Positions 1 to 61,142 of a stretch of 61,142 nt of DNA are shown piece by piece. Position 1 is the stretch's first letter, and the number at the start of each line of letters is the position of its first letter. A program made the position numbers and the translations under genes. The DNA is from Antarcticimicrobium luteum (GTDB lineage: Bacteria > Pseudomonadota > Alphaproteobacteria > Rhodobacterales > Rhodobacteraceae), in the NCBI RefSeq assembly GCF_004358185.1, contig NZ_SMUV01000048.1:1-61142 (forward strand). The letters are read 5' to 3'. Below the pieces are notes generated by a model, which did no database searches, was not told where the DNA came from, and worked only from the letters and a program-made list of their open reading frames with translations.

Positions 1-500
1 GGCCGCTGACATCGGTCTCTAACATCTGGTTTGAGCGCAGAGTTTCAAGTGGGCTTCTGCGATATCCTTGCAAATACACGGGCCGCGGCCACGAGGCGAA
101 TTTCCTGACATTTCTCCCCCTTGGCGTTTTGGTCATCGGGTCTGAACGCCACGCGGCAGGCGAGTCTCTTTGCCGAGGCACTACCGTGTCAGCACCGTCA
201 TCGAGAATGTGACGACCGCGACCGTGATCATGGATCCGGCGATGGCCGACAGGATCGCTCGCGCACTCTCCGCGCCTAGACGCAGAAGCGGTCTCCGGGA
301 TGATGGGGGTTCCGGTCCAATCCTCACGGGCCCCTTCAGGCTGAGGATCATGGCCCCTGAGACTGAAGATCCCGCGCGGCGCTCCGGCGTCGCTTGCGTC
401 AGGACGTTCTGCGAGCACACGAGCTTGCCGAGGCGCGAGTCCCGCAAACACTGCGCTGCGGTGCGCAATTTGGTCGCGCTTCATGAGCGTCGACCGGCCC
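1..500. other. Non-coding or weakly coding left edge
   Basis: No convincing gene is seen in the first 500 bases. The minus-strand stretch 181-351 could encode a 56-residue peptide ending in one hydrophobic helix (AILSAIAGSMITVAVVTFSM), lying downstream of the DeoR gene in the same direction. It lacks a clear ribosome binding site and I do not recognise it, so I leave it as a possible small membrane protein only. Confidence 0.3.
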
Positions 501-1253
501 TCAGGTCACGACATCCACACCGGCCAGACGGAAGGCCGCGATCTGCTCTGTTGCCGCTGCCCGGGTCGTCACGAGCGTGTCGATCTCTCCTACCTCCCGG
601 GACCGGACGCGGCTCGTTTCTCCGAGCTTGCTCTGGTCGGCAAGGATGACCGAGCGCTGCGCCTGTGCCGCCATGGCAATGGCGATCTCGGCTTCCTGCA
701 GATCGTAGAAGAATGCACCCTTGATCGGATGAACCGCGACTGGAGCGGAGAAGCAGAGGTCAACCTGGAACCTGCGGATCTCGGACAGGGTAAGCTCCCC
801 CGCCGTTGCGGGGACGTCGGCAACCATCCTGCCCCCGAGCAGCAGAACCTCCTTGCCGGCGCCCTGAAGCGTCGTCGCGATATCCAGCGAGTTGGTAATC
901 ACCGACACGCCCGACAGTTTCGCGAGTTCGCGGGCAAAGATGGCCGTGGTCGTGCCGGCATCGACCAAGATCGTCTGCCCGGGCTGGATAAGACCGGCCG
1001 CCTTCCGTGCGATCTCGGACTTGGCGCGGATCTGGGCCGTCATGCGCTGGCGGAACGGCTCTTCGGAACGTGGCTCGGGCAGAACCGCACCGCCGTGGAC
1101 ACGGTTGACCTGTCCGTTTTTCTCGAGGTTCAGCAGGTCGCGCCGCACGGTCTCTCGCGAGACCTTTAGCAGGTCCGCGAGATCGTTGGCGTTCACCTGT
1201 CGGTTGGCTGCCAGCATGGACAGGATCCGCTGGTGACGTTCCTCTGCCCACAT
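501..1253 (-). CDS. DeoR/GlpR-family transcriptional regulator
   Basis: A 250-residue regulator that probably represses the adjacent transport operon in response to a phosphorylated sugar or polyol, as DeoR-family proteins usually do. The N-terminal winged helix is clear (RHQRILSMLAANRQVNANDLADLLKVSRETVRRDLLNLE, about residues 5-43, here split by the helix turn), followed by the family signature VNRVHGGAVL and the C-terminal ligand-binding domain with the DAGTTT phosphate-loop motif. The ATG overlaps the permease stop as TGATG, so it is the last gene of the operon and is translationally coupled to it. The ligand cannot be read from sequence. Confidence 0.9.
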   Translation of the reverse strand: MWAEERHQRILSMLAANRQVNANDLADLLKVSRETVRRDLLNLEKNGQVNRVHGGAVLPEPRSEEPFRQRMTAQIRAKSEIARKAAGLIQPGQTILVDAGTTTAIFARELAKLSGVSVITNSLDIATTLQGAGKEVLLLGGRMVADVPATAGELTLSEIRRFQVDLCFSAPVAVHPIKGAFFYDLQEAEIAIAMAAQAQRSVILADQSKLGETSRVRSREVGEIDTLVTTRAAATEQIAAFRLAGVDVVT

Positions 1254-2935
1254 CAGGCCGCGCCCTTGGTCCGGCGGCGGCGTCCCATCAGGGCCAGGAT
1301 CGCCTTCATGCTCAGCAGCGCCAGGCAGACGACCGCCATGACGCAGGTGGAAAAGGCCGCCGCCTGCGAGGTCAGCCCGGCGTCGTCCAGCCGCATGATG
1401 GTCACCGCCGCGACGCTCAGGTCCGGGGTGGTGAGGAAGACCACCGCCGACAGCGTCACCATGGAGCGCATGAAGAGGAAGAAGAAGACCGAGACCAGCA
1501 TCGGCGCGATGAAGGGCGCGACGATGTCGATGGCCGTGCGCCCCAGCCCGGCGCCGATGCTGCCGGCCGCCTCCTCGAGCGCCTGCGGCAACTGGCGAAA
1601 CCCGGTCATCAGGGTCAGGAAGCTCTGGGTGTGGTAGTGGTAGAAGTTGATGATCGCGATCAGCGCCGCCGTGCCGTAGAGCAGGTAGAGGGGGGTTGCG
1701 GTGGAATTGAACGTCAGGATGTAGGCAAGGCCAAGCACCATCCCCGGCACTGCGGCCGGCATCGCCGCCAGCATCTGGATCGCCTGCGCCGCGCCGCGCG
1801 GCAGGCGGCGCAGACCCAGGCCCAGCAGGAAGACTGCCAGCGTGCCCCCCGATGCCGCCATGAGCGAAATCACGATGGTGATCCAGAGCGACGAATAGCC
1901 ACCAGCCAGCCTGATGTCGTAGTGCTTGGGCGAAAGTGCCATGTTGTAGGGCCACAGGGTGACGAAACTGGCGTAGACCACGATGCCGATGACCGCGACG
2001 ATCGCCGCGCAGATCAGCAGCGACAGAGCTGCCATGACGATGTCGCGCAGCGGCGCGAAGTCCGGCCGGTAGAGCACCTGCCCGGTGGCCTGTCCGGTCT
2101 GTTGCCGCTTCATTGCCTGTCGCTCGATCGCATAGGAGACAACCGTGGGCAGCAGCAGCATGATGCCCACCACGGCCCCCATGTTGAAGTTCCGCTGGCC
2201 GACCACCTGCGAATAGATCTCGGTGGCCAGCACCGAATAATCCCCGCCGATCACCGCCGCGTTGCCGAAATCGGTGATCGTGATGGTGAAACAGACGAAG
2301 GCCGCGTTCAGGAGGCCGAAGCGCGCGGCCGGCAGCGTCAGGTCACGGAACTGGCGCGACGGCGAGGCGCCCATGACCTCTGCCGCTTCGTAGGCCCGCG
2401 CGTCCAGCAGGACCAGCGCCGCGCCGATGATCATCACCGCCTGAGGCAGGGCATAAAGGGTGTTCGCGATCAGCAGCCCCCAGAAGCCGTAGATCTCGAT
2501 CTCGATACCGAGCGCCCGGCTGATCACGCCGTTGCGTCCCAGCAGGAAGATCAGCCCGAGCGCCTGCACCAGCGAGGGTGCGAGCAGCGGCAGGACAATG
2601 ACGCCCCGGATCATCCACTTGCCCGGGAAGGCGCAGCGATGAAGCCCGTGCGCGATGATGAACCCCAGAAGCACGCTGAGCGCTGTCGTGGCGCCGCCCA
2701 TGAGCATCGAATGCAACGTGGCGCGCCAGAATCCCGATGAGCCCAGAACCCGGCTGTAGTTCTCGAAACCGTAACCGTCCCCGACCGTCACGGATCGCAG
2801 GAACACGACCGCCATCGGGTAGAGAAAGAACAGGGTGAGCCCGAGAAGCGGCAGCCCGACACAGACAAAGGTCAGCACCCGGTCTGCGTCCGGCCCCCGG
2901 CGTGCGGAAGAAGCGGCCGTCTCGACGGCGCTCAT
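1253..2935 (-). CDS. ABC transporter permease, fused two-domain type
   Basis: An inner-membrane permease of 560 residues with about 12 hydrophobic segments, built from two fused BPD_transp_1 domains as in the FbpB/ThiP/AfuB group of importers. Both EAA cytoplasmic loops that dock the ATPase are visible: EAAEVMGASPSRQFRDLTLP at about residue 183, and a second one containing EEAAGSIGAGLGRTAIDIVAP near residue 455. Its start overlaps the end of the ATPase gene by four bases (ATGA). One gene for both membrane halves is normal for this subfamily. The substrate is not determined by the permease; see the binding protein. Confidence 0.9.
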   Translation of the reverse strand: MSAVETAASSARRGPDADRVLTFVCVGLPLLGLTLFFLYPMAVVFLRSVTVGDGYGFENYSRVLGSSGFWRATLHSMLMGGATTALSVLLGFIIAHGLHRCAFPGKWMIRGVIVLPLLAPSLVQALGLIFLLGRNGVISRALGIEIEIYGFWGLLIANTLYALPQAVMIIGAALVLLDARAYEAAEVMGASPSRQFRDLTLPAARFGLLNAAFVCFTITITDFGNAAVIGGDYSVLATEIYSQVVGQRNFNMGAVVGIMLLLPTVVSYAIERQAMKRQQTGQATGQVLYRPDFAPLRDIVMAALSLLICAAIVAVIGIVVYASFVTLWPYNMALSPKHYDIRLAGGYSSLWITIVISLMAASGGTLAVFLLGLGLRRLPRGAAQAIQMLAAMPAAVPGMVLGLAYILTFNSTATPLYLLYGTAALIAIINFYHYHTQSFLTLMTGFRQLPQALEEAAGSIGAGLGRTAIDIVAPFIAPMLVSVFFFLFMRSMVTLSAVVFLTTPDLSVAAVTIMRLDDAGLTSQAAAFSTCVMAVVCLALLSMKAILALMGRRRRTKGAA

Positions 2936-3987
2936 GCCGGGCTCTCGGCCATTTGGCGGGCCATGTCATCGGCCACCCAGGTGCAGGCCTCCGGCGCGAT
3001 GCTCAGGGTTACACGATCGCCCTCGCGGCAGGGGGCCGCGCCGTGGGTTTCGACGATCAGCGGCCCGACCGCGCTGTCCACCTCCAGCCGTCGCAGGTTG
3101 CCGAGAAAGCTGATGCCGCGCACGGTGGCGGTGGCGCTGCCGTCCGGGGCCGGGATCAGGCCGATCTGCTCGGGTCGGAGGCAGGCAACGACCCTGTCAT
3201 CCGGCCCCTCCGGTCGCGTTGCCAACAGAGCCGGGAACGCGCGCCGTACCGCGTCTGTGGAGAGCAGGTTGCTTATCCCCATGAACTCCGCGACAAAACG
3301 GGTCTTCGGGCGTTGATAGAGGTCTTCCGGTGTCCCGGCCTGCACCACGACCCCGTGGTTCATGCAGATGATCTTGTCGGCCAGAGCCAGCGCCTCCTCC
3401 TGGTCGTGGGTGACCATCAGAGTGGGTATTCCCAGCGTGCGCTGAACGTGAAGGATTTCGCCTCGCAGCTCGGCCCGGACCTTGGCGTCCAGCGCCGACA
3501 GCGGTTCGTCCAGCAGCAGCAGGCGCGGATCGACGGCGATGGCCCGAGCCAGGGCGATCCGCTGTTGCTGACCGCCCGAGAGCTGGCCGGGATATTTGTC
3601 GGCGACATCCGGCAGCTTCACCAGCTCCAGCAGTTCCGCCACCCGTCGCGCCATCTCGGACCGGGAGGTTCCGCGGATCTTCAGCCCGTAGCCGATGTTT
3701 TCCGCCACCGTCATGTTGGGAAACAGCGAGTAGGATTGGAACACGATCCCGAATCCCCGCTTGCGCGCCGGCAGGTCGGACAGGGCCGCGCCCTCCAGCA
3801 GGATGTCGCCGCCATCCAGCCTGGACAGCCCGGCGATCAGCCGCAGCAGCGTCGTCTTTCCGCAGCCCGACGGCCCCAGCAGGCAAACGAATTCGCCCTG
3901 TTCAATCTCGATCGATACGCTGTCGAGCGCGGTAAACGGGCCGTAGGTTTTCGTCGCGTTGCGGACGGTCAGATACATGGTGTTCAC
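2932..3987 (-). CDS. ABC transporter ATP-binding protein (FbpC/PotA type)
   Basis: Cytoplasmic ATPase of 351 residues energising the adjacent importer. Walker A GPSGCGKT is at residues 38-45, the Q-loop glutamine at 84, signature LSGGQ at 136-140 and Walker B LLLLDEP at 156-162, followed by the H-loop (THDQEEAL). The C-terminal hundred residues form the regulatory TOBE-like domain typical of iron, spermidine and phosphonate importers. I use the GTG at 3987, which has a GAAG motif five bases upstream; an in-frame ATG at 3978 is the alternative. A 9-bp hairpin separates it from the binding-protein gene. Confidence 0.9.
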   Translation of the reverse strand: MNTMYLTVRNATKTYGPFTALDSVSIEIEQGEFVCLLGPSGCGKTTLLRLIAGLSRLDGGDILLEGAALSDLPARKRGFGIVFQSYSLFPNMTVAENIGYGLKIRGTSRSEMARRVAELLELVKLPDVADKYPGQLSGGQQQRIALARAIAVDPRLLLLDEPLSALDAKVRAELRGEILHVQRTLGIPTLMVTHDQEEALALADKIICMNHGVVVQAGTPEDLYQRPKTRFVAEFMGISNLLSTDAVRRAFPALLATRPEGPDDRVVACLRPEQIGLIPAPDGSATATVRGISFLGNLRRLEVDSAVGPLIVETHGAAPCREGDRVTLSIAPEACTWVADDMARQMAESPA

Positions 3988-4003
3988 GTCTACTTCAGAT
4001 TTG

Positions 4004-4027
4004 GCGCGGGCCCGGAAAGGCCCGCGC
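4004..4027 (-). terminator. Intra-operon hairpin between binding protein and ATPase
   Basis: A perfect 9-bp inverted repeat (GCGCGGGCC, six-base loop, GGCCCGCGC) lies in the 66-base gap after the binding-protein gene. It has no U-run. Such hairpins commonly protect the upstream message or cause partial termination, giving more binding protein than ATPase and permease; that role here is inferred. Confidence 0.55.
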
Positions 4028-4053
4028 GCAGGGAGCGGCCGCCCGGACCGCGA

Positions 4054-5061
4054 TCAGCGGCCCAGCTTTTCCTTCCAGGTGGCCTTGACGGCGGTCTGGT
4101 TCTTGGCCGCCTGGACGAAGTCGATATCCGCAAGGATCGTCGAGATATCCGACGGCAGGCCGGCATCCTCGGCCGCTTGCGAGGCATCGGCACCCGGCAC
4201 GGTGATCAGCGCCTTGTACTGCTGGTAAAGGCCGATCGCCTCGTCCGACATGGTCCAGTCAAGGAAGGCTTTCGCCGCCTCCTTGTTGTCCGAGCCGGCC
4301 ATCAGGCCGGAGGCCTCGAGCTCATAGCCGACGCCGCCTTCGGGGAAGACCATGGCCAGTGGATAGCCTTCCGCGACGGATTGCATCGCGGTGAAGGCGA
4401 GGGAAATCCCGACGGTGTATTCGCCGACACGGGCGGACTTGCAGGGCTTTGAGCCGGACGAGGTGTACTGCGCCATGTTCGGGTCGATCGCCTCGAGCTG
4501 CGCCCAGCCCGCCTCTTCGCCCATGCTTTGCATAACCGCGTTCACGTGCAGATACCCGGTGCCGGAGGAATTCGGGTCAGGCATCAGGATCTCGCCCTTG
4601 AAGGCGGGGTTTTCGAGGTCTTTCCAGCTTGCCGGCATCGGCAGGCCCTTTTCCTCCAGCCGCGCGGTGTTGACACAGAACGCGCCCATATAGCCGATCG
4701 GTGCGAACCACTTGCCGCCTTCGTCGCGGAACTTGGCGGGCAGGACATCGACGCCCTGGGCCGCGTAGGGTTCCAGCATTTCAAGGATCTGGGGATCCAT
4801 CATGGCGCTGACGGCCCATCCCCAGACCACATCGGCCTGCGGGTTGCCCGCCTCGGCCAGAAGACGCGCGCCGAGCTTGCCAGTGGACAGGCGCAACACG
4901 TTGATGTCGGTGTCGGGCATCGCCTTCTGCGCCGCCTCGACATAGGCCGCGATTTCCTCTTCTTCGAGGGCGGTGTAGACGGTGATCGCGTCAGCAGAGG
5001 CTGCTGCCGCCGAACACAGGGCGACCATCGAAGCCGCGGTGAGTTTGGTCCAGATCGTCAT
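4054..5061 (-). CDS. ABC transporter periplasmic substrate-binding protein (FbpA/AfuA-like fold)
   Basis: A 335-residue type II periplasmic binding protein and first gene of the four-gene operon. The ATG at 5061 has AAGGAGAG nearby and begins a signal peptide (hydrophobic TAASMVALCSAAAASA, cleavage near residue 23). The mature protein begins ITVYTALEEEE, as in iron, 2-aminoethylphosphonate and hexose-phosphate binding proteins of this superfamily. Automatic annotation often says iron. The neighbouring HisN-type phosphatase and DeoR regulator instead suggest a phosphorylated organic substrate, by analogy with AfuA, a hexose-phosphate binder once annotated as ferric. The ligand remains unproven. 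Confidence 0.85.
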   Translation of the reverse strand: MTIWTKLTAASMVALCSAAAASADAITVYTALEEEEIAAYVEAAQKAMPDTDINVLRLSTGKLGARLLAEAGNPQADVVWGWAVSAMMDPQILEMLEPYAAQGVDVLPAKFRDEGGKWFAPIGYMGAFCVNTARLEEKGLPMPASWKDLENPAFKGEILMPDPNSSGTGYLHVNAVMQSMGEEAGWAQLEAIDPNMAQYTSSGSKPCKSARVGEYTVGISLAFTAMQSVAEGYPLAMVFPEGGVGYELEASGLMAGSDNKEAAKAFLDWTMSDEAIGLYQQYKALITVPGADASQAAEDAGLPSDISTILADIDFVQAAKNQTAVKATWKEKLGR

Positions 5062-5180
5062 TGTCGTCTCTCCTTGTTGGTCCAAGCGTTCCTGAGCCGG
5101 TACCTGCCCCTGCGGCGCGGGTCTTCGCCGAGACCCGTTCTGATTGCCACGCCCGCTGCGTCTGGGTTTGGGTATATTTG

Positions 5181-5213
5181 TGTAGTCTTGCACTTTTGTG
5201 CAGTTTGTCTACA
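5181..5213. promoter_or_regulatory. Nested inverted repeats in divergent promoter region (possible DeoR operator)
   Basis: The AT-rich region between the importer operon (minus) and the phosphatase gene (plus) contains TGCAC-TTTT-GTGCA at 5189-5202, flanked by TGTAG (5181-5185) and CTACA (5209-5213). The repeats sit between the two start codons at 5061 and 5272 and are the best operator candidate for the operon's own DeoR protein. Confidence 0.45.
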
Positions 5214-5271
5214 GATTAATTTCCGTAACGGACCGCGACGACCTATCAGACCGCACAAACTGGGAAAATTT

Positions 5272-6060
5272 ATGCAAAGCCCTTCGATACCACTCGAACC
5301 GGAGATGCTGGCGCGGTTTGCCGATGAACTCGCCGACGTGACCGACGCCATGGCGATGAGCTATTTTCGTAAACCTCTGGACGTGGAGAGAAAGGCCGAT
5401 CAATCGCCGGTCACCCTGGCGGACCGCGCCATCGAGGCGAAGATGCGTGAAAGGATCGCTCAGAAGTTTCCGGCACATGGGATCCTTGGCGAAGAGCACG
5501 AGAACACCCGCCTGGAATCTGCGCATATCTGGGTGCTTGACCCGATAGACGGGACAAAGAGCTTCATTTCAGGCATGCCGACTTTCGGCACACTGATCGC
5601 CTGCCTTTCCGACGGGGCCCCCGAACTTGGCGTCATCTCGATACCGCCGACCGGCGAACGCTGGATGGGGCTGCACGACAAACCGACAACACTGAACGGT
5701 ACCCCCTGCCACACCAGCGGTCGGACCAGACTGGCTGACGCGACACTCTACACCACGACGCCCGACACGTTCGACGCGGCGGGAAGCGGGAAATTCGAGG
5801 CGCTGTCGGGACAGGTCGGCATGCGCCGTTTCGGGGGGGATTGTTATGCCTACGGGTTGCTGGCCTCGGGTCACGTCGACCTCGTGTTCGAAATGGGCCT
5901 GCATCCTTACGATTACATGGCCTTGGTGCCAGTGATCGAAGGCGCCGGCGGCGTCATCACCGACTGGCAGGGAGGCCCCCTGGGCCTGCACTCGGACGGC
6001 CATGTCATCGCCGCGGCCAGCGCGGCCCTTCACCAGGAGGCACTGGCAGCTTTGTCCTGA
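5272..6060 (+). CDS. Inositol monophosphatase-family phosphatase, HisN (histidinol-phosphatase) type
   Basis: A 262-residue Mg-dependent phosphomonoesterase. Metal motifs are GEE (73-75) and DPIDGT (90-95), and the second motif reads PYDYMALVPVIEGAGGVITDW with Asp214, the wording typical of HisN-type histidinol-phosphatases rather than of inositol phosphatase SuhB. Members act on histidinol phosphate, inositol phosphate, nucleotidyl phosphates or sugar phosphates, so the substrate is open. It is divergent from an ABC importer with a DeoR regulator and no histidine genes are near, which argues for a catabolic role on an imported phosphate ester. The ATG at 5272 is preceded by only a weak GGGAAAA ribosome site. 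Confidence 0.8.
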   Translation: MQSPSIPLEPEMLARFADELADVTDAMAMSYFRKPLDVERKADQSPVTLADRAIEAKMRERIAQKFPAHGILGEEHENTRLESAHIWVLDPIDGTKSFISGMPTFGTLIACLSDGAPELGVISIPPTGERWMGLHDKPTTLNGTPCHTSGRTRLADATLYTTTPDTFDAAGSGKFEALSGQVGMRRFGGDCYAYGLLASGHVDLVFEMGLHPYDYMALVPVIEGAGGVITDWQGGPLGLHSDGHVIAAASAALHQEALAALS

Positions 6061-6263
6061 ACCGGGAGAGCGTTCAGACACCCGCGCGTGAATTGTCCAA
6101 GGGTCTGCGGACGGCGCTTGGTAGAGATGACGTCGGAACAAACGTCGGGTTCGGGGCAGGCAGTTGTCATCCGCCGTGCGGCGCATGAGCGGCGGAAGCA
6201 GGCCGATCGCGTCACTTTCTTGATCCATCAGCATCTAGCATAGGCCGTGGCGGAATACCTGGG

Positions 6264-6549
6264 TCAGTCCCGCGCCCATCCGCCTGCCACCAGTGCGCAG
6301 GCCAAATCGCGACCATTCGGCAGATCGCAGCGCGCCACGAACCGGCGATAGCGATCCACGTCCATCACTTCGCATCGCAGTTCGATCCCATGAGCCCCCC
6401 GGCGCCGCCTGGGGCTCTGGCCCGCCAGCCTCGTGCATCTCGGCTGCGTCGATGCTTCAAAGCCAAATGGCGATACCACCCGCGCGCAGGTCGTCGCCGT
6501 CTATGACGGCGTAGGTGAGCAGCAGGAGTATCGCGGCGGCGGCATTCAT
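6264..6549 (-). pseudogene. Decayed thermonuclease-like (SNase family) gene
   Basis: Reading from the ATG at 6549, a short hydrophobic N-terminus is followed by VIDGDDLRAGGIAIWL, then an in-frame TGA at 6459-6457 exactly where the family has the Trp of LWGIDAPE, then SIDAAEMHEAGGPE in the same frame. The match then moves to another frame for ELRCEVMDVDRYRRFVARCDL and ends DLACALVAGGWARD. Together these are the Ca-dependent nuclease fold with one nonsense codon and at least one frameshift. The catalytic DGDT is also altered to DGDD. It is probably non-functional. Confidence 0.75.
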
Positions 6550-6745
6550 TTTATGAAGCGTGCAGTGGTTCGGTGAACCTGACGAAGGTTAAGAACCTTG
6601 GACAAACCGTGAAAACACCCCGTTTACAAAGCGTCCTGCTGTCCAAAAATCATTAACTTGGCCAAGGGCGCACTTGTTACACCGAAGATGTCGGGAGTTC
6701 GGATCTCTCATCACCCACCAACCCATCCCCGCGTGTCGTGGAGGG

Positions 6746-6763
6746 CTGTGCGAATTTGCACAG
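6746..6763. promoter_or_regulatory. Inverted repeat upstream of pirin
   Basis: CTGTGC-GAATTT-GCACAG, a perfect 6-bp inverted repeat with an AT-rich six-base centre, lies 79 bases before the pirin start codon. It is a plausible operator; the binding protein is unknown. Apart from the decayed nuclease gene I see nothing else in 6061-6841. Confidence 0.35.
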
Positions 6764-6841
6764 TTCGTATGGTTTTTCTCGAGTGGTTTGCGTTGATGCG
6801 CGAACCTAGGTTTATCCTGCCCCCAGACAGGAGACCGCAAG

Positions 6842-7780
6842 ATGAGCTGGAACCCCGCCCTTGACCCGCAATTGCCCGCCGCCGGCACGCTGGATGCCGT
6901 CGAGACCGTGATCGTGCCGCGGGCCCGTGACCTTGGCGGCTTCGAGGTGCGCCGCGCCTTGCCCGCCCCGCGCCGGCAGATGGTCGGTCCTTTCATATTC
7001 TTCGATCAGATGGGCCCGGCCGAGTTTCTGACCGGTCAGGGGATCGACATCCGCCCGCATCCGCATATCGGACTGGCCACGGTGACGTATCTCTACAAGG
7101 GCCGGTTTCATCACCGGGATTCGCTGGGCACCGACCAGTGGATCGATCCGGGCGCGGTCAACCTGATGACGGCCGGCCATGGGGTGACCCATTCCGAACG
7201 CGTCGACGGGGACATGCTCAAGGCGCCCTATGACCTCTTCGGCATTCAGACCTGGATCGCGCTTCCCGAGGACCGCGAGGACGGCCCGGCGGGTTTTGTC
7301 CATGCGCCCAAAGACAGCCTGCCGCTGCTGCGGGGCGAGGGCAAGGAGGTGCGGCTGATCCTGGGTGATGCCTGGGGTGAACGCGCCCCGGTCAGCACAC
7401 CGTCCGAGATGTTCTACGCCGATGCCGTGCTGGACCCCGGCGCGGCGATCCCGCTGCCCGACAATCACGAGGACCGCGGCGCCTATGTGATCGCCGGCAC
7501 GATCGAGGTCGCCAGCGAGGTTTTCGGGGCTGGCCGGATGATGGTGTTCCGCCCCGGCGACCGGATCAGCTTGCGCGCCGGGCCGCAGGGGGCGCGCCTG
7601 ATGCTGCTGGGCGGCGCCACGCTGGGCGGGCCGCGCCATATCTGGTGGAATTTCGTCGCCTCCTCGAAAGAGCGGATCGAGGCCGCGAAAGAGGCCTGGC
7701 GTCAGGCCGACTGGGCGCATGGCCGGTTCCGGCTGCCGCCCACGGACAACGCGGAGTTCATCCCGCTGCCGAAGGTATGA
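6842..7780 (+). CDS. Pirin family protein
   Basis: A 312-residue bicupin of the pirin family. The N-terminal cupin has the metal-binding HPHIGLATVTYLYKG segment and the downstream HGVTHSE histidines (about residues 73-122), the canonical pirin pattern; the C-terminal cupin follows (from about 180). Pirins are non-heme iron proteins with varied roles, including quercetinase activity and redox-dependent regulation. AGGAGA lies eight bases before the ATG. No divergent LysR gene, a frequent neighbour of pirins, is present. The specific function here is unknown. Confidence 0.92.
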   Translation: MSWNPALDPQLPAAGTLDAVETVIVPRARDLGGFEVRRALPAPRRQMVGPFIFFDQMGPAEFLTGQGIDIRPHPHIGLATVTYLYKGRFHHRDSLGTDQWIDPGAVNLMTAGHGVTHSERVDGDMLKAPYDLFGIQTWIALPEDREDGPAGFVHAPKDSLPLLRGEGKEVRLILGDAWGERAPVSTPSEMFYADAVLDPGAAIPLPDNHEDRGAYVIAGTIEVASEVFGAGRMMVFRPGDRISLRAGPQGARLMLLGGATLGGPRHIWWNFVASSKERIEAAKEAWRQADWAHGRFRLPPTDNAEFIPLPKV

Positions 7781-7982
7781 TCGGGCCGTGCGCCGTCATC
7801 CGTGCGACGGGCTGCGGGCGGGACGTGCTGATGCCTTGAACCAGGCCGGGCGGGCGCGGTGTTGCGGTCGCCATGCGGGGCGTCAGGACCGGCCTGGCCG
7901 GGCCGGGCGGGCACGGTCCGTCGCCCCGCGCCAATGCGTCCGGGCAGGGCCGAAAAAACCTGCAAAAATCCGCAAACCCGGC

Positions 7983-8009
7983 TTGACGGGGCAGGGGCGT
8001 GGCCATAAT
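7983..8009 (+). promoter_or_regulatory. Putative promoter of the tRNA-Asp pair
   Basis: TTGACG followed 15 bases later by CATAAT resembles a sigma-70 promoter ending about 37 bases before the first tRNA-Asp. It is a visual match only, and the spacer is short. Confidence 0.4.
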
Positions 8010-8045
8010 ACAGCCCAACGTCCGGCGCGTCCGGGCGGGCAGTGA

Positions 8046-8122
8046 GCGGTTGTAGCTCAGTTGGTTAGAGTACCGGCCTGTCACGCCGGGGGTCGCGGGT
8101 TCGAGCCCCGTCAACCGCGCCA
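8046..8122 (+). tRNA. tRNA-Asp (GTC), copy 1
   Basis: A 77-base cloverleaf: acceptor GCGGTTG pairs with CAACCGC, the anticodon loop is CTGTCAC with anticodon GTC, the T-loop is GTTCGAG, and CCA is encoded. Its D-loop reads AGTTGGTTAGA. Identical to the second copy except for one D-loop base. Confidence 0.97.
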
Positions 8123-8175
8123 TCGCTGCCATCCCCGGTCCGGGGGTTATCGGGCCGAAGTCGAAAGACTCATGC

Positions 8176-8252
8176 GCGGTTGTAGCTCAGCTGGTTAGAG
8201 TACCGGCCTGTCACGCCGGGGGTCGCGGGTTCGAGCCCCGTCAACCGCGCCA
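8176..8252 (+). tRNA. tRNA-Asp (GTC), copy 2
   Basis: Same 77-base cloverleaf and encoded CCA as the upstream copy, 53 bases downstream. The only difference is C for T in the D-loop (AGCTGGTTAGA). The pair is probably cotranscribed. Confidence 0.97.
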
Positions 8253-8280
8253 CTTTCGTCGCAAGGAGATTCCTGCAAAG

Positions 8281-8517
8281 ATGGGCGCGCTTTTCGACCG
8301 GATTTCCTGGGAGTTTGCCTTTTTGCTGGCGGTCACGCTGGGGCTGGCCCCCTTTGTGCCCGCGCCGCATGTCTGGGAAAAGCTGCAGATGCTGGCCGAC
8401 GGCACGCTGGGCCGACCCATCGACCTCTTCGATCTGGCGCTGCACGCGGCGCCCTGGCTGCTGTTGCTGGGCAAGGCGGGGCGCTCCTGGCGCCTGCGGA
8501 GCGCCGCGCCGGATTGA
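8281..8517 (+). CDS. Small conserved membrane protein
   Basis: A 78-residue protein with two hydrophobic stretches (AFLLAVTLGLAPFV near residue 13 and ALHAAPWLLLLGKAG near residue 53). AAGGAG lies about ten bases before the ATG, directly after the tRNA-Asp pair. Short proteins of this shape in Rhodobacterales are sometimes labelled RND transporter, which cannot be right for so small a polypeptide. Function unknown. Confidence 0.7.
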   Translation: MGALFDRISWEFAFLLAVTLGLAPFVPAPHVWEKLQMLADGTLGRPIDLFDLALHAAPWLLLLGKAGRSWRLRSAAPD

Positions 8518-8747
8518 CACCCTGGCGCCGCCGCGGCGGACGGGCGCGGGAACGTCTGCGCACCGGGCCTGCCGGGCTTGACACCAATCCGTTACATGAC
8601 TGACACTTAATTGAAAACGGTCCGGCAGATTTCGCCGGACGGGTCATGTTTCATTGACGGAGAGAGCAGATTTCCATTCACCTTTCCAAACCCCGGGGCG
8701 GCGTCTCTGATGCGGGACGGCTTCTGAAACTCCTGCTGCGGGACGAT

Positions 8748-9416
8748 GTGGCGTGCCGCACCTCCACCGTGTTGATGTGCGTGACGGTCGCGCTGGTGGC
8801 GGTCTTTGCCATTGCCGGGATCTGGGATGAACAGTCGCGGATCGCGCACGCGCTGTTTCGCAACCTGAACCCAAGCTGGGATGAGGGAGTGACCGAGAGT
8901 TTCAATCACGGCCTGTCCTTCTCGGCCGCGGTTTTTCTGCTGATGGCCTATATGCAGGTCCGCGCCCGGGTCTTTGTGTTCCTGACCGCACTTTACGGGT
9001 TCATCTGGCTTGACGATTCCGCGCAATATCATGAACGCGTGGGCGAGAAGCTGAGCGAGGCGCTGAACATTCCCGTCACCTTCGGCCTCGGCCCTCAGGA
9101 ATACGGCGAGCTTCTGGCCTGGGCTTTTGCCGGCCTGGTTCTGCTGGCGGTGTTCCTGTGGTTCTGGGGCGGCCGCCGCCCGGGCGATACCGGGATCGTC
9201 CTGCCGTTCTTCATGTGTTTCTTGCTGCTGGTGCTCTTCGGCGTGATCGCCGACATGATTCATATGCTGGTACCGATGCGCTTCGACACCATCATGCAGG
9301 TGATCGAGGACGGCGGCGAGATGGTCGCCATTGCCGCCAGCACCGCGCTGGCGATGGGGATCTCGCGTAACGTGACGGCCTATTACGGCGGCGTCGACGA
9401 GGTGGCGGCGGCGTAG
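8748..9416 (+). CDS. Polytopic membrane protein of unknown function
   Basis: At least 222 residues with about five membrane helices and conserved-looking polar patches ESFNHG and WLDDSAQYHE between them. I do not recognise a family. The GTG at 8748 has no good ribosome site. The frame stays open upstream to 8658, and GGAGAGAG precedes an ATT codon at 8670, which would add 26 plausible residues including GGVSDAGRLLKLLLRD. The true start may be that rare codon. A TTGACA at 8578 with TGACAC 17 bases later may be its promoter. Confidence 0.65.
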   Translation: MACRTSTVLMCVTVALVAVFAIAGIWDEQSRIAHALFRNLNPSWDEGVTESFNHGLSFSAAVFLLMAYMQVRARVFVFLTALYGFIWLDDSAQYHERVGEKLSEALNIPVTFGLGPQEYGELLAWAFAGLVLLAVFLWFWGGRRPGDTGIVLPFFMCFLLLVLFGVIADMIHMLVPMRFDTIMQVIEDGGEMVAIAASTALAMGISRNVTAYYGGVDEVAAA

Positions 9417-9578
9417 CGTATCGCCTGCCCGATCTGAACCGGGCCGGGGGCGCCGGCCCGATGCCGAGGTCAGCAAACAGAGCGAGCCGCCCGGCGGCAC
9501 CGGTCAACGGGCCGCCCCGGGCGGGTGTTTCAGGTTTTCGGAAGGGTCATCGGCGGAGGGCCGGATGACAGTCGGATC

Positions 9579-9616
9579 GGCAGCGGCGCCCGGGTAATCC
9601 CGCGGGCGCCGCTGCC
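9579..9616 (-). terminator. Strong hairpin after the M20 peptidase gene
   Basis: A perfect 14-bp inverted repeat (GGCAGCGGCGCCCG and its complement, ten-base loop) begins eight bases beyond the stop codon of the peptidase gene. No U-run follows, so termination strength is uncertain; message protection is an alternative. Confidence 0.5.
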
Positions 9617-9623
9617 ATCGCGC

Positions 9624-11018
9624 TCAGCCCGCCTGGGTCAGCGCGTCCAGCACCCGGGCCCAGCTGCGGATGCCCTTGTGAAAGCTTTTGACGTCGTATT
9701 TCTCGTTCGGGCTGTGGATCGCGTCGTCATCGTTGGCGAAACCGATCAGCATCGCGTCGAGTCCCAGCACCGATTTGAAGAACCCGGCGATCGGGATCGA
9801 TCCGCCCATGCCGGTGAAAACCGCCTCGCGGTCCCATTCGTCGCTGAGCGCGCCGCGCGCGGCCTCGAATTCGGGGCGGGCGATGTTCATCACCGGCGCG
9901 CGCGAGCCTTCGCTGTCGTTGTCCCAGGTCACCTTGGCGTCGGGCGAGAGGCGACCCTCGACATGTTTGCGGATATGCTTGCGCAGCGCGTCGGGATCCT
10001 GATCGCCGACCAGCCGGCAGGTGATCTTGCAATGCGCCTGGGAGGGGATCACGGTCTTGGAGCCGGCGCCGTTGTAACCGCCCCACATCCCGTTGACCTC
10101 CAGCGTCGGCCGCGCCCATTGCTGCTCCAGTGTGGAATAGGCCTTTTCGCCATGGGGCACGGTGTAGCCGACGGAATTGAGATACTCCGCCTCGTCGAAG
10201 CCGCAGGTCTGCCATTGGCGCAGCTGCTCGGCCGGGACCTCGTGTACGCCCTCGTAGAAACCATCGACGGCCACGCGCCCGGTCTCCTCGTCGTGGAACG
10301 AGGCGACGATGCGGGAAATCTCGCGCAGCGGGTTCAGGCCGGGGCCGCCGTAGTGGCCCGAGTGCAGGTCGATGCGCGGGCCGGTGATGGTGAACTCGTC
10401 CTTCAGCATGCCGCGTAGCTGCGAGGCGATCGAGGGCACGCCGCGCGACACCATCGAGGTATCGCAGATCAGCGCCAGATCGGCCTTCAGCTCGTCGGCG
10501 TTCGCCTCCATGAACGGCACCAGCGAGGGCGAGCCGCTTTCTTCCTCGCCCTCGAAGAAAAAGGTGATGCGGCAGGGCAGGGCGCCGTTCACCGCCTTCC
10601 ACGCGCGGCAGGCCTCGACGAAGGTCATCAGCTGGCCCTTGTCGTCGCTGGCGCCGCGGCCGCGGATCACCTTGCCTGTCGGGGTCTCCTCGATCTGCGG
10701 CTCGAACGGCGGGGTGTTCCACAGGTTCAGCGGATCGACCGGCTGCACGTCGTAATGACCGTAGAACAGCAGGTGCGGGGCGTCGCTGCCCTCGTCGCCG
10801 ACATGGCCCACAACCATCGGGTGGCCCGGAGTGGGACGTTTCTGCGCCGCGATGCCGATGCTGTTCAGATCGGCCACCAGCCAGTCGGCGGCCTTGTCGC
10901 ATTCCGCCTTGTAGGCGGGGTCGGTCGAAACGGACTGAATCCGCAGCAGGTCCATCAGCCGATCGATGGATCCGGGCAGATCGGTATCGATTCGGGCAAG
11001 CACGGCGTCAAGCGACAT
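9624..11018 (-). CDS. M20-family dipeptidase
   Basis: A 464-residue zinc aminoacyl-dipeptidase of the M20/M25/M40 group, probably cytoplasmic since no signal peptide is seen. The first metal motif is LLFYGHYDVQP (His at about residue 87), followed by GRGASDDKG and the catalytic EGEEESGS, then the second metal motif with DTSMVSRG. The dimerisation domain with IDLHSGHYGG is present. Length and motifs match carnosinase-like dipeptidases. The start at 11018 has AGGAGACAT upstream. It is transcribed divergently from hemA across 223 bases. Confidence 0.92.
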   Translation of the reverse strand: MSLDAVLARIDTDLPGSIDRLMDLLRIQSVSTDPAYKAECDKAADWLVADLNSIGIAAQKRPTPGHPMVVGHVGDEGSDAPHLLFYGHYDVQPVDPLNLWNTPPFEPQIEETPTGKVIRGRGASDDKGQLMTFVEACRAWKAVNGALPCRITFFFEGEEESGSPSLVPFMEANADELKADLALICDTSMVSRGVPSIASQLRGMLKDEFTITGPRIDLHSGHYGGPGLNPLREISRIVASFHDEETGRVAVDGFYEGVHEVPAEQLRQWQTCGFDEAEYLNSVGYTVPHGEKAYSTLEQQWARPTLEVNGMWGGYNGAGSKTVIPSQAHCKITCRLVGDQDPDALRKHIRKHVEGRLSPDAKVTWDNDSEGSRAPVMNIARPEFEAARGALSDEWDREAVFTGMGGSIPIAGFFKSVLGLDAMLIGFANDDDAIHSPNEKYDVKSFHKGIRSWARVLDALTQAG

Positions 11019-11087
11019 TGAATGTCTCCTATAGTGGAATTTGGGGCGACCCTATCAAGGTCGGTTTCCCTGTCCAGTGGCGATCCG

Positions 11088-11101
11088 TTGATTCAGATCA
11101 A
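11088..11101. promoter_or_regulatory. FNR/FnrL box upstream of hemA
   Basis: TTGAT-TCAG-ATCAA is a perfect match to the FNR consensus TTGAT-N4-ATCAA. It lies about 140 bases before the hemA start and 70 bases from the divergent peptidase start. In Rhodobacter, hemA is induced by FnrL under low oxygen, so the same control is likely here. A weaker half-site TTGAT occurs at about 11132. Confidence 0.8.
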
Positions 11102-11241
11102 GGTTGCGACAATCTAACCGGGTCTAACAAGTTGATTGAAAGATGTGCGTTCTTTATGCAATTAAGTCTATCAGGGTGATATGCACGTCTATGAATTTGT
11201 CCATGTGGGGCGATTCAGAGCCAGCCAGAGGGGGATAGCCG

Positions 11242-12465
11242 GTGAACTACAGCGAGAAACTCGATGAGGCGATCGCCCGGCTCCACGACGAGGGCCGCTA
11301 TCGGACCTTCATCGATATCGAGCGCCGGAACGGCCATTTCCCGCACGCGGTCTGGACCCGCCCCGACGGCACCCAGAGTGACATCACCGTTTGGTGCGGC
11401 AACGACTACCTCGGCATGGGGCAGCACCCGGTGGTGCTCGAAGCCATGCATGAGGCGCTCGACGCCGCCGGCGCCGGCTCGGGCGGCACCCGCAACATCT
11501 CGGGCACGACCGTTTTTCACAAGCGTCTTGAGGCCGAACTGGCCGATCTGCACGGCAAGGAGGCCGCACTGGTCTTCACCTCCGCCTATATCGCCAACGA
11601 CGCAACGCTGAGCACCCTGCCCAAACTGTTTCCCGGCCTGATCATCTATTCCGACGCGTTGAACCATGCCTCGATGATCGAAGGTGTGCGCCGCAATGGC
11701 GGGGCCAAGCGGATCTTCCGCCACAACGACGTGGATCACCTGCGCGAACTGCTGGCCGCCGACGACCCCCGGGCGCCCAAGCTGATCGCCTTTGAATCGG
11801 TCTATTCGATGGACGGCGATTTCGGCCCCATCGAGGCGATCTGCGATCTGGCCGACGAGTTCGGCGCGCTGACCTATATCGACGAGGTGCACGCGGTCGG
11901 CATGTACGGCCCCCGCGGCGCCGGCGTGGCCGAGCGCGACCGGCTGATGCACCGGCTCGACATCATCAACGGCACGCTGGCCAAGGCGTTCGGCGTGATG
12001 GGCGGCTATATCGCCGCCTCGGCCAGGATGTGCGATGCCATCCGCTCCTATGCGCCGGGCTTCATCTTTACCACCTCGCTGCCGCCCGCGGTTGCGGCCG
12101 GCGCCGCGGCCAGCGTCGCCCATCTCAAGCGCGACCAGGAGCTGCGCGACCGGCATCAGACTCAGGCCAAGATCCTCAAGACCCGGCTCAAGGCGATGGG
12201 CCTGCCGATCATCGACCACGGCTCGCATATCGTTCCGGTGATTGTGGGCGATCCGGTGCACACCAAGAAGCTCTCGGACATGCTGTTGGAAAATTACGGC
12301 ATCTATGTCCAGCCGATCAATTTCCCGACGGTTCCGCGCGGGACAGAGCGGCTGCGCTTCACCCCGTCTCCGGTGCATGGCCCGAATGAAATGGACAAGC
12401 TGGTGCGCGCGATGGACGAACTTTGGTCCCACTGTGCGCTGAATCGTGCCGAACTGGCCGGGTAA
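11242..12465 (+). CDS. hemA: 5-aminolevulinate synthase
   Basis: PLP enzyme of 407 residues condensing succinyl-CoA and glycine to 5-aminolevulinate, the first step of the Shemin (C4) haem pathway of alphaproteobacteria. It aligns by eye almost throughout with Rhodobacter Hem[42 protein letters not shown], the PLP-binding region [16 protein letters not shown] and the Schiff-base lysine Lys248 in NGTLAKAFG. Translation starts with GTG at 11242 after GAGGGGGA. The upstream FNR box implies oxygen-responsive expression. Confidence 0.98.
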
Positions 12466-12590
12466 TTCCCGATTTCCGTGCAATTTGCTTGAGCTGTGGT
12501 AGGTTTGTCGCAAGAACAGTCGCAGACGAATCTATCAGCGATTCCTCAGCGTGAATGTTTATAAGTGGCAGGCGGCACGGGACGGCAGGG

Positions 12591-13769
12591 ATGATTGGGC
12601 GCAAAACGCAGCGCAAGGCCGAAGAGAACCTGATCGCCGAGATCAAGGGGTTCGATGATTTCGAGCTTCGGCTCGGCGACGTGATGCGCGGCGAACGGGC
12701 GACCATGGGCAAATCGCTGCTGGATGTGCAGCGCGATCTGCGGATCAAGGCCAGCTATATCGCCGCCATTGAAAACACCGATCCTGCCGCCTTTGACACT
12801 CCCGGTTTCATCGCCGGTTACGTGCGCTCTTATGCCCGCTATCTGAACATGAACCCGGACGAGGCTTATGACGCCTTTTGCCGCGAGAGCGGCTTTTCGG
12901 TGGCCCATGGCATGTCCGAAAAGGCCTCGGGCGTCAAACCGGCCCGCAGGATCGAGAAATCCGCCGCCGGCGGCGTCCGCGATCCCTTTACCGCGCCGAA
13001 TACCCCCTTTGTCCCCGAGCGGGAGGGGGTTTTCAGCCAGATCGAGCCGCGCGCCGTCGGGTCGACGCTGGTGTTGCTGGCGCTGATCGGCGGCATCGGA
13101 TACGGCGGCTGGGCCGTGCTGAAAGAGGTGCAACAGGTGCAGGTCGCACCGGTGGAACAGGTTCCGGTGGTGCTGACCGATCTCGACCCTCTGGCGGGCG
13201 CCGCCCGTCCGGGCAGCAGCGCCGGCATGAGCGCGCCGAGCGCCGAGGCGCTTGATCGTCTCTACCGCCCTCAGGCGCTGGACGTGCCGGTTCTGGTGGC
13301 GCGCGATGCGCCGATCTCCACCCTCGATCCGCGCAGCGTCGGCACCCTGCGGGCGCCGGAACTGCCGCAGGTGCAGACCGCATCGGCGGGCCAGACCCGG
13401 ACCGACGAGCCGGTGCCGCAGGTTGTCGAGCATCCCGCGCCGAACCTGGTGATGGTGGCGGTGCGCCCCTCCTGGGTGCGGGTACGGGCCGCCGACGGCA
13501 CGGTGATCTTCGAGGGGATCATGGAAAGTGGCCAGACCTATGAGGTGCCCGCCACCGAAGAGCCGCCAACCCTGCGCGCAGGCGAATCCGGGGCGATCTA
13601 TTTCGAGCTGAACGGGCAGCATTTCGGGCCGGTGGGCGATCGCGGCGTGGTCACCTCGAACCTGCCCCTCTCGACCGAGGAGATCTCGGGGCGCTTCCAG
13701 GTCGCCGATCTGGAGCAGGACCGCGACCTCGCCCGCATGGTGGCCGAGGCACAGACCTCCGGTCAGTAG
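12591..13769 (+). CDS. RodZ-like helix-turn-helix membrane protein
   Basis: 392 residues in RodZ arrangement: an N-terminal Cro/CI-like helix-turn-helix (LGDVMRGERATMGKSLLDVQ through IAGYVRSYARYL, about residues 30-88), a basic linker, one membrane helix (STLVLLALIGGIGYGGWAVL near residue 165), then a periplasmic part ending in the DUF4115 domain (VRPSWVRVRAADGTVIFEGIM). RodZ links MreB filaments to the cell-wall elongation machinery. The overall composition fits, but a regulatory role is not excluded. It precedes ispG in the same direction, a common Rhodobacterales pairing. An ATG 12 codons upstream (12555) is an alternative start. Confidence 0.85.
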   Translation: MIGRKTQRKAEENLIAEIKGFDDFELRLGDVMRGERATMGKSLLDVQRDLRIKASYIAAIENTDPAAFDTPGFIAGYVRSYARYLNMNPDEAYDAFCRESGFSVAHGMSEKASGVKPARRIEKSAAGGVRDPFTAPNTPFVPEREGVFSQIEPRAVGSTLVLLALIGGIGYGGWAVLKEVQQVQVAPVEQVPVVLTDLDPLAGAARPGSSAGMSAPSAEALDRLYRPQALDVPVLVARDAPISTLDPRSVGTLRAPELPQVQTASAGQTRTDEPVPQVVEHPAPNLVMVAVRPSWVRVRAADGTVIFEGIMESGQTYEVPATEEPPTLRAGESGAIYFELNGQHFGPVGDRGVVTSNLPLSTEEISGRFQVADLEQDRDLARMVAEAQTSGQ

Positions 13770-13878
13770 TCAGTAGCGTGGCCAGCAACGGGGCCCGGTC
13801 GACGGGCCCATTGCGGCGGCGCGGTGCGCGGCCTATCTAGGCCGGTAACGGACACAGGATCGAACGGACAGGCCCCCC

Positions 13879-15012
13879 ATGTCGCTGAACCACGTGCGCC
13901 CGTGGCGCAATATCTATCGCCGCAAGTCGCGCCAGATCATGGTGGGCAATGTGCCCGTGGGCGGCGACGCTCCGATCACCGTGCAGACCATGACCAACAC
14001 GCCAACCACCGATGTCGCGGCGACTGTGGCTCAGGTGCAGGCTGCGGCGGAGGCCGGGGCGGATATCGTGCGGGTCTCGGTGCCGGACGAGGCCAGCGCG
14101 AAAGCCCTGAAGGACATCGTCGCGGAAAGCCCGGTGCCGATCGTGGCCGACATCCATTTCCATTACCGCCGCGGGATCGAGGCGGCCGAGGCCGGCGCGG
14201 CCTGCCTGCGGATCAACCCGGGCAACATCGGCAGCCCCGAGCGGGTGCGCGAGGTGATCGCCGCGGCGCGCGATCACGGCTGCTCGATGCGGATCGGGGT
14301 GAACGCAGGAAGTCTGGAAAGACACCTGCTGGAGAAATATGGCGAACCCTGTCCCGAGGCCATGGTCGAGAGCGGACTGGAGCACATCAGGCTATTGGAA
14401 GATAACGATTTTCACGACTTCAAGATCAGCGTGAAAGCCTCGGATGTGTTCCTCTCGGCGGCGGCGTACCAGGGGATCGCCGAGGCGACGGATGCGCCGA
14501 TTCACCTTGGCATCACCGAGGCGGGCGGGTTGATGTCGGGCACCATCAAATCGGCGATCGGGCTGGGCAATCTGCTGTGGATGGGCATCGGTGACACCCT
14601 GCGGGTGAGCCTGTCGGCGGACCCGGTGGAAGAGGTGAAGGTCGGCTATGAGATCCTGAAAAGCCTCGGGCTGCGGCATCGCGGGGTCAACATCATCTCC
14701 TGCCCGTCCTGCGCGCGGCAGGGGTTCGATGTGATCAAGACCGTTGAAATCCTTGAGAAAAGACTGGAGCACATCAAGACGCCGATGTCCCTGTCGATCA
14801 TCGGCTGCGTGGTCAACGGGCCGGGCGAGGCGCTGATGACCGACGTCGGGTTCACCGGCGGCGGCGCCGGGTCCGGCATGGTCTATCTGGCCGGCAAGGC
14901 AAGCCACAAGATGAGCAACGAGAAGATGGTCGACCATATCGTCGAAGAGGTCGAGAAGCGGGCCGAGGCGCTGGACGTGGCGGCCGCGGCGGCGGAAGAG
15001 GCGGCCGAGTAG
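13879..15012 (+). CDS. ispG: 4-hydroxy-3-methylbut-2-en-1-yl diphosphate synthase
   Basis: 377-residue [4Fe-4S] enzyme converting MEcPP to HMBPP in the non-mevalonate (MEP) isoprenoid pathway. The start motif [20 protein letters not shown] and the TIM-barrel segments ([27 protein letters not shown]) are typical, and the cluster cysteines appear as [10 protein letters not shown] and, 33 residues later, [12 protein letters not shown]. The C-terminus carries an alanine- and glutamate-rich tail. It follows the RodZ-like gene after a 109-base gap. Confidence 0.97.
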
Positions 15013-15190
15013 GCCCGTTTCGGGGAGTTTCGAGGGCGTTTTGTACGGTTTGCGGCGCTCGGAATCCGGCGAAAAGGCCGGGTTGGAGAGTTTTCGCCGC
15101 GTTTTGTACAACATCCCGGAATGAGAGCTTCGTCCGGAAAAGCGATACATCGAGACGACTTGAAGCCTCCCTCCGAGCTTTTGCGCTCCA

Positions 15191-15247
15191 GCGCGGAATC
15201 AAGGCCGCAGGCCGCCTGTCGTGCATTGCAAAGCAATGCACTGTCGG
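15191..15247. repeat. Dispersed intergenic repeat with palindromic core, copy 1
   Basis: Inside the 396-base gap between ispG and the Mrp gene is a 57-base unit whose core TGCATTGC-AAA-GCAATGCA is a perfect palindrome. It matches 26089-26145 at roughly 46 of 57 positions. The rest of the gap has two TTTTGTAC words at about 15040 and 15103 but no recognisable gene. Confidence 0.7.
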
Positions 15248-15408
15248 CAGGCGATTGCATGCACTGCGTGAATTCTTGATGGCTGGGCACGGCCGCCAAA
15301 AGACATATATCAGACTCGAAATTTGCCGCCTGCGGCACCGGGGGGACTGGTGGCGCCGGTCCCGCTGGGGCAGAAAGGCGCACGATGAGCAACGAAGGAG
15401 CGAGCGAC

Positions 15409-16470
15409 ATGACCACGCGCGAGGCGGTACTGGAGGAGTTGAAGGCGCTGACCGATCCGGGCAGCGGGCAGGATATCGTGAGCGCCGGGATCGTGCGCGC
15501 GCTGGCGGTCGAGGGGGATACGGTGCGCTTCGTGCTGGAGATCGACCCGAAGCAGGCCGAGGCGATGGAGCCGGTGCGCGCGGCAGCCGAGGCGCGGGTC
15601 AAGGCGATGCCCGGCGTGGCCAAGGCCTCGGTGATGATGACGGCGCATTCCGAGAAGGCGCCGCCGGATCTGAAGGCCGCGGCCAAACCGAAACCGGCGG
15701 GCCCGCAGGCGGTGCCGGGGGTCAAGCATATCGTCGCGATCGCATCCGGAAAGGGCGGCGTGGGCAAATCCACCGTCGCCGCCAACCTCGCCGTGGCGCT
15801 GGCCGCCGAGGGCAAGAAGGTCGGGCTGCTGGATGCCGATATCTACGGGCCGTCGCAGCCGCGCATGATGGGGGTGTCGAAACGCCCCGCCAGCCCGGAC
15901 GGCAAGACCATCATCCCGCTGCAGGCCCATGGCGTCACCATGATGTCGATCGGGCTGATGATGCAGGAGGGGCAGGCGGTGGTCTGGCGCGGTCCGATGC
16001 TGATGGGGGCGTTGCAGCAGATGATGACCCAGGTCGCCTGGGGCGAGCTGGACGTCCTGCTGATCGACCTGCCGCCGGGGACCGGCGACGTGCAGCTGAC
16101 GCTGAGCCAGAAGTTTCAGGTGGATGGCGCGGTTGTGGTCTGCACGCCGCAGGACGTGGCGCTGCTGGATGCGCGCAAGGGCATCGACATGTTCCGCCAG
16201 CTCAAGACCCCGATCCTGGGCATGATCGAGAACATGTCGACCCATATCTGTTCCAACTGCGGCCATGAGGAACATCTGTTCGGCCATGGCGGCGTTCGGG
16301 CCGAGGCGGAAAAGCTGGGGGTTCCGCTGCTGGCCGAGATCCCGCTGCACCTGGAGATCCGGCTTTCCGGCGACGCCGGCACGCCGGTGGTGGCGGCTGC
16401 CCCCGACAGTGCGCAGGCGGCGGCGTTCCGTGTCGCCGCGCGCGAGCTGATGGCGCAGGGCGTGGTCTGA
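15409..16470 (+). CDS. apbC: Mrp/ApbC-family iron-sulfur cluster carrier ATPase
   Basis: P-loop ATPase of 353 residues that delivers Fe-S clusters to apo-proteins. An N-terminal MIP18/DUF59 domain (about 1-85) precedes the deviant Walker A GKGGVGKST, then the Switch II-type DLPPGTGDVQLT and the CxxC pair in HICSNCGHEE that binds the shared cluster. I prefer the ATG at 15409, preceded by AAGGAG at eight bases, over the ATG at 15385 with a weaker AAAGG. It is unlinked to a suf operon in this window. Confidence 0.92.
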   Translation: MTTREAVLEELKALTDPGSGQDIVSAGIVRALAVEGDTVRFVLEIDPKQAEAMEPVRAAAEARVKAMPGVAKASVMMTAHSEKAPPDLKAAAKPKPAGPQAVPGVKHIVAIASGKGGVGKSTVAANLAVALAAEGKKVGLLDADIYGPSQPRMMGVSKRPASPDGKTIIPLQAHGVTMMSIGLMMQEGQAVVWRGPMLMGALQQMMTQVAWGELDVLLIDLPPGTGDVQLTLSQKFQVDGAVVVCTPQDVALLDARKGIDMFRQLKTPILGMIENMSTHICSNCGHEEHLFGHGGVRAEAEKLGVPLLAEIPLHLEIRLSGDAGTPVVAAAPDSAQAAAFRVAARELMAQGVV

Positions 16471-16523
16471 GCCGGAGGGGGGGCGGTTCGGCGGGCCGCG
16501 GCTCGCCCTGCCGCGTCCGGCCC

Positions 16524-17552
16524 CTAGTAGTAGACCCAGGAGGATGTGCTGATCGCGGCCTCGACCTCGGCGGCGGTGGCATCCAAAACGGTGATCAGGC
16601 TGTCGACCTCGGGATCGGCCATGGCGATGGTCACGTTGGCCCCGTCCTGGGCGACGATCACCCCGGAGGCATCCTCGATACGGCCAAGCCTGATCGTGTC
16701 GGTGGCCTCGAAATCGGTTATGGTGTCGCTGCCGCTCTTGCCGCTGACCCCGAACCGGGCGAACACGAAAGCGTCCTCTCCCGCACCGCCGCTGAGGCTG
16801 TCGTCACCGCCGTCGCCCAGCAGCCGGTCATTGCCGCCGCCGCCCGAGAGCGTGTCGCTGCCCCGGCCGCCGTAGATGGTATCGTTGCCGCGCCCGCCAA
16901 GCAGAAGGTCATTGCCGTTATCGCCATTGATGTAGTCGCGGCCGCCCTGGCCGCGGATCACATCGCGCTGGCCACCACCCTGGAGGCTGTCGCCGCGATC
17001 CCCGCCGACGATCCGGTCGCGTCCGGCGCCGCCGCGGATGAAATCATAGCCGTCACCGCCGAAAAGCCGGTCCTTGCCGGCCCCGCCCGACAGGGTGTTG
17101 TTGCCGCCCATCCCGTGGATGACGTCGTCGCCGGCGTAGCCGGACAGGGTATCGTAGCCGGCGGTGCCGGTGATCGTGTCGTCGCCGGAGAGCAGCACGG
17201 CGAGGGGGCTTTTGCTGCCCATCATGGCCACCCAGGTGGCGGCGGCATCGGCGGAGATGTCGCGCAGCGTCACCAGTTCGGTATCGCCCAGGCCGATGGT
17301 GACCCCGGTCACCGTGCCGGCGACGGTGGCCAGTGGGCCATAGGTGAAGCTGCCGGCGATCTCGACCGACAGGATGGAGGTGCGGGTCTCGTAATCGGGC
17401 GGGCCTGAGTAGTAGCGGAAGGTTGTCGCGGCCTCGATCAGGCTGTCATCGGCGGTGAGCGGGCCGTCGACCCTGAACAGCTTTTGCAGGTTGCTGCCCA
17501 GCGGAAGGGTGGGGAAATCGTCGGGGAGGGGGGAAAAGGACAGGGTTGCCAT
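16524..17552 (-). CDS. RTX calcium-binding repeat protein
   Basis: 342 residues. The first 150 form a domain I do not recognise; from about 150 on there are roughly a dozen glycine-aspartate nonapeptides (DTLSGYAGDD, DRLFGGDGYD, DTIYGGRGSD) making a Ca-binding parallel beta-roll, then a C-terminal segment DAFVFARFG...DTITDF typical of serralysin-like type I secretion substrates. The ATG at 17552 has AGGAGA upstream. No ABC/HlyD secretion genes are adjacent, so export must use a transporter elsewhere. No catalytic motif such as the metalloprotease HExxH is visible. Confidence 0.85.
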   Translation of the reverse strand: MATLSFSPLPDDFPTLPLGSNLQKLFRVDGPLTADDSLIEAATTFRYYSGPPDYETRTSILSVEIAGSFTYGPLATVAGTVTGVTIGLGDTELVTLRDISADAAATWVAMMGSKSPLAVLLSGDDTITGTAGYDTLSGYAGDDVIHGMGGNNTLSGGAGKDRLFGGDGYDFIRGGAGRDRIVGGDRGDSLQGGGQRDVIRGQGGRDYINGDNGNDLLLGGRGNDTIYGGRGSDTLSGGGGNDRLLGDGGDDSLSGGAGEDAFVFARFGVSGKSGSDTITDFEATDTIRLGRIEDASGVIVAQDGANVTIAMADPEVDSLITVLDATAAEVEAAISTSSWVYY

Positions 17553-17684
17553 GTGCTGTCTCCTGAAAACCATTGAAAACAATGCCGTCCCGCGGGGACG
17601 GGGGGGCCGGCGAATCGCGCCGGCGAAAGACCCGGGAAGAGAGTAGCACGGTGCGGGGGCGGCCCAAAATGTCGGGGCCTGCGT

Positions 17685-18185
17685 CTATTCCACGCCGGAG
17701 AAGCCGCCGAACTGGCCGCGCTTGTAGATCAGGCCCTGGCCGGGGCGGTGCATGGCGCCCAGAACGCGGCCGACGATGATGGTATGGTCGCCGCCCGGGT
17801 GGCAGGCCTCGGCGGCGCAGTCGAAGCGCGCGAGGCAGTCGGCGAGGATCGGCACCCCGCCGGCGTCCGGCGTCCAGTCGAGCGCCGAGAAGTCGTGGCC
17901 GCTGCGGGCAAAGCGGGCGGCGATCGCCTGCTGATCCTCGCTCATCACATGGATGGCATAGCGGGGCGCGGCGGCAAAGGCGTCGTGGCGCAACGAGCGT
18001 TTTGCGGCGCACCAGAGCACCAGCGGCGGATCGAGCGAGACCGAGGCGAAGGAATTGGCGGTGATCGCCAGCGGGCCGTCCCCGGTGGCGGTGGTGACCA
18101 CGGCGACGCCGGTGGCAAAGCAGCCCAGCGCGTCGCGAAAGGCACGGGCCGTGTCGGGGCCGGGGACAAAACGGGTCTCGGTCAT
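17685..18185 (-). CDS. Flavin reductase family protein (FMN-binding)
   Basis: 166-residue split-barrel flavin reductase. The characteristic start RAFRDALGCFATGVAVVTT, then ITANSFASVSLDPPLVLWC and the C-terminal GDHTIIVGRVL are diagnostic of the HpaC/DIM6-NTAB family, which supplies reduced flavin to two-component monooxygenases. No monooxygenase lies nearby, so the partner is unknown. The start MTETRF at 18185 matches family length; an upstream extension to 18257 looks non-coding. Confidence 0.9.
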   Translation of the reverse strand: MTETRFVPGPDTARAFRDALGCFATGVAVVTTATGDGPLAITANSFASVSLDPPLVLWCAAKRSLRHDAFAAAPRYAIHVMSEDQQAIAARFARSGHDFSALDWTPDAGGVPILADCLARFDCAAEACHPGGDHTIIVGRVLGAMHRPGQGLIYKRGQFGGFSGVE

Positions 18186-18311
18186 CTGCTCGCGCGCCTT
18201 TGTCACAGGAAAACTGTCACAGGGGCCCACGTGCCATGGACCGGCGCGTTTGTCCATGCTTTCGGCGGCGATGGGGAGGGGGCCGGCCCGTGCCGGGCCG
18301 GCCCCGGTCGT

Positions 18312-19001
18312 TCAGGCCAGGGCGCCCTTGACGATTCCGGCCATGGCGCCGGCGATGGTGCCGATCTCGCCCATGGCGTCGATCCGTTGCAGCACGCCCT
18401 TGCCCTCGTAATAGGCGATCAGCGGGGCGGTCTGGGCGTGATAGGCCTCCAGCCGGCTGGCGACGGTCTCGGCGGTGTCGTCGGGACGGCGGGTCATCTC
18501 GGTGCCGCCGCATTTGTCGCAGATGCCGTCCCGGGCCGGTGTCTTGAAGCTGTCGTGATAGCCCTCGCCGCAATTGGCGCAGGTGTAGCGGCCCGAGATC
18601 CGCGCCACCATGGCGTTGTCGACCACCTCGAGGCTGATGGCGGCGTTGATCTTCTGGCCGCTCTCGGACAGCAGATCGTCCAGCGCCGAGGCCTGCACGG
18701 TGGTGCGCGGGAAGCCGTCCAGGATGACGCCGCGGGCGCAGTCGGCATCGGCGATGCGGTCGCGCAGGATGGCGATGACGATCTCGTCGCTGACCAGCTG
18801 GCCGGCCTCCATCACCGCCCTGGCGGCCTGGCCGGCAGGGGTGCCGGCGGCCACGGCGGCGCGCAGCAGATCCCCGGTGGAGAGCTGCACGAGGCCGAAT
18901 TTCTCCTCCAGCATGCGGGCCTGGGTGCCCTTTCCGGCGCCCGGAGGCCCGAGAAGGATCAGCACGGCCGGGGCGGTTGTCACGGTTGTGGCTCCGTCCA
19001 T
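18312..19001 (-). CDS. adk: Adenylate kinase
   Basis: 229 residues, catalysing ATP + AMP = 2 ADP. The P-loop GPPGAGKGT is at residues 18-26, the AMP-binding STGDLLRA follows, and the long LID has two CxxC pairs (CANCGEGYH and CDKCGG) forming a zinc site. An AAGGAG precedes the ATG. It lies 10 bases after acsA in the same direction, so it is probably cotranscribed; this suits acetyl-CoA synthetase, which produces AMP that adenylate kinase recycles. This may be an extra adk copy, since the housekeeping gene usually sits by the ribosomal-protein operon. Confidence 0.95.
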   Translation of the reverse strand: MDGATTVTTAPAVLILLGPPGAGKGTQARMLEEKFGLVQLSTGDLLRAAVAAGTPAGQAARAVMEAGQLVSDEIVIAILRDRIADADCARGVILDGFPRTTVQASALDDLLSESGQKINAAISLEVVDNAMVARISGRYTCANCGEGYHDSFKTPARDGICDKCGGTEMTRRPDDTAETVASRLEAYHAQTAPLIAYYEGKGVLQRIDAMGEIGTIAGAMAGIVKGALA

Positions 19002-19011
19002 GAAAGGCTCC

Positions 19012-20976
<1,965 letters not shown>

Positions 20977-21142
20977 GTCAGTCTCCTCCCTCTGACGGTC
21001 ACGTTTCGTCGGCACGGCAAGTCTAAAGCACGCATGGCCGACGGATTCCACTCCGCCGCGTATCATATCGGCGACTGAAAATAAGGGAATAACCGACAGA
21101 AAAGAAACGATTTGCTTGTAAATCCCTTTCAGGAAGGTCGAG

Positions 21143-21189
21143 TTAAACTGTAAAAATGGACCAATTGGACTTTGAGATTGTCAGTTTAA
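21143..21189. promoter_or_regulatory. Inverted repeat around CCAATTGG in acsA/TRAP intergenic region
   Basis: TTAAACTG at 21143-21150 and its exact complement CAGTTTAA at 21182-21189 flank an internal palindrome CCAATTGG (21161-21168). The arrangement sits in the 512-base gap between divergent acsA and the TRAP operon and may be a regulator site for either. The surrounding DNA is clearly AT-rich relative to the window. Confidence 0.45.
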
Positions 21190-21306
21190 TCAAATGGTTG
21201 GGTGTCAATAAATTTGCGGCCCGGCTTTCACGGCCTGGCCGGGGCGGCGGGTCTGGCCGGGGTTTCGGGCTGTTGCGTGGGGGTGGCGTGGTGTGACATT
21301 TTGTTT

Positions 21307-21326
21307 CGGTATGCAATTGCATACCG
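21307..21326. promoter_or_regulatory. Perfect 20-bp palindrome upstream of the TRAP operon
   Basis: CGGTATGCAA followed immediately by its reverse complement TTGCATACCG, about 160 bases before the dctP start. The GTATGCAAT half-site and perfect symmetry suit a GntR- or LacI-type dimer. No such regulator gene is adjacent, so the protein would be encoded elsewhere. Confidence 0.6.
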
Positions 21327-21488
21327 CGCTCCGGACTCGGGGGCCGGGCTGCGACTCGCGGGTCCGGGCGGGGCGGATCGAATGCGCGGCGGCTGCGCGG
21401 CCGGTCGGGGGGTTGGCAGGGCGCGGCGTTGCAGATAGCTTTGCCGCAAGCGGTCCGGAAAACTGACCGCAACTTTGGGAGAGAGTTC

Positions 21489-22505
21489 ATGAAAAAGATG
21501 TTGGGCGGCGTTGCCGCTGTCGCAATCAGCGTTGCCTTTGTGTCGGAGGCCGCCGCGACCGAATGGAACGTGTCGGTTTGGGGCAAGCGGCGCGCCTTTA
21601 CCGAGCATGTGGAGAAACTGGCCGAACTGGTGGCGGAAAAGACCGGCGGCGAATTCACCATGAACGTCAGCTATGGCGGGCTGTCCAAGCCGAAGGAGAA
21701 TCTGGACGGTGTGTCCATCGGGGCGTTTGAGATGGCCCAGTTCTGCGCCGGCTACCATCCGGACAAGAACCGGCTGATCACCGTGCTGGAGCTGCCCTTT
21801 CTCGGGGTCAGCACGCTGAAAGAAGAGGTCGCGGTCAGCAACGCCGTCTATGCCCATCCGGCCGTGGCCAAGGAAATGGCGCAGTGGAACGCCAGGCTGC
21901 TGATGACCTCGCCGATGCCGCAATACAACCTGGTCGGCACCGGTGAGCCGCGCGATGAGCTGGCCGAGTTCGACGGCATGCGGGTGCGGGCCACCGGCGG
22001 TCTGGGCGAGGCGTTCAAGGCGGTGGGCGGCGTGCCCACCTCGGTGCCCGCGACCGAGGCCTATAACGCGATGGAATCGGGCGTGGTCGATACCGTCGCC
22101 TTTGCCCAGCACGCGCATCTGTCGTTTGGCACCATCAATCGGGCCGACTGGTGGACCGCGAACCTGAACCCGGGCACCGTCAACTGCCCCGTCGTGGTCA
22201 ATACTGATGCCTATGACGCGCTGACCGATGCCGAGCGCGCCGCGCTCGACAGTTCGGTGGACGAGGCGATCGCCCATTACCTGGCCAACTACGGCGAGCT
22301 GCTGAAGCGCTGGGATACGGTGCTGGAAGAGAAGGGTGTGGAAAAGGTCGTGATCTCGGACGAGGTGCTGTCGCAGTTCCGCGACAAGGCGGCGGTGCCG
22401 GCGCGCGACAAGTGGATCGCCGACATCACGGCGCAGGGTCTGCCGGGGCAGGAGCTGTATGACCTGGTGGTGACCACGCTGGACAACACCCGCGCAGGCA
22501 ACTGA
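21489..22505 (+). CDS. dctP: TRAP transporter solute-binding protein (DctP family)
   Basis: 338-residue periplasmic binding protein of a TRAP importer. A signal peptide (KKMLGGVAAVAISVAFVSEAAA) ends near residue 23. The domain contains the usual LPFLG and the conserved arginine segment DGMRVRATGG, which in DctP proteins contacts a substrate carboxylate. GGGAGAGAG precedes the ATG at 21489. The substrate is probably an organic acid but cannot be named. It heads a three-gene unit with the two membrane subunits. Confidence 0.9.
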   Translation: MKKMLGGVAAVAISVAFVSEAAATEWNVSVWGKRRAFTEHVEKLAELVAEKTGGEFTMNVSYGGLSKPKENLDGVSIGAFEMAQFCAGYHPDKNRLITVLELPFLGVSTLKEEVAVSNAVYAHPAVAKEMAQWNARLLMTSPMPQYNLVGTGEPRDELAEFDGMRVRATGGLGEAFKAVGGVPTSVPATEAYNAMESGVVDTVAFAQHAHLSFGTINRADWWTANLNPGTVNCPVVVNTDAYDALTDAERAALDSSVDEAIAHYLANYGELLKRWDTVLEEKGVEKVVISDEVLSQFRDKAAVPARDKWIADITAQGLPGQELYDLVVTTLDNTRAGN

Positions 22506-22582
22506 GCCACGCGCCAGGGGCCGGGTTCCGCGTGCGGGGCCCGGCCGTTTTACATAAAGACAAGACAATGGGAGTCTGAGCC

Positions 22583-23212
22583 ATGGCCGGACATGTCCCG
22601 GTGCTGGAGGACGGCAGCCTGCTGAGCCGTCTGGACCGGAAGTTATTGCGACTGGAGCGGTCTCTCGGCCTGCTGAGCGGGCTGGCGGTGTTCAGCCTGA
22701 TGGTGCTGGCGGTGATCTCGGTGGCGGGGCGAAATCTGTTCAACATGCCGCTGCCGGGCTATGTGGACTGGATCGAGCAGGTGATGCCGCTGGTCGCCTT
22801 TATGGGGATTTCCTTTGTTCAGCGCGACGGCGGCCATATCCGCATGGACATCCTGATCGGGCAGCTCAGGGGCCGGGCGCTCTGGGCGGCCGAGCTGGTC
22901 TCGGTGCTGCTGATGCTGGTGCTGATGATGGCGCTGGTCTGGGGCAGCTGGGCGCATTTCCAGCGCAGTTTCGATTTTGGCGCACCGCTGTGGAGCCGCG
23001 ACAGCTCGATCGACATCGGGCTGCCGATCTGGCCGGCCAAGCTGTTGGCGCCGGTGGCCTTTTCGGTGCTGTGCCTGCGGCTGGTGCTGCAGGCCTGGGG
23101 CTATGGCCGGGCGCTGGTGCTGGGGCTGCACAACCCGGCGGCGGTGCCGCTGATCCAGGACACGGCGAGCCAGGCGGCGGCCGAGGCCGAACAGCTTGCA
23201 GGGCGGGGATAG
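22583..23212 (+). CDS. dctQ: TRAP transporter small permease (DctQ family)
   Basis: 209 residues with four hydrophobic helices, including the typical WIEQVMPLVAFMGISFVQRDGGHIRMDIL segment around residues 57-88 (given here only for orientation as WIEQVMP...GGHIRMD). It is the small membrane subunit pairing with DctM. The gene follows dctP after 77 bases and ends three bases before the dctM ATG. GGGAGTC precedes the start. Confidence 0.9.
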   Translation: MAGHVPVLEDGSLLSRLDRKLLRLERSLGLLSGLAVFSLMVLAVISVAGRNLFNMPLPGYVDWIEQVMPLVAFMGISFVQRDGGHIRMDILIGQLRGRALWAAELVSVLLMLVLMMALVWGSWAHFQRSFDFGAPLWSRDSSIDIGLPIWPAKLLAPVAFSVLCLRLVLQAWGYGRALVLGLHNPAAVPLIQDTASQAAAEAEQLAGRG

Positions 23213-23215
23213 AGC

Positions 23216-24616
23216 ATGGAACCGATTGAAATCGGCCTGTGGGTCACCGCCGGGATGCTGGCGATGGTGGTATTGGGGATGCGGGTTGCCTTTGCCGCCG
23301 GCCTGGCCGGTCTGGTCGGGCTGATCCTGATCTTCTGGGCCAAGCGGGATTTCGGCGCCGAACATCTGGGCTGGGCGCTGACCGTGGCGATCAAGACCGC
23401 CGGGCAGGTGCCCCATTCCAAGGTCTCCAGCCAGGCGCTGAGCCTGATCCCCACCTTCATTCTGATCGGCTATCTGGCCTATTACGCGGGGCTGACGCGG
23501 GCGCTGTTCGAGGCGGCGAAACGCTGGATCGCCTGGCTGCCGGGGGGGCTGGCGGTCTCGACCGTGTTCGCCACCGCCGGCTTCGCCGCGGTGTCGGGGG
23601 CCAGCGTCGCGACGGCCGCCGTCTTCGCCCGCATCGCCATCCCCGAGATGACCGCGATCGGCTATGACAAACGCTTTGCCGCCGGGGTGGTGGCCGCGGC
23701 CGGTACGCTGGCCTCGATGATCCCGCCGTCGGCGATCCTGGTGATCTATGCGATCATCGTCGAGCAGGATGTGGGCAAGCTGCTTCTGGCCGGCTTCATT
23801 CCGGGCGCGTTTTCGGCGGTGATCTATGCGATCCTGATCGTCGGGATCGCCGTGGTGTTCAAATCGGTGGGCCCGCCGGTGCGCGGCTTTACCTGGCGCC
23901 AGCGGCTGGTGTCGCTGCCGCCGGCGCTGCCGATTCTCTTCGTGATCGTGATCATCATCTTCTTTGTCTACAATCCGTTCGGCGATGCCTGGGGCACCCC
24001 GACCGAGGGCGGCGCGCTGGGGGCCTTCGTGGTGTTCCTGATGGCGCTCTGGCGCGGTATGCGCTGGGCCGAGCTGAAATCGGCGCTGCTGGAGACGGCG
24101 AAGCTGGCGGTGATGATCTTTACCATCATCTGGGGGGTGCTGATCTATGTCCGCTTCCTCGGGTTCGCCGATCTGCCGGGGGCGTTTTCAGACTGGATCA
24201 CCTCGCTGCAGATGCCGCCGCTGCTCATCCTGATCTGCATCCTGCTGGCCTATGCGGTGCTGGGGATGTTCATGGACGCCATCGGCATGCTGCTGCTGAC
24301 GCTGCCGGTGGTCTATCCGGCGGTCATGGCGCTCAATGGCGGGGAATTCGTGACCGCTGCGGACAGCGCCTTTGGCATGTCGGGGACCATGTGCGCGATC
24401 TGGTTCGGGATATTGGTGGTGAAGATGGCGGAGTTCTGTCTGATCACGCCGCCGATCGGGCTGAACTGTTTCGTGGTGGCCGGCGTGGCGCCGGACCTGA
24501 GCGTGCAGGACGTGTTCCGCGGGGTGATGCCGTTCTTTGTCGCCGACGCGGTGACCATCGCGCTGCTGGTGGCGTTCCCGGGGATCGTGCTTTACCTGCC
24601 GTCGCTGGCGGGGTGA
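23216..24616 (+). CDS. dctM: TRAP transporter large permease (DctM family)
   Basis: 466-residue sodium-coupled membrane subunit with about 12 helices. Family landmarks are FATAGFAAVSGASVATAAVFARIAIPEM, here near residues 120-147 (key words AVSGASVATAA), then LASMIPPSAILVIYAIIVEQDVGKL and FMDAIGMLLLTLPVVYP. It is somewhat longer than the usual 425-440 residues because of a loop around residues 215-260 (FFVYNPFGDAWGTPTEGG). Two tandem terminators follow. Confidence 0.92.
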   Translation: MEPIEIGLWVTAGMLAMVVLGMRVAFAAGLAGLVGLILIFWAKRDFGAEHLGWALTVAIKTAGQVPHSKVSSQALSLIPTFILIGYLAYYAGLTRALFEAAKRWIAWLPGGLAVSTVFATAGFAAVSGASVATAAVFARIAIPEMTAIGYDKRFAAGVVAAAGTLASMIPPSAILVIYAIIVEQDVGKLLLAGFIPGAFSAVIYAILIVGIAVVFKSVGPPVRGFTWRQRLVSLPPALPILFVIVIIIFFVYNPFGDAWGTPTEGGALGAFVVFLMALWRGMRWAELKSALLETAKLAVMIFTIIWGVLIYVRFLGFADLPGAFSDWITSLQMPPLLILICILLAYAVLGMFMDAIGMLLLTLPVVYPAVMALNGGEFVTAADSAFGMSGTMCAIWFGILVVKMAEFCLITPPIGLNCFVVAGVAPDLSVQDVFRGVMPFFVADAVTIALLVAFPGIVLYLPSLAG

Positions 24617-24627
24617 GGCGCGCCCGG

Positions 24628-24649
24628 AAAAGGTCCGGTGGACCTTTTT
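24628..24649 (+). terminator. Intrinsic terminator 1 of TRAP operon
   Basis: AAAAGGTCC-GGT-GGACCTTTT, a perfect 9-bp stem ending in five Ts, begins 12 bases after the dctM stop codon. Confidence 0.85.
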
Positions 24650-24706
24650 CGACGCCGAACGGGCAGAGCGCCGGGGCGGTTGACGCGATGAAGTGAACAT
24701 GGAGAG

Positions 24707-24732
24707 AGGCGCCGTTGGCGCCTTTTTCTTTT
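24707..24732 (+). terminator. Intrinsic terminator 2 of TRAP operon
   Basis: AGGCGCC-GTT-GGCGCCT followed by TTTTCTTTT. It lies 57 bases beyond the first terminator and reinforces it before the methyltransferase gene. The remainder of the gap to 24916 holds no gene. Confidence 0.88.
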
Positions 24733-24916
24733 GTGACTGAGAGCGCAAAGGTCCGCGCCCGACCCTGGGTGGGCGCAGCCCGGCCTGACCGCCGGGCTGA
24801 CCTTTGAAATACGTTATTTCACATACTGCGCGCGGGAGTATCTGGGCAGAGAAGGAGCCGGGGGCGGCCGCAGGAAACCCCTCGCGTGCCGTGCGGGAAC
24901 CGGATAAGCAGGCGCG

Positions 24917-26053
24917 ATGCAGATGAGCGATGAGTTTGAGATCTTTCTGGTGGCCCTGCCGGGGCTGGAGCCGATGCTGTGCGACGAGGTGCGGGCGTTG
25001 GGGTTTGCCGGGGTGCGGATCGTGCCGGGCGGGGTGGCGTTGCGGGGCGGCTGGCCGGAAGTCTGGCGCGCCAACCTCTGGCTGCGCGGGGCGACGCGGG
25101 TGCTGGTGCGGATCGGGGAATTCCGCGCGTTTCACCTGGCCCAGCTGGACAAGCGGGCGCGCAAGTTCCCCTGGGGAGATTTCCTGCGCGCCGATGTGCC
25201 GGTGCGGGTGGAGGCGAGCAGCACGCGCTCGAAAATCTATCACGCCGGGGCGGCGGCGCAGCGGGTGGCGCGGGCGATTTCCGAGGAGCTGGGCGCGCCG
25301 ATTGTCGAGACCGCGGAGGCGGTGGCGGAGGAGGGGGCGGTCCGGGTGATGCTGCGGATCGACGACAACCTCTGCACGCTGAGCCTGGACAGCTCTGGCG
25401 CCGGTCTGCACAAGCGCGGCCACAAGCTGGCGATGGGCAAGGCGCCGTTGCGCGAGAGCATGGCGGCGCTGTTCCTGCGCCAGTGCGGCTATACCGGGGC
25501 GGAGACGGTGGTGGACCCGATGTGCGGGTCGGGCACCTTCGTGATCGAGGCGGCCGAGATCGCCGCCGGTCTGGCGCCGGGGCGGACACGCGGCTTTGCC
25601 TTCGAGCGGTTCGCCGGGTTCGATGCGCAGGGCTGGGCGGCGATGCGCGCCGGCGGCGCGGTGGCGCGTGATCCGGGGCTGCTGTTCCATGGCTCCGACC
25701 GGGATGCGGGCGCGGTGCGCATGGCCGGCGAGAATGCCGAACGGGCCGGGGTGGCGGCATGGTGTGAATTCAGCCAGATGCCGTTCAGCGATATGACCCC
25801 GCCCGAGGGACCGCCGGGGCTGGTGATGGTCAACCCGCCCTATGGCGGGCGGATCGGCAACAAGAAGCTGCTTTACGGGCTTTACGGCGCCTTGGGCGGC
25901 GTGCTGAAGGAGCGGTTTTCCGGCTGGCGCGTCGGGCTGGTGACCAGCGAACCGGGGCTGGCCAAGGCCTGCGGGCTGCCGTTCGCGCCGCCGGGGGCGC
26001 CGGTGGCCCACGGCGGGCTGAAGGTGAAGCTCTATCGCTGTCAGGTGGCTTAA
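24917..26053 (+). CDS. RlmL-type THUMP-domain rRNA methyltransferase
   Basis: 378-residue SAM-dependent RNA methyltransferase. An N-terminal ferredoxin-like and THUMP domain (to about residue 160, including RVEASSTRSKIYHAG and LDSSGAGLHKRGHKLAMGKAPL) is followed by the methyltransferase fold with DPMCGSGTFVIEAAEIAAG and catalytic NPPYG. This matches the N-terminal half of E. coli RlmL, which methylates G2445 of 23S rRNA; the separate RlmK-like half is absent, as is common outside enterics. The preferred start is the ATG at 24917 or the ATG two codons later. Confidence 0.9.
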   Translation: MQMSDEFEIFLVALPGLEPMLCDEVRALGFAGVRIVPGGVALRGGWPEVWRANLWLRGATRVLVRIGEFRAFHLAQLDKRARKFPWGDFLRADVPVRVEASSTRSKIYHAGAAAQRVARAISEELGAPIVETAEAVAEEGAVRVMLRIDDNLCTLSLDSSGAGLHKRGHKLAMGKAPLRESMAALFLRQCGYTGAETVVDPMCGSGTFVIEAAEIAAGLAPGRTRGFAFERFAGFDAQGWAAMRAGGAVARDPGLLFHGSDRDAGAVRMAGENAERAGVAAWCEFSQMPFSDMTPPEGPPGLVMVNPPYGGRIGNKKLLYGLYGALGGVLKERFSGWRVGLVTSEPGLAKACGLPFAPPGAPVAHGGLKVKLYRCQVA

Positions 26054-26088
26054 GCCGCCACCCACCGTTCTATTGAGCAAAGATACTG

Positions 26089-26145
26089 GCGCGGAACCAA
26101 ACCCGCAGGGCGCCACTCGTGCATAGCAAAGCAATGCGCTGTGGG
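26089..26145. repeat. Dispersed intergenic repeat, copy 2
   Basis: 57-base unit matching 15191-15247, with core GCATAGC-AAA-GCAATGC, here in the convergent gap between the methyltransferase and DAHP synthase genes. Both copies are in non-coding DNA. Confidence 0.7.
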
Positions 26146-26189
26146 ACGCGTGATGAGCAGCGCCCCGTTTCAGGGCGCCGCTCTGGCCG

Positions 26190-27251
26190 TTACGCGGCCA
26201 CCCGGCGGCGGGAGGCGACGGCGTCGGCGAGTTCTTCCAGCACGGCGACGGTGTCGTTCCAGCCGATACAGCCGTCGGTGATGCTCTGGCCATAGGTCAG
26301 CGGTTCGCCCTCGACCGGCGTCTGCGCGCCGGCCACCAGGTGGCTTTCGATCATCATGCCGCGCACGCGGGTCTCCCCGGCGCGGATTTGGCCGGCCACA
26401 TCGGCCGCCACATGGGGTTGCCGCGCGGGATCCTTGCCGCTGTTGGCGTGGCTGGCGTCGATCACGATGCGCGGATCAACGCCGGCTTTGACGGCGGCCT
26501 GCGCCACCGCCTCGACATCCCCGGCGCCGTAGTTGGTGCCGTTGCCGCCGCGCAGGATCACATGGCAGTCGGCGTTGCCGGTGGTATGCGCAATGGCGGC
26601 GCGGCCGTCGCCGGTGACGGCGGGAAAGTGGTGCGGCTGGCTGGCCGAGAGGATCGCGTCCAGCGCCACCTTGATGCCGCCGTCGGTGCCGTTCTTGAAC
26701 CCCACCGGGCAGGACAGGCCGGAGGCCAGTTGCCGGTGGATCTGGCTTTCGGTGGTGCGCGCGCCGATCGCGCCCCAGGTGATCAGGTCGGAGAAATACT
26801 GCGGCGTGATCGGGTCGAGGAACTCGGTCCCCGCGGGCAGGCCCATGCGGTTGATGTCCAGCAGCAGGTGGCGGGCGATCCTCAGCCCCTCGTCGATGCG
26901 GCAGGTGCCGTCGAGGTAGGGGTCGTTGATCAGCCCCTTCCAGCCGACGGTGGTGCGGGGTTTCTCGAAATAGACGCGCATCACGATTTCCAGCCGGTCC
27001 GACAGCCGGGCGCGCTGCTCGGCCAGGCGGGCGGCATAGTCGCGGGCCGCTTCGGGATCGTGGATCGAGCAGGGGCCGACCATGACCAGCAGCCGGTTGT
27101 CGTGGTTCTCGAAAATCGCGCGGATGGCGTCGCGTCCGTCGGTGACGGTGCGGGTCACGGCGGCGTCGCGGGGCAGGGTGCGGATCACCTCTGCCGGGGT
27201 CGGCAGCGGTCTGAGTTCGAGAATGCGAAGGTCCTGGGTTTGGGTGAGCAT
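26190..27251 (-). CDS. aroG: 3-deoxy-7-phosphoheptulonate (DAHP) synthase, class I
   Basis: 353-residue first enzyme of the shikimate pathway, joining phosphoenolpyruvate and erythrose 4-phosphate. Class I motifs include VMVGPCSIHDPEAA, MRVYFEKPRTTVGWKG, the PEP-binding GARTTESQ and GFKNGTDG, and the metal-binding region DASHANSGKDP. The ATG at 27251 fits the family length; the preceding reading frame belongs to the leader region. Expression is very probably controlled by the aromatic leader peptide and attenuator upstream. Which of the Phe, Tyr or Trp feedback types it is cannot be told by eye. Confidence 0.96.
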   Translation of the reverse strand: MLTQTQDLRILELRPLPTPAEVIRTLPRDAAVTRTVTDGRDAIRAIFENHDNRLLVMVGPCSIHDPEAARDYAARLAEQRARLSDRLEIVMRVYFEKPRTTVGWKGLINDPYLDGTCRIDEGLRIARHLLLDINRMGLPAGTEFLDPITPQYFSDLITWGAIGARTTESQIHRQLASGLSCPVGFKNGTDGGIKVALDAILSASQPHHFPAVTGDGRAAIAHTTGNADCHVILRGGNGTNYGAGDVEAVAQAAVKAGVDPRIVIDASHANSGKDPARQPHVAADVAGQIRAGETRVRGMMIESHLVAGAQTPVEGEPLTYGQSITDGCIGWNDTVAVLEELADAVASRRRVAA

Positions 27252-27310
27252 CGGTCTGTTGGTCCTCTGAGTGTGTTTCGAGAGGGTCTGACCGGGCGCC
27301 TGAAACTGAA

Positions 27311-27335
27311 AAGCCGCCGGTCGGACCAGCGGCTT
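27311..27335 (-). terminator. Attenuator terminator of aroG
   Basis: AAGCCGCTGGT-CCG-ACCGGCGGCTT, an 11-bp stem (one G-T pair) with a three-base loop, whose 3' arm runs into a short T-tract (four Ts). It lies 59 bases upstream of the aroG start codon and 29 bases after the leader stop. Its 5' arm AGCCGCT can pair instead with GGTGGCT at the end of the leader gene (27371-27377). Confidence 0.85.
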
Positions 27336-27364
27336 GAAGGTTTGGGTGTATCGCGTCGTTTCGC

Positions 27365-27439
27365 CTACACAGCCACCTGCATCCGCTGGGGTGAGCGGAA
27401 CCAATAAAAGTAGGTGGCAAAGGTGTAGGTCTGGGTCAT
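27365..27439 (-). CDS. Aromatic-rich leader peptide of the aroG attenuator
   Basis: A 24-codon reading frame beginning MTQTYTFATYFYWF: seven of its first 14 residues are Tyr, Phe or Trp, with five in a row at positions 10-14. In the leader DNA, GCCACCT (27412-27418, codons 8-10) pairs perfectly with AGGTGGC (27372-27378, codons 21-23), which can also pair with the 5' arm of the downstream terminator. A ribosome stalled at codons 10-14 for lack of charged aromatic tRNA would cover the first segment and free the second to form the antiterminator. No strong ribosome site is seen. Confidence 0.85.
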   Translation of the reverse strand: MTQTYTFATYFYWFRSPQRMQVAV

Positions 27440-27586
27440 GGCATATCGAATAGGGGATTTCGGCCGGTGTGTCACCCCGGAAATTGGCGTTTTCGGGGAG
27501 GGGGGGTGGGTCGACCCAGCGCGGAACAAGGTGCAAAGCGCCGCCGGGCAGCGCCCGGTCGCGCCCTCTGGGGTGCGGACTGGGGT

Positions 27587-27635
27587 GCGGCCTGTCAATC
27601 GCCCTCTGTCGCGCCGAGGGAGATTGACAGGCCGC
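27587..27635. repeat. 49-base inverted repeat between aroG leader and thiC riboswitch
   Basis: GCGGCCTGTCAATC and its exact complement flank an inner CCCTC/GAGGG pairing with a nine-base loop. The 14-bp outer arms contain TTGACA on each strand, so it could hold divergent promoter elements or act as a transcriptional insulator. The role is unknown. Confidence 0.6.
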
Positions 27636-27662
27636 TTGTGCGGGTGCAGGTTTGCCGCACTC

Positions 27663-27765
27663 ACCCGGGGGGTCCCGACAAGGGGCTGAGATACTGATCG
27701 TGCGGCAACGCGCAGCGCAGTGACCCGACGAACCTGATCCAGTTCATACTGGCGGAGGGATGGTG
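27663..27765 (+). ncRNA. TPP riboswitch (THI element) of thiCME
   Basis: The conserved words are present in order: ACCCGGGGGGTCCC, GGGGCTGAGA, then TGACCC, GAACCTGATCCAGTTCAT, ACTGGCGGAGGGA. These form the P2-P5 helices of the thiamine pyrophosphate aptamer. It ends about 113 bases before the thiC ATG and should lower expression of thiC, thiM and thiE when TPP is plentiful. Confidence 0.96.
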
Positions 27766-27791
27766 CACCGGCTGCGCGGCCATGTCCGTGA

Positions 27792-30495
<2,704 letters not shown>

Positions 30496-30499
<4 letters not shown>

Positions 30500-31155
30500 G
30501 GGGTTTCGACCTCTCGGTCTATCTGGTGCTCGATCCCGGCCTTTGCGCCGGGATCGGGATGGTCGAGACGGCGCGGCGCGCGGTGGCGGGCGGTGCGACC
30601 ATGGTGCAGTTGCGCGACAAGGAGGGCGGCACGGCGCGGATGGTGGAAACCGGGCGTGCGCTGATGGCGGCCTTGGCCGGGACGGGCGCGCGGTTGATCG
30701 TCAACGACGATGTGGCGGCGGCGGTGGCGATCGGCGCCGACGGGGTGCACGTGGGTCAGGGCGATATGAGCGCGGCCGAGGCACGGGCGTTGATCGGGGC
30801 GGCGGCGATTCTGGGGCTGACGGTGGAGCGGCCGGATCTGGCCGCCGAGGTCGATCCGGGGGTGGTGGACTACGTGGGCGCCGGGCCGGTCTTTGCCACG
30901 CCCACCAAGGCGGACCACAAGACGCCGGTGGGATTTGGCGGGCTGGCGGCGCAGGTGGTGGCAAGCCCGGTTCCGGCGGTGGCGATCGGCGGCTTGAAGG
31001 CGCAGCATGCGGGCGCGGCGCTGGGCACCGGCGCGCGCGGGCTGGCGGTGGTCTCGGCGATTTGCGGTCAGCCCGACCCGGAGGCGGCGGCGCGGGAGAT
31101 TGCGGCGGCGGTGGCACGGGCGAGAAGAGGCGGTCTTGCCCAGTCGGCGGTCTGA
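30496..31155 (+). CDS. thiE: Thiamine-phosphate synthase
   Basis: 219-residue TIM-barrel enzyme coupling HMP diphosphate and thiazole phosphate to thiamine phosphate. Family motifs are MVQLRDKEGG, LIVNDDVAAAVAIGADGVHVGQGDM, YVGAGPVFATPTKADHK (key GPVFATPTK) and the terminal VAIGGLKAQHAG. The ATG overlaps the thiM stop by four bases. It is the last gene of the riboswitch-controlled operon and converges on thiD across an inverted-repeat terminator. Confidence 0.95.
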
Positions 31156-31164
31156 ATGCACTGA

Positions 31165-31203
31165 GGTTCGCACCCGCCCTGGGGGGCGGGTCGGGTGCGA
31201 ACC
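31165..31203. terminator. Bidirectional terminator-like hairpin between thiE and thiD
   Basis: GGTTCGCACCCG and its exact complement CGGGTGCGAACC flank an inner GC hairpin. It sits 10 bases after the thiE stop and 41 bases after the thiD stop on the other strand. No U-run is seen. Confidence 0.6.
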
Positions 31204-31243
31204 GTGGCTGGCGCCCCGGGGGACGTGCGTTCAGCGCGCGGCC

Positions 31244-32047
31244 CTATGTCCATATCTCATGAAAATGGTGCAGGGGCCCGTGGCCTTGCCCCACATCGAG
31301 GCGATCGGCAGCGGCCAGCGCCCCTTGCAGGTAGGTCTTGGCCCGCGCCACCGCCTGCTCCATCGGCATCCGCGGCAACAGCGCGGCGATGGCGGCCGAG
31401 AGGGTGCAGCCGGTGCCGTGGTCGTTTGTAGTGGCGATGCGCGGGGCGGAGAAGCTTTGGGTGCCGGAGGGGCCGGAGAGCAGATCGGTGCTTTGCACGC
31501 TTCCCGCCAGATGGCCGCCTTTCAGCAGCACCCAGTCGGGGCCAAGCGCGCGCAGGGCAGGGAGGGTATCTGTCATCTCCTCCACTGTCCGGGATTCGGG
31601 CTGGTCCAGCAGCACGGCGGCCTCGGGCAGGTTGGGGGTGATCAGGGTCGCCAGCGGCACCAGTTCGGCCCTGAGCGCGGCGACCGCGTCCGGGGCGAGC
31701 AGGGCATCGCCGCTTTTGGCGACCATCACAGGGTCGAGGACCACGATACGCGCGCCATGAACCCGCAGCCGGTCGGCGACGGCGCGGATGATGCCGGCAT
31801 CGGCCACCATGCCGATCTTGACCGCATCGACGCGCACGTCCTCGAACACCGCGTCGATCTGATCGGCCACGAACGCCGGCTCCAGCGCCGCCACGCCGCG
31901 CACACCGCAGGTGTTCTGCGCCACCACGGCGGTGATCACGCTCATTCCATAGGCCCCGAGGACGGAAAAGGTCTTGAGATCGGCCTGGATGCCGGCGCCG
32001 CCGGTGGGATCGGTGCCGGCGATGGTCAGCACATTGGAAATTGTCAT
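31244..32047 (-). CDS. thiD: Hydroxymethylpyrimidine kinase / phosphomethylpyrimidine kinase
   Basis: 267 residues; phosphorylates HMP and HMP phosphate to the diphosphate used by ThiE. The ribokinase-fold start [21 protein letters not shown], the substrate lid [26 protein letters not shown] and the catalytic [14 protein letters not shown] are all present. The ATG at 32047 is right for the family. It is transcribed toward thiE and has its own TPP riboswitch, so both thiamine units respond to the same signal. Confidence 0.96.
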
Positions 32048-32094
32048 GTGGCGCCCTCGTGTCGTGAGGCCAGCGGGGGAGAGCGCCTGCGCAG

Positions 32095-32221
32095 CCCGTC
32101 CCTTCGCCGGCATGATCCGGATCAGGTTCAAAGGGTCACTGCGCTGCCCGGGATCCCGGCCCGGATATATCGGGTCGGCGGGCCAGCAGAGTCTCAGCCC
32201 CTTGTCGGGGCCCCCCTCGGT
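32095..32221 (-). ncRNA. TPP riboswitch of thiD
   Basis: On the minus strand: GAGGGGGGCCCCGACAAGG (start), GGGGCTGAGA, then TGACCCTTTGAACCTGATC and GCCGGCGAAGGGA. It shares CCCGACAAGGGGCTGAGA with the thiC riboswitch but has a longer P3 extension containing ATATAT. It ends about 48 bases before the thiD start. Confidence 0.96.
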
Positions 32222-32305
32222 GCGGCGGAGCATAGCAGGGCGGCGGGCATGTTCAATGGGAGCGGGCGAGGGCCGGGGCGGACAGACGAGATGATATCTG
32301 TCAAG

Positions 32306-32353
32306 CAATATCTATATATTGACAGTGATTGCCGGTAGGCATCTATATGATGT
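32306..32353 (+). promoter_or_regulatory. Pair of palindromes spaced like NrdR boxes
   Basis: CAATAT-CTAT-ATATTG (32306-32321) and CATC-TATAT-GATG (32340-32352) have centres about 32 bases apart, the three-helical-turn spacing typical of tandem NrdR boxes upstream of ribonucleotide reductase operons. The AT-rich cores agree with the loose NrdR consensus, but the outer bases are not a good match. Confidence 0.45.
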
Positions 32354-32356
32354 TGT

Positions 32357-32516
32357 CTTGGTGCCCGCGACTCGATGTGGGTGAAAAAGGGAAGCCGGTG
32401 CAAACCCGGCGCTGCCCCCGCAACTGTGAGCGGTGAGCCGAGGCCCGTTGACCCACTGGCGCAATTGCCGGGAAGGGGGGCCAGAGCGTTCGAACCGCGA
32501 GCCAGGAGACCTGCCA
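32357..32516 (+). ncRNA. Cobalamin (B12) riboswitch of nrdHIEF
   Basis: The B12-box and core are clear: GGTGCCC near the start, GGGAAGCCGGTGCAAACCCGG (core shown in part as GCCGGTGCAAACCCGG), GCTGCCCCCGCAACTGTGA, and the closing GCCAGGAGACCTGCC. It ends about 123 bases before nrdH. B12 riboswitches upstream of B12-independent isozymes switch them off when cobalamin allows a B12-dependent alternative, here presumably class II reductase NrdJ encoded elsewhere. Confidence 0.95.
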
Positions 32517-32639
32517 TGACACGGAAACGACACTGGGCGGAGGGCCCGGGGGTGCCGAGTTGTCCGTGATCCCTCGTGGCGCGGCGGTCTGCGTCTCTGT
32601 CCCTCGCGTCCCGACCGGCACAGAGAACAGGAGACCCCG

Positions 32640-32861
32640 ATGAGCATCACCGTCTATTCCAAACCGGCCTGCGTGCAATGCACCGCCACCACCCGCGCGC
32701 TGACCGCCAGGGGCATCGCATTCGATCTGGTCGACCTGACCGAGGACGACGCGGCGCTGGCGCGGGTCACCGCGCTGGGCTACCGCCAAGCGCCTGTGGT
32801 GATGGCGGGCGACGAGCATTGGGCCGGGTTCCGCCCCGACAAGATCGGCGCGCTGGGCTGA
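32640..32861 (+). CDS. nrdH: Glutaredoxin-like protein NrdH
   Basis: 73-residue redoxin that reduces class Ib ribonucleotide reductase. The active site is CVQC (residues 11-14) within VYSKPACVQCTATTRAL, and the substrate-binding segment QAPVVMAGDEHWAGFRPDKI is typical of NrdH rather than of ordinary glutaredoxins. AACAGGAGA precedes the ATG. It is the first gene of the operon below the B12 riboswitch. Confidence 0.95.
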   Translation: MSITVYSKPACVQCTATTRALTARGIAFDLVDLTEDDAALARVTALGYRQAPVVMAGDEHWAGFRPDKIGALG

Positions 32862-32870
32862 GCCGGACCG

Positions 32871-33287
32871 ATGGGCGGGCTGATCTATTTCTCGTCCCGG
32901 TCGGGCAACACGGCGCGGTTCGTGGCCCGGCTGGGACGGGCGGCGGCGCGCATCCCGATCGCGCCGGATCGGCCGATGCCCGCCCCGCGCGCGCCCTTTG
33001 TCCTGATCACGCCGACCTATGCGGACGGGGCGGGGCACGGCGCGGTGCATAAACAGGTGATCCGGTTTCTGAACGATCCGGAAAACCGTCACCATCTCCG
33101 CGGCGTGATCGCCGGGGGAAATCGAAATTTCGGGGCGCTGTTCGCCTCGGCCGGCGATGTCATCGCGCGCAAATGCGCGGTGCCCGTGCTCTATCGTTTC
33201 GAGCTGGCCGGGACTGAGACCGACATCGCCAGGGTCAGCGAAGGATTGGACAGATTTTGGAACATGCAGTGCTCGACAGCGACCTGA
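32871..33287 (+). CDS. nrdI: Flavodoxin-like protein NrdI
   Basis: 138-residue FMN protein that helps assemble the dimanganese-tyrosyl cofactor of NrdF by supplying superoxide or an equivalent oxidant. The flavodoxin start [36 protein letters not shown] and the NrdI-specific [19 protein letters not shown] are clear. It starts nine bases after nrdH, and its 3' end overlaps the proposed nrdE start. Confidence 0.95.
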
Positions 33288-35437
33288 GCGACGCGGCGCC
33301 GGCCAGGGCGATGCCCGCCGAATGGCAGGGGCTGGATTACCACGCGCTGAACGCGATGCTGAACCTTTACGACGACGAGGGGCGCATCCGTTTCGACGCC
33401 GACCGCATGGCGGCGCGGCAGTATTTCCTGAGCCATGTGAACCAGAACACGGTGTTCTTTCACTCGCTGGAGGAAAAGCTGCGGTATCTGGTCGACGAGG
33501 GATATTACGAGGCCGGGACGCTGGCGCAGTATTCCCCCGACTTCCTGCGACGGATCTGGGACGCGGCATTCGCGGCGCGGTTTCGCTTTCCGACCTTCCT
33601 CGGGGCTTTCAAGTATTACACCAGCTACACGCTGAAAACCTTTGACGGAAAACGATATCTTGAGCGGTTCGAGGATCGTGTCGTGATGGTCGCGCTGGCG
33701 CTGGCGCAGGGCGATGAGCATCAGGCGATGGCGTTGATGACCGAGATCATCGAGGGCCGGTTCCAGCCTGCGACGCCGACCTTTCTGAATGCCGGCAAGG
33801 CGCAGCGGGGCGAGCTGATTTCCTGTTTCCTGCTGCGGCTTGAGGACAACATGGAGAGCATCGGGCGCGGGATCAATTCGGCGCTGCAACTGTCCAAACG
33901 CGGCGGCGGCGTGGCGCTGTTGCTGACCAATATCCGCGAGCACGGGGCGCCGATCAAGGGGATCGAAAACCAGTCCTCGGGCGTCATCCCGGTGATGAAA
34001 CTGCTGGAGGATTCCTTTTCCTACGCCAACCAGCTGGGCGCGCGGCAGGGGGCGGGGGCGGTGTACCTCAACGCCCACCACCCGGACATCCTTCGGTTTC
34101 TCGACACCAAGCGGGAGAACGCGGACGAGAAGATCCGCATCAAGACGCTGAGCCTTGGCGTGGTGGTGCCCGACATCACCTTTGAACTCGCCAAGAAGAA
34201 CGAGGAGATGTACCTGTTTTCGCCGCATGACGTGGAAAAGGTCTATGGCCTGCCGTTCTCGGAAATCTCGGTGACCGAGAAGTATCACGAGATGGTCGAC
34301 AACCCGAAGATCCACAAGAAGAAGATCAACGCGCGCGCCTTCTTCCAGACCATCGCCGAGATCCAGTTCGAGAGCGGCTATCCCTACATCATGTTCGAGG
34401 ACACGGTGAATCGCGCCAACCCGGTGGCGGGGCGCATCAACATGTCGAATCTGTGTTCGGAGATCCTGCAGGTCAACGAGGCGAGCGCGTTCAACGAGGA
34501 TCTGAGCTACAGCCATATGGGCACCGATATCTCCTGCAACCTCGGCTCGCTGAATATCGCCAGGGCGATGGACGGCGGCGATCTGGGGGCGACGGTGGAG
34601 ACGGCGATCCGGGCGCTGAACGCGGTCAGCGAAATGTCGGCGATCGATTCCGTGCCCTCGATCCGGCGCGGCAATGACGAGAGCCATGCGATCGGCCTTG
34701 GCCAGATGAACCTGCACGGGTTCCTGGCCCGCGAGCGGATCCATTACGGCAGCCCCGAGGGCGTGGATTTCACCAATATCTATTTCGCCACGGTGCTCTA
34801 TCACTGCCTGCGCGCCTCCAACGCCTTGGCGAAGGAGCGGGGGGCGAGCTTTGCCGGGTTCGAGAAATCGAAATACGCCGACGGCTCGTTTTTCGACACC
34901 TATGTCGACCGCGACTGGCTGCCGGAGACCGACGCGGTCAAGGCGCTGTTCGATCGCTTCGGGGTCGAGGTGCCGACGCGGGAGGATTGGGCGGGACTGC
35001 GCGCGGCGGTGATCCAGGGCGGGCTCTACAACCGCAACCTTCAGGCGGTGCCGCCGACCGGGTCGATCAGCTATATCAACAACGCCACCTCTTCGATCCA
35101 CCCGATCACCGCCAGGATCGAGATCCGCAAAGAGGGCAAGATCGGCCGGGTCTATTACCCGGCGGCCTATATGACCAACGACAATCTGGAGTTCTACAAG
35201 GACGCCTATGAGATCGGGCCGGAGGCGATCATCGACACCTATGCCGCCGCCACCCGGCACGTGGATCAGGGGCTGTCGCTGACGCTGTTCTTCAAGGACA
35301 CGGCGACGACGCGGGATATCAACCGCGCCCAGATCTATGCCTGGAAGAAGGGGATCAAGACGATCTATTACATCCGCCTGCGCCAGATGGCCCTGGCCGG
35401 GACCGAGGTGCAGGGATGCGTGTCCTGTTCGTTGTGA
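33257..35437 (+). CDS. nrdE: Class Ib ribonucleoside-diphosphate reductase alpha subunit
   Basis: 726-residue catalytic subunit reducing NDPs to dNDPs. Landmarks are [19 protein letters not shown] (active-site Cys in LISCFL), the NMSNLCSEI-type segment [21 protein letters not shown] and the C-terminal redox pair CVSCSL. It lacks the long ATP cone of class Ia, as expected for class Ib. I use the TTG at 33257, preceded by GAAGGA and overlapping nrdI by 31 bases; the ATG at 33311 would be too short relative to homologues but is possible. Confidence 0.95.
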
Positions 35438-35483
35438 TGCCTGGAGCGGTGGGCCGATCGCCCACCCCACCCGAGACCCATAG

Positions 35484-36506
<1,023 letters not shown>

Positions 36507-36597
36507 CGGCCCGGGGCGCGCGGGACCGGACGTGGCGGGCCGGCCTGTGGCGGAATGCGCCTTTTTCCGGCCCGCGCAATCGGGTAAGCGGGTCGTC

Positions 36598-37221
36598 ATG
36601 GATTTGACCGTTTCCAATCTGACCATCGCCCGCGGGGGCGTGCCGGTGCTGGCCGGGCTCAGCTTTGTGCTCGAGCCGGGGCGCGCGCTGATCCTGCGCG
36701 GGCCGAACGGGATCGGCAAGACGACGTTGCTGCGCACCATCGCCGGGCTGCAACCGCCGGTTTCGGGGCGGATTTCCGGCGCCGAGGACCGCATCGCCTA
36801 TGCCGCCCATGCCGACGGTATCAAGCCGACGCTGAGCGTGGCCGAGAACCTGCGGTTCTGGGCGCGGGTGTTCGGCGCCGGCGGCATCCAGCCGGCGCTG
36901 GAGGCCTTTGACCTGACCACGCTCGCGGGCCGGCCGGCGGGCAGCCTCTCGGCCGGGCAGAAGCGGCGGCTGGGGCTGGCGCGGCTGCTGGTCACCGGCC
37001 GGCCGGTCTGGGTGCTGGACGAGCCGACGGTGTCGCTGGACACCCGTGCCGTCGGCCTGTTCGCGGACGCGGTGCGCGCGCATCTGGCCTGGGGCGGCAG
37101 CGCGCTGATCGCCACCCATATCGATCTGGGGCTTGAGGCCGAGGTGCTGGACGTAACGCCGTTCAAGGCCGACCTCGCGCCCGCCGCCGGGGCGGACGAG
37201 TTCGATGAGGCCTTTCTGTGA
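36598..37221 (+). CDS. ccmA: Haem exporter ATP-binding protein CcmA
   Basis: 207-residue ATPase of the CcmAB complex, which releases holo-CcmE during System I cytochrome c maturation. Walker A is [12 protein letters not shown] (about residues 39-50), the signature [15 protein letters not shown] and Walker [13 protein letters not shown]. The short length without a C-terminal domain is typical. It ends in a four-base overlap (GTGA) with ccmB. Confidence 0.95.
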
Positions 37222-37874
37222 TCGCCCTGCTGCTGCGCGACCTGCGTCTGGCCGTCCGCGCCGGCGGCGGTTTTGGACTGGGGCTGGCGTTCTTTCTGAT
37301 CGTCACCGTGCTGGTGCCCTTTGCGGTGGGGCCGCAATCGGCGCTGCTGGCCTCGATCGCGCCGGGGGTGCTGTGGCTGGGGGCGTTGCTGGCCTGCCTG
37401 CTGTCGCTGGACCGGCTGCTGGCGCTGGACTGGGAGGATGGCTCGCTCGACCTGCTGGCCACGGCGCCGCTGCCGCTGGAGGCGGCGGTCACCATCAAGG
37501 CGCTGGCGCACTGGATCACCACCGGGCTGCCGCTGGTGCTGGCGGCGCCGGTGCTGGGGGTGCTGCTGAACCTGCCTGGCCCTGGTTATCTTTGGCTGGT
37601 GGTCTCGCTGCTGGCCGGCACCCCGGCGCTGAGCGTGATCGGCACCTTTGGCGCCGCCCTGACCGTGGGGCTGAAGCGCGGCGGGCTGCTGTTGTCGCTG
37701 CTGGTACTGCCACTCTACGTGCCGACGCTGATCTTTGGCGCCGAGGTGGCGCGGCGCGGCGCGGTGGGGATGGAGACGGTGACGCCGCTGCTGATGCTGG
37801 CCGGGATCAGCGCCGGCGCGCTGGCGCTGTTGCCGTTTGCCAGCGCCGCGGTTTTGCGCGTCAATCTGCGTTGA
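37218..37874 (+). CDS. ccmB: Haem exporter permease CcmB
   Basis: 218 residues with six hydrophobic helices. The family start [26 protein letters not shown] and the segment [23 protein letters not shown] are recognisable. It is the membrane partner of CcmA. The GTG start overlaps the ccmA stop, and ccmC follows after 46 bases. Confidence 0.94.
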
Positions 37875-37920
37875 CCGCCAAGGAATTGAGTTCGCCCGGA
37901 GGAGGCCCTAGATAACGCCC

Positions 37921-38673
37921 ATGTCGCAGATCGAAAAGAACAGCTCGCTCTGGTCCTATGCCAACCCCAGGAAGTTCCTGGCCACCACCGAACGGGTGAT
38001 GCCGTTTCTGTGGGGCGCGGCGCTGATCTGTCTTGTGGTGGGTCTGGTCTGGGGCTTTTTCTTTACCCCCGACGATTACCGCCAGGGATCGACGGTCAAG
38101 ATCATCTACCTGCATGTGCCCGCCGCGCTGATGGCGATCAACGCCTGGATGATGATGCTGGTCGCCTCGCTGATCTGGCTGGTGCGGCGCCACCACGTCA
38201 GCGCGCTGGCGGCGCGCGCCGCCGGGCCGGTGGGCGCGGTGATGACGGTGATCGCGCTGGTTACCGGCGCCATCTGGGGCCAGCCGATGTGGGGCACCTG
38301 GTGGGCCTGGGATCCGCGGCTGACCTCGTTCCTGATCCTGTTCCTGTTCTACCTGGGCTACATGGCGCTGTGGGAGGCGATCGAGGATCCCGACACCGCC
38401 GCCGACCTGACCGGCGTGCTGTGCCTGGTGGGCTCGGTCTTTGCGGTGCTCAGCCGCTATGCGGTGAACTTCTGGAACCAGGGGCTGCACCAGGGCGCCT
38501 CGCTGAGCATGGACGCCGAGGAGAACGTGGCCGACGTGTTCTATATCCCGCTGCTGGTCTGCATCGCGGGCTTTGTGCTGCTGTTCATCGCGCTGGTGTT
38601 CTACCGCACCGGGACGGAAATTCGCGCGCGCCGGATCCGGGCGCTGCTGGCAAGAGAGAGGGCGGGGGCATGA
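37921..38673 (+). CDS. ccmC: Cytochrome c biogenesis haem-handling protein CcmC
   Basis: 250-residue membrane protein that loads haem onto CcmE. Six helices surround the tryptophan-rich periplasmic motif WGTWWAWDPRLTS (about residue 125), with the flanking haem-ligand histidines (in KIIYLHVPAA and WNQGLHQGAS). The gene overlaps ccmD by four bases. ccmE, ccmF, ccmH and ccmI are not in the window. Confidence 0.96.
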   Translation: MSQIEKNSSLWSYANPRKFLATTERVMPFLWGAALICLVVGLVWGFFFTPDDYRQGSTVKIIYLHVPAALMAINAWMMMLVASLIWLVRRHHVSALAARAAGPVGAVMTVIALVTGAIWGQPMWGTWWAWDPRLTSFLILFLFYLGYMALWEAIEDPDTAADLTGVLCLVGSVFAVLSRYAVNFWNQGLHQGASLSMDAEENVADVFYIPLLVCIAGFVLLFIALVFYRTGTEIRARRIRALLARERAGA

Positions 38674-38828
38674 TGCCGGACCTGGGGAAATACGCCGATA
38701 CGGTGCTGACGGCCTATGCGGCCTCGATCCTTCTGCTGGCGGTGCTGGTGGCGGCGAGCCTGTGGCGCGGCCGCCGGATGCGCGCCGAGATGGACACGCT
38801 CGAGGCAAGGATGCGCCGGGATGGCTAA
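38670..38828 (+). CDS. ccmD: Haem exporter small protein CcmD
   Basis: 52-residue single-helix protein (YADTVLTAYAASILLLAVLVAASLW) with a basic, heptad-like C-terminus. It sits between ccmC and ccmG as expected and would stabilise the CcmABC-CcmE complex. Identified by position, length and membrane helix; it starts with two adjacent ATG codons inside the ccmC stop overlap. Confidence 0.88.
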   Translation: MMPDLGKYADTVLTAYAASILLLAVLVAASLWRGRRMRAEMDTLEARMRRDG

Positions 38829-39369
38829 AAGGATTTCGCCCCTGATGATCATTCCGCCGGTGATCTTTGCCGGTTTCGTGGCACTGGCGGCTGTGGGCAT
38901 GTTCCGCGAGGATCCCGAGGCGCTGCCCTCGGCGCTGGTCGGCCAGTCGGCGCCGCCGGTGCAGTTGACCGCGTTTCCCGGCCGCGAGGGGTTCGACGAT
39001 GCCGCCCTGCGCGACGGCAAGGTCAAGCTGGTGAACTTTTGGGCCAGCTGGTGCGCGCCCTGCCGGGTCGAGCACCCCAATCTCGAGGCGCTGGCCGAGG
39101 AGGGGATCGCGATCTTCGGGGTGAACTACAAGGACAAGCCGGAGAACGGCAGGAAATTCCTCGATGACCTGGGCGATCCCTATGCCGCGATCGGAAGCGA
39201 CGCGCAGGGGCGCATGGCGCTGAACTGGGGCGTCTACGGCGTGCCGGAAACCTATGTGATCGACGGCGAGGGCACCATCCTGATGCGGTTCGCCGGTCCG
39301 GTGACCCAGCGGGTGATCGAGACCCGGCTGCGCCCGGTGCTGGAAGAGGCCGCCGCGAAGGCCGATTAG
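38821..39369 (+). CDS. ccmG: Thiol:disulfide interchange protein CcmG/DsbE
   Basis: 182-residue membrane-anchored periplasmic thioredoxin that keeps apocytochrome haem-binding cysteines reduced. One N-terminal helix (LMIIPPVIFAGFVALAAVGMF), then the active site WASWCAPCR (about residue 74) and the CcmG-specific GVYGVPETYVIDGEG. It overlaps the ccmD end by eight bases and closes the ccmABCDG unit. Confidence 0.95.
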   Translation: MAKRISPLMIIPPVIFAGFVALAAVGMFREDPEALPSALVGQSAPPVQLTAFPGREGFDDAALRDGKVKLVNFWASWCAPCRVEHPNLEALAEEGIAIFGVNYKDKPENGRKFLDDLGDPYAAIGSDAQGRMALNWGVYGVPETYVIDGEGTILMRFAGPVTQRVIETRLRPVLEEAAAKAD

Positions 39370-39436
39370 GGCGCCTTTTCCCGTCCTCGCATCACAAAGT
39401 GCTCCCGCCGGACGCGCCCTGGCTTAATCGCCGCGG

Positions 39437-40144
39437 TCAATCGCGCTGCGCCAGCTCCTGGCGGCGGGCGCGCAGCCGATCCACGAATTCGCGCAGCAGC
39501 GGCACCCGGCGCGGCCGGAAGCTCTGGCCGGTGCGGCGGGCGTCAAGGATCGCGCCCACCTTGAACTGGCGGAAATCCTGCCGCAGACAGCACCAGGCCA
39601 GCAGCATCACCACAGTGTCCAGATAGGCCAGTGCCAGCGGCTGGATCTGCCGCGTGGTCACAGCCCCGGAATTGTCGCGATAGGTGATTTCCAGCGCCTC
39701 TTCGGCCCAGCTCGCTTCGCGCAGCAACGTCATGTCGACGGCGGGGGCGTGGGGCTGCGCGAACCGGTGCACCAGGTTGATCGCCCTTACCGATTGCCTT
39801 TGCTGGCGTTCGGGCAGGGTGGCGGTGATCTTGGTCAGCGCATCGGCCGCTGCGCCGCCCAGGGCCGCGTCGCCCCGCGCCTGTACCTCCGACAGCCCCA
39901 GCACCAGCGCCTCGATCTCCAGCTGGGTGAAGGTCTGCGGCGGCAGGGCCGGGTCTTCGGTCATGGTATAGCCCAGCCCGGCCTCGCCCTCGATACGGGC
40001 GCCCGCGGCGCGCAGCGCCTCGATATCGCGGTAGATCGTGCGCTCCGACACCTCCATCGCGGCGGCCAGGCGCGCGGCGGTGATCGGTGGCGTCAGGCCC
40101 CGGATCAGGTGCAGCAGGCGGAACAGGCGGTCGGTCTTGGCCAT
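39437..40144 (-). CDS. YafY-family transcriptional regulator (HTH plus WYL domain)
   Basis: 235 residues: an N-terminal HTH_11 domain (RLFRLLHLIRGLTPPITAARLAAAMEVSERTIYRDIEALR, about 6-44) and a C-terminal WYL domain (EITYRDNSGAVTTRQIQPLALAYLDTVVMLLAWCCLRQDFRQFKV region). The WYL core itself is degenerate here (TVVMLLAW). Ligands of such proteins are often unknown. It faces a glutathione S-transferase gene across 91 bases and probably controls it. Confidence 0.9.
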   Translation of the reverse strand: MAKTDRLFRLLHLIRGLTPPITAARLAAAMEVSERTIYRDIEALRAAGARIEGEAGLGYTMTEDPALPPQTFTQLEIEALVLGLSEVQARGDAALGGAAADALTKITATLPERQQRQSVRAINLVHRFAQPHAPAVDMTLLREASWAEEALEITYRDNSGAVTTRQIQPLALAYLDTVVMLLAWCCLRQDFRQFKVGAILDARRTGQSFRPRRVPLLREFVDRLRARRQELAQRD

Positions 40145-40235
40145 GGCGTCACCTTGCGCGGAACCTCATGACGGAATCTGTCAGGAGGAGGGTGGCATAT
40201 CGCCGCCATCGAAACCAGTAGAGGACTTCATTCGG

Positions 40236-40859
40236 ATGCCGACCCTTTATCATTCTCCCTTCAGCCGTTCGACGCGGATCATCACCCAGCTGATGTTGAT
40301 GGACCGTCTCGATGCGGTCGACGTGCGCCCGGCCGTGGTCCGCCGCCAGGACGGCTCTGGCCACCATGATGCGGCCAACCCGCATCCCGAGGGCAAGGTG
40401 CCCTTCCTGATCGGTGACGATGGCATGGCGATCCGGGAATCGAACGCCATCATGCTCTATCTCGACGAACTCAACGGCTATCCGCTGGGCATCGCGCCGG
40501 GGCAGCCGGGGCGCGGCGCGTTCCTGTCGTGGATGTGTTACTATGGCGGGGTGGTGGAACCGGCGATGGTCTGTGCCTTTTCCGGCGAGGTGCATCCCGC
40601 CTTCGCAACGGCCTTCCGCTCGCTGACCGAGGTCGGCGCGCAGATCGAGGCGGGGCTGGGCGACGCCCCCTTCCTGATGGGAGAACGGTTCACCATCGCC
40701 GATCTGATCATGGCCTCCGCGTTTCAATGGGCGCCCCAGTTGACGCCGGATAACGCGGCGGTGCGCGACTGGGTCGCGCGGGTGACCGGGCGGATCGGAA
40801 CGGTGCCAGTGATGGAATACGAGGAACAGGCGAAGGCGGCGCTGGAAGCGGCTGCGTAA
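40236..40859 (+). CDS. Glutathione S-transferase family protein
   Basis: 207 residues with an N-terminal thioredoxin-like domain (TLYHSPFSRSTRIITQLMLM, then PEGKVPFLIGDDGMAIRESNAIMLYL with the cis-Pro and the Glu-Ser of the glutathione site) and an all-helical C-terminal domain (PFLMGERFTIADLIMASAFQW). The catalytic serine is probably among Ser7-Ser12. The specific substrate is unknown. It is divergent from the YafY-like regulator and shares a bidirectional terminator with acnA. Confidence 0.92.
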   Translation: MPTLYHSPFSRSTRIITQLMLMDRLDAVDVRPAVVRRQDGSGHHDAANPHPEGKVPFLIGDDGMAIRESNAIMLYLDELNGYPLGIAPGQPGRGAFLSWMCYYGGVVEPAMVCAFSGEVHPAFATAFRSLTEVGAQIEAGLGDAPFLMGERFTIADLIMASAFQWAPQLTPDNAAVRDWVARVTGRIGTVPVMEYEEQAKAALEAAA

Positions 40860-40962
40860 GAACAGGGGCAGGCCCAATTCGAACCTGTTCGCCCGACCGC
40901 CAGGCCGGGCTGCGCCTGCCTTCCCGCCGGCAGGCGCGGCCCTTCTCGCGTTCCCATCAAAG

Positions 40963-40989
40963 AAAAAGCCCCGCCATTGGCGGGGCTTT
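40963..40989. terminator. Bidirectional terminator between GST and acnA
   Basis: AAAGCCCCGCC-ATT-GGCGGGGCTTT, an 11-bp stem. The As at 40963-40967 give a T-tract for acnA on the minus strand and the terminal TTT serves the plus strand. Confidence 0.9.
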
Positions 40990-41012
40990 CCTGTGTCCGG
41001 CGCTGGCCGGTC

Positions 41013-43757
<2,745 letters not shown>

Positions 43758-43988
43758 ATCAGGCCTCCTCAGAGAGTCGTGGATCACAGGAATTCGCTGC
43801 GCGCGTTCTGCATCAGCGAGGCGCTGCGTTCAATAGCGATCATGCGCGGTGCGGCGATTTTGTATACCGTTGCACACAGATTGTCTTTGCGGCGGCGCCG
43901 CTGCTGCCGGCTTTCAAGAATCATTGATTGGCGCTTGAGCGGATCAGCGGCTACACCCGTTGCGGAAACCAGGGGAAATGCACGGACG

Positions 43989-44711
43989 ATGAAACGAGTC
44001 ACAGCGATCAGTACCGCGATTCTCGCCGCGTTCTGGACGGCATTTGCGGCCCCGGCCGCGGCGCAGGAGCGCGGTCCGGTGGTGGTCGAGCTGTTTACCT
44101 CGCAGGGCTGTTCGTCCTGCCCGCCGGCGGATGCGCTGTTGCGCGAACTGGCCGAGCGCGAGGACGTGCTGCCGCTGGCGCTGCATGTGGAGTACTGGGA
44201 TTACATCGGATGGAAGGATTCCTTTGCCGATCCGGCCAACACCACCCGGCAAAAGGGCTATGCCCGGGCCGCCGGGCGCGACATGATCTATACCCCGCAG
44301 ATGGTGGTGATGGGGCAGGAGGACGTGGTCGGCGCCCGCTCGATGAAACTGGCCGAGCTGATCATGCACCATATGCAGGCGCCCGCCCTTGTGCTGCTGA
44401 GCGCCGGCCGCGACGGGGCCGAGGTGCGCATCAGCCTGCGCCCCGCGTCGGCGCCGGTGGAGGGGCCGCTCGACGTGCATCTGGTGCGCTATGCGCCGCT
44501 GCGCCATGTGGAGGTCACGCGGGGTGAGAATGCCGGGCAGAGCCTGGATTACGCCAATGTCGTCGACGCCTGGCAGACCCTGGGGCAATGGGACGGGCAG
44601 GGGCCGCTGACCCTGACCTTCGAGGCGCCGGCCGAGGCGGGCGCCCGCGACGCCATTCTGGTGCAGCGGGCCGGGTTCGGCCCGATCCTGGCCGCCGCGC
44701 GGCTGCGCTGA
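43989..44711 (+). CDS. DUF1223 thioredoxin-like secreted protein
   Basis: 240 residues with a signal peptide (STAILAAFWTAFAAPAAAQ, cleaved near residue 26) and a DUF1223 domain starting VVVELFTSQGCSSCPPADALL, a thioredoxin-like CSSC motif, followed by HVEYWDYIGWKDSFADP and YTPQMVVMGQ. The family is widespread in alphaproteobacteria but its biochemistry is not established; a periplasmic thiol role is inferred. It is divergent from acnA. Confidence 0.9.
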   Translation: MKRVTAISTAILAAFWTAFAAPAAAQERGPVVVELFTSQGCSSCPPADALLRELAEREDVLPLALHVEYWDYIGWKDSFADPANTTRQKGYARAAGRDMIYTPQMVVMGQEDVVGARSMKLAELIMHHMQAPALVLLSAGRDGAEVRISLRPASAPVEGPLDVHLVRYAPLRHVEVTRGENAGQSLDYANVVDAWQTLGQWDGQGPLTLTFEAPAEAGARDAILVQRAGFGPILAAARLR

Positions 44712-44764
44712 GCGCGGGCGGGGGCGACCAGTCCGGGGCCGGGCCGGGCAAGGTCAGGCCGAGG

Positions 44765-45679
44765 TCAGGGCGCGGTCTGGTCGGTGGCGCCGATATAGGG
44801 TTTCCAGCGGCGATGGATCCAGAACCACTGGTCCATGTGCTCGCGGATCAGCGCCTCAAGCCCGGCATTGACCTGGCGCGTCATGCTCACCGGGTCGCTG
44901 TGCGCGATCTCGTCCTGCATCACGATCTCGAAATCCAGCCCGCCGGGCTGACGCACCGCATAGACCGGGATGAACGCCGCGTTGTATTTCAGCGCCAGTT
45001 CCGCAGGCACGATCGAGGTGACCGCCGGTTTCCCGAAGAACTCCAGCTCCAGCCCGCCGTGGGCGTGCAGGTCGCCGACGATGGCGATGATGCCGCCTTG
45101 CTTCAGGTGGCGCACCATCTGGGTCATGCCGCGGCGGCCCTGTTCGAACATCGGCGTGCCGATGGCCGAGATGGTGCGCACGTAATGGGCGTTGAAATAG
45201 GGGTTGGCCATCCGCCGATAGAGCGCGCCCATCTGATGCCCGCGGGCGATCAGGTTGGCGCGGGCGGCGTCGTAATTGCCGAAATGCCCGGTGATCAGGA
45301 CCACCGCGCGCCCCTCGGCGCGGGCGGCCTCCAGCGCGGCGAGGCCGGGCCCGGTGACCGGCGCGCGGCGCGCCCGCTCGATGAATTCGGGGCCGGAGTA
45401 CAGCTCCATCAGGGTGCGTCCGGCATTGTCGGGCACGGCGCGGCAGAGCCGCCGGACCTCGGCCTCGGGCAGCTCGGGGCAGACCAGGTTCAGATTGTCG
45501 CGCACGCGCCGGCTGAGACCCGCCGGCCGGCCAAGACGGCTGACCAGCCAGCCCATTGCCGGGATGCGCCAGCGATAGGGGATCGCCCGGAACAGGCCAA
45601 TCAGCCCACGCAGCGCCAGGTTCGAGGCGAAATAGCCGGCGCGGTCGGCAAGGGAGAGGGAGGAGGGATCGGCGGGCAT
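44765..45679 (-). CDS. LpxL/HtrB-family lysophospholipid (lipid A) acyltransferase
   Basis: 304-residue inner-membrane acyltransferase. The catalytic motif HFGNYD (His132, Asp137) has the required H-x4-D, followed by GALYRRMANPYFNAHYVRTI and the terminal WFWIHRRWK typical of late lipid A acyltransferases. One hydrophobic N-terminal helix anchors it. It begins 24 bases after the EamA transporter gene in the same direction. The acyl chain and acceptor cannot be told from the sequence. Confidence 0.92.
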   Translation of the reverse strand: MPADPSSLSLADRAGYFASNLALRGLIGLFRAIPYRWRIPAMGWLVSRLGRPAGLSRRVRDNLNLVCPELPEAEVRRLCRAVPDNAGRTLMELYSGPEFIERARRAPVTGPGLAALEAARAEGRAVVLITGHFGNYDAARANLIARGHQMGALYRRMANPYFNAHYVRTISAIGTPMFEQGRRGMTQMVRHLKQGGIIAIVGDLHAHGGLELEFFGKPAVTSIVPAELALKYNAAFIPVYAVRQPGGLDFEIVMQDEIAHSDPVSMTRQVNAGLEALIREHMDQWFWIHRRWKPYIGATDQTAP

Positions 45680-45702
45680 GGTGGCGGGTCCGGGCGGGGG
45701 CG

Positions 45703-46572
45703 TCAGCTTCGGAAGGTTTCGCGGTGCCAGACATAGAGCCCGGCCAGCGCGATCACAAGCGCACCGCAGACGGTCCACAGATCCGGCATTTCGGCAAAGA
45801 ACAACATGCCCCAGGTGGCGGCAAAGATCAGTCCGGTATAGGAATAGGGCGCCAGCATCGCCGCCTCGCCGGTCGAGAAGGCCCGGATCAGGAACATCTG
45901 GCCGATGGTGCCGAACCCCGTCACCGACACAATCAGCAGCAGCGCCGGGCCGTCGGGCATCTGCCATCGGAAGGGCACGATCGCGCTGAGCAGCACGGTG
46001 CCGACCAGCCCGGTATAGAACAGCGAGGTCCAGGGATCCTCGTCCGGGCCGACGCGGCGGGTCAGCAGCGCATAGCCCGAATAGCAGACCGCGGCCCCCA
46101 GCGGCAGCAGCGCGGCGGGAGAGAAGACATCGGTGCCCGGGCGGATCACGATCAGCGCGCCGCACAGGGCCGCGGCGATGCCGGCGATGCGGCGCGGGCC
46201 CAGCGCCTCGCCCAGGAACAGCGCGGCGCCCAGCGTGATCAGCACCGGGTTGACCGACATCAGCGCGGCCGCGTCGCTCAGCGGGATCATGCTGATGCCG
46301 GTGAAGAAAAAGGCGGTGGCGCACATCAGCAGGACCGAGCGCAGCAATTGAAGTTTGGGGTAGCGGGTGCGCGCGACGCTGCGCAGGCGCGGCGCCACCA
46401 GGATCAGCACCAGAAGCATCTGCCCGGCATAGCGCGCCCAGAGCGCCGGCAGAACGCCGACCCGCGGCGCCAGTGCCTTGACGCTCGCGTCCATCAGCGT
46501 GAAGCACAGGATTGCCAGGATCATCATCCCGATGGCGCGGTTGCGGATGGCCAGCGCCTCGACCGCGGTCAT
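45703..46572 (-). CDS. EamA/DMT-family transporter
   Basis: 289 residues with ten hydrophobic helices in two EamA repeats of five, such as MMILAILCFTLMDASVKALA in the first half and ALLPLGAAVCYSGYALLTRR beginning the second. Members of the drug/metabolite superfamily export amino acids or other metabolites; the substrate is unknown. The ATG at 46572 begins the conserved region. It precedes the acyltransferase gene by 23 bases, so the two are probably cotranscribed. Confidence 0.92.
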   Translation of the reverse strand: MTAVEALAIRNRAIGMMILAILCFTLMDASVKALAPRVGVLPALWARYAGQMLLVLILVAPRLRSVARTRYPKLQLLRSVLLMCATAFFFTGISMIPLSDAAALMSVNPVLITLGAALFLGEALGPRRIAGIAAALCGALIVIRPGTDVFSPAALLPLGAAVCYSGYALLTRRVGPDEDPWTSLFYTGLVGTVLLSAIVPFRWQMPDGPALLLIVSVTGFGTIGQMFLIRAFSTGEAAMLAPYSYTGLIFAATWGMLFFAEMPDLWTVCGALVIALAGLYVWHRETFRS

Positions 46573-46753
46573 GACGGGCGTCCCTGTCCGGGGGCGGGCG
46601 CGCGGCAGGTGGGTGCGGGGGCGGCTTTGATCATATCTCCGGTGATAGGCCGGAACGGCGGCACTGTCCATTGCCGCCGGCGCGGCGGCGGACAGCGCCG
46701 GAAAAGGACGTCGCGTCGCCGCGCAGGTGCGCGGGGGCGGGCGTGGTATCGCC

Positions 46754-47326
46754 TCAGTAGTTGTAGGTCAGCCCGGTGCGGATCGCCTGACGCAGCGATG
46801 CCTCGGCCCAGCTTCCGGCGCCGCCGCGCGCCTTGATCTCGCGCCACTGGGCGATGGCGGCGTCGGTGTCGCCGTCGGCGACCAGGCCCTGGCCCAAGTA
46901 GGAGCGCGCCAGCAGATTATCGGGATTTGCCGCGATCGCCTGTCGATAGAAACTGCGCGCCAGCACCCGGTGCCCCATCTTGCGGTGGGTGAACCCCCAA
47001 TAGGTCAGCACCCGGTCCTCGGTCTGATCGGGCATTGCGCGCAAAACGCCCTGGGCATCGGTATAGCGGCCCGCATAGGCCAGCTCGCGCACCGCGCGAT
47101 AGAGCGTATCGGCGTCCAGCGCGCTGTCCTTGGGATCGACGCAGGTTTTCGTCTCGGGATCCCAGACCTGAACGCCCTCGCATTGTTCGGTGGTCTCGGT
47201 CGGCTTGGGCGGGGTGGTGTCACTGCCGCCCATGCCGGCGGCACCGGCGAGCCCCGGCAGGGCCAGGATCAGGGCGAGGTTCAGGGCGGCCGTCAGAACG
47301 AGAGGGCGGGCGGGCATGTGACGCAT
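46754..47326 (-). CDS. Secreted tetratricopeptide-repeat protein
   Basis: 190 residues: a signal peptide (LVLTAALNLALILALPGLAGA), a short linker with CEGVQVWDPETKTCVDP, then two or three TPR-like helices including AYAGRYTDAQGVLRAMP and SFYRQAIAANPDNLLARSYLGQGLVADGDTDAAIAQW. The C-x6-WD-x5-C segment also occurs in the small secreted peptide encoded just upstream. It is probably periplasmic and involved in protein contacts; function unknown. Confidence 0.8.
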   Translation of the reverse strand: MRHMPARPLVLTAALNLALILALPGLAGAAGMGGSDTTPPKPTETTEQCEGVQVWDPETKTCVDPKDSALDADTLYRAVRELAYAGRYTDAQGVLRAMPDQTEDRVLTYWGFTHRKMGHRVLARSFYRQAIAANPDNLLARSYLGQGLVADGDTDAAIAQWREIKARGGAGSWAEASLRQAIRTGLTYNY

Positions 47327-47437
47327 GGACGAAAGACTCCGAAAATGGACATGTACGAAACGTTTGGAAAAATGCGCAACTTACCGCCGGGCCACCGGGG
47401 CCGGCCGCCCGTGCGAAGGATCCCGGCGTGTGCGGGA

Positions 47438-47596
47438 TCAGCTGTTGATCTGCTCGACGCAGGTCTCCTGCGCAGCATCCCAGACCGTGCCCGGCGCGCA
47501 GGACTGCGCCTGATGCTCACGCTCGGAGCACATGGCATAGGACAAGGCGGGCAGCGCGATCAGGGATGCGGCGATGAGAAGGGTCTTGATCGTCAT
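47438..47596 (-). CDS. Small secreted cysteine-containing peptide
   Basis: 52 residues: a signal peptide (TLLIAASLIALPALSYA) leaves a mature part of about 30 residues with three cysteines and the motif CAPGTVWDAAQETC. The same C-x6-WD-x5-C pattern is found in the neighbouring TPR protein, and both lie in the same direction 111 bases apart. AGGTATGAC precedes the ATG at 47596. Unknown function; the paired cysteines suggest a disulfide loop. Confidence 0.75.
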   Translation of the reverse strand: MTIKTLLIAASLIALPALSYAMCSEREHQAQSCAPGTVWDAAQETCVEQINS

Positions 47597-47661
47597 GTCA
47601 TACCTCCCGATAGGACCGATATATCCCCCAAGGTAACCCGGCACGGCCCGCGGTCAAAGAA

Positions 47662-47695
47662 AAACCGCGCCGCCGGCCGGGCCGGGGCGCGGTTT
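47662..47695 (-). terminator. Intrinsic terminator of purB
   Basis: AAACCGCGCC and GGCGCGGTTT form a 10-bp stem around a GC-rich loop; on the minus strand it continues into TTTTCTTT. It lies 22 bases after the purB stop. Confidence 0.85.
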
Positions 47696-47717
47696 GCCTC
47701 CCGCCTGTGCGGCAGGT

Positions 47718-49022
47718 TTACTCGCCGAACACCCGCCGGAAGATCGTGTCGACATGTTTGGTGTGATACTCCATGTCGAATTTCTCGTTGATGGCATCGA
47801 CGCCGAGGGCGGCCACCACATCCTTGTCGGCCAGCAGCTGCTCGCGGAAGTCGACGCGGTCCTCCCAGACCTTGAGGGCGTTGCGCTGCACCATCGAATA
47901 GGCGTCCTCGCGCGACACGCCGGCCTGGGTCAGCGCCAGCAGCACCCGTTGGCTCATCACCAGCCCCGGGTACCTGTTCATGTTGTCGAGCATGTTCTCG
48001 GGGAAGATCAGCATTTTCTCGACCACGCCGGCCAGACGGTTGAGCGCGAAGTCGAGCGTGATCGTCGCGTCCGGCCCGATGCCGCGTTCGACCGAGGAAT
48101 GCGAGATGTCGCGCTCGTGCCAGAGCGCCACGTTCTCCATCGCCGGAATCACGGCCATGCGTACCAGCCGGGCCAGACCGGTGAGGTTCTCGGTCAGCAC
48201 CGGGTTCTTCTTGTGCGGCATCGCCGAGGAGCCCTTTTGCCCCATCGAGAAGAATTCCGCCCCTTCCAGCACTTCGGTGCGCTGCATGTGGCGGATCTCG
48301 ATGGCGACGTTCTCGATCGAGGAGGCGATGACGCCGAGGGTGGCGAAGAACATGGCGTGGCGGTCGCGCGGGATCACCTGGGTGCTGATCGGCTCGGGCC
48401 GCAGGCCAAGTTTCTCGCAGACGTGCTCTTCGACCGCCGGGTCGATATTTGCAAAGGTGCCGACCGCGCCGGAGATGGCCCCTGTCGCCACTTCCCACCG
48501 GGCCTTTTCCAGCCGGTTCTTGTTGCGGTCCATCTCGGCATAGAACCGGGCGAAGGTGAGGCCCATGGTGGTGGGCTCGGCATGAATGCCGTGCGAGCGG
48601 CCGACGCGCACGGTGTTCTTGTGCTCATAGGCGCGGGTCTTCAGCGCGGCGAGCACCTTGTCCAGATCGGCCAGCAGGATGTCGGCGGCGCGCACCAGCT
48701 GCACGTTCAGCGTGGTGTCGAGCACGTCGGAGCTGGTCATGCCCTGGTGGACAAAGCGGGCCTCTTCAGACCCCACATGTTCGGCCAGATGGGTGAGAAA
48801 GGCGATCACGTCATGCTTGGTCACCGCCTCGATCTCGTCGATGCGGGCGACGTCGAACTCCACGTCCTTGGCCTTCCACACGGCCTCGGCGTTTTCCTTC
48901 GGGATCACCCCCAGCGCGGCCTGCGCGTCGCAGGCGTGGGCCTCGATCTCGTACCAGATCTTGAACTTGGTCTCGGGCGACCAGATGGCGACCATTTCGG
49001 GGCGGGAATAGCGGGGGATCAT
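47718..49022 (-). CDS. purB: Adenylosuccinate lyase
   Basis: 434-residue tetrameric lyase acting twice in purine synthesis, on SAICAR and on adenylosuccinate. Conserved fumarase-superfamily regions are VHQGMTSSDVLDTT, GRSHGIHAEPTTMG and the signature GSSAMPHKKNP. The start MIPRYSRPEM at 49022 has AAGGTGA eight bases upstream and matches the family; an in-frame start 12 bases earlier is less likely. Confidence 0.97.
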   Translation of the reverse strand: MIPRYSRPEMVAIWSPETKFKIWYEIEAHACDAQAALGVIPKENAEAVWKAKDVEFDVARIDEIEAVTKHDVIAFLTHLAEHVGSEEARFVHQGMTSSDVLDTTLNVQLVRAADILLADLDKVLAALKTRAYEHKNTVRVGRSHGIHAEPTTMGLTFARFYAEMDRNKNRLEKARWEVATGAISGAVGTFANIDPAVEEHVCEKLGLRPEPISTQVIPRDRHAMFFATLGVIASSIENVAIEIRHMQRTEVLEGAEFFSMGQKGSSAMPHKKNPVLTENLTGLARLVRMAVIPAMENVALWHERDISHSSVERGIGPDATITLDFALNRLAGVVEKMLIFPENMLDNMNRYPGLVMSQRVLLALTQAGVSREDAYSMVQRNALKVWEDRVDFREQLLADKDVVAALGVDAINEKFDMEYHTKHVDTIFRRVFGE

Positions 49023-49164
49023 TGGCAGCGTCACCTTTGTATGATTAGGCGGGGATCAGGGTGCCTCATAGACCGCGGCGCCCGCGACGACAAGGCAGGA
49101 GCCCGCCAAGCGGACGGACAGCCGGGGCATCGGCGGGCCTGCGCCCGGACGGGGGAGAGGACAC

Positions 49165-49584
49165 ATGACGCGCGCGACGCGCCAATTGCGCGATTTCCTG
49201 GGCCTCTGGTCGCTGGACCGGCGCATCGAAGAGGCCGGCGGGCGAACGGGGCGGTTCCTCGGTCAGGCCCGCTGGACGCCGGCGGGAGAGGGCGCGCTCT
49301 ATGTCGAGAGCGGGCAGCTGACGTTGGGCGGGCATCCGCCGATGCAGGCAGAGCGGCGCTATCGCTGGGGCGCGGATCTGACGGTCTGGTTCGAGGACGG
49401 GCGGTTCTTTCACGCCGTCCCGCCGGGGGGCGGGGACAGCGCGCACTGGTGCGCCCCCGACCAATATGAGGCGCGGTACGAATTTGACGACTGGCCGGAG
49501 TTCCGCGTCACCTGGACGGTGCGCGGCCCGCGCAAGGGTTATCGCCTGACCGGCCACTACCGCCCGCTGCCGGACGCCGGCTGA
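49165..49584 (+). CDS. DUF6314 family protein
   Basis: 139 residues of mostly beta-strand character: LRDFLGLWSLDRRIEEAGG, GALYVESGQLTLG, RRYRWGADLTVWFEDGRFFH and FRVTWTVRGPRKGYRLTGHY. The shape (a small lipocalin-like barrel with F-L-G-W near the start) and length match DUF6314 proteins common in Rhodobacterales. No catalytic residues are evident and function is unknown. It converges on the DUF6455 gene. Confidence 0.8.
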   Translation: MTRATRQLRDFLGLWSLDRRIEEAGGRTGRFLGQARWTPAGEGALYVESGQLTLGGHPPMQAERRYRWGADLTVWFEDGRFFHAVPPGGGDSAHWCAPDQYEARYEFDDWPEFRVTWTVRGPRKGYRLTGHYRPLPDAG

Positions 49585-49632
49585 ACGCTGCGCCGACAGG
49601 CGGGCCATGCCGCCGGACCGGGCGCAGGATGG

Positions 49633-49896
49633 TCAGGCGTTGACCGCGCGCTCCATGAAATCCTTGTTCCGGCAATAGTCCGGCGCCGCGTCGAGGTGAT
49701 CGCAGCGGCCTTGCAGCTCGGCGCAACCGCTCTGGTTGGCGCAGCCCGAACAACGCAGGGCCATTGACCGGACCTGAAGCGCCCCCTGCCTGGGGTCTTG
49801 CGAGATTGCCGCGTCAAGGTCCACGCCCAGACGCTCGGCCATGCCGAGCATCAGGTCGGTGCTGTTGGAAAGTCGACGAATAAAGCCCATGCCCAT
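49633..49896 (-). CDS. DUF6455 cysteine-rich protein
   Basis: 87 residues with five cysteines in a C-x2-C-x4-C-x6-C-x9-C arrangement (MALRCSGCANQSGCAEL, then RCDHLDAAPDYCRNKDF), typical of the DUF6455 family of small alphaproteobacterial proteins. The pattern suggests metal or cluster binding, unproven. Alternative start MGFIRRL two codons in. A GGAGATG stretch precedes the start. Confidence 0.8.
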   Translation of the reverse strand: MGMGFIRRLSNSTDLMLGMAERLGVDLDAAISQDPRQGALQVRSMALRCSGCANQSGCAELQGRCDHLDAAPDYCRNKDFMERAVNA

Positions 49897-49998
49897 CTCC
49901 TGCCGCTATATGAGGGAATGCGTTCAGGTTCCCACCCTTCGGCCCGGGCTGCCTTGATTTGCGTCAAGTTCCGAAGGGAGTGGCCGACGGGTGAGGTT

Positions 49999-51219
49999 TC
50001 ACCCCTCGGGTCCGACCAGCACGCTGTCCACCCGCGCGCCGTGGCTGAGGGTGCGGTGGACCGGGCATTTGTCCGCGATCTCCAGCAGCCGGGCACGCTG
50101 GTCGTCGTCCAGATCGCCGCCGAGCCGGATTCGGCGGGTAAAGCGGTCGATCCTGCCGGGCGCGCCGTCGCCGGCATCCTCGGCGTGCAGCTTGTCGTGG
50201 CTGATATCGACGCTGACGTCGGTGAGCGGCCAGCCCTTGCGGCGGGCGTACATGCGGATCGTCATCGAGGTGCAGGCGCCCAGACCCGCCGCCACCAGCC
50301 CATAGGGCGAGAGCCCCCGGTCGGTGCCGCCGACGCTGGCCGGCTCGTCGGCGGCCAGGTGGATATGGCCCGACTGCACGTCCTGCAGGAACCCCTCGGG
50401 ATCGACCTCGGTCACCCGCACCACCCCCTCGGGGGCGCCCGGGGTCGGCGCGGCGGCGGGCAGATCGACATAGCGCCGGGCCCAGGCGGCGATCACGTCG
50501 GCGGCGTATTCGGCATCCTCGGCGCGGCTGATCAGGTGGTCGGCGGTGTCCAGGGTGACAAAGCTTTTGGGGTGTTTCTTGGCCAGAAATATCTTTGCGG
50601 CGTTGTCGATGCCGACGACCGTGTCGCGGGGGGCGTGCATGACCAGCAGCGCCGCCTTCATGTCGTGCAGGGCGCTGTCCAGCTGTTCGCCCTGCACATC
50701 CTCGACGAAGGCGCGGGAGATGCAGAAGGCGCGGCCGCCCAGATCGACCTGGGCGACACCGTTTTCGGCGATCTCGGGCAGGGCATCGGCGAAATGATGG
50801 GTCACATGTTCGGGGTCATGCGGCGCGCCGAGCGTGACCACGGCGCGGACGCTGTCGATCCGGCCGGCGGCGCGGATCGCCGCCGCGCCGCCCAGCGAAT
50901 GGCCGATCAGCAGCGCCGGCGCCATGCCGCGCCCGCCCAGATACTCGGCCGCCTTCAGCAGGTCGGCGACATTGGAGCTGAAGCCGGTATTGGCAAACTC
51001 GCCCGCCGAATGGCCAAGCCCGGTGAAATCGAAGCGCAGCACCGCGATGCCCATCGCCGCCAGCCGCGCCGCGATCCGGCGGGCGGCGGGGATGTCCTTG
51101 GAACAGGTGAAGCAATGGGCAAAGAGCGCGGTGGCCAGATGCGGTCCCTCGGGCAGGTCGAGCCGCGCCGCAAGCTCGGTTCCGTCGTGACCGGGGAAGG
51201 TGATGCGTTCGCTGGGCAT
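49999..51219 (-). CDS. Bifunctional alpha/beta-hydrolase - OsmC family protein
   Basis: 406-residue fusion. Residues 1-250 are an alpha/beta hydrolase with nucleophile elbow GHSLGG (Ser108), acid Asp199 (PRDTVVG) and His228. Residues 265-406 are an OsmC/Ohr-type domain with both redox cysteines, Cys316 (LGACTSMTIRMYA) and Cys385 (DKCPVHRTL). OsmC proteins reduce organic hydroperoxides, so the fusion may hydrolyse and detoxify lipid-derived peroxides. No regulator such as OhrR is adjacent. Known in Rhodobacterales by architecture, but its substrate is not established. Confidence 0.93.
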   Translation of the reverse strand: MPSERITFPGHDGTELAARLDLPEGPHLATALFAHCFTCSKDIPAARRIAARLAAMGIAVLRFDFTGLGHSAGEFANTGFSSNVADLLKAAEYLGGRGMAPALLIGHSLGGAAAIRAAGRIDSVRAVVTLGAPHDPEHVTHHFADALPEIAENGVAQVDLGGRAFCISRAFVEDVQGEQLDSALHDMKAALLVMHAPRDTVVGIDNAAKIFLAKKHPKSFVTLDTADHLISRAEDAEYAADVIAAWARRYVDLPAAAPTPGAPEGVVRVTEVDPEGFLQDVQSGHIHLAADEPASVGGTDRGLSPYGLVAAGLGACTSMTIRMYARRKGWPLTDVSVDISHDKLHAEDAGDGAPGRIDRFTRRIRLGGDLDDDQRARLLEIADKCPVHRTLSHGARVDSVLVGPEG

Positions 51220-51315
51220 GGGCTGTCCTTTCGTGCCGTCCGGGTCTAAGGCTGGGCTTCGGTGGCGGTTTTATCAAGCCCCGGTCACGGGATAGCGATT
51301 GAGGATGGCGGGCAG

Positions 51316-52221
51316 GTGACGGCAGCGGTGCGCGGGATCGGTTGGGCCGCTGCGGCGGTGACGCTGGCGGCGCTGGCCGCCGGCTATGGCGGGGCGCTGC
51401 ATCCGGCGGGCGACAGCCTGGCGGTGTTCCGGGTGCCTTTGGCCGTTGCGGCAGGGCTGCTGCTGGCGATGCTGTGGCGGCCGCGCCGGGCGGTGGCGCC
51501 GGGGCTGGCGCTGGTGGCGCTGGCGCTGCTGCCGCGGCTCTGGGCGATGTGGCCGGGACCGGGACCGGGACCGGAGGGCGTGGAGGCGCAGGCCGGTCTG
51601 GTGATCTATCAGAAGAACCTGCTGTTCAATCTGCCCGATCCGCGGCGTCTGGTGGCCGATATTGCCGCGCGGTCGCCCGATGTCGTGACCCTGCAGGAGG
51701 TCAGCCCGCGCAACCGCGCGGTGCTGGCGGCGCTGCGGGACAGATACCCCTATCAGCATGATTGCGCCTATCGCGCGGTGGGCGGCACGGCGGTGCTGTC
51801 ACGCTGGCCCGCGGTGCCGGGCAGCGCGCGCTGCGCCCATGGGCTGACGGCGCTGCAGGTGGAGACGCCAGCGGGCCGGGTCTGGGCGGTGTCGCTGCAT
51901 CTGCGCTGGCCCTGGCCGCATCCGCAGGCGGCGCAGCTGGACCGGCTGGGGCCGGTGCTGCGCGCGATGCGGGGGCCGATGGTGATCGGCGGCGATTTCA
52001 ACAGCGTCGCCTGGTCCGATGCGCTGGCCCGGGTGGCGCGCGCCAGCGGCACGAGGCGGGCGGGGCACGAGGCGGCGAGCTTTGCCTTGCCCTATGGAGG
52101 GTTCGGGGTGGCGATCGACCACGTTCTGGCCAGCGGTGCGCGGCCCGGGACGATCGAGGTGCTGGACCGGATGGGATCGGATCACCGGGGCATTCTGGCG
52201 CGGGTCACCGTCGCGCCCTGA
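51316..52221 (+). CDS. Endonuclease/exonuclease/phosphatase-family membrane protein
   Basis: 301 residues: two or three N-terminal hydrophobic helices, then an EEP domain with LVIYQKNLLF, DVVTLQEVSPRNRAVL, SLHLRWPWPHP, GGDFNSVAWS and the final GSDHRGI, the metal and catalytic residues of DNase I-like enzymes (Glu of LQEV, Asp-x-Asn of GDFN, Asp-His of SDH). Membrane-anchored EEP proteins of this type often act on nucleic acid or phospholipid. The GTG at 51316 is chosen; a GTG at 51262 is the alternative. Confidence 0.85.
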   Translation: MTAAVRGIGWAAAAVTLAALAAGYGGALHPAGDSLAVFRVPLAVAAGLLLAMLWRPRRAVAPGLALVALALLPRLWAMWPGPGPGPEGVEAQAGLVIYQKNLLFNLPDPRRLVADIAARSPDVVTLQEVSPRNRAVLAALRDRYPYQHDCAYRAVGGTAVLSRWPAVPGSARCAHGLTALQVETPAGRVWAVSLHLRWPWPHPQAAQLDRLGPVLRAMRGPMVIGGDFNSVAWSDALARVARASGTRRAGHEAASFALPYGGFGVAIDHVLASGARPGTIEVLDRMGSDHRGILARVTVAP

Positions 52222-52225
52222 GCGC

Positions 52226-53566
52226 CTAATCCCCCATCAGCGCCGGATCGAAGGGGTAGGTTGTCAGGTTTTCGTAGCCGTCGCCGGTGATCAGCACCTG
52301 ATCCTCGAGCTTGATCGAGAAATCGCCGCCGACTTCGCCGACCGCCGCCTCGACGCAGAGGACCATGCCCGGCTCGAGCGCGTAGTCGAAGGCGCCGGGC
52401 ACCGCCGTGTCGGGATAGGCCACCAGGGGCCATTCATCGCACAGGCCCACCCCATGCATGAGACAGCCGTATTTCTGCGCCTGGAACCTGTCGTCCAGCC
52501 GGTGGCACCCGGCGGTCAGCTCGGGGATGGTCACGCCGGGTTTCAGCCTTTCCATGTTGGTCATGATGTGCTCATGCGCGTGGCGCATGGCATAGATCAT
52601 GTCCGGGCGCGGTTTGCGGTCGCCGATCCACCAGCTGCGGGAGATGTCGACGCAGATGCCATAGCTGCCGATCAGGTCGGTGTCGAAGGAGACGATCTCG
52701 TTCATCTGCACGATGCGGGGGCCGCATTCCTGGAACCACGGGTTGGTGCGCGGCCCGGAGGACAGCAGGCGGGTTTCGATCCATTCGCCGCCGCGGCGGA
52801 TGTTCCCGGCGTGGAGTTCTGCCCAGATGTCGTCCTCTGACGCCCGGCCGAGCGGGACGTTCACCCGCGCGAAGGTTTCCATCTCGCGCATCGCCGCCTC
52901 GCAGGCGTGGCTGGCGCAGCGCATCGCCCGGATTTCGTCCGCTCCCTTGATCGCGCGGGCCTTTTCGGTGACCTCCTCGCCCTCCATGATCCGCAGGCCC
53001 TGCGCCTCCAGCGCGCGCAGCCCGTGCAGCATCACCTTGTCGACGGCCAGCCGATGATCGCCGGGCGCGTGTTCGGCCAGCAGCCGGCGCACCTCATTGG
53101 CGAAACTGTCCGCGGCCACATCGACCTTGTCGCCGCGATCGAAATAGAACAGGTCGGCGCCCGAGCGCACCTCGGCCACCAGCGGGTTGAAGGCGGACAG
53201 GAATGGCGCGTTCTTGTAGTCCCAGATCACCATGTAGCCGTCGGCGCAGAGCAGCACGGCGCGGAACGGGTTGTGGGTGTTCCACAGCTGCATGTTGGTG
53301 CTGTCGGTGGCATATCGGATGTTGAGCGGGTCGAACATCAGCAGCCCGCCATAGCCGCGCGCGACCACATGGTCGGTCAGCCGCCGCCAGCGATAGGTCC
53401 GCATTGCCGCCAGATCGGGCAGATCAAGCCCCGCCGCAGCCCATTCGGCAAAGGCCAGCCGGGTCGGGCCGATCTCGATCCGGTCGGGATCGTTTGGGGT
53501 GCCGTCGCCCAGCGTGGCGCCCCTGCTCGGGTCGATCTTGCGGCTGTCGCGGTAGTGCCGGTTCAT
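52226..53566 (-). CDS. dddP: Dimethylsulfoniopropionate (DMSP) lyase DddP
   Basis: 446-residue M24-fold metalloenzyme that cleaves DMSP to dimethyl sulfide and acrylate. It starts NRHYRDSRKIDPSRGATLGD, as in Roseobacter DddP, and carries all six metal ligands at the positions used in structural work: Asp295, Asp297, Asp307, His371, Glu406 and Glu421, plus the proposed catalytic Asp377 in HGVGLCDEW. These distinguish DddP from ordinary creatinase or Xaa-Pro peptidases. No other ddd or dmd gene is adjacent. It is divergent from the DUF3445 gene. Confidence 0.95.
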   Translation of the reverse strand: MNRHYRDSRKIDPSRGATLGDGTPNDPDRIEIGPTRLAFAEWAAAGLDLPDLAAMRTYRWRRLTDHVVARGYGGLLMFDPLNIRYATDSTNMQLWNTHNPFRAVLLCADGYMVIWDYKNAPFLSAFNPLVAEVRSGADLFYFDRGDKVDVAADSFANEVRRLLAEHAPGDHRLAVDKVMLHGLRALEAQGLRIMEGEEVTEKARAIKGADEIRAMRCASHACEAAMREMETFARVNVPLGRASEDDIWAELHAGNIRRGGEWIETRLLSSGPRTNPWFQECGPRIVQMNEIVSFDTDLIGSYGICVDISRSWWIGDRKPRPDMIYAMRHAHEHIMTNMERLKPGVTIPELTAGCHRLDDRFQAQKYGCLMHGVGLCDEWPLVAYPDTAVPGAFDYALEPGMVLCVEAAVGEVGGDFSIKLEDQVLITGDGYENLTTYPFDPALMGD

Positions 53567-53691
53567 TGGCGGCCCTCCAGTCGTCTCGCATCCAGTCTGA
53601 AAGCCGGGAATTTGGGCGTCCGTCCCGCCTGCGACGCATGGTCAGGTCGTTTTTGGGCCGACAAGGCGGGGGCAGGGTGCTAATCGGAGGC

Positions 53692-54456
53692 ATGACCGAG
53701 ATACTGCAGACACGTATCCCCTATGACATTTCCGACCACCACCGGCTGCCGGGCATCCAGCCGCTGGCGCCGGAGGACTGGTTGATCCGCGATGAGGCCT
53801 TTGCCGGGCAGATGGCCTATCGCGATCGGCTGCTCTCCGACCGCCGCGAGGCGGTTCTGGCCATGGACGAGGGCGCGCGGGCCGCGGCCGAAGAACTGCT
53901 CGATCTGGTGCTGGAGCGGGCCTATCCCGGGGCGGGCGATGCGGTCACGCGTCCGGATGGGGTGTCGGTCGACATCGACCGGAACGATCCGATGGGCACG
54001 CTGGGGCGGCTGGTACAAGAGGATCTGTGCATCCTGCAAAAGCCCGAGGGGGCGGAGGAGCACGTGCTGACTGCCGCCGTGCTGTGTTTCCCGGCAAGCT
54101 GGACGCTGGAGGAGAAATTCATGCACCCGCTGATCCGCATCCATGTGCCGGTCCCGGAATACGATGGCAATATCGCCGCGCGGGTGCAGCGGCTGTTCGA
54201 CGGGGTGCAGCCGGGCCGGCCTTTGTGGCGGTTCAACGCGCTATGGTACGACGATCCCGATCTGCACCAGCCGCGCCGCGAGGCCGAAAAGCGTCCCCAC
54301 CGGCGGGCGGCGGCGGACCAGTATCTGCGCAGCGAGCGGCAATCCGTGCTGCGGCTGCCGCGGACCCGGGCGGTGGTCTTCTCGATCCACACCTTTGTGT
54401 TGGCGCGGGCCGATGCCCAGGTTGGGACCGATGATCTGGAAAGCGCCGGCGGCTGA
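53692..54456 (+). CDS. DUF3445 protein, heme-dependent oxidative N-demethylase type
   Basis: 254 residues of the DUF3445 family, to which the alpha subunit of heme-dependent dimethylamine demethylase belongs. Typical stretches are LQTRIPYDISDHHRLPGIQPL near the start (key DISDHHRLPGI), the PASWTLEEKFMHPLIRIHVPVP core (key PASWTLEEKFMHPL) and the later EYDGNIAARVQRLFDGVQPG. The redox partner subunits (flavin and iron-sulfur) are not adjacent, so this may be a stand-alone member with another methylated-amine or unrelated substrate. GGAGGC precedes the ATG. Confidence 0.85.
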   Translation: MTEILQTRIPYDISDHHRLPGIQPLAPEDWLIRDEAFAGQMAYRDRLLSDRREAVLAMDEGARAAAEELLDLVLERAYPGAGDAVTRPDGVSVDIDRNDPMGTLGRLVQEDLCILQKPEGAEEHVLTAAVLCFPASWTLEEKFMHPLIRIHVPVPEYDGNIAARVQRLFDGVQPGRPLWRFNALWYDDPDLHQPRREAEKRPHRRAAADQYLRSERQSVLRLPRTRAVVFSIHTFVLARADAQVGTDDLESAGG

Positions 54457-54498
54457 GATCCGGCTGAGACAGGGGCGAGATCCGGCCGCGCTCCGCGG

Positions 54499-55383
54499 TC
54501 AGACCGGCAGATAGGACAGCGCGTTGCTCAACAGGCCCGAGCCGCTGAATGAGGCGACAAAGGCGGTCAGCGCCAGCACATGGGTATTGAGGCGGAAATC
54601 CTCGCCCTTGACCAGGTTGACCGCGGCCATCGAGAGGGCCACCGGACCGGAGAGAAACACCAGCATTCCGGTCATCCCCCAGGCGGTGAGCCGGCGGATA
54701 TCGTTTTCGGCCTGTTCCTCGGGGGTGGCCGGATCAATCATGTCTTCGGAGTCGTCGCGGAAGGCCAGCGCCAGCGATTCCTCGACGCTGAGCAGCGACA
54801 ACTCCTGTTCGGCTTCGAACACGACGTCGGCCTCGATGATTTCGGCCTGTTCGGACAGGTCCGCCTCCATCTCCTCGACCGGGGCAAAGCGGTTGGATTT
54901 CGGCCCCTGGATCTGCGCGTGGCTGTGCACGCGGCGTGGCGTGACGCTGGCGAAGGCGCCCAGGAACTGCGACACGCACAGGATGGTTTCGGGATCCATC
55001 CACTCGATCTGCTGGACCGGGTAGGCATCGACCATGCGGTAGAGCATCACCACCATCATCAGCTCGGTGATATCGCGGTCCTCGACACCCGGCGCCACCG
55101 GCATCAGGGCAATCTCGACCCGGTGCATCGGCCGGGAGGGCTGTTTGCTCATATGCTCGTGGGCGACGATGCGGCCGCTGTAGGAGGCGGTCTCAAGCGA
55201 GAGCTTGATGATATACTGGCTGGTGACGACGCGCGCCTCTTCGGCGGACAGCACGGTCTGACGATCCACCTGGTGACCGTAGTCCTGCAGCGTCCCGGCG
55301 ACGATCCGGCTGAACCGTTCGATCGCGCCCTCAGTCGCGCCCAGATAGACCAGGCCACCGTGATACCAACCTTCGCGCGTCAC
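54499..55383 (-). CDS. Unrecognised protein with C-terminal membrane helices
   Basis: 294 residues. The N-terminal 140 residues form a mixed alpha/beta region (ALMPVAPGVEDRDITELMMVV), the middle is acidic (EEMEADLSEQAEIIEADVVFE), and the C-terminus has two membrane helices (WGMTGMLVFLSGPVALSMAA and ALTAFVASFSGSGLLSNAL). I recognise no family or catalytic motif. Translation starts with GTG at 55383, with GGAGG seven bases upstream. The layout suggests a cytoplasmic sensor or adaptor anchored by its tail. Confidence 0.75.
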   Translation of the reverse strand: MTREGWYHGGLVYLGATEGAIERFSRIVAGTLQDYGHQVDRQTVLSAEEARVVTSQYIIKLSLETASYSGRIVAHEHMSKQPSRPMHRVEIALMPVAPGVEDRDITELMMVVMLYRMVDAYPVQQIEWMDPETILCVSQFLGAFASVTPRRVHSHAQIQGPKSNRFAPVEEMEADLSEQAEIIEADVVFEAEQELSLLSVEESLALAFRDDSEDMIDPATPEEQAENDIRRLTAWGMTGMLVFLSGPVALSMAAVNLVKGEDFRLNTHVLALTAFVASFSGSGLLSNALSYLPV

Positions 55384-55588
55384 TGCGGACCCTCCGATAC
55401 CGTCAAAACGTTTCGTTAAAATTATTGGCAGATCGAGGAGAAATTGTGTCGAAAACCGATTAACTCTGAGGCACCGACGCGGCGGATCCGGGGCGGGACC
55501 GTAGGAAAACAAAGGGTTTACGCGCCCGGACCGGGAAATGCGGCACAAATGCGGCGATTCTCCGTCAGGTAGATTTCGCCTCAGGAAC

Positions 55589-56383
55589 TCAACTGTCGAT
55601 GCGGGAGGCCATGATCGCAATCGCCTGTTGGTAGACGCCGGCGGCGTTCCACTGTCTGATCACCGCGAAATTCGGCTGCCCCGGCTGATAGCCGCGCCCG
55701 GGTTTCCACCCTTTCTGGCGCAGGAAATTGGCGGTCGAAGCCAGCGCGTCGGACATGTCATAGAAATCCACCCGCCCGTCGCCGTTCGCATCCACGCCGT
55801 AGGCCAGCGCATTGCCGGGCAGAAACTGGGTATGGCCCAGCTCGCCATGCCTGGCGCCCAGCGTGGCTCCGGTGATGGAGCCCCGGTCGACCAGTTCCAG
55901 CGCCGCGAGGGCGTGCGGCACGAAGAACTCGGAGCGGCGGCAATCATAGGCCAGGGTTGTGATTGCCGAGACCACCGGGCTGTCGCCCATGAACCCGCCA
56001 AAGGCGGTCTCCATTCCGTGCAGCGCGATCAGGACGCCGGCGGGCACGCCATAGAGGCGCTCCAGCGCGGCGTAGAAGTCGGGGTGGCGCGCCTTGCGCT
56101 TGCGGCCCTGCGCCACGATGGTGTCGGCGCCGCGCACCTGCATGAACTTGTCCAGGCTGTAGCGAAAGCTTTTCTGGTTGCGGTCGGCGGCGATGGTGCG
56201 GCTGGCGTATTGCGCCTGTGCCAGCGCCTGAAGCCCGCGCGGGCCGACGCCGGCGCGACGGGCCTCGGCGGCGAAGTCCTGTTTCCACGCCTCGAACCCG
56301 GCGCCGGTGTTGCCGCAGGGCGCGGCGGCGAGCGGCAGGGGGGCGAGGGCGGCGAGCAGCAGGGCGAGGAGAACGGATTTCAT
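55589..56383 (-). CDS. Lytic murein transglycosylase (MltB/SLT_2 family)
   Basis: 264 residues: a signal peptide (VLLALLLAALAPLPLAAA) and an SLT_2 domain with catalytic Glu in LHGMETAFGGFMG, then HGELGHTQFLPGNALAYGVDANGDG and DALASTANFLRQKGW. It cleaves peptidoglycan to 1,6-anhydromuropeptides in the periplasm. No lipobox cysteine is at the signal end (AAAPCG has a cysteine but the spacing is not a clear LxxC), so it may be soluble. AGGAGAAC precedes the ATG. Confidence 0.92.
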   Translation of the reverse strand: MKSVLLALLLAALAPLPLAAAPCGNTGAGFEAWKQDFAAEARRAGVGPRGLQALAQAQYASRTIAADRNQKSFRYSLDKFMQVRGADTIVAQGRKRKARHPDFYAALERLYGVPAGVLIALHGMETAFGGFMGDSPVVSAITTLAYDCRRSEFFVPHALAALELVDRGSITGATLGARHGELGHTQFLPGNALAYGVDANGDGRVDFYDMSDALASTANFLRQKGWKPGRGYQPGQPNFAVIRQWNAAGVYQQAIAIMASRIDS

Positions 56384-56570
56384 GGCGTGGAAACCGGCTG
56401 TGGGACAATTCCCGCAGCTTGCCCGGCCCGGGCCGGCGAGGCAATCGGGAAACGCAGCGCCCCGGGCGTGCCTCAGGCGGCATGCGGCTTGGCCCGCACT
56501 CCAACCGTTCCCCTCACGGGGGGGGGAGGCCGGCGCCGGTGATCGACGGCGTGCAGCCGCGCCGGAAACG

Positions 56571-56598
56571 AAAAAGGGCGCCCGCAGGGGGCGCCCTT
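56571..56598 (-). terminator. Intrinsic terminator of glnA
   Basis: AAGGGCGCCC and GGGCGCCCTT stem with a short loop; the As at 56571-56575 give a T-tract on the minus strand, just downstream of the glnA stop. Confidence 0.88.
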
Positions 56599-56618
56599 CT
56601 GCCGTGACCGGAAACCGA

Positions 56619-58025
56619 TCAGCAGCTGTAGTACATGCCGTATTCGACCGGGTGCGGGGTGTGCTCATAGGTTTCCACCTCTTCCATCTTGAGCGCGATA
56701 TAGCCCTCGATCTGGTCCTTGGTGAAAACATCGCCCTGCAGCAGGAAGTCGTGGTCGGCGGCCAGGCATTCCAGCGCCTCGCGCAGCGAACCGCAGACGG
56801 TGGGGATGTCGGCCAGTTCCTCGGCGGGCAGGTCGTAGAGGTTCTTGTCCATCGCCTCGCCCGGGTCGATCTTGTTCTTGATCCCGTCCAGGCCGGCCAT
56901 CAGCAGCGCGGCAAAGCACAGGTAGGGGTTGGCCGAAGGATCGGGGAAGCGGGCCTCGACGCGCTTGGCTTTCGGGCTTTCGGTCCACGGAATACGGACG
57001 CAGCCGGAGCGGTTGCGGGCCGAATAGGCGCGCAGAACCGGGGCCTCGAAGCCCGGGATCAGCCGCTTGTAGCTGTTGGTGGACGGGTTGGTGAAGGCGT
57101 TCAGCGTCTTGGCGTGCTTGAGGATGCCGCCGATGAACCAAAGCGCCTCGTCCGACAGATCGGCGTATTTGTCACCTGCAAAAAGCGGCTTGCCATCCTT
57201 CCAGATCGACATGTTCACGTGCATGCCGGTGCCGTTGTCGCCGGCGATCGGCTTGGGCATGAAGGTGGCGGATTTGCCATAGGCGTGGGCCACGTTGTGG
57301 ATCACGTATTTGTATTTCTGCAGCTCGTCGGCCTGCTTTGTCAGCGTCCCGAAGATCAGGCCCAGCTCGTGCTGGCACGAGGCCACCTCGTGGTGGTGCT
57401 TGTCGACCTTCATGCCCAGACGTTTCATGGTGGACAGCATTTCCGAGCGCAGATCCTGCGCCTCGTCCACCGGGTTGACCGGGAAATAGCCGCCCTTGAC
57501 GCCCGGACGATGGCCCATGTTGCCCATCTCGTACTCGGTGTCGGTGTTCCACGACGCGTCGGTCGCATCCACCTGGTAGGACACCTTGTTGATCGAGTTC
57601 TCGTAGCGCACGTCGTCGAACAGGAAGAATTCGGCCTCGGGGCCCATGTAGGCGGCGTCGCCGATGCCGGAGGACTTCAGATAGGCCTCGGCCTTTTCGG
57701 CGGTGCCGCGCGGGTCGCGCTCATAGGCCTCGCCGGTGTCGGGTTCGACCACCGAGCAGTGGATGCAGATGGTCTTCTCGGCATAAAACGGATCGACATA
57801 GGCGCTGTCGGTGTCGGGCATCAGCTTCATGTCGGAGGCTTCGATCGATTTCCAGCCGGCGATCGAGGAGCCGTCGAACATGAAACCTTCCTCAAGGAAG
57901 TCTTCATCGACCTGGTCCGCCATCACGGTGACGTGCTGCAACTTGCCGCGCGGGTCGGTGAAGCGGATATCGACATATTCCGCCCCTTCTTCCGAGATCA
58001 GCTGGAGAACTGCATCCTTGCTCAT
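56619..58025 (-). CDS. glnA: Glutamine synthetase type I
   Basis: 468-residue dodecameric enzyme forming glutamine from glutamate and ammonia. Motifs include the latch-like [11 protein letters not shown], the metal-binding [23 protein letters not shown] and [10 protein letters not shown]. The adenylylation tyrosine is Tyr397 in [11 protein letters not shown], the E. coli position, so GlnE-type control is expected. It follows glnB by 45 bases, the common alphaproteobacterial glnBA operon. Confidence 0.98.
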
Positions 58026-58070
58026 TCTGCAATGTCCTTTTCTGTAGGGTCGTTCTGTTTGCGTGTGGGG

Positions 58071-58463
<393 letters not shown>

Positions 58464-58557
58464 TCACAATCGGATACCGGCCACCGGCAAGGGGGGCTGA
58501 ACCGGAAATGAGGGCCGTGGTTAAATTTTGAGCGATTCGCACAAAAAATATACAAAA

Positions 58558-60243
58558 ATGAATCGCCGGACGCAGGGCGCGACCGACCAGGGGCCCGCCC
58601 TGACCGAGGTGCTGACCGCCGCCGGGATGCGCGCCATCGAACGGGCGGCGATCGACAGCGGCGCGGTCACCGGACTGGAGTTGATGGAGCGGGCCGGGCA
58701 GGGCGTCGTGGCGGCGCTGTTCGCGCAATGGCCGCATCTGGCGCAGGGTGGGTTTCGCGCGGTGGTCCTGTGCGGGCCGGGCAACAACGGCGGCGACGGT
58801 TTCGTGGTGGCGCGGCTGCTGCGGGGCTGGGGCTGGGAGGTCGAGTTGTTCCTTCTCGGTGATCCCGCGGCGCTGTCGCCGGATACCCGCGCGAATTATC
58901 AGCGGTGGCGCGCCTTGGGGGCGGTGCGCCCGCTGGCGGAGTTCAGGCCGGAGACTGCGGCGGCGCAGCCGGCCGGGGGGGCGGGCGCGGCGGCGGGCCG
59001 GACCTGGATCATCGACGCGCTGTTCGGCACCGGCCTGTCCCGGCCGCTGGAGGGGGCCTTGGCAGAGCGGCTGAGCCCGCTGGCGGCGGCGGAACTGGGC
59101 GCGCGTCCGGGCGTGATCGCCGTCGATGTTCCAAGCGGCCTTTGCGCCGACAGCGGGCAGGTGTTGGGGCTGGCGGTGCCGGCGGATCTGACCGTCAGCT
59201 TTCATCGGGCGAAACGCGGCCACTACCTTGCCGCCGGGCCGCGCATCTGTGGCGCGCTGGTCGTTGCAGGCATCGGCCTTGAGGGGGGCGCCCGACGGCG
59301 GTCGGGCGGGGCGCGGGTGCCCGGAGACGAGGGTGCAGGGGGGAGCGGGGAAGCGGCCCGCGGCCCGATCCCGGAGCCGCCGGGGGTGAGGCTGGCCGCG
59401 CCGGATCTTGCCCGCCTGTCGAAAGCAGCCGGTCATCACAAGTACGCCCATGGTCACGCCCTGATCCTGTCGGGCGGTGCCGGGCGCACCGGGGCGGCGC
59501 GGCTGGCGGCGCGCGGCGCGTTGCGGATCGGGGCGGGACTGGTGACGCTGGGGGTGCCGCCCGGCGCGCAGCAGGAGGTCGCCTGTCAGATCACCGCCCC
59601 GATGCTGCGGCGGGTGGCCGACAGCGCCGGGCTGTCGCGGGTGCTGGAGGACGCGCGGCTCAACGCGCTCTGCCTGGGGCCGGGGCTGGGCCTCGACCGG
59701 GCGCGGGATCTGGTGCCGGCGGCGCTGGAAACAGGGCGCGCGGCGGTGCTGGACGCGGATGCGCTGACGGGGTTTGCTGAGGAGCCGGAGCGGCTGTTCG
59801 GCCTGCTGCATGACACCTGTGTGCTGACGCCCCATGACGGCGAGTTCGCGCGGCTGTTTCCCGATCTGGCGAAGCGGTTGAATGCGCCGGCGACCCGCGG
59901 CCCGGCCTGGTCCCGGGTGGAGGCTGCCCGGGCGGCGGCGGCGCGTGCCGGCTGCGTGATCCTGCTCAAGGGGCCCGCCACGGTGATCGCGGCGCCGGAC
60001 GGGCGCTGCGTGATCAGCGCGGCCGCCTATGAGCGCGCGGCGCCCTGGCTGGCGACGGCGGGCTCGGGCGATGTGCTGGCCGGCTTTGTCGCGGGTCTGC
60101 TGGCGCGCGGCTTTGCCCCCTTCGGGGCTGCGGAAACAGCGGGCTGGCTGCATGTGGAGGCGGCCCGCAGCTTCGGCCCCGGGCTGATCGCCGAGGATCT
60201 GCCCGAGGCGCTGCCGGCGGTGTTTCGCGCGCTGGGCGTCTAG
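58558..60243 (+). CDS. nnr: Bifunctional NAD(P)H-hydrate epimerase / ADP-dependent dehydratase
   Basis: 561-residue repair enzyme restoring NAD(P)H from its hydrates. The N-terminal epimerase (YjeF_N, to about 235) has VVLCGPGNNGGDGFVVARLL and ALFGTGLSRPL with DVPSGL. The C-terminal dehydratase (YjeF_C, ribokinase-like) has KYAHGHALILSGGAGRTGAA, VLTPHDGEFARLFP, LLKGPATVIAAPDGR and the catalytic GSGDVLAGFVAGLLARG. A linker of about 40 Gly-, Arg- and Ala-rich residues (250-290) is unusual. The ATG at 58558 has no clear ribosome site. Confidence 0.94.
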   Translation: MNRRTQGATDQGPALTEVLTAAGMRAIERAAIDSGAVTGLELMERAGQGVVAALFAQWPHLAQGGFRAVVLCGPGNNGGDGFVVARLLRGWGWEVELFLLGDPAALSPDTRANYQRWRALGAVRPLAEFRPETAAAQPAGGAGAAAGRTWIIDALFGTGLSRPLEGALAERLSPLAAAELGARPGVIAVDVPSGLCADSGQVLGLAVPADLTVSFHRAKRGHYLAAGPRICGALVVAGIGLEGGARRRSGGARVPGDEGAGGSGEAARGPIPEPPGVRLAAPDLARLSKAAGHHKYAHGHALILSGGAGRTGAARLAARGALRIGAGLVTLGVPPGAQQEVACQITAPMLRRVADSAGLSRVLEDARLNALCLGPGLGLDRARDLVPAALETGRAAVLDADALTGFAEEPERLFGLLHDTCVLTPHDGEFARLFPDLAKRLNAPATRGPAWSRVEAARAAAARAGCVILLKGPATVIAAPDGRCVISAAAYERAAPWLATAGSGDVLAGFVAGLLARGFAPFGAAETAGWLHVEAARSFGPGLIAEDLPEALPAVFRALGV

Positions 60244-60252
60244 GGCCGCGCG

Positions 60253-60274
60253 ACCGCCGCAGCGGTGGTTTTTT
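60253..60274 (+). terminator. Intrinsic terminator of nnr
   Basis: ACCGC-CGCA-GCGGT followed by GG and six Ts, 10 bases after the nnr stop codon. Confidence 0.75.
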
Positions 60275-60337
60275 CCTCGCATCGCGGGTTAAGCTTTGCT
60301 AAGAGGCGCAGCACGTGCGGCCAGGGCCGCTCCGGGT

Positions 60338-60378
60338 GCGGGTGTGGCGGAATTGGTAGACGCACCAGATTTAGGTTC
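60338..60378 (+). tRNA. tRNA-Leu (TAG) 5' half, truncated in the anticodon arm
   Basis: Acceptor GCGGGTG, D-arm with AATTGGTAGAC and anticodon arm CCAGA-TTTAGGT are canonical for tRNA-Leu(UAG). After the TC that begins the 3' anticodon stem, sequence identity stops: the variable arm, T-arm and CACCCGC acceptor strand do not follow and none is found downstream in the window. The gene is broken here, most simply by integration of a mobile element at the anticodon loop. Confidence 0.85.
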
Positions 60379-60513
60379 GTCGGCTATTTCTCGGAATAAC
60401 GTCTCCACCTACGGGAAATCCCCGCATGTGCCTACCGGTAACTGCCCGGAAACAAAAAATAAACCCAGATTTCAGGCTGACTAGATGGCTCCACATACGG
60501 GACTACTCCGGTA
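60379..60513 (+). repeat. Degenerate copies of a small-gene 5' segment after the tRNA break
   Basis: In frame-by-frame translation, STYGKSPHV (about 60403-60429) and STYGTTPVV (about 60490-60513) resemble STSGNKSPHV inside the next gene, and a segment FQAD-stop-MA (about 60470-60489) resembles IRADHLA in the same gene. These are tandem, decayed copies of the same coding piece. They lie in lower-GC DNA. Confidence 0.5.
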
Positions 60514-60765
60514 GTGCAGGTCACCACTTTGAGTGACGCGGATCACCGCCTGCGTCACCTCTCCACGAGCGGGAATAAGTCACCGCACGTCTCCATCCGC
60601 ATTCGGGCTGACCATCTGGCTGTCCTTGAGGCCCTCCAAGCGCGGCACCTGAAGGGCACCGGGAAGGAAATCTCTCGGGCTGATGTGATGGCAGCCCTGA
60701 TGTTTTCCGGCCTTGAGGCCGTCCTTGACCACGACGATTTCAACTTGAAAGGAAGGGAGTGGTGA
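60514..60765 (+). CDS. Small possible DNA-binding protein of the putative island
   Basis: 83 residues from a GTG. The C-terminal 50 residues (SIRIRADHLAVLEALQARH, then EISRADVMAALMFSGLEAVL) alternate a short strand and two helices like a ribbon-helix-helix protein, such as those regulating mobile elements. The reading frame is open from 60481, so the real start is uncertain. Codon usage and GC are lower than in neighbouring genes. No family is firmly recognised. Confidence 0.45.
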   Translation: MQVTTLSDADHRLRHLSTSGNKSPHVSIRIRADHLAVLEALQARHLKGTGKEISRADVMAALMFSGLEAVLDHDDFNLKGREW

Positions 60766-61142
60766 AGTCCTCTGACGCTGATCCAACTGGATTGGGAAGT
60801 CTTTTCTAGCGCCCTTTGCAAAGTCATGGTCGCCGCGCCTAACTGAACGGCGCGACCGGCCCATACCGGCCACTCACCGGTCGTGCCGACGCCGCAGCGC
60901 AGCTTCACGAGACCGGCCATTCGTGAATCTTGCAGCATCCGAGCAGGAGCGAAGGTCAGGAAGGCGGACAAGTGCGCTTTCGCTGCGGTTGCGCCAATGG
61001 CCGCTATCGCAGATCAGTGTTCTCTGTCACAAAGCCCATGATCTGCCAAAGACGCTAGGTGTTCAGTCCCGGCATTTGGTGGATCGGATTTAGGATGAAT
61101 CGATCTGGGTCTGATGTCCAGATTTTACAGATGTATTCGTAG
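60766..61142. other. Right edge, no gene seen
   Basis: The last 377 bases have no supported gene on either strand and are lower in GC than most of the window. GATTTAGG at about 61087 repeats eight bases of the tRNA-Leu anticodon loop, which is too short to call an attachment site. Confidence 0.4.

Follow-up and report, generated by a model that had tools for sequence, protein, structure and literature searches.

A predicted ribosome-mediated attenuator with an aromatic-rich leader peptide upstream of class I DAHP synthase in Antarcticimicrobium luteum and relatives

Results

Organization of the DAHP synthase locus

The stretch of DNA analysed here, referred to as the window, covers 61,142 nt of the Antarcticimicrobium luteum genome and carries on its reverse strand a gene for a class I DAHP synthase, flanked by a convergent methyltransferase-like gene and by the divergent gene thiC (Table 1). 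Against the AroH subfamily model the enzyme scores 469.2, slightly over the cut-off of 463, while against the AroG equivalog model it scores 509.5 and misses the cut-off of 568. Its top matches among solved structures are chains of Phe-regulated DAHP synthase, e.g., 1gg1. Class I DAHP synthase is rare in the host’s family: among 394 sampled genomes, 17 exceed the cut-off, host included. The host also carries one class II DAHP synthase (C12:126918-128228).

Table 1 Features of the DAHP synthase locus and its leader. Positions are those of the window.
Feature	Position	Strand	Basis or remark
Predicted −35 box GTGACA	27470..27475	-	Comparison with alphaproteobacterial leaders; 17 nt to −10
Predicted −10 box TATTCG, 7 nt before leader ATG	27447..27452	-	Comparison; start predicted at or near ATG
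Leader peptide ORF, 24 codons + TAG, MTQTYTFATYFYWFRSPQRMQVAV	27365..27439	-	ORF reading; similar leaders in relatives
Segment 1 outer arm GCCACCT (1:2 stem of the sequence-only reading), partner 27372-27378	27412..27418	-	Intact in 3/5 clade members
Control codons 10–14, Tyr-Phe-Tyr-Trp-Phe (TAC TTT TAT TGG TTC)	27398..27412	-	ORF reading; stall model
Segment 1 inner arm TCCGCT, partner AGCGGA 27387-27382	27394..27399	-	Paired in 5/5 clade members
Segment 2, CCAGCGG, antiterminator 5′ side, corrected from the sequence-only reading	27383..27389	-	Conservation, duplex energy
AGGTGGC, 3′ arm of outer 1:2 stem (segment 2 of the sequence-only reading)	27372..27378	-	
Segment 3, CCGCTGG, partner of segment 2 or segment 4	27326..27332	-	Conservation, duplex energy
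Terminator hairpin (segments 3:4), 11 bp, −18.1 kcal/mol, then TTCAGTTT	27311..27335	-	Pattern scan; GC-rich
Likely Shine-Dalgarno AGAGGA of DAHP synthase	27263..27268	-	Read from sequence; 3′ of terminator, no overlap
Class I DAHP synthase (AroF/G/H type), 353 aa	26190..27251	-	TIGR00034 491 bits vs cut-off 173.2

A sequence-only reading of the window had proposed that the gene is preceded by a 24-residue leader peptide with the run YFYWF (Y10 to F14) and seven aromatic residues among its first 14, and the ORF in Table 1 has exactly this composition. The leader region folds better than its shuffles (z = −3.55), with 1 of 200 equally good. The 11-bp terminator hairpin of the same reading was recovered by pattern scan; the T-tract that follows it in the window is weak (TTTTCAGTTT).

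Several other RNA elements lie in the window. A TPP riboswitch (27656-27778, +) precedes thiC (27879, +) and points away from the attenuator, and the 440 bp from the leader ATG to thiC thus hold the beginnings of two unrelated RNA switches. A second TPP riboswitch (32096-32220, −) and a cobalamin riboswitch (32342-32532, +) are arranged back to back, and a tandem pair of tRNA genes occupies 8046-8119 and 8176-8249 (+). Rfam returned five matches in the window at the gathering threshold and none at the leader; in 15 of the 110 loci introduced below, its sole match was the TPP riboswitch beside the window’s own locus (L001).

Alternative pairings of the leader RNA

The pairings first proposed for segments 1, 2, and 3 fared differently. 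The antiterminator originally written, GGTGGCT with AGCCGCT, can be formed with two G-U pairs and a duplex energy of −9.7 kcal/mol; we dropped it in favor of CCAGCGG (27389-27383) with CCGCTGG (27332-27326), a perfect 7-bp duplex of −12.5 kcal/mol that is stronger and kept in relatives. Judged on the window’s sequence by itself, 2:3 complementarity does not significantly exceed that of shuffles (p = 0.11, or 0.245 with other scoring); support for this pairing comes from conservation.

Five loci of the window’s clade were aligned (L001, the window, with L007, L011, L013, and L099; SH-aLRT 99 on a quick tree). The terminator, the CCAGCGG/CCGCTGG antiterminator, and an inner 1:2 hairpin, TCCGCT/AGCGGA, are paired in all five. 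The inner hairpin changes from T-A to C-G in L011 and L099, and the 2:3 pairing changes from A-T to G-C in L011 and is G-T in L099. As for the outer 1:2 stem of the sequence-only reading, its complementary letters are indeed present and GCCACC/GGTGGC holds in three of the five, with an A-T to G-C change in L013, but the stem is broken in L011 and L099. Aligning the regions upstream of relatives’ DAHP synthase genes, as that reading had suggested, reveals a kept peptide, kept stems, and compensating changes.

An aromatic-rich leader precedes most of the class I DAHP synthase loci examined

Using a criterion of 12–45 aa with ATG, GTG, or TTG starts, we found such a leader at 89 of the 110 loci that encode class I DAHP synthase; these 110 remain from 131 after removal of 21 (L012, L093, L100-L102, and L116-L131), which comprise weak TIGR00034 matches and the class II enzyme. 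Every one of the 17 loci of the host’s family has it (window counted; these are all the genomes over the cut-off among the 394 sampled), as do 11 of 13 genomes from other alphaproteobacterial families (drawn from 385 sampled; L104 is one miss) and 61 of 80 named loci, the best 80 of 590 relatives. The named loci span Pseudogemmobacter, Leisingera, Devosia, Mesorhizobium, Bradyrhizobium, Xanthomonas, Dyella, and Rhodanobacter, as well as Burkholderiaceae, Oxalobacteraceae, Comamonadaceae, and others. By the same criterion 21 of the 110 loci lack a leader, including L082 and L104, which have just 49 and 157 nt of upstream sequence.

Controls were run under a narrower criterion, an ATG-initiated ORF of 14–40 aa within 320 nt upstream. 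Among the first 89 loci, 68 hold such an ORF with at least four aromatics per ten residues and 57 hold one with at least six. Dinucleotide shuffles yielded 4.8% and 0.04%, respectively, and the opposite strand 4 and 0 of 89. Part of the hits at the loosest threshold will nevertheless be chance, and we regard L069, L091, L035, L059, and L078 as doubtful among the 89 leaders. The two enterobacterial hits, L069 and L091, look like chance because the hairpin of L069 is not of the conserved type and the script found no terminator in L091. A terminator-like hairpin with a T-rich tail was found by this script in 87 of the 89 leader loci, L035 being the other exception, and long T-runs follow the same hairpin in many relatives.

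Two outlying ORFs deserve mention in their own right. In L078, an Anaerolineae MAG (a Chloroflexota bin), an aromatic-rich short ORF (RYFSFFSWYGYF) stands before DAHP synthase with an unrelated 17-bp hairpin lacking the GGCGG design, and may reflect a separate origin, mis-binning, or chance. The leader-like ORF of L105 (MNAARTLSARFYPRSIAGGIRGA) resembles that of its tree neighbor L109 with only Phe-Tyr remaining, and is perhaps a decaying sensor.

Elsewhere in the host genome, we scanned 400 nt ahead of three further aromatic genes. The best short ORFs reach 2 aromatics per ten residues at trpE, 1 at the class II DAHP synthase, and 3 at pheA, against a threshold of four. A coding-length frame stops just 5′ of trpE, and an attenuator could sit further up an operon.

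The predicted switch covaries across relatives

Across loci, the design of the switch is simple. The leader tail carries GCGG, the terminator 5′ arm CCGC, and the terminator 3′ arm GCGG in 79 of 84 analysed loci (the 89 minus L035 and L091, where the script found no terminator, and three without the CCGC anchor), such that segment 2 imitates segment 4; the core is absent from the tail in L015, L019, L022, L031, and L115. At one position beside the core, segments 2, 3, and 4 read T-A-T in 41 loci, C-G-C in 9, A-T-A in 2, and a mixture in 27. At another they read G-C-G in 75, A-T-G in 3, and G-T-G in 1, the latter two patterns occurring exclusively in the window’s clade.

In permutation counts that ignore the relatedness of the loci, Watson-Crick pairing between segments 2 and 3 at the first two positions (78 and 52 of 79 loci, relative to 72.3 and 34.7 in permutations) was matched by none of 5000 permutations, and pairing at the outer two positions by 5 and 10. 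When reduced to 52 distinct cores, with relatedness again ignored, the first position was matched in 13 of 5000 permutations and the second in none, and the outer two positions gave no clear signal (302 and 817 of 5000). Locus by locus, contiguous 2:3 complementarity exceeded that of shuffled tails at p ≤ 0.05 in 44 of 87 loci and missed it in 43; using duplex energies, 36 of 65 loci beat their shuffles.

These comparisons bear on two rival explanations. The first is that a chance aromatic-rich ORF lies beside the ordinary terminator of an upstream transcript. GC-rich DNA does yield hairpins and short ORFs by chance, and a pattern scan of 2.5 kb returned two terminator-like sites where 1.5 are expected; however, the upstream neighbor thiC is divergent, and leader and stems are conserved and covarying in relatives. 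In our view the comparison with relatives refutes this explanation, leaving it a practically negligible probability. The second rival is translational control, in which leader structure would hide the ribosome binding site of DAHP synthase. While the leader ORF and stems equally fit a translational device, about 40 nt separate the end of the hairpin from the Shine-Dalgarno-like AGAGGA and 60 nt separate it from the start codon, and the hairpin is followed by T-rich sequence that in many relatives includes long T-runs. We consider translational control very unlikely, and the comparison with relatives supports the core claim of the sequence-only reading, a complete ribosome-mediated attenuator with a mixed aromatic leader.

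The leader is probably translated from the 5′ end of its RNA

A promoter-like element at the locus is visible by comparison only, a stricter sigma-70 consensus scan having returned no promoter-like site there. We defined a promoter-like pair as at least four of six matches to TTGACA, a spacer of 16–18 nt, and a −10 element starting with TA. Of 45 alphaproteobacterial leaders, 40 have such a pair ending 5–9 nt ahead of their ATG (6 or 7 nt in 38), where shuffles expect 0.36; ahead of the DAHP synthase start, none of the 45 loci has one. A Shine-Dalgarno-like motif precedes 1 of these 45 leaders compared with 40 of 45 DAHP synthase starts. Given a promoter-like element approximately 7 nt before the ATG and no Shine-Dalgarno, the alphaproteobacterial leader ORF is probably leaderless, with transcription starting at or near its ATG. 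In Xanthomonadales the pair was present in 4 of 7 loci (0.10 expected) and the Shine-Dalgarno-like motif in 0 of 7. Burkholderiaceae have a TATAAA-like box further upstream, so a leaderless start does not apply to them.

An alphaproteobacterial precedent exists in Sinorhizobium meliloti, whose trp attenuator RNA likewise begins with the leader ATG, that of trpL, and acts in trans according to PMC7298713 and PMC10117765. This raises the alternative that the DAHP synthase leader RNA or its peptide also acts in trans, like rnTrpL and peTrpL, attenuation being one of two roles. A predicted leaderless small RNA of similar design speaks for such a second role. The Sinorhizobium system responds to Trp and sits at trpE(G), and its trans roles have been tested; those of the present RNA are hypothetical. 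Against a role in trans, tails such as HMADGG, PLADREG, SSLAAGG, and PLAEEG encode the GCGG-type pairing RNA, from which we infer that the ends of the leader peptides are kept for RNA pairing and not for the peptide. On balance, a role in trans seems unlikely.

A stall model places the control codons at the switch

To relate ribosome position to RNA folding, we let the free RNA begin 12 nt past the first base of the A-site codon; offsets of 9 or 15 shift the result by one codon. Over 84 loci, a ribosome placed on the last aromatic codon gave a mean antiterminator probability of 0.87, compared with 0.60 for shuffled tails, and 78 of 84 loci exceeded their own shuffled-tail mean (Wilcoxon p = 9 × 10−15). 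With the ribosome at the stop codon the mean was 0.14, a fall that is in part trivial because less RNA is free, the shuffled tail serving as the control. The mean probability that segment 3 pairs upstream is 0.87–0.90 when the ribosome stands anywhere between the seventh codon ahead of the last aromatic codon and that codon itself. It is 0.52 two codons past the last aromatic codon and 0.35 four codons past it, the drop coming 1–4 codons after it.

In the window, modeled stalls at codons 10–13 (Tyr, Phe, Tyr, Trp) gave antiterminator probabilities of 0.99–1.00. At codon 14 the value was 0.86, just slightly higher than the shuffled control at 0.75, and at the stop codon 0.34, above the mean of the loci. 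For nascent RNA reaching to segment 3, the extended antiterminator amounts to −28.5 kcal/mol with the ribosome at codons 10–13 and −25.5 kcal/mol at codon 14. With the ribosome stalled at F11, Y12, or W13, the first free nucleotide is 27397, 27394, or 27391, respectively; segment 2 stays intact in each case, while 2, 5, or all 6 nt of the segment 1 inner arm (27399-27394) are hidden. The folding model thus agrees with the proposal that stalling at the control codons would mask segment 1 and favor antitermination. Without a ribosome, the equilibrium fold favors upstream pairing of segment 3 (0.65 in the window, 0.60 on average), so that any termination in the absence of translation would hinge on how fast the alternative structures fold.

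The ORF, the hairpins, their conservation and covariation, and the place that the control codons take with respect to the switch are computed results; from them we infer a start site, stalling, termination, and the amino acids that matter, as follows. Transcription would start at or beside the leader ATG, and a ribosome would begin the leader on the 5′ end of the RNA. When charged aromatic tRNAs are scarce, it would stall at the YFYWF codons, segment 2 would pair with segment 3, no terminator would form, and DAHP synthase would be transcribed. When they are plentiful, the ribosome would reach the UAG and cover segment 2 or let it refold on segment 1; with segment 2 unavailable, segments 3 and 4 would pair and transcription would end after about 132–137 nt. 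The cell would thus probably raise DAHP synthase expression when short of aromatic amino acids. Ribosome-mediated transcription attenuation is, with high confidence, the best explanation of the DAHP synthase leader.

Which amino acids the leader would sense

All 89 leaders contain Phe, 86 contain Tyr, and 68 contain Trp; 65 hold all three, 21 hold Phe and Tyr, and three hold Phe and Trp. Summed over the 89 leaders, residues number 295 Phe, 224 Tyr, and 74 Trp. As 21 leaders have no Trp, the suggestion of the sequence-only reading that one leader senses all three aromatic amino acids is plausible but no more.

A narrower alternative accepts the attenuator but confines its sensing chiefly to Phe, or to Phe and Tyr, with Trp as an incidental codon. 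We assign this somewhat less than even chances. It draws on the composition just given, on the enzyme’s closeness to Phe-regulated chains of solved structure, and on the aroR attenuator of Corynebacterium glutamicum, whose Phe-Tyr-Phe leader is reported in PMC11802643 to respond to Phe and not to Tyr. Against it, 68 leaders carry Trp, FYWF is kept in four of the five members of the window’s clade (L013 has VWFYYF), and in the stall model a ribosome at W13 covers the inner arm of segment 1 completely, with a predicted antiterminator probability of 1.00.

Codon choice also sets the leaders apart. They favor TTT (0.71) and TAT (0.60) relative to 0.16 and 0.38 in the downstream genes, and the share of T-ending Phe and Tyr codons is higher in the leader than in the gene at 83 of 89 loci, a preference that may slow decoding or keep the stretch unstructured.

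Leader and regulator proteins

The original reading suggested sensing through the peptide rather than by a TrpR or TyrR repressor, and the host genome agrees with this: neither PF01371 (TrpR) nor TIGR04381 (the HTH model of TyrR) gave a match there (E ≤ 0.001), while the E. coli control was positive for both. We extended the survey to 27 chosen loci, for which 26 genomes were searched. TyrR occurs in 8 of 8 Enterobacterales/Vibrionales genomes, 0 of 15 attenuator genomes, and 0 of 3 others. TrpR exceeds the cut-off in 8 of 8, 3 of 15 (L026, L027, and L033, all Xanthomonadales), and 0 of 3, respectively. Two of the eight, L069 and L091, had passed the leader threshold as doubtful hits. Because the eight form one lineage on the tree, the split between TyrR and leader may be a single historical change.

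Mapped onto the enzyme tree, leader presence takes at least eight changes, compared with 19.5 when shuffled. One far-reaching reading of this distribution is that the ancestral switch of proteobacterial class I DAHP synthase was a leaderless three-amino-acid OR gate working without a regulator protein, that its prematurely ended RNA of ~135 nt and its 24-residue peptide have additional trans targets, and that TyrR and TrpR replaced it in the line of Enterobacterales and Vibrionales. We hold it to be improbable; its leaderless part does not fit Burkholderiaceae.

Horizontal transfer of enzyme and attenuator into the host’s family is suggested by the rarity of the enzyme there and by two separate clades of the family, but we do not claim it. 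An AU test did not reject a single clade for the family (p = 0.47; group picked after viewing the quick tree).

Discussion

For trp and phe genes, attenuation is a textbook mechanism. In E. coli, trpL and pheL each answer to one amino acid and act on end branches of the pathway (trpE, pheA) as opposed to its shared first step, while thrL and ilvL show that one leader can pool shortage of several amino acids, though for threonine and the branched-chain families and not for aromatics. The DAHP synthase of E. coli is of the aroAI-alpha type. The leader described here would follow the logic of trpL and pheL, with control codons and the alternative hairpins I:II, II:III, and III:IV, as set out in PMC1183508. 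In E. coli the first step is instead controlled by TyrR and TrpR, and a 2016 survey of proteobacterial regulons lists attenuation for trp and pheA and TyrR or TrpR for the DAHP synthases of several gammaproteobacterial lineages (both PMC5343134).

Attenuators before DAHP synthase have been proposed in other groups. That of C. glutamicum aroR-aroF is attributed to Neshat et al. 2014 by PMC11802643 and was predicted in PMC4046766. As in our case, an aromatic leader peptide precedes DAHP synthase and ribosome stalling raises transcription; unlike it, the organism is an actinobacterium, Phe-Tyr-Phe is named in its leader in place of seven aromatics, and the passages describing it mention no Trp. 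TIGR00034 also matches in the C. glutamicum control genome. For Vibrio, a 2005 paper lists attenuators before aroAI-alpha > tyrA operons that were taken from a prediction website (PMC1173090, Table 7), and a Shewanella screen includes aroF among its attenuators, gives tyr-tRNA as the signal, and cites a 1980 E. coli paper for it (PMC2659441, Table 3). These too place an attenuator before a DAHP synthase gene, but the passages on them give predictions without a leader peptide sequence. L089, the sole Vibrionaceae locus among those we examined, has no such leader.

In the open-licence literature we found no description of this leader, although Vitreschak et al. 2004, on proteobacterial attenuators, and Neshat et al. 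2014 may hold one. The DAHP synthase leader apparently forms a widespread family that has no counterpart in Rfam: its mechanism is classic, and its place before DAHP synthase is little described.

By this account, classical attenuation would act where the shikimate pathway begins, in Alpha-, Beta-, and Gammaproteobacteria alike, and it offers a possible means by which bacteria that have no TyrR regulate DAHP synthase. Leaders with codons for up to three amino acids, together with natural variants lacking Trp, offer a testable series on how a multi-input attenuator weights its signals. An Rfam entry and annotation of the leader peptide would follow directly. If the leaderless start is right, such a sensor needs little beyond a 5′ AUG.
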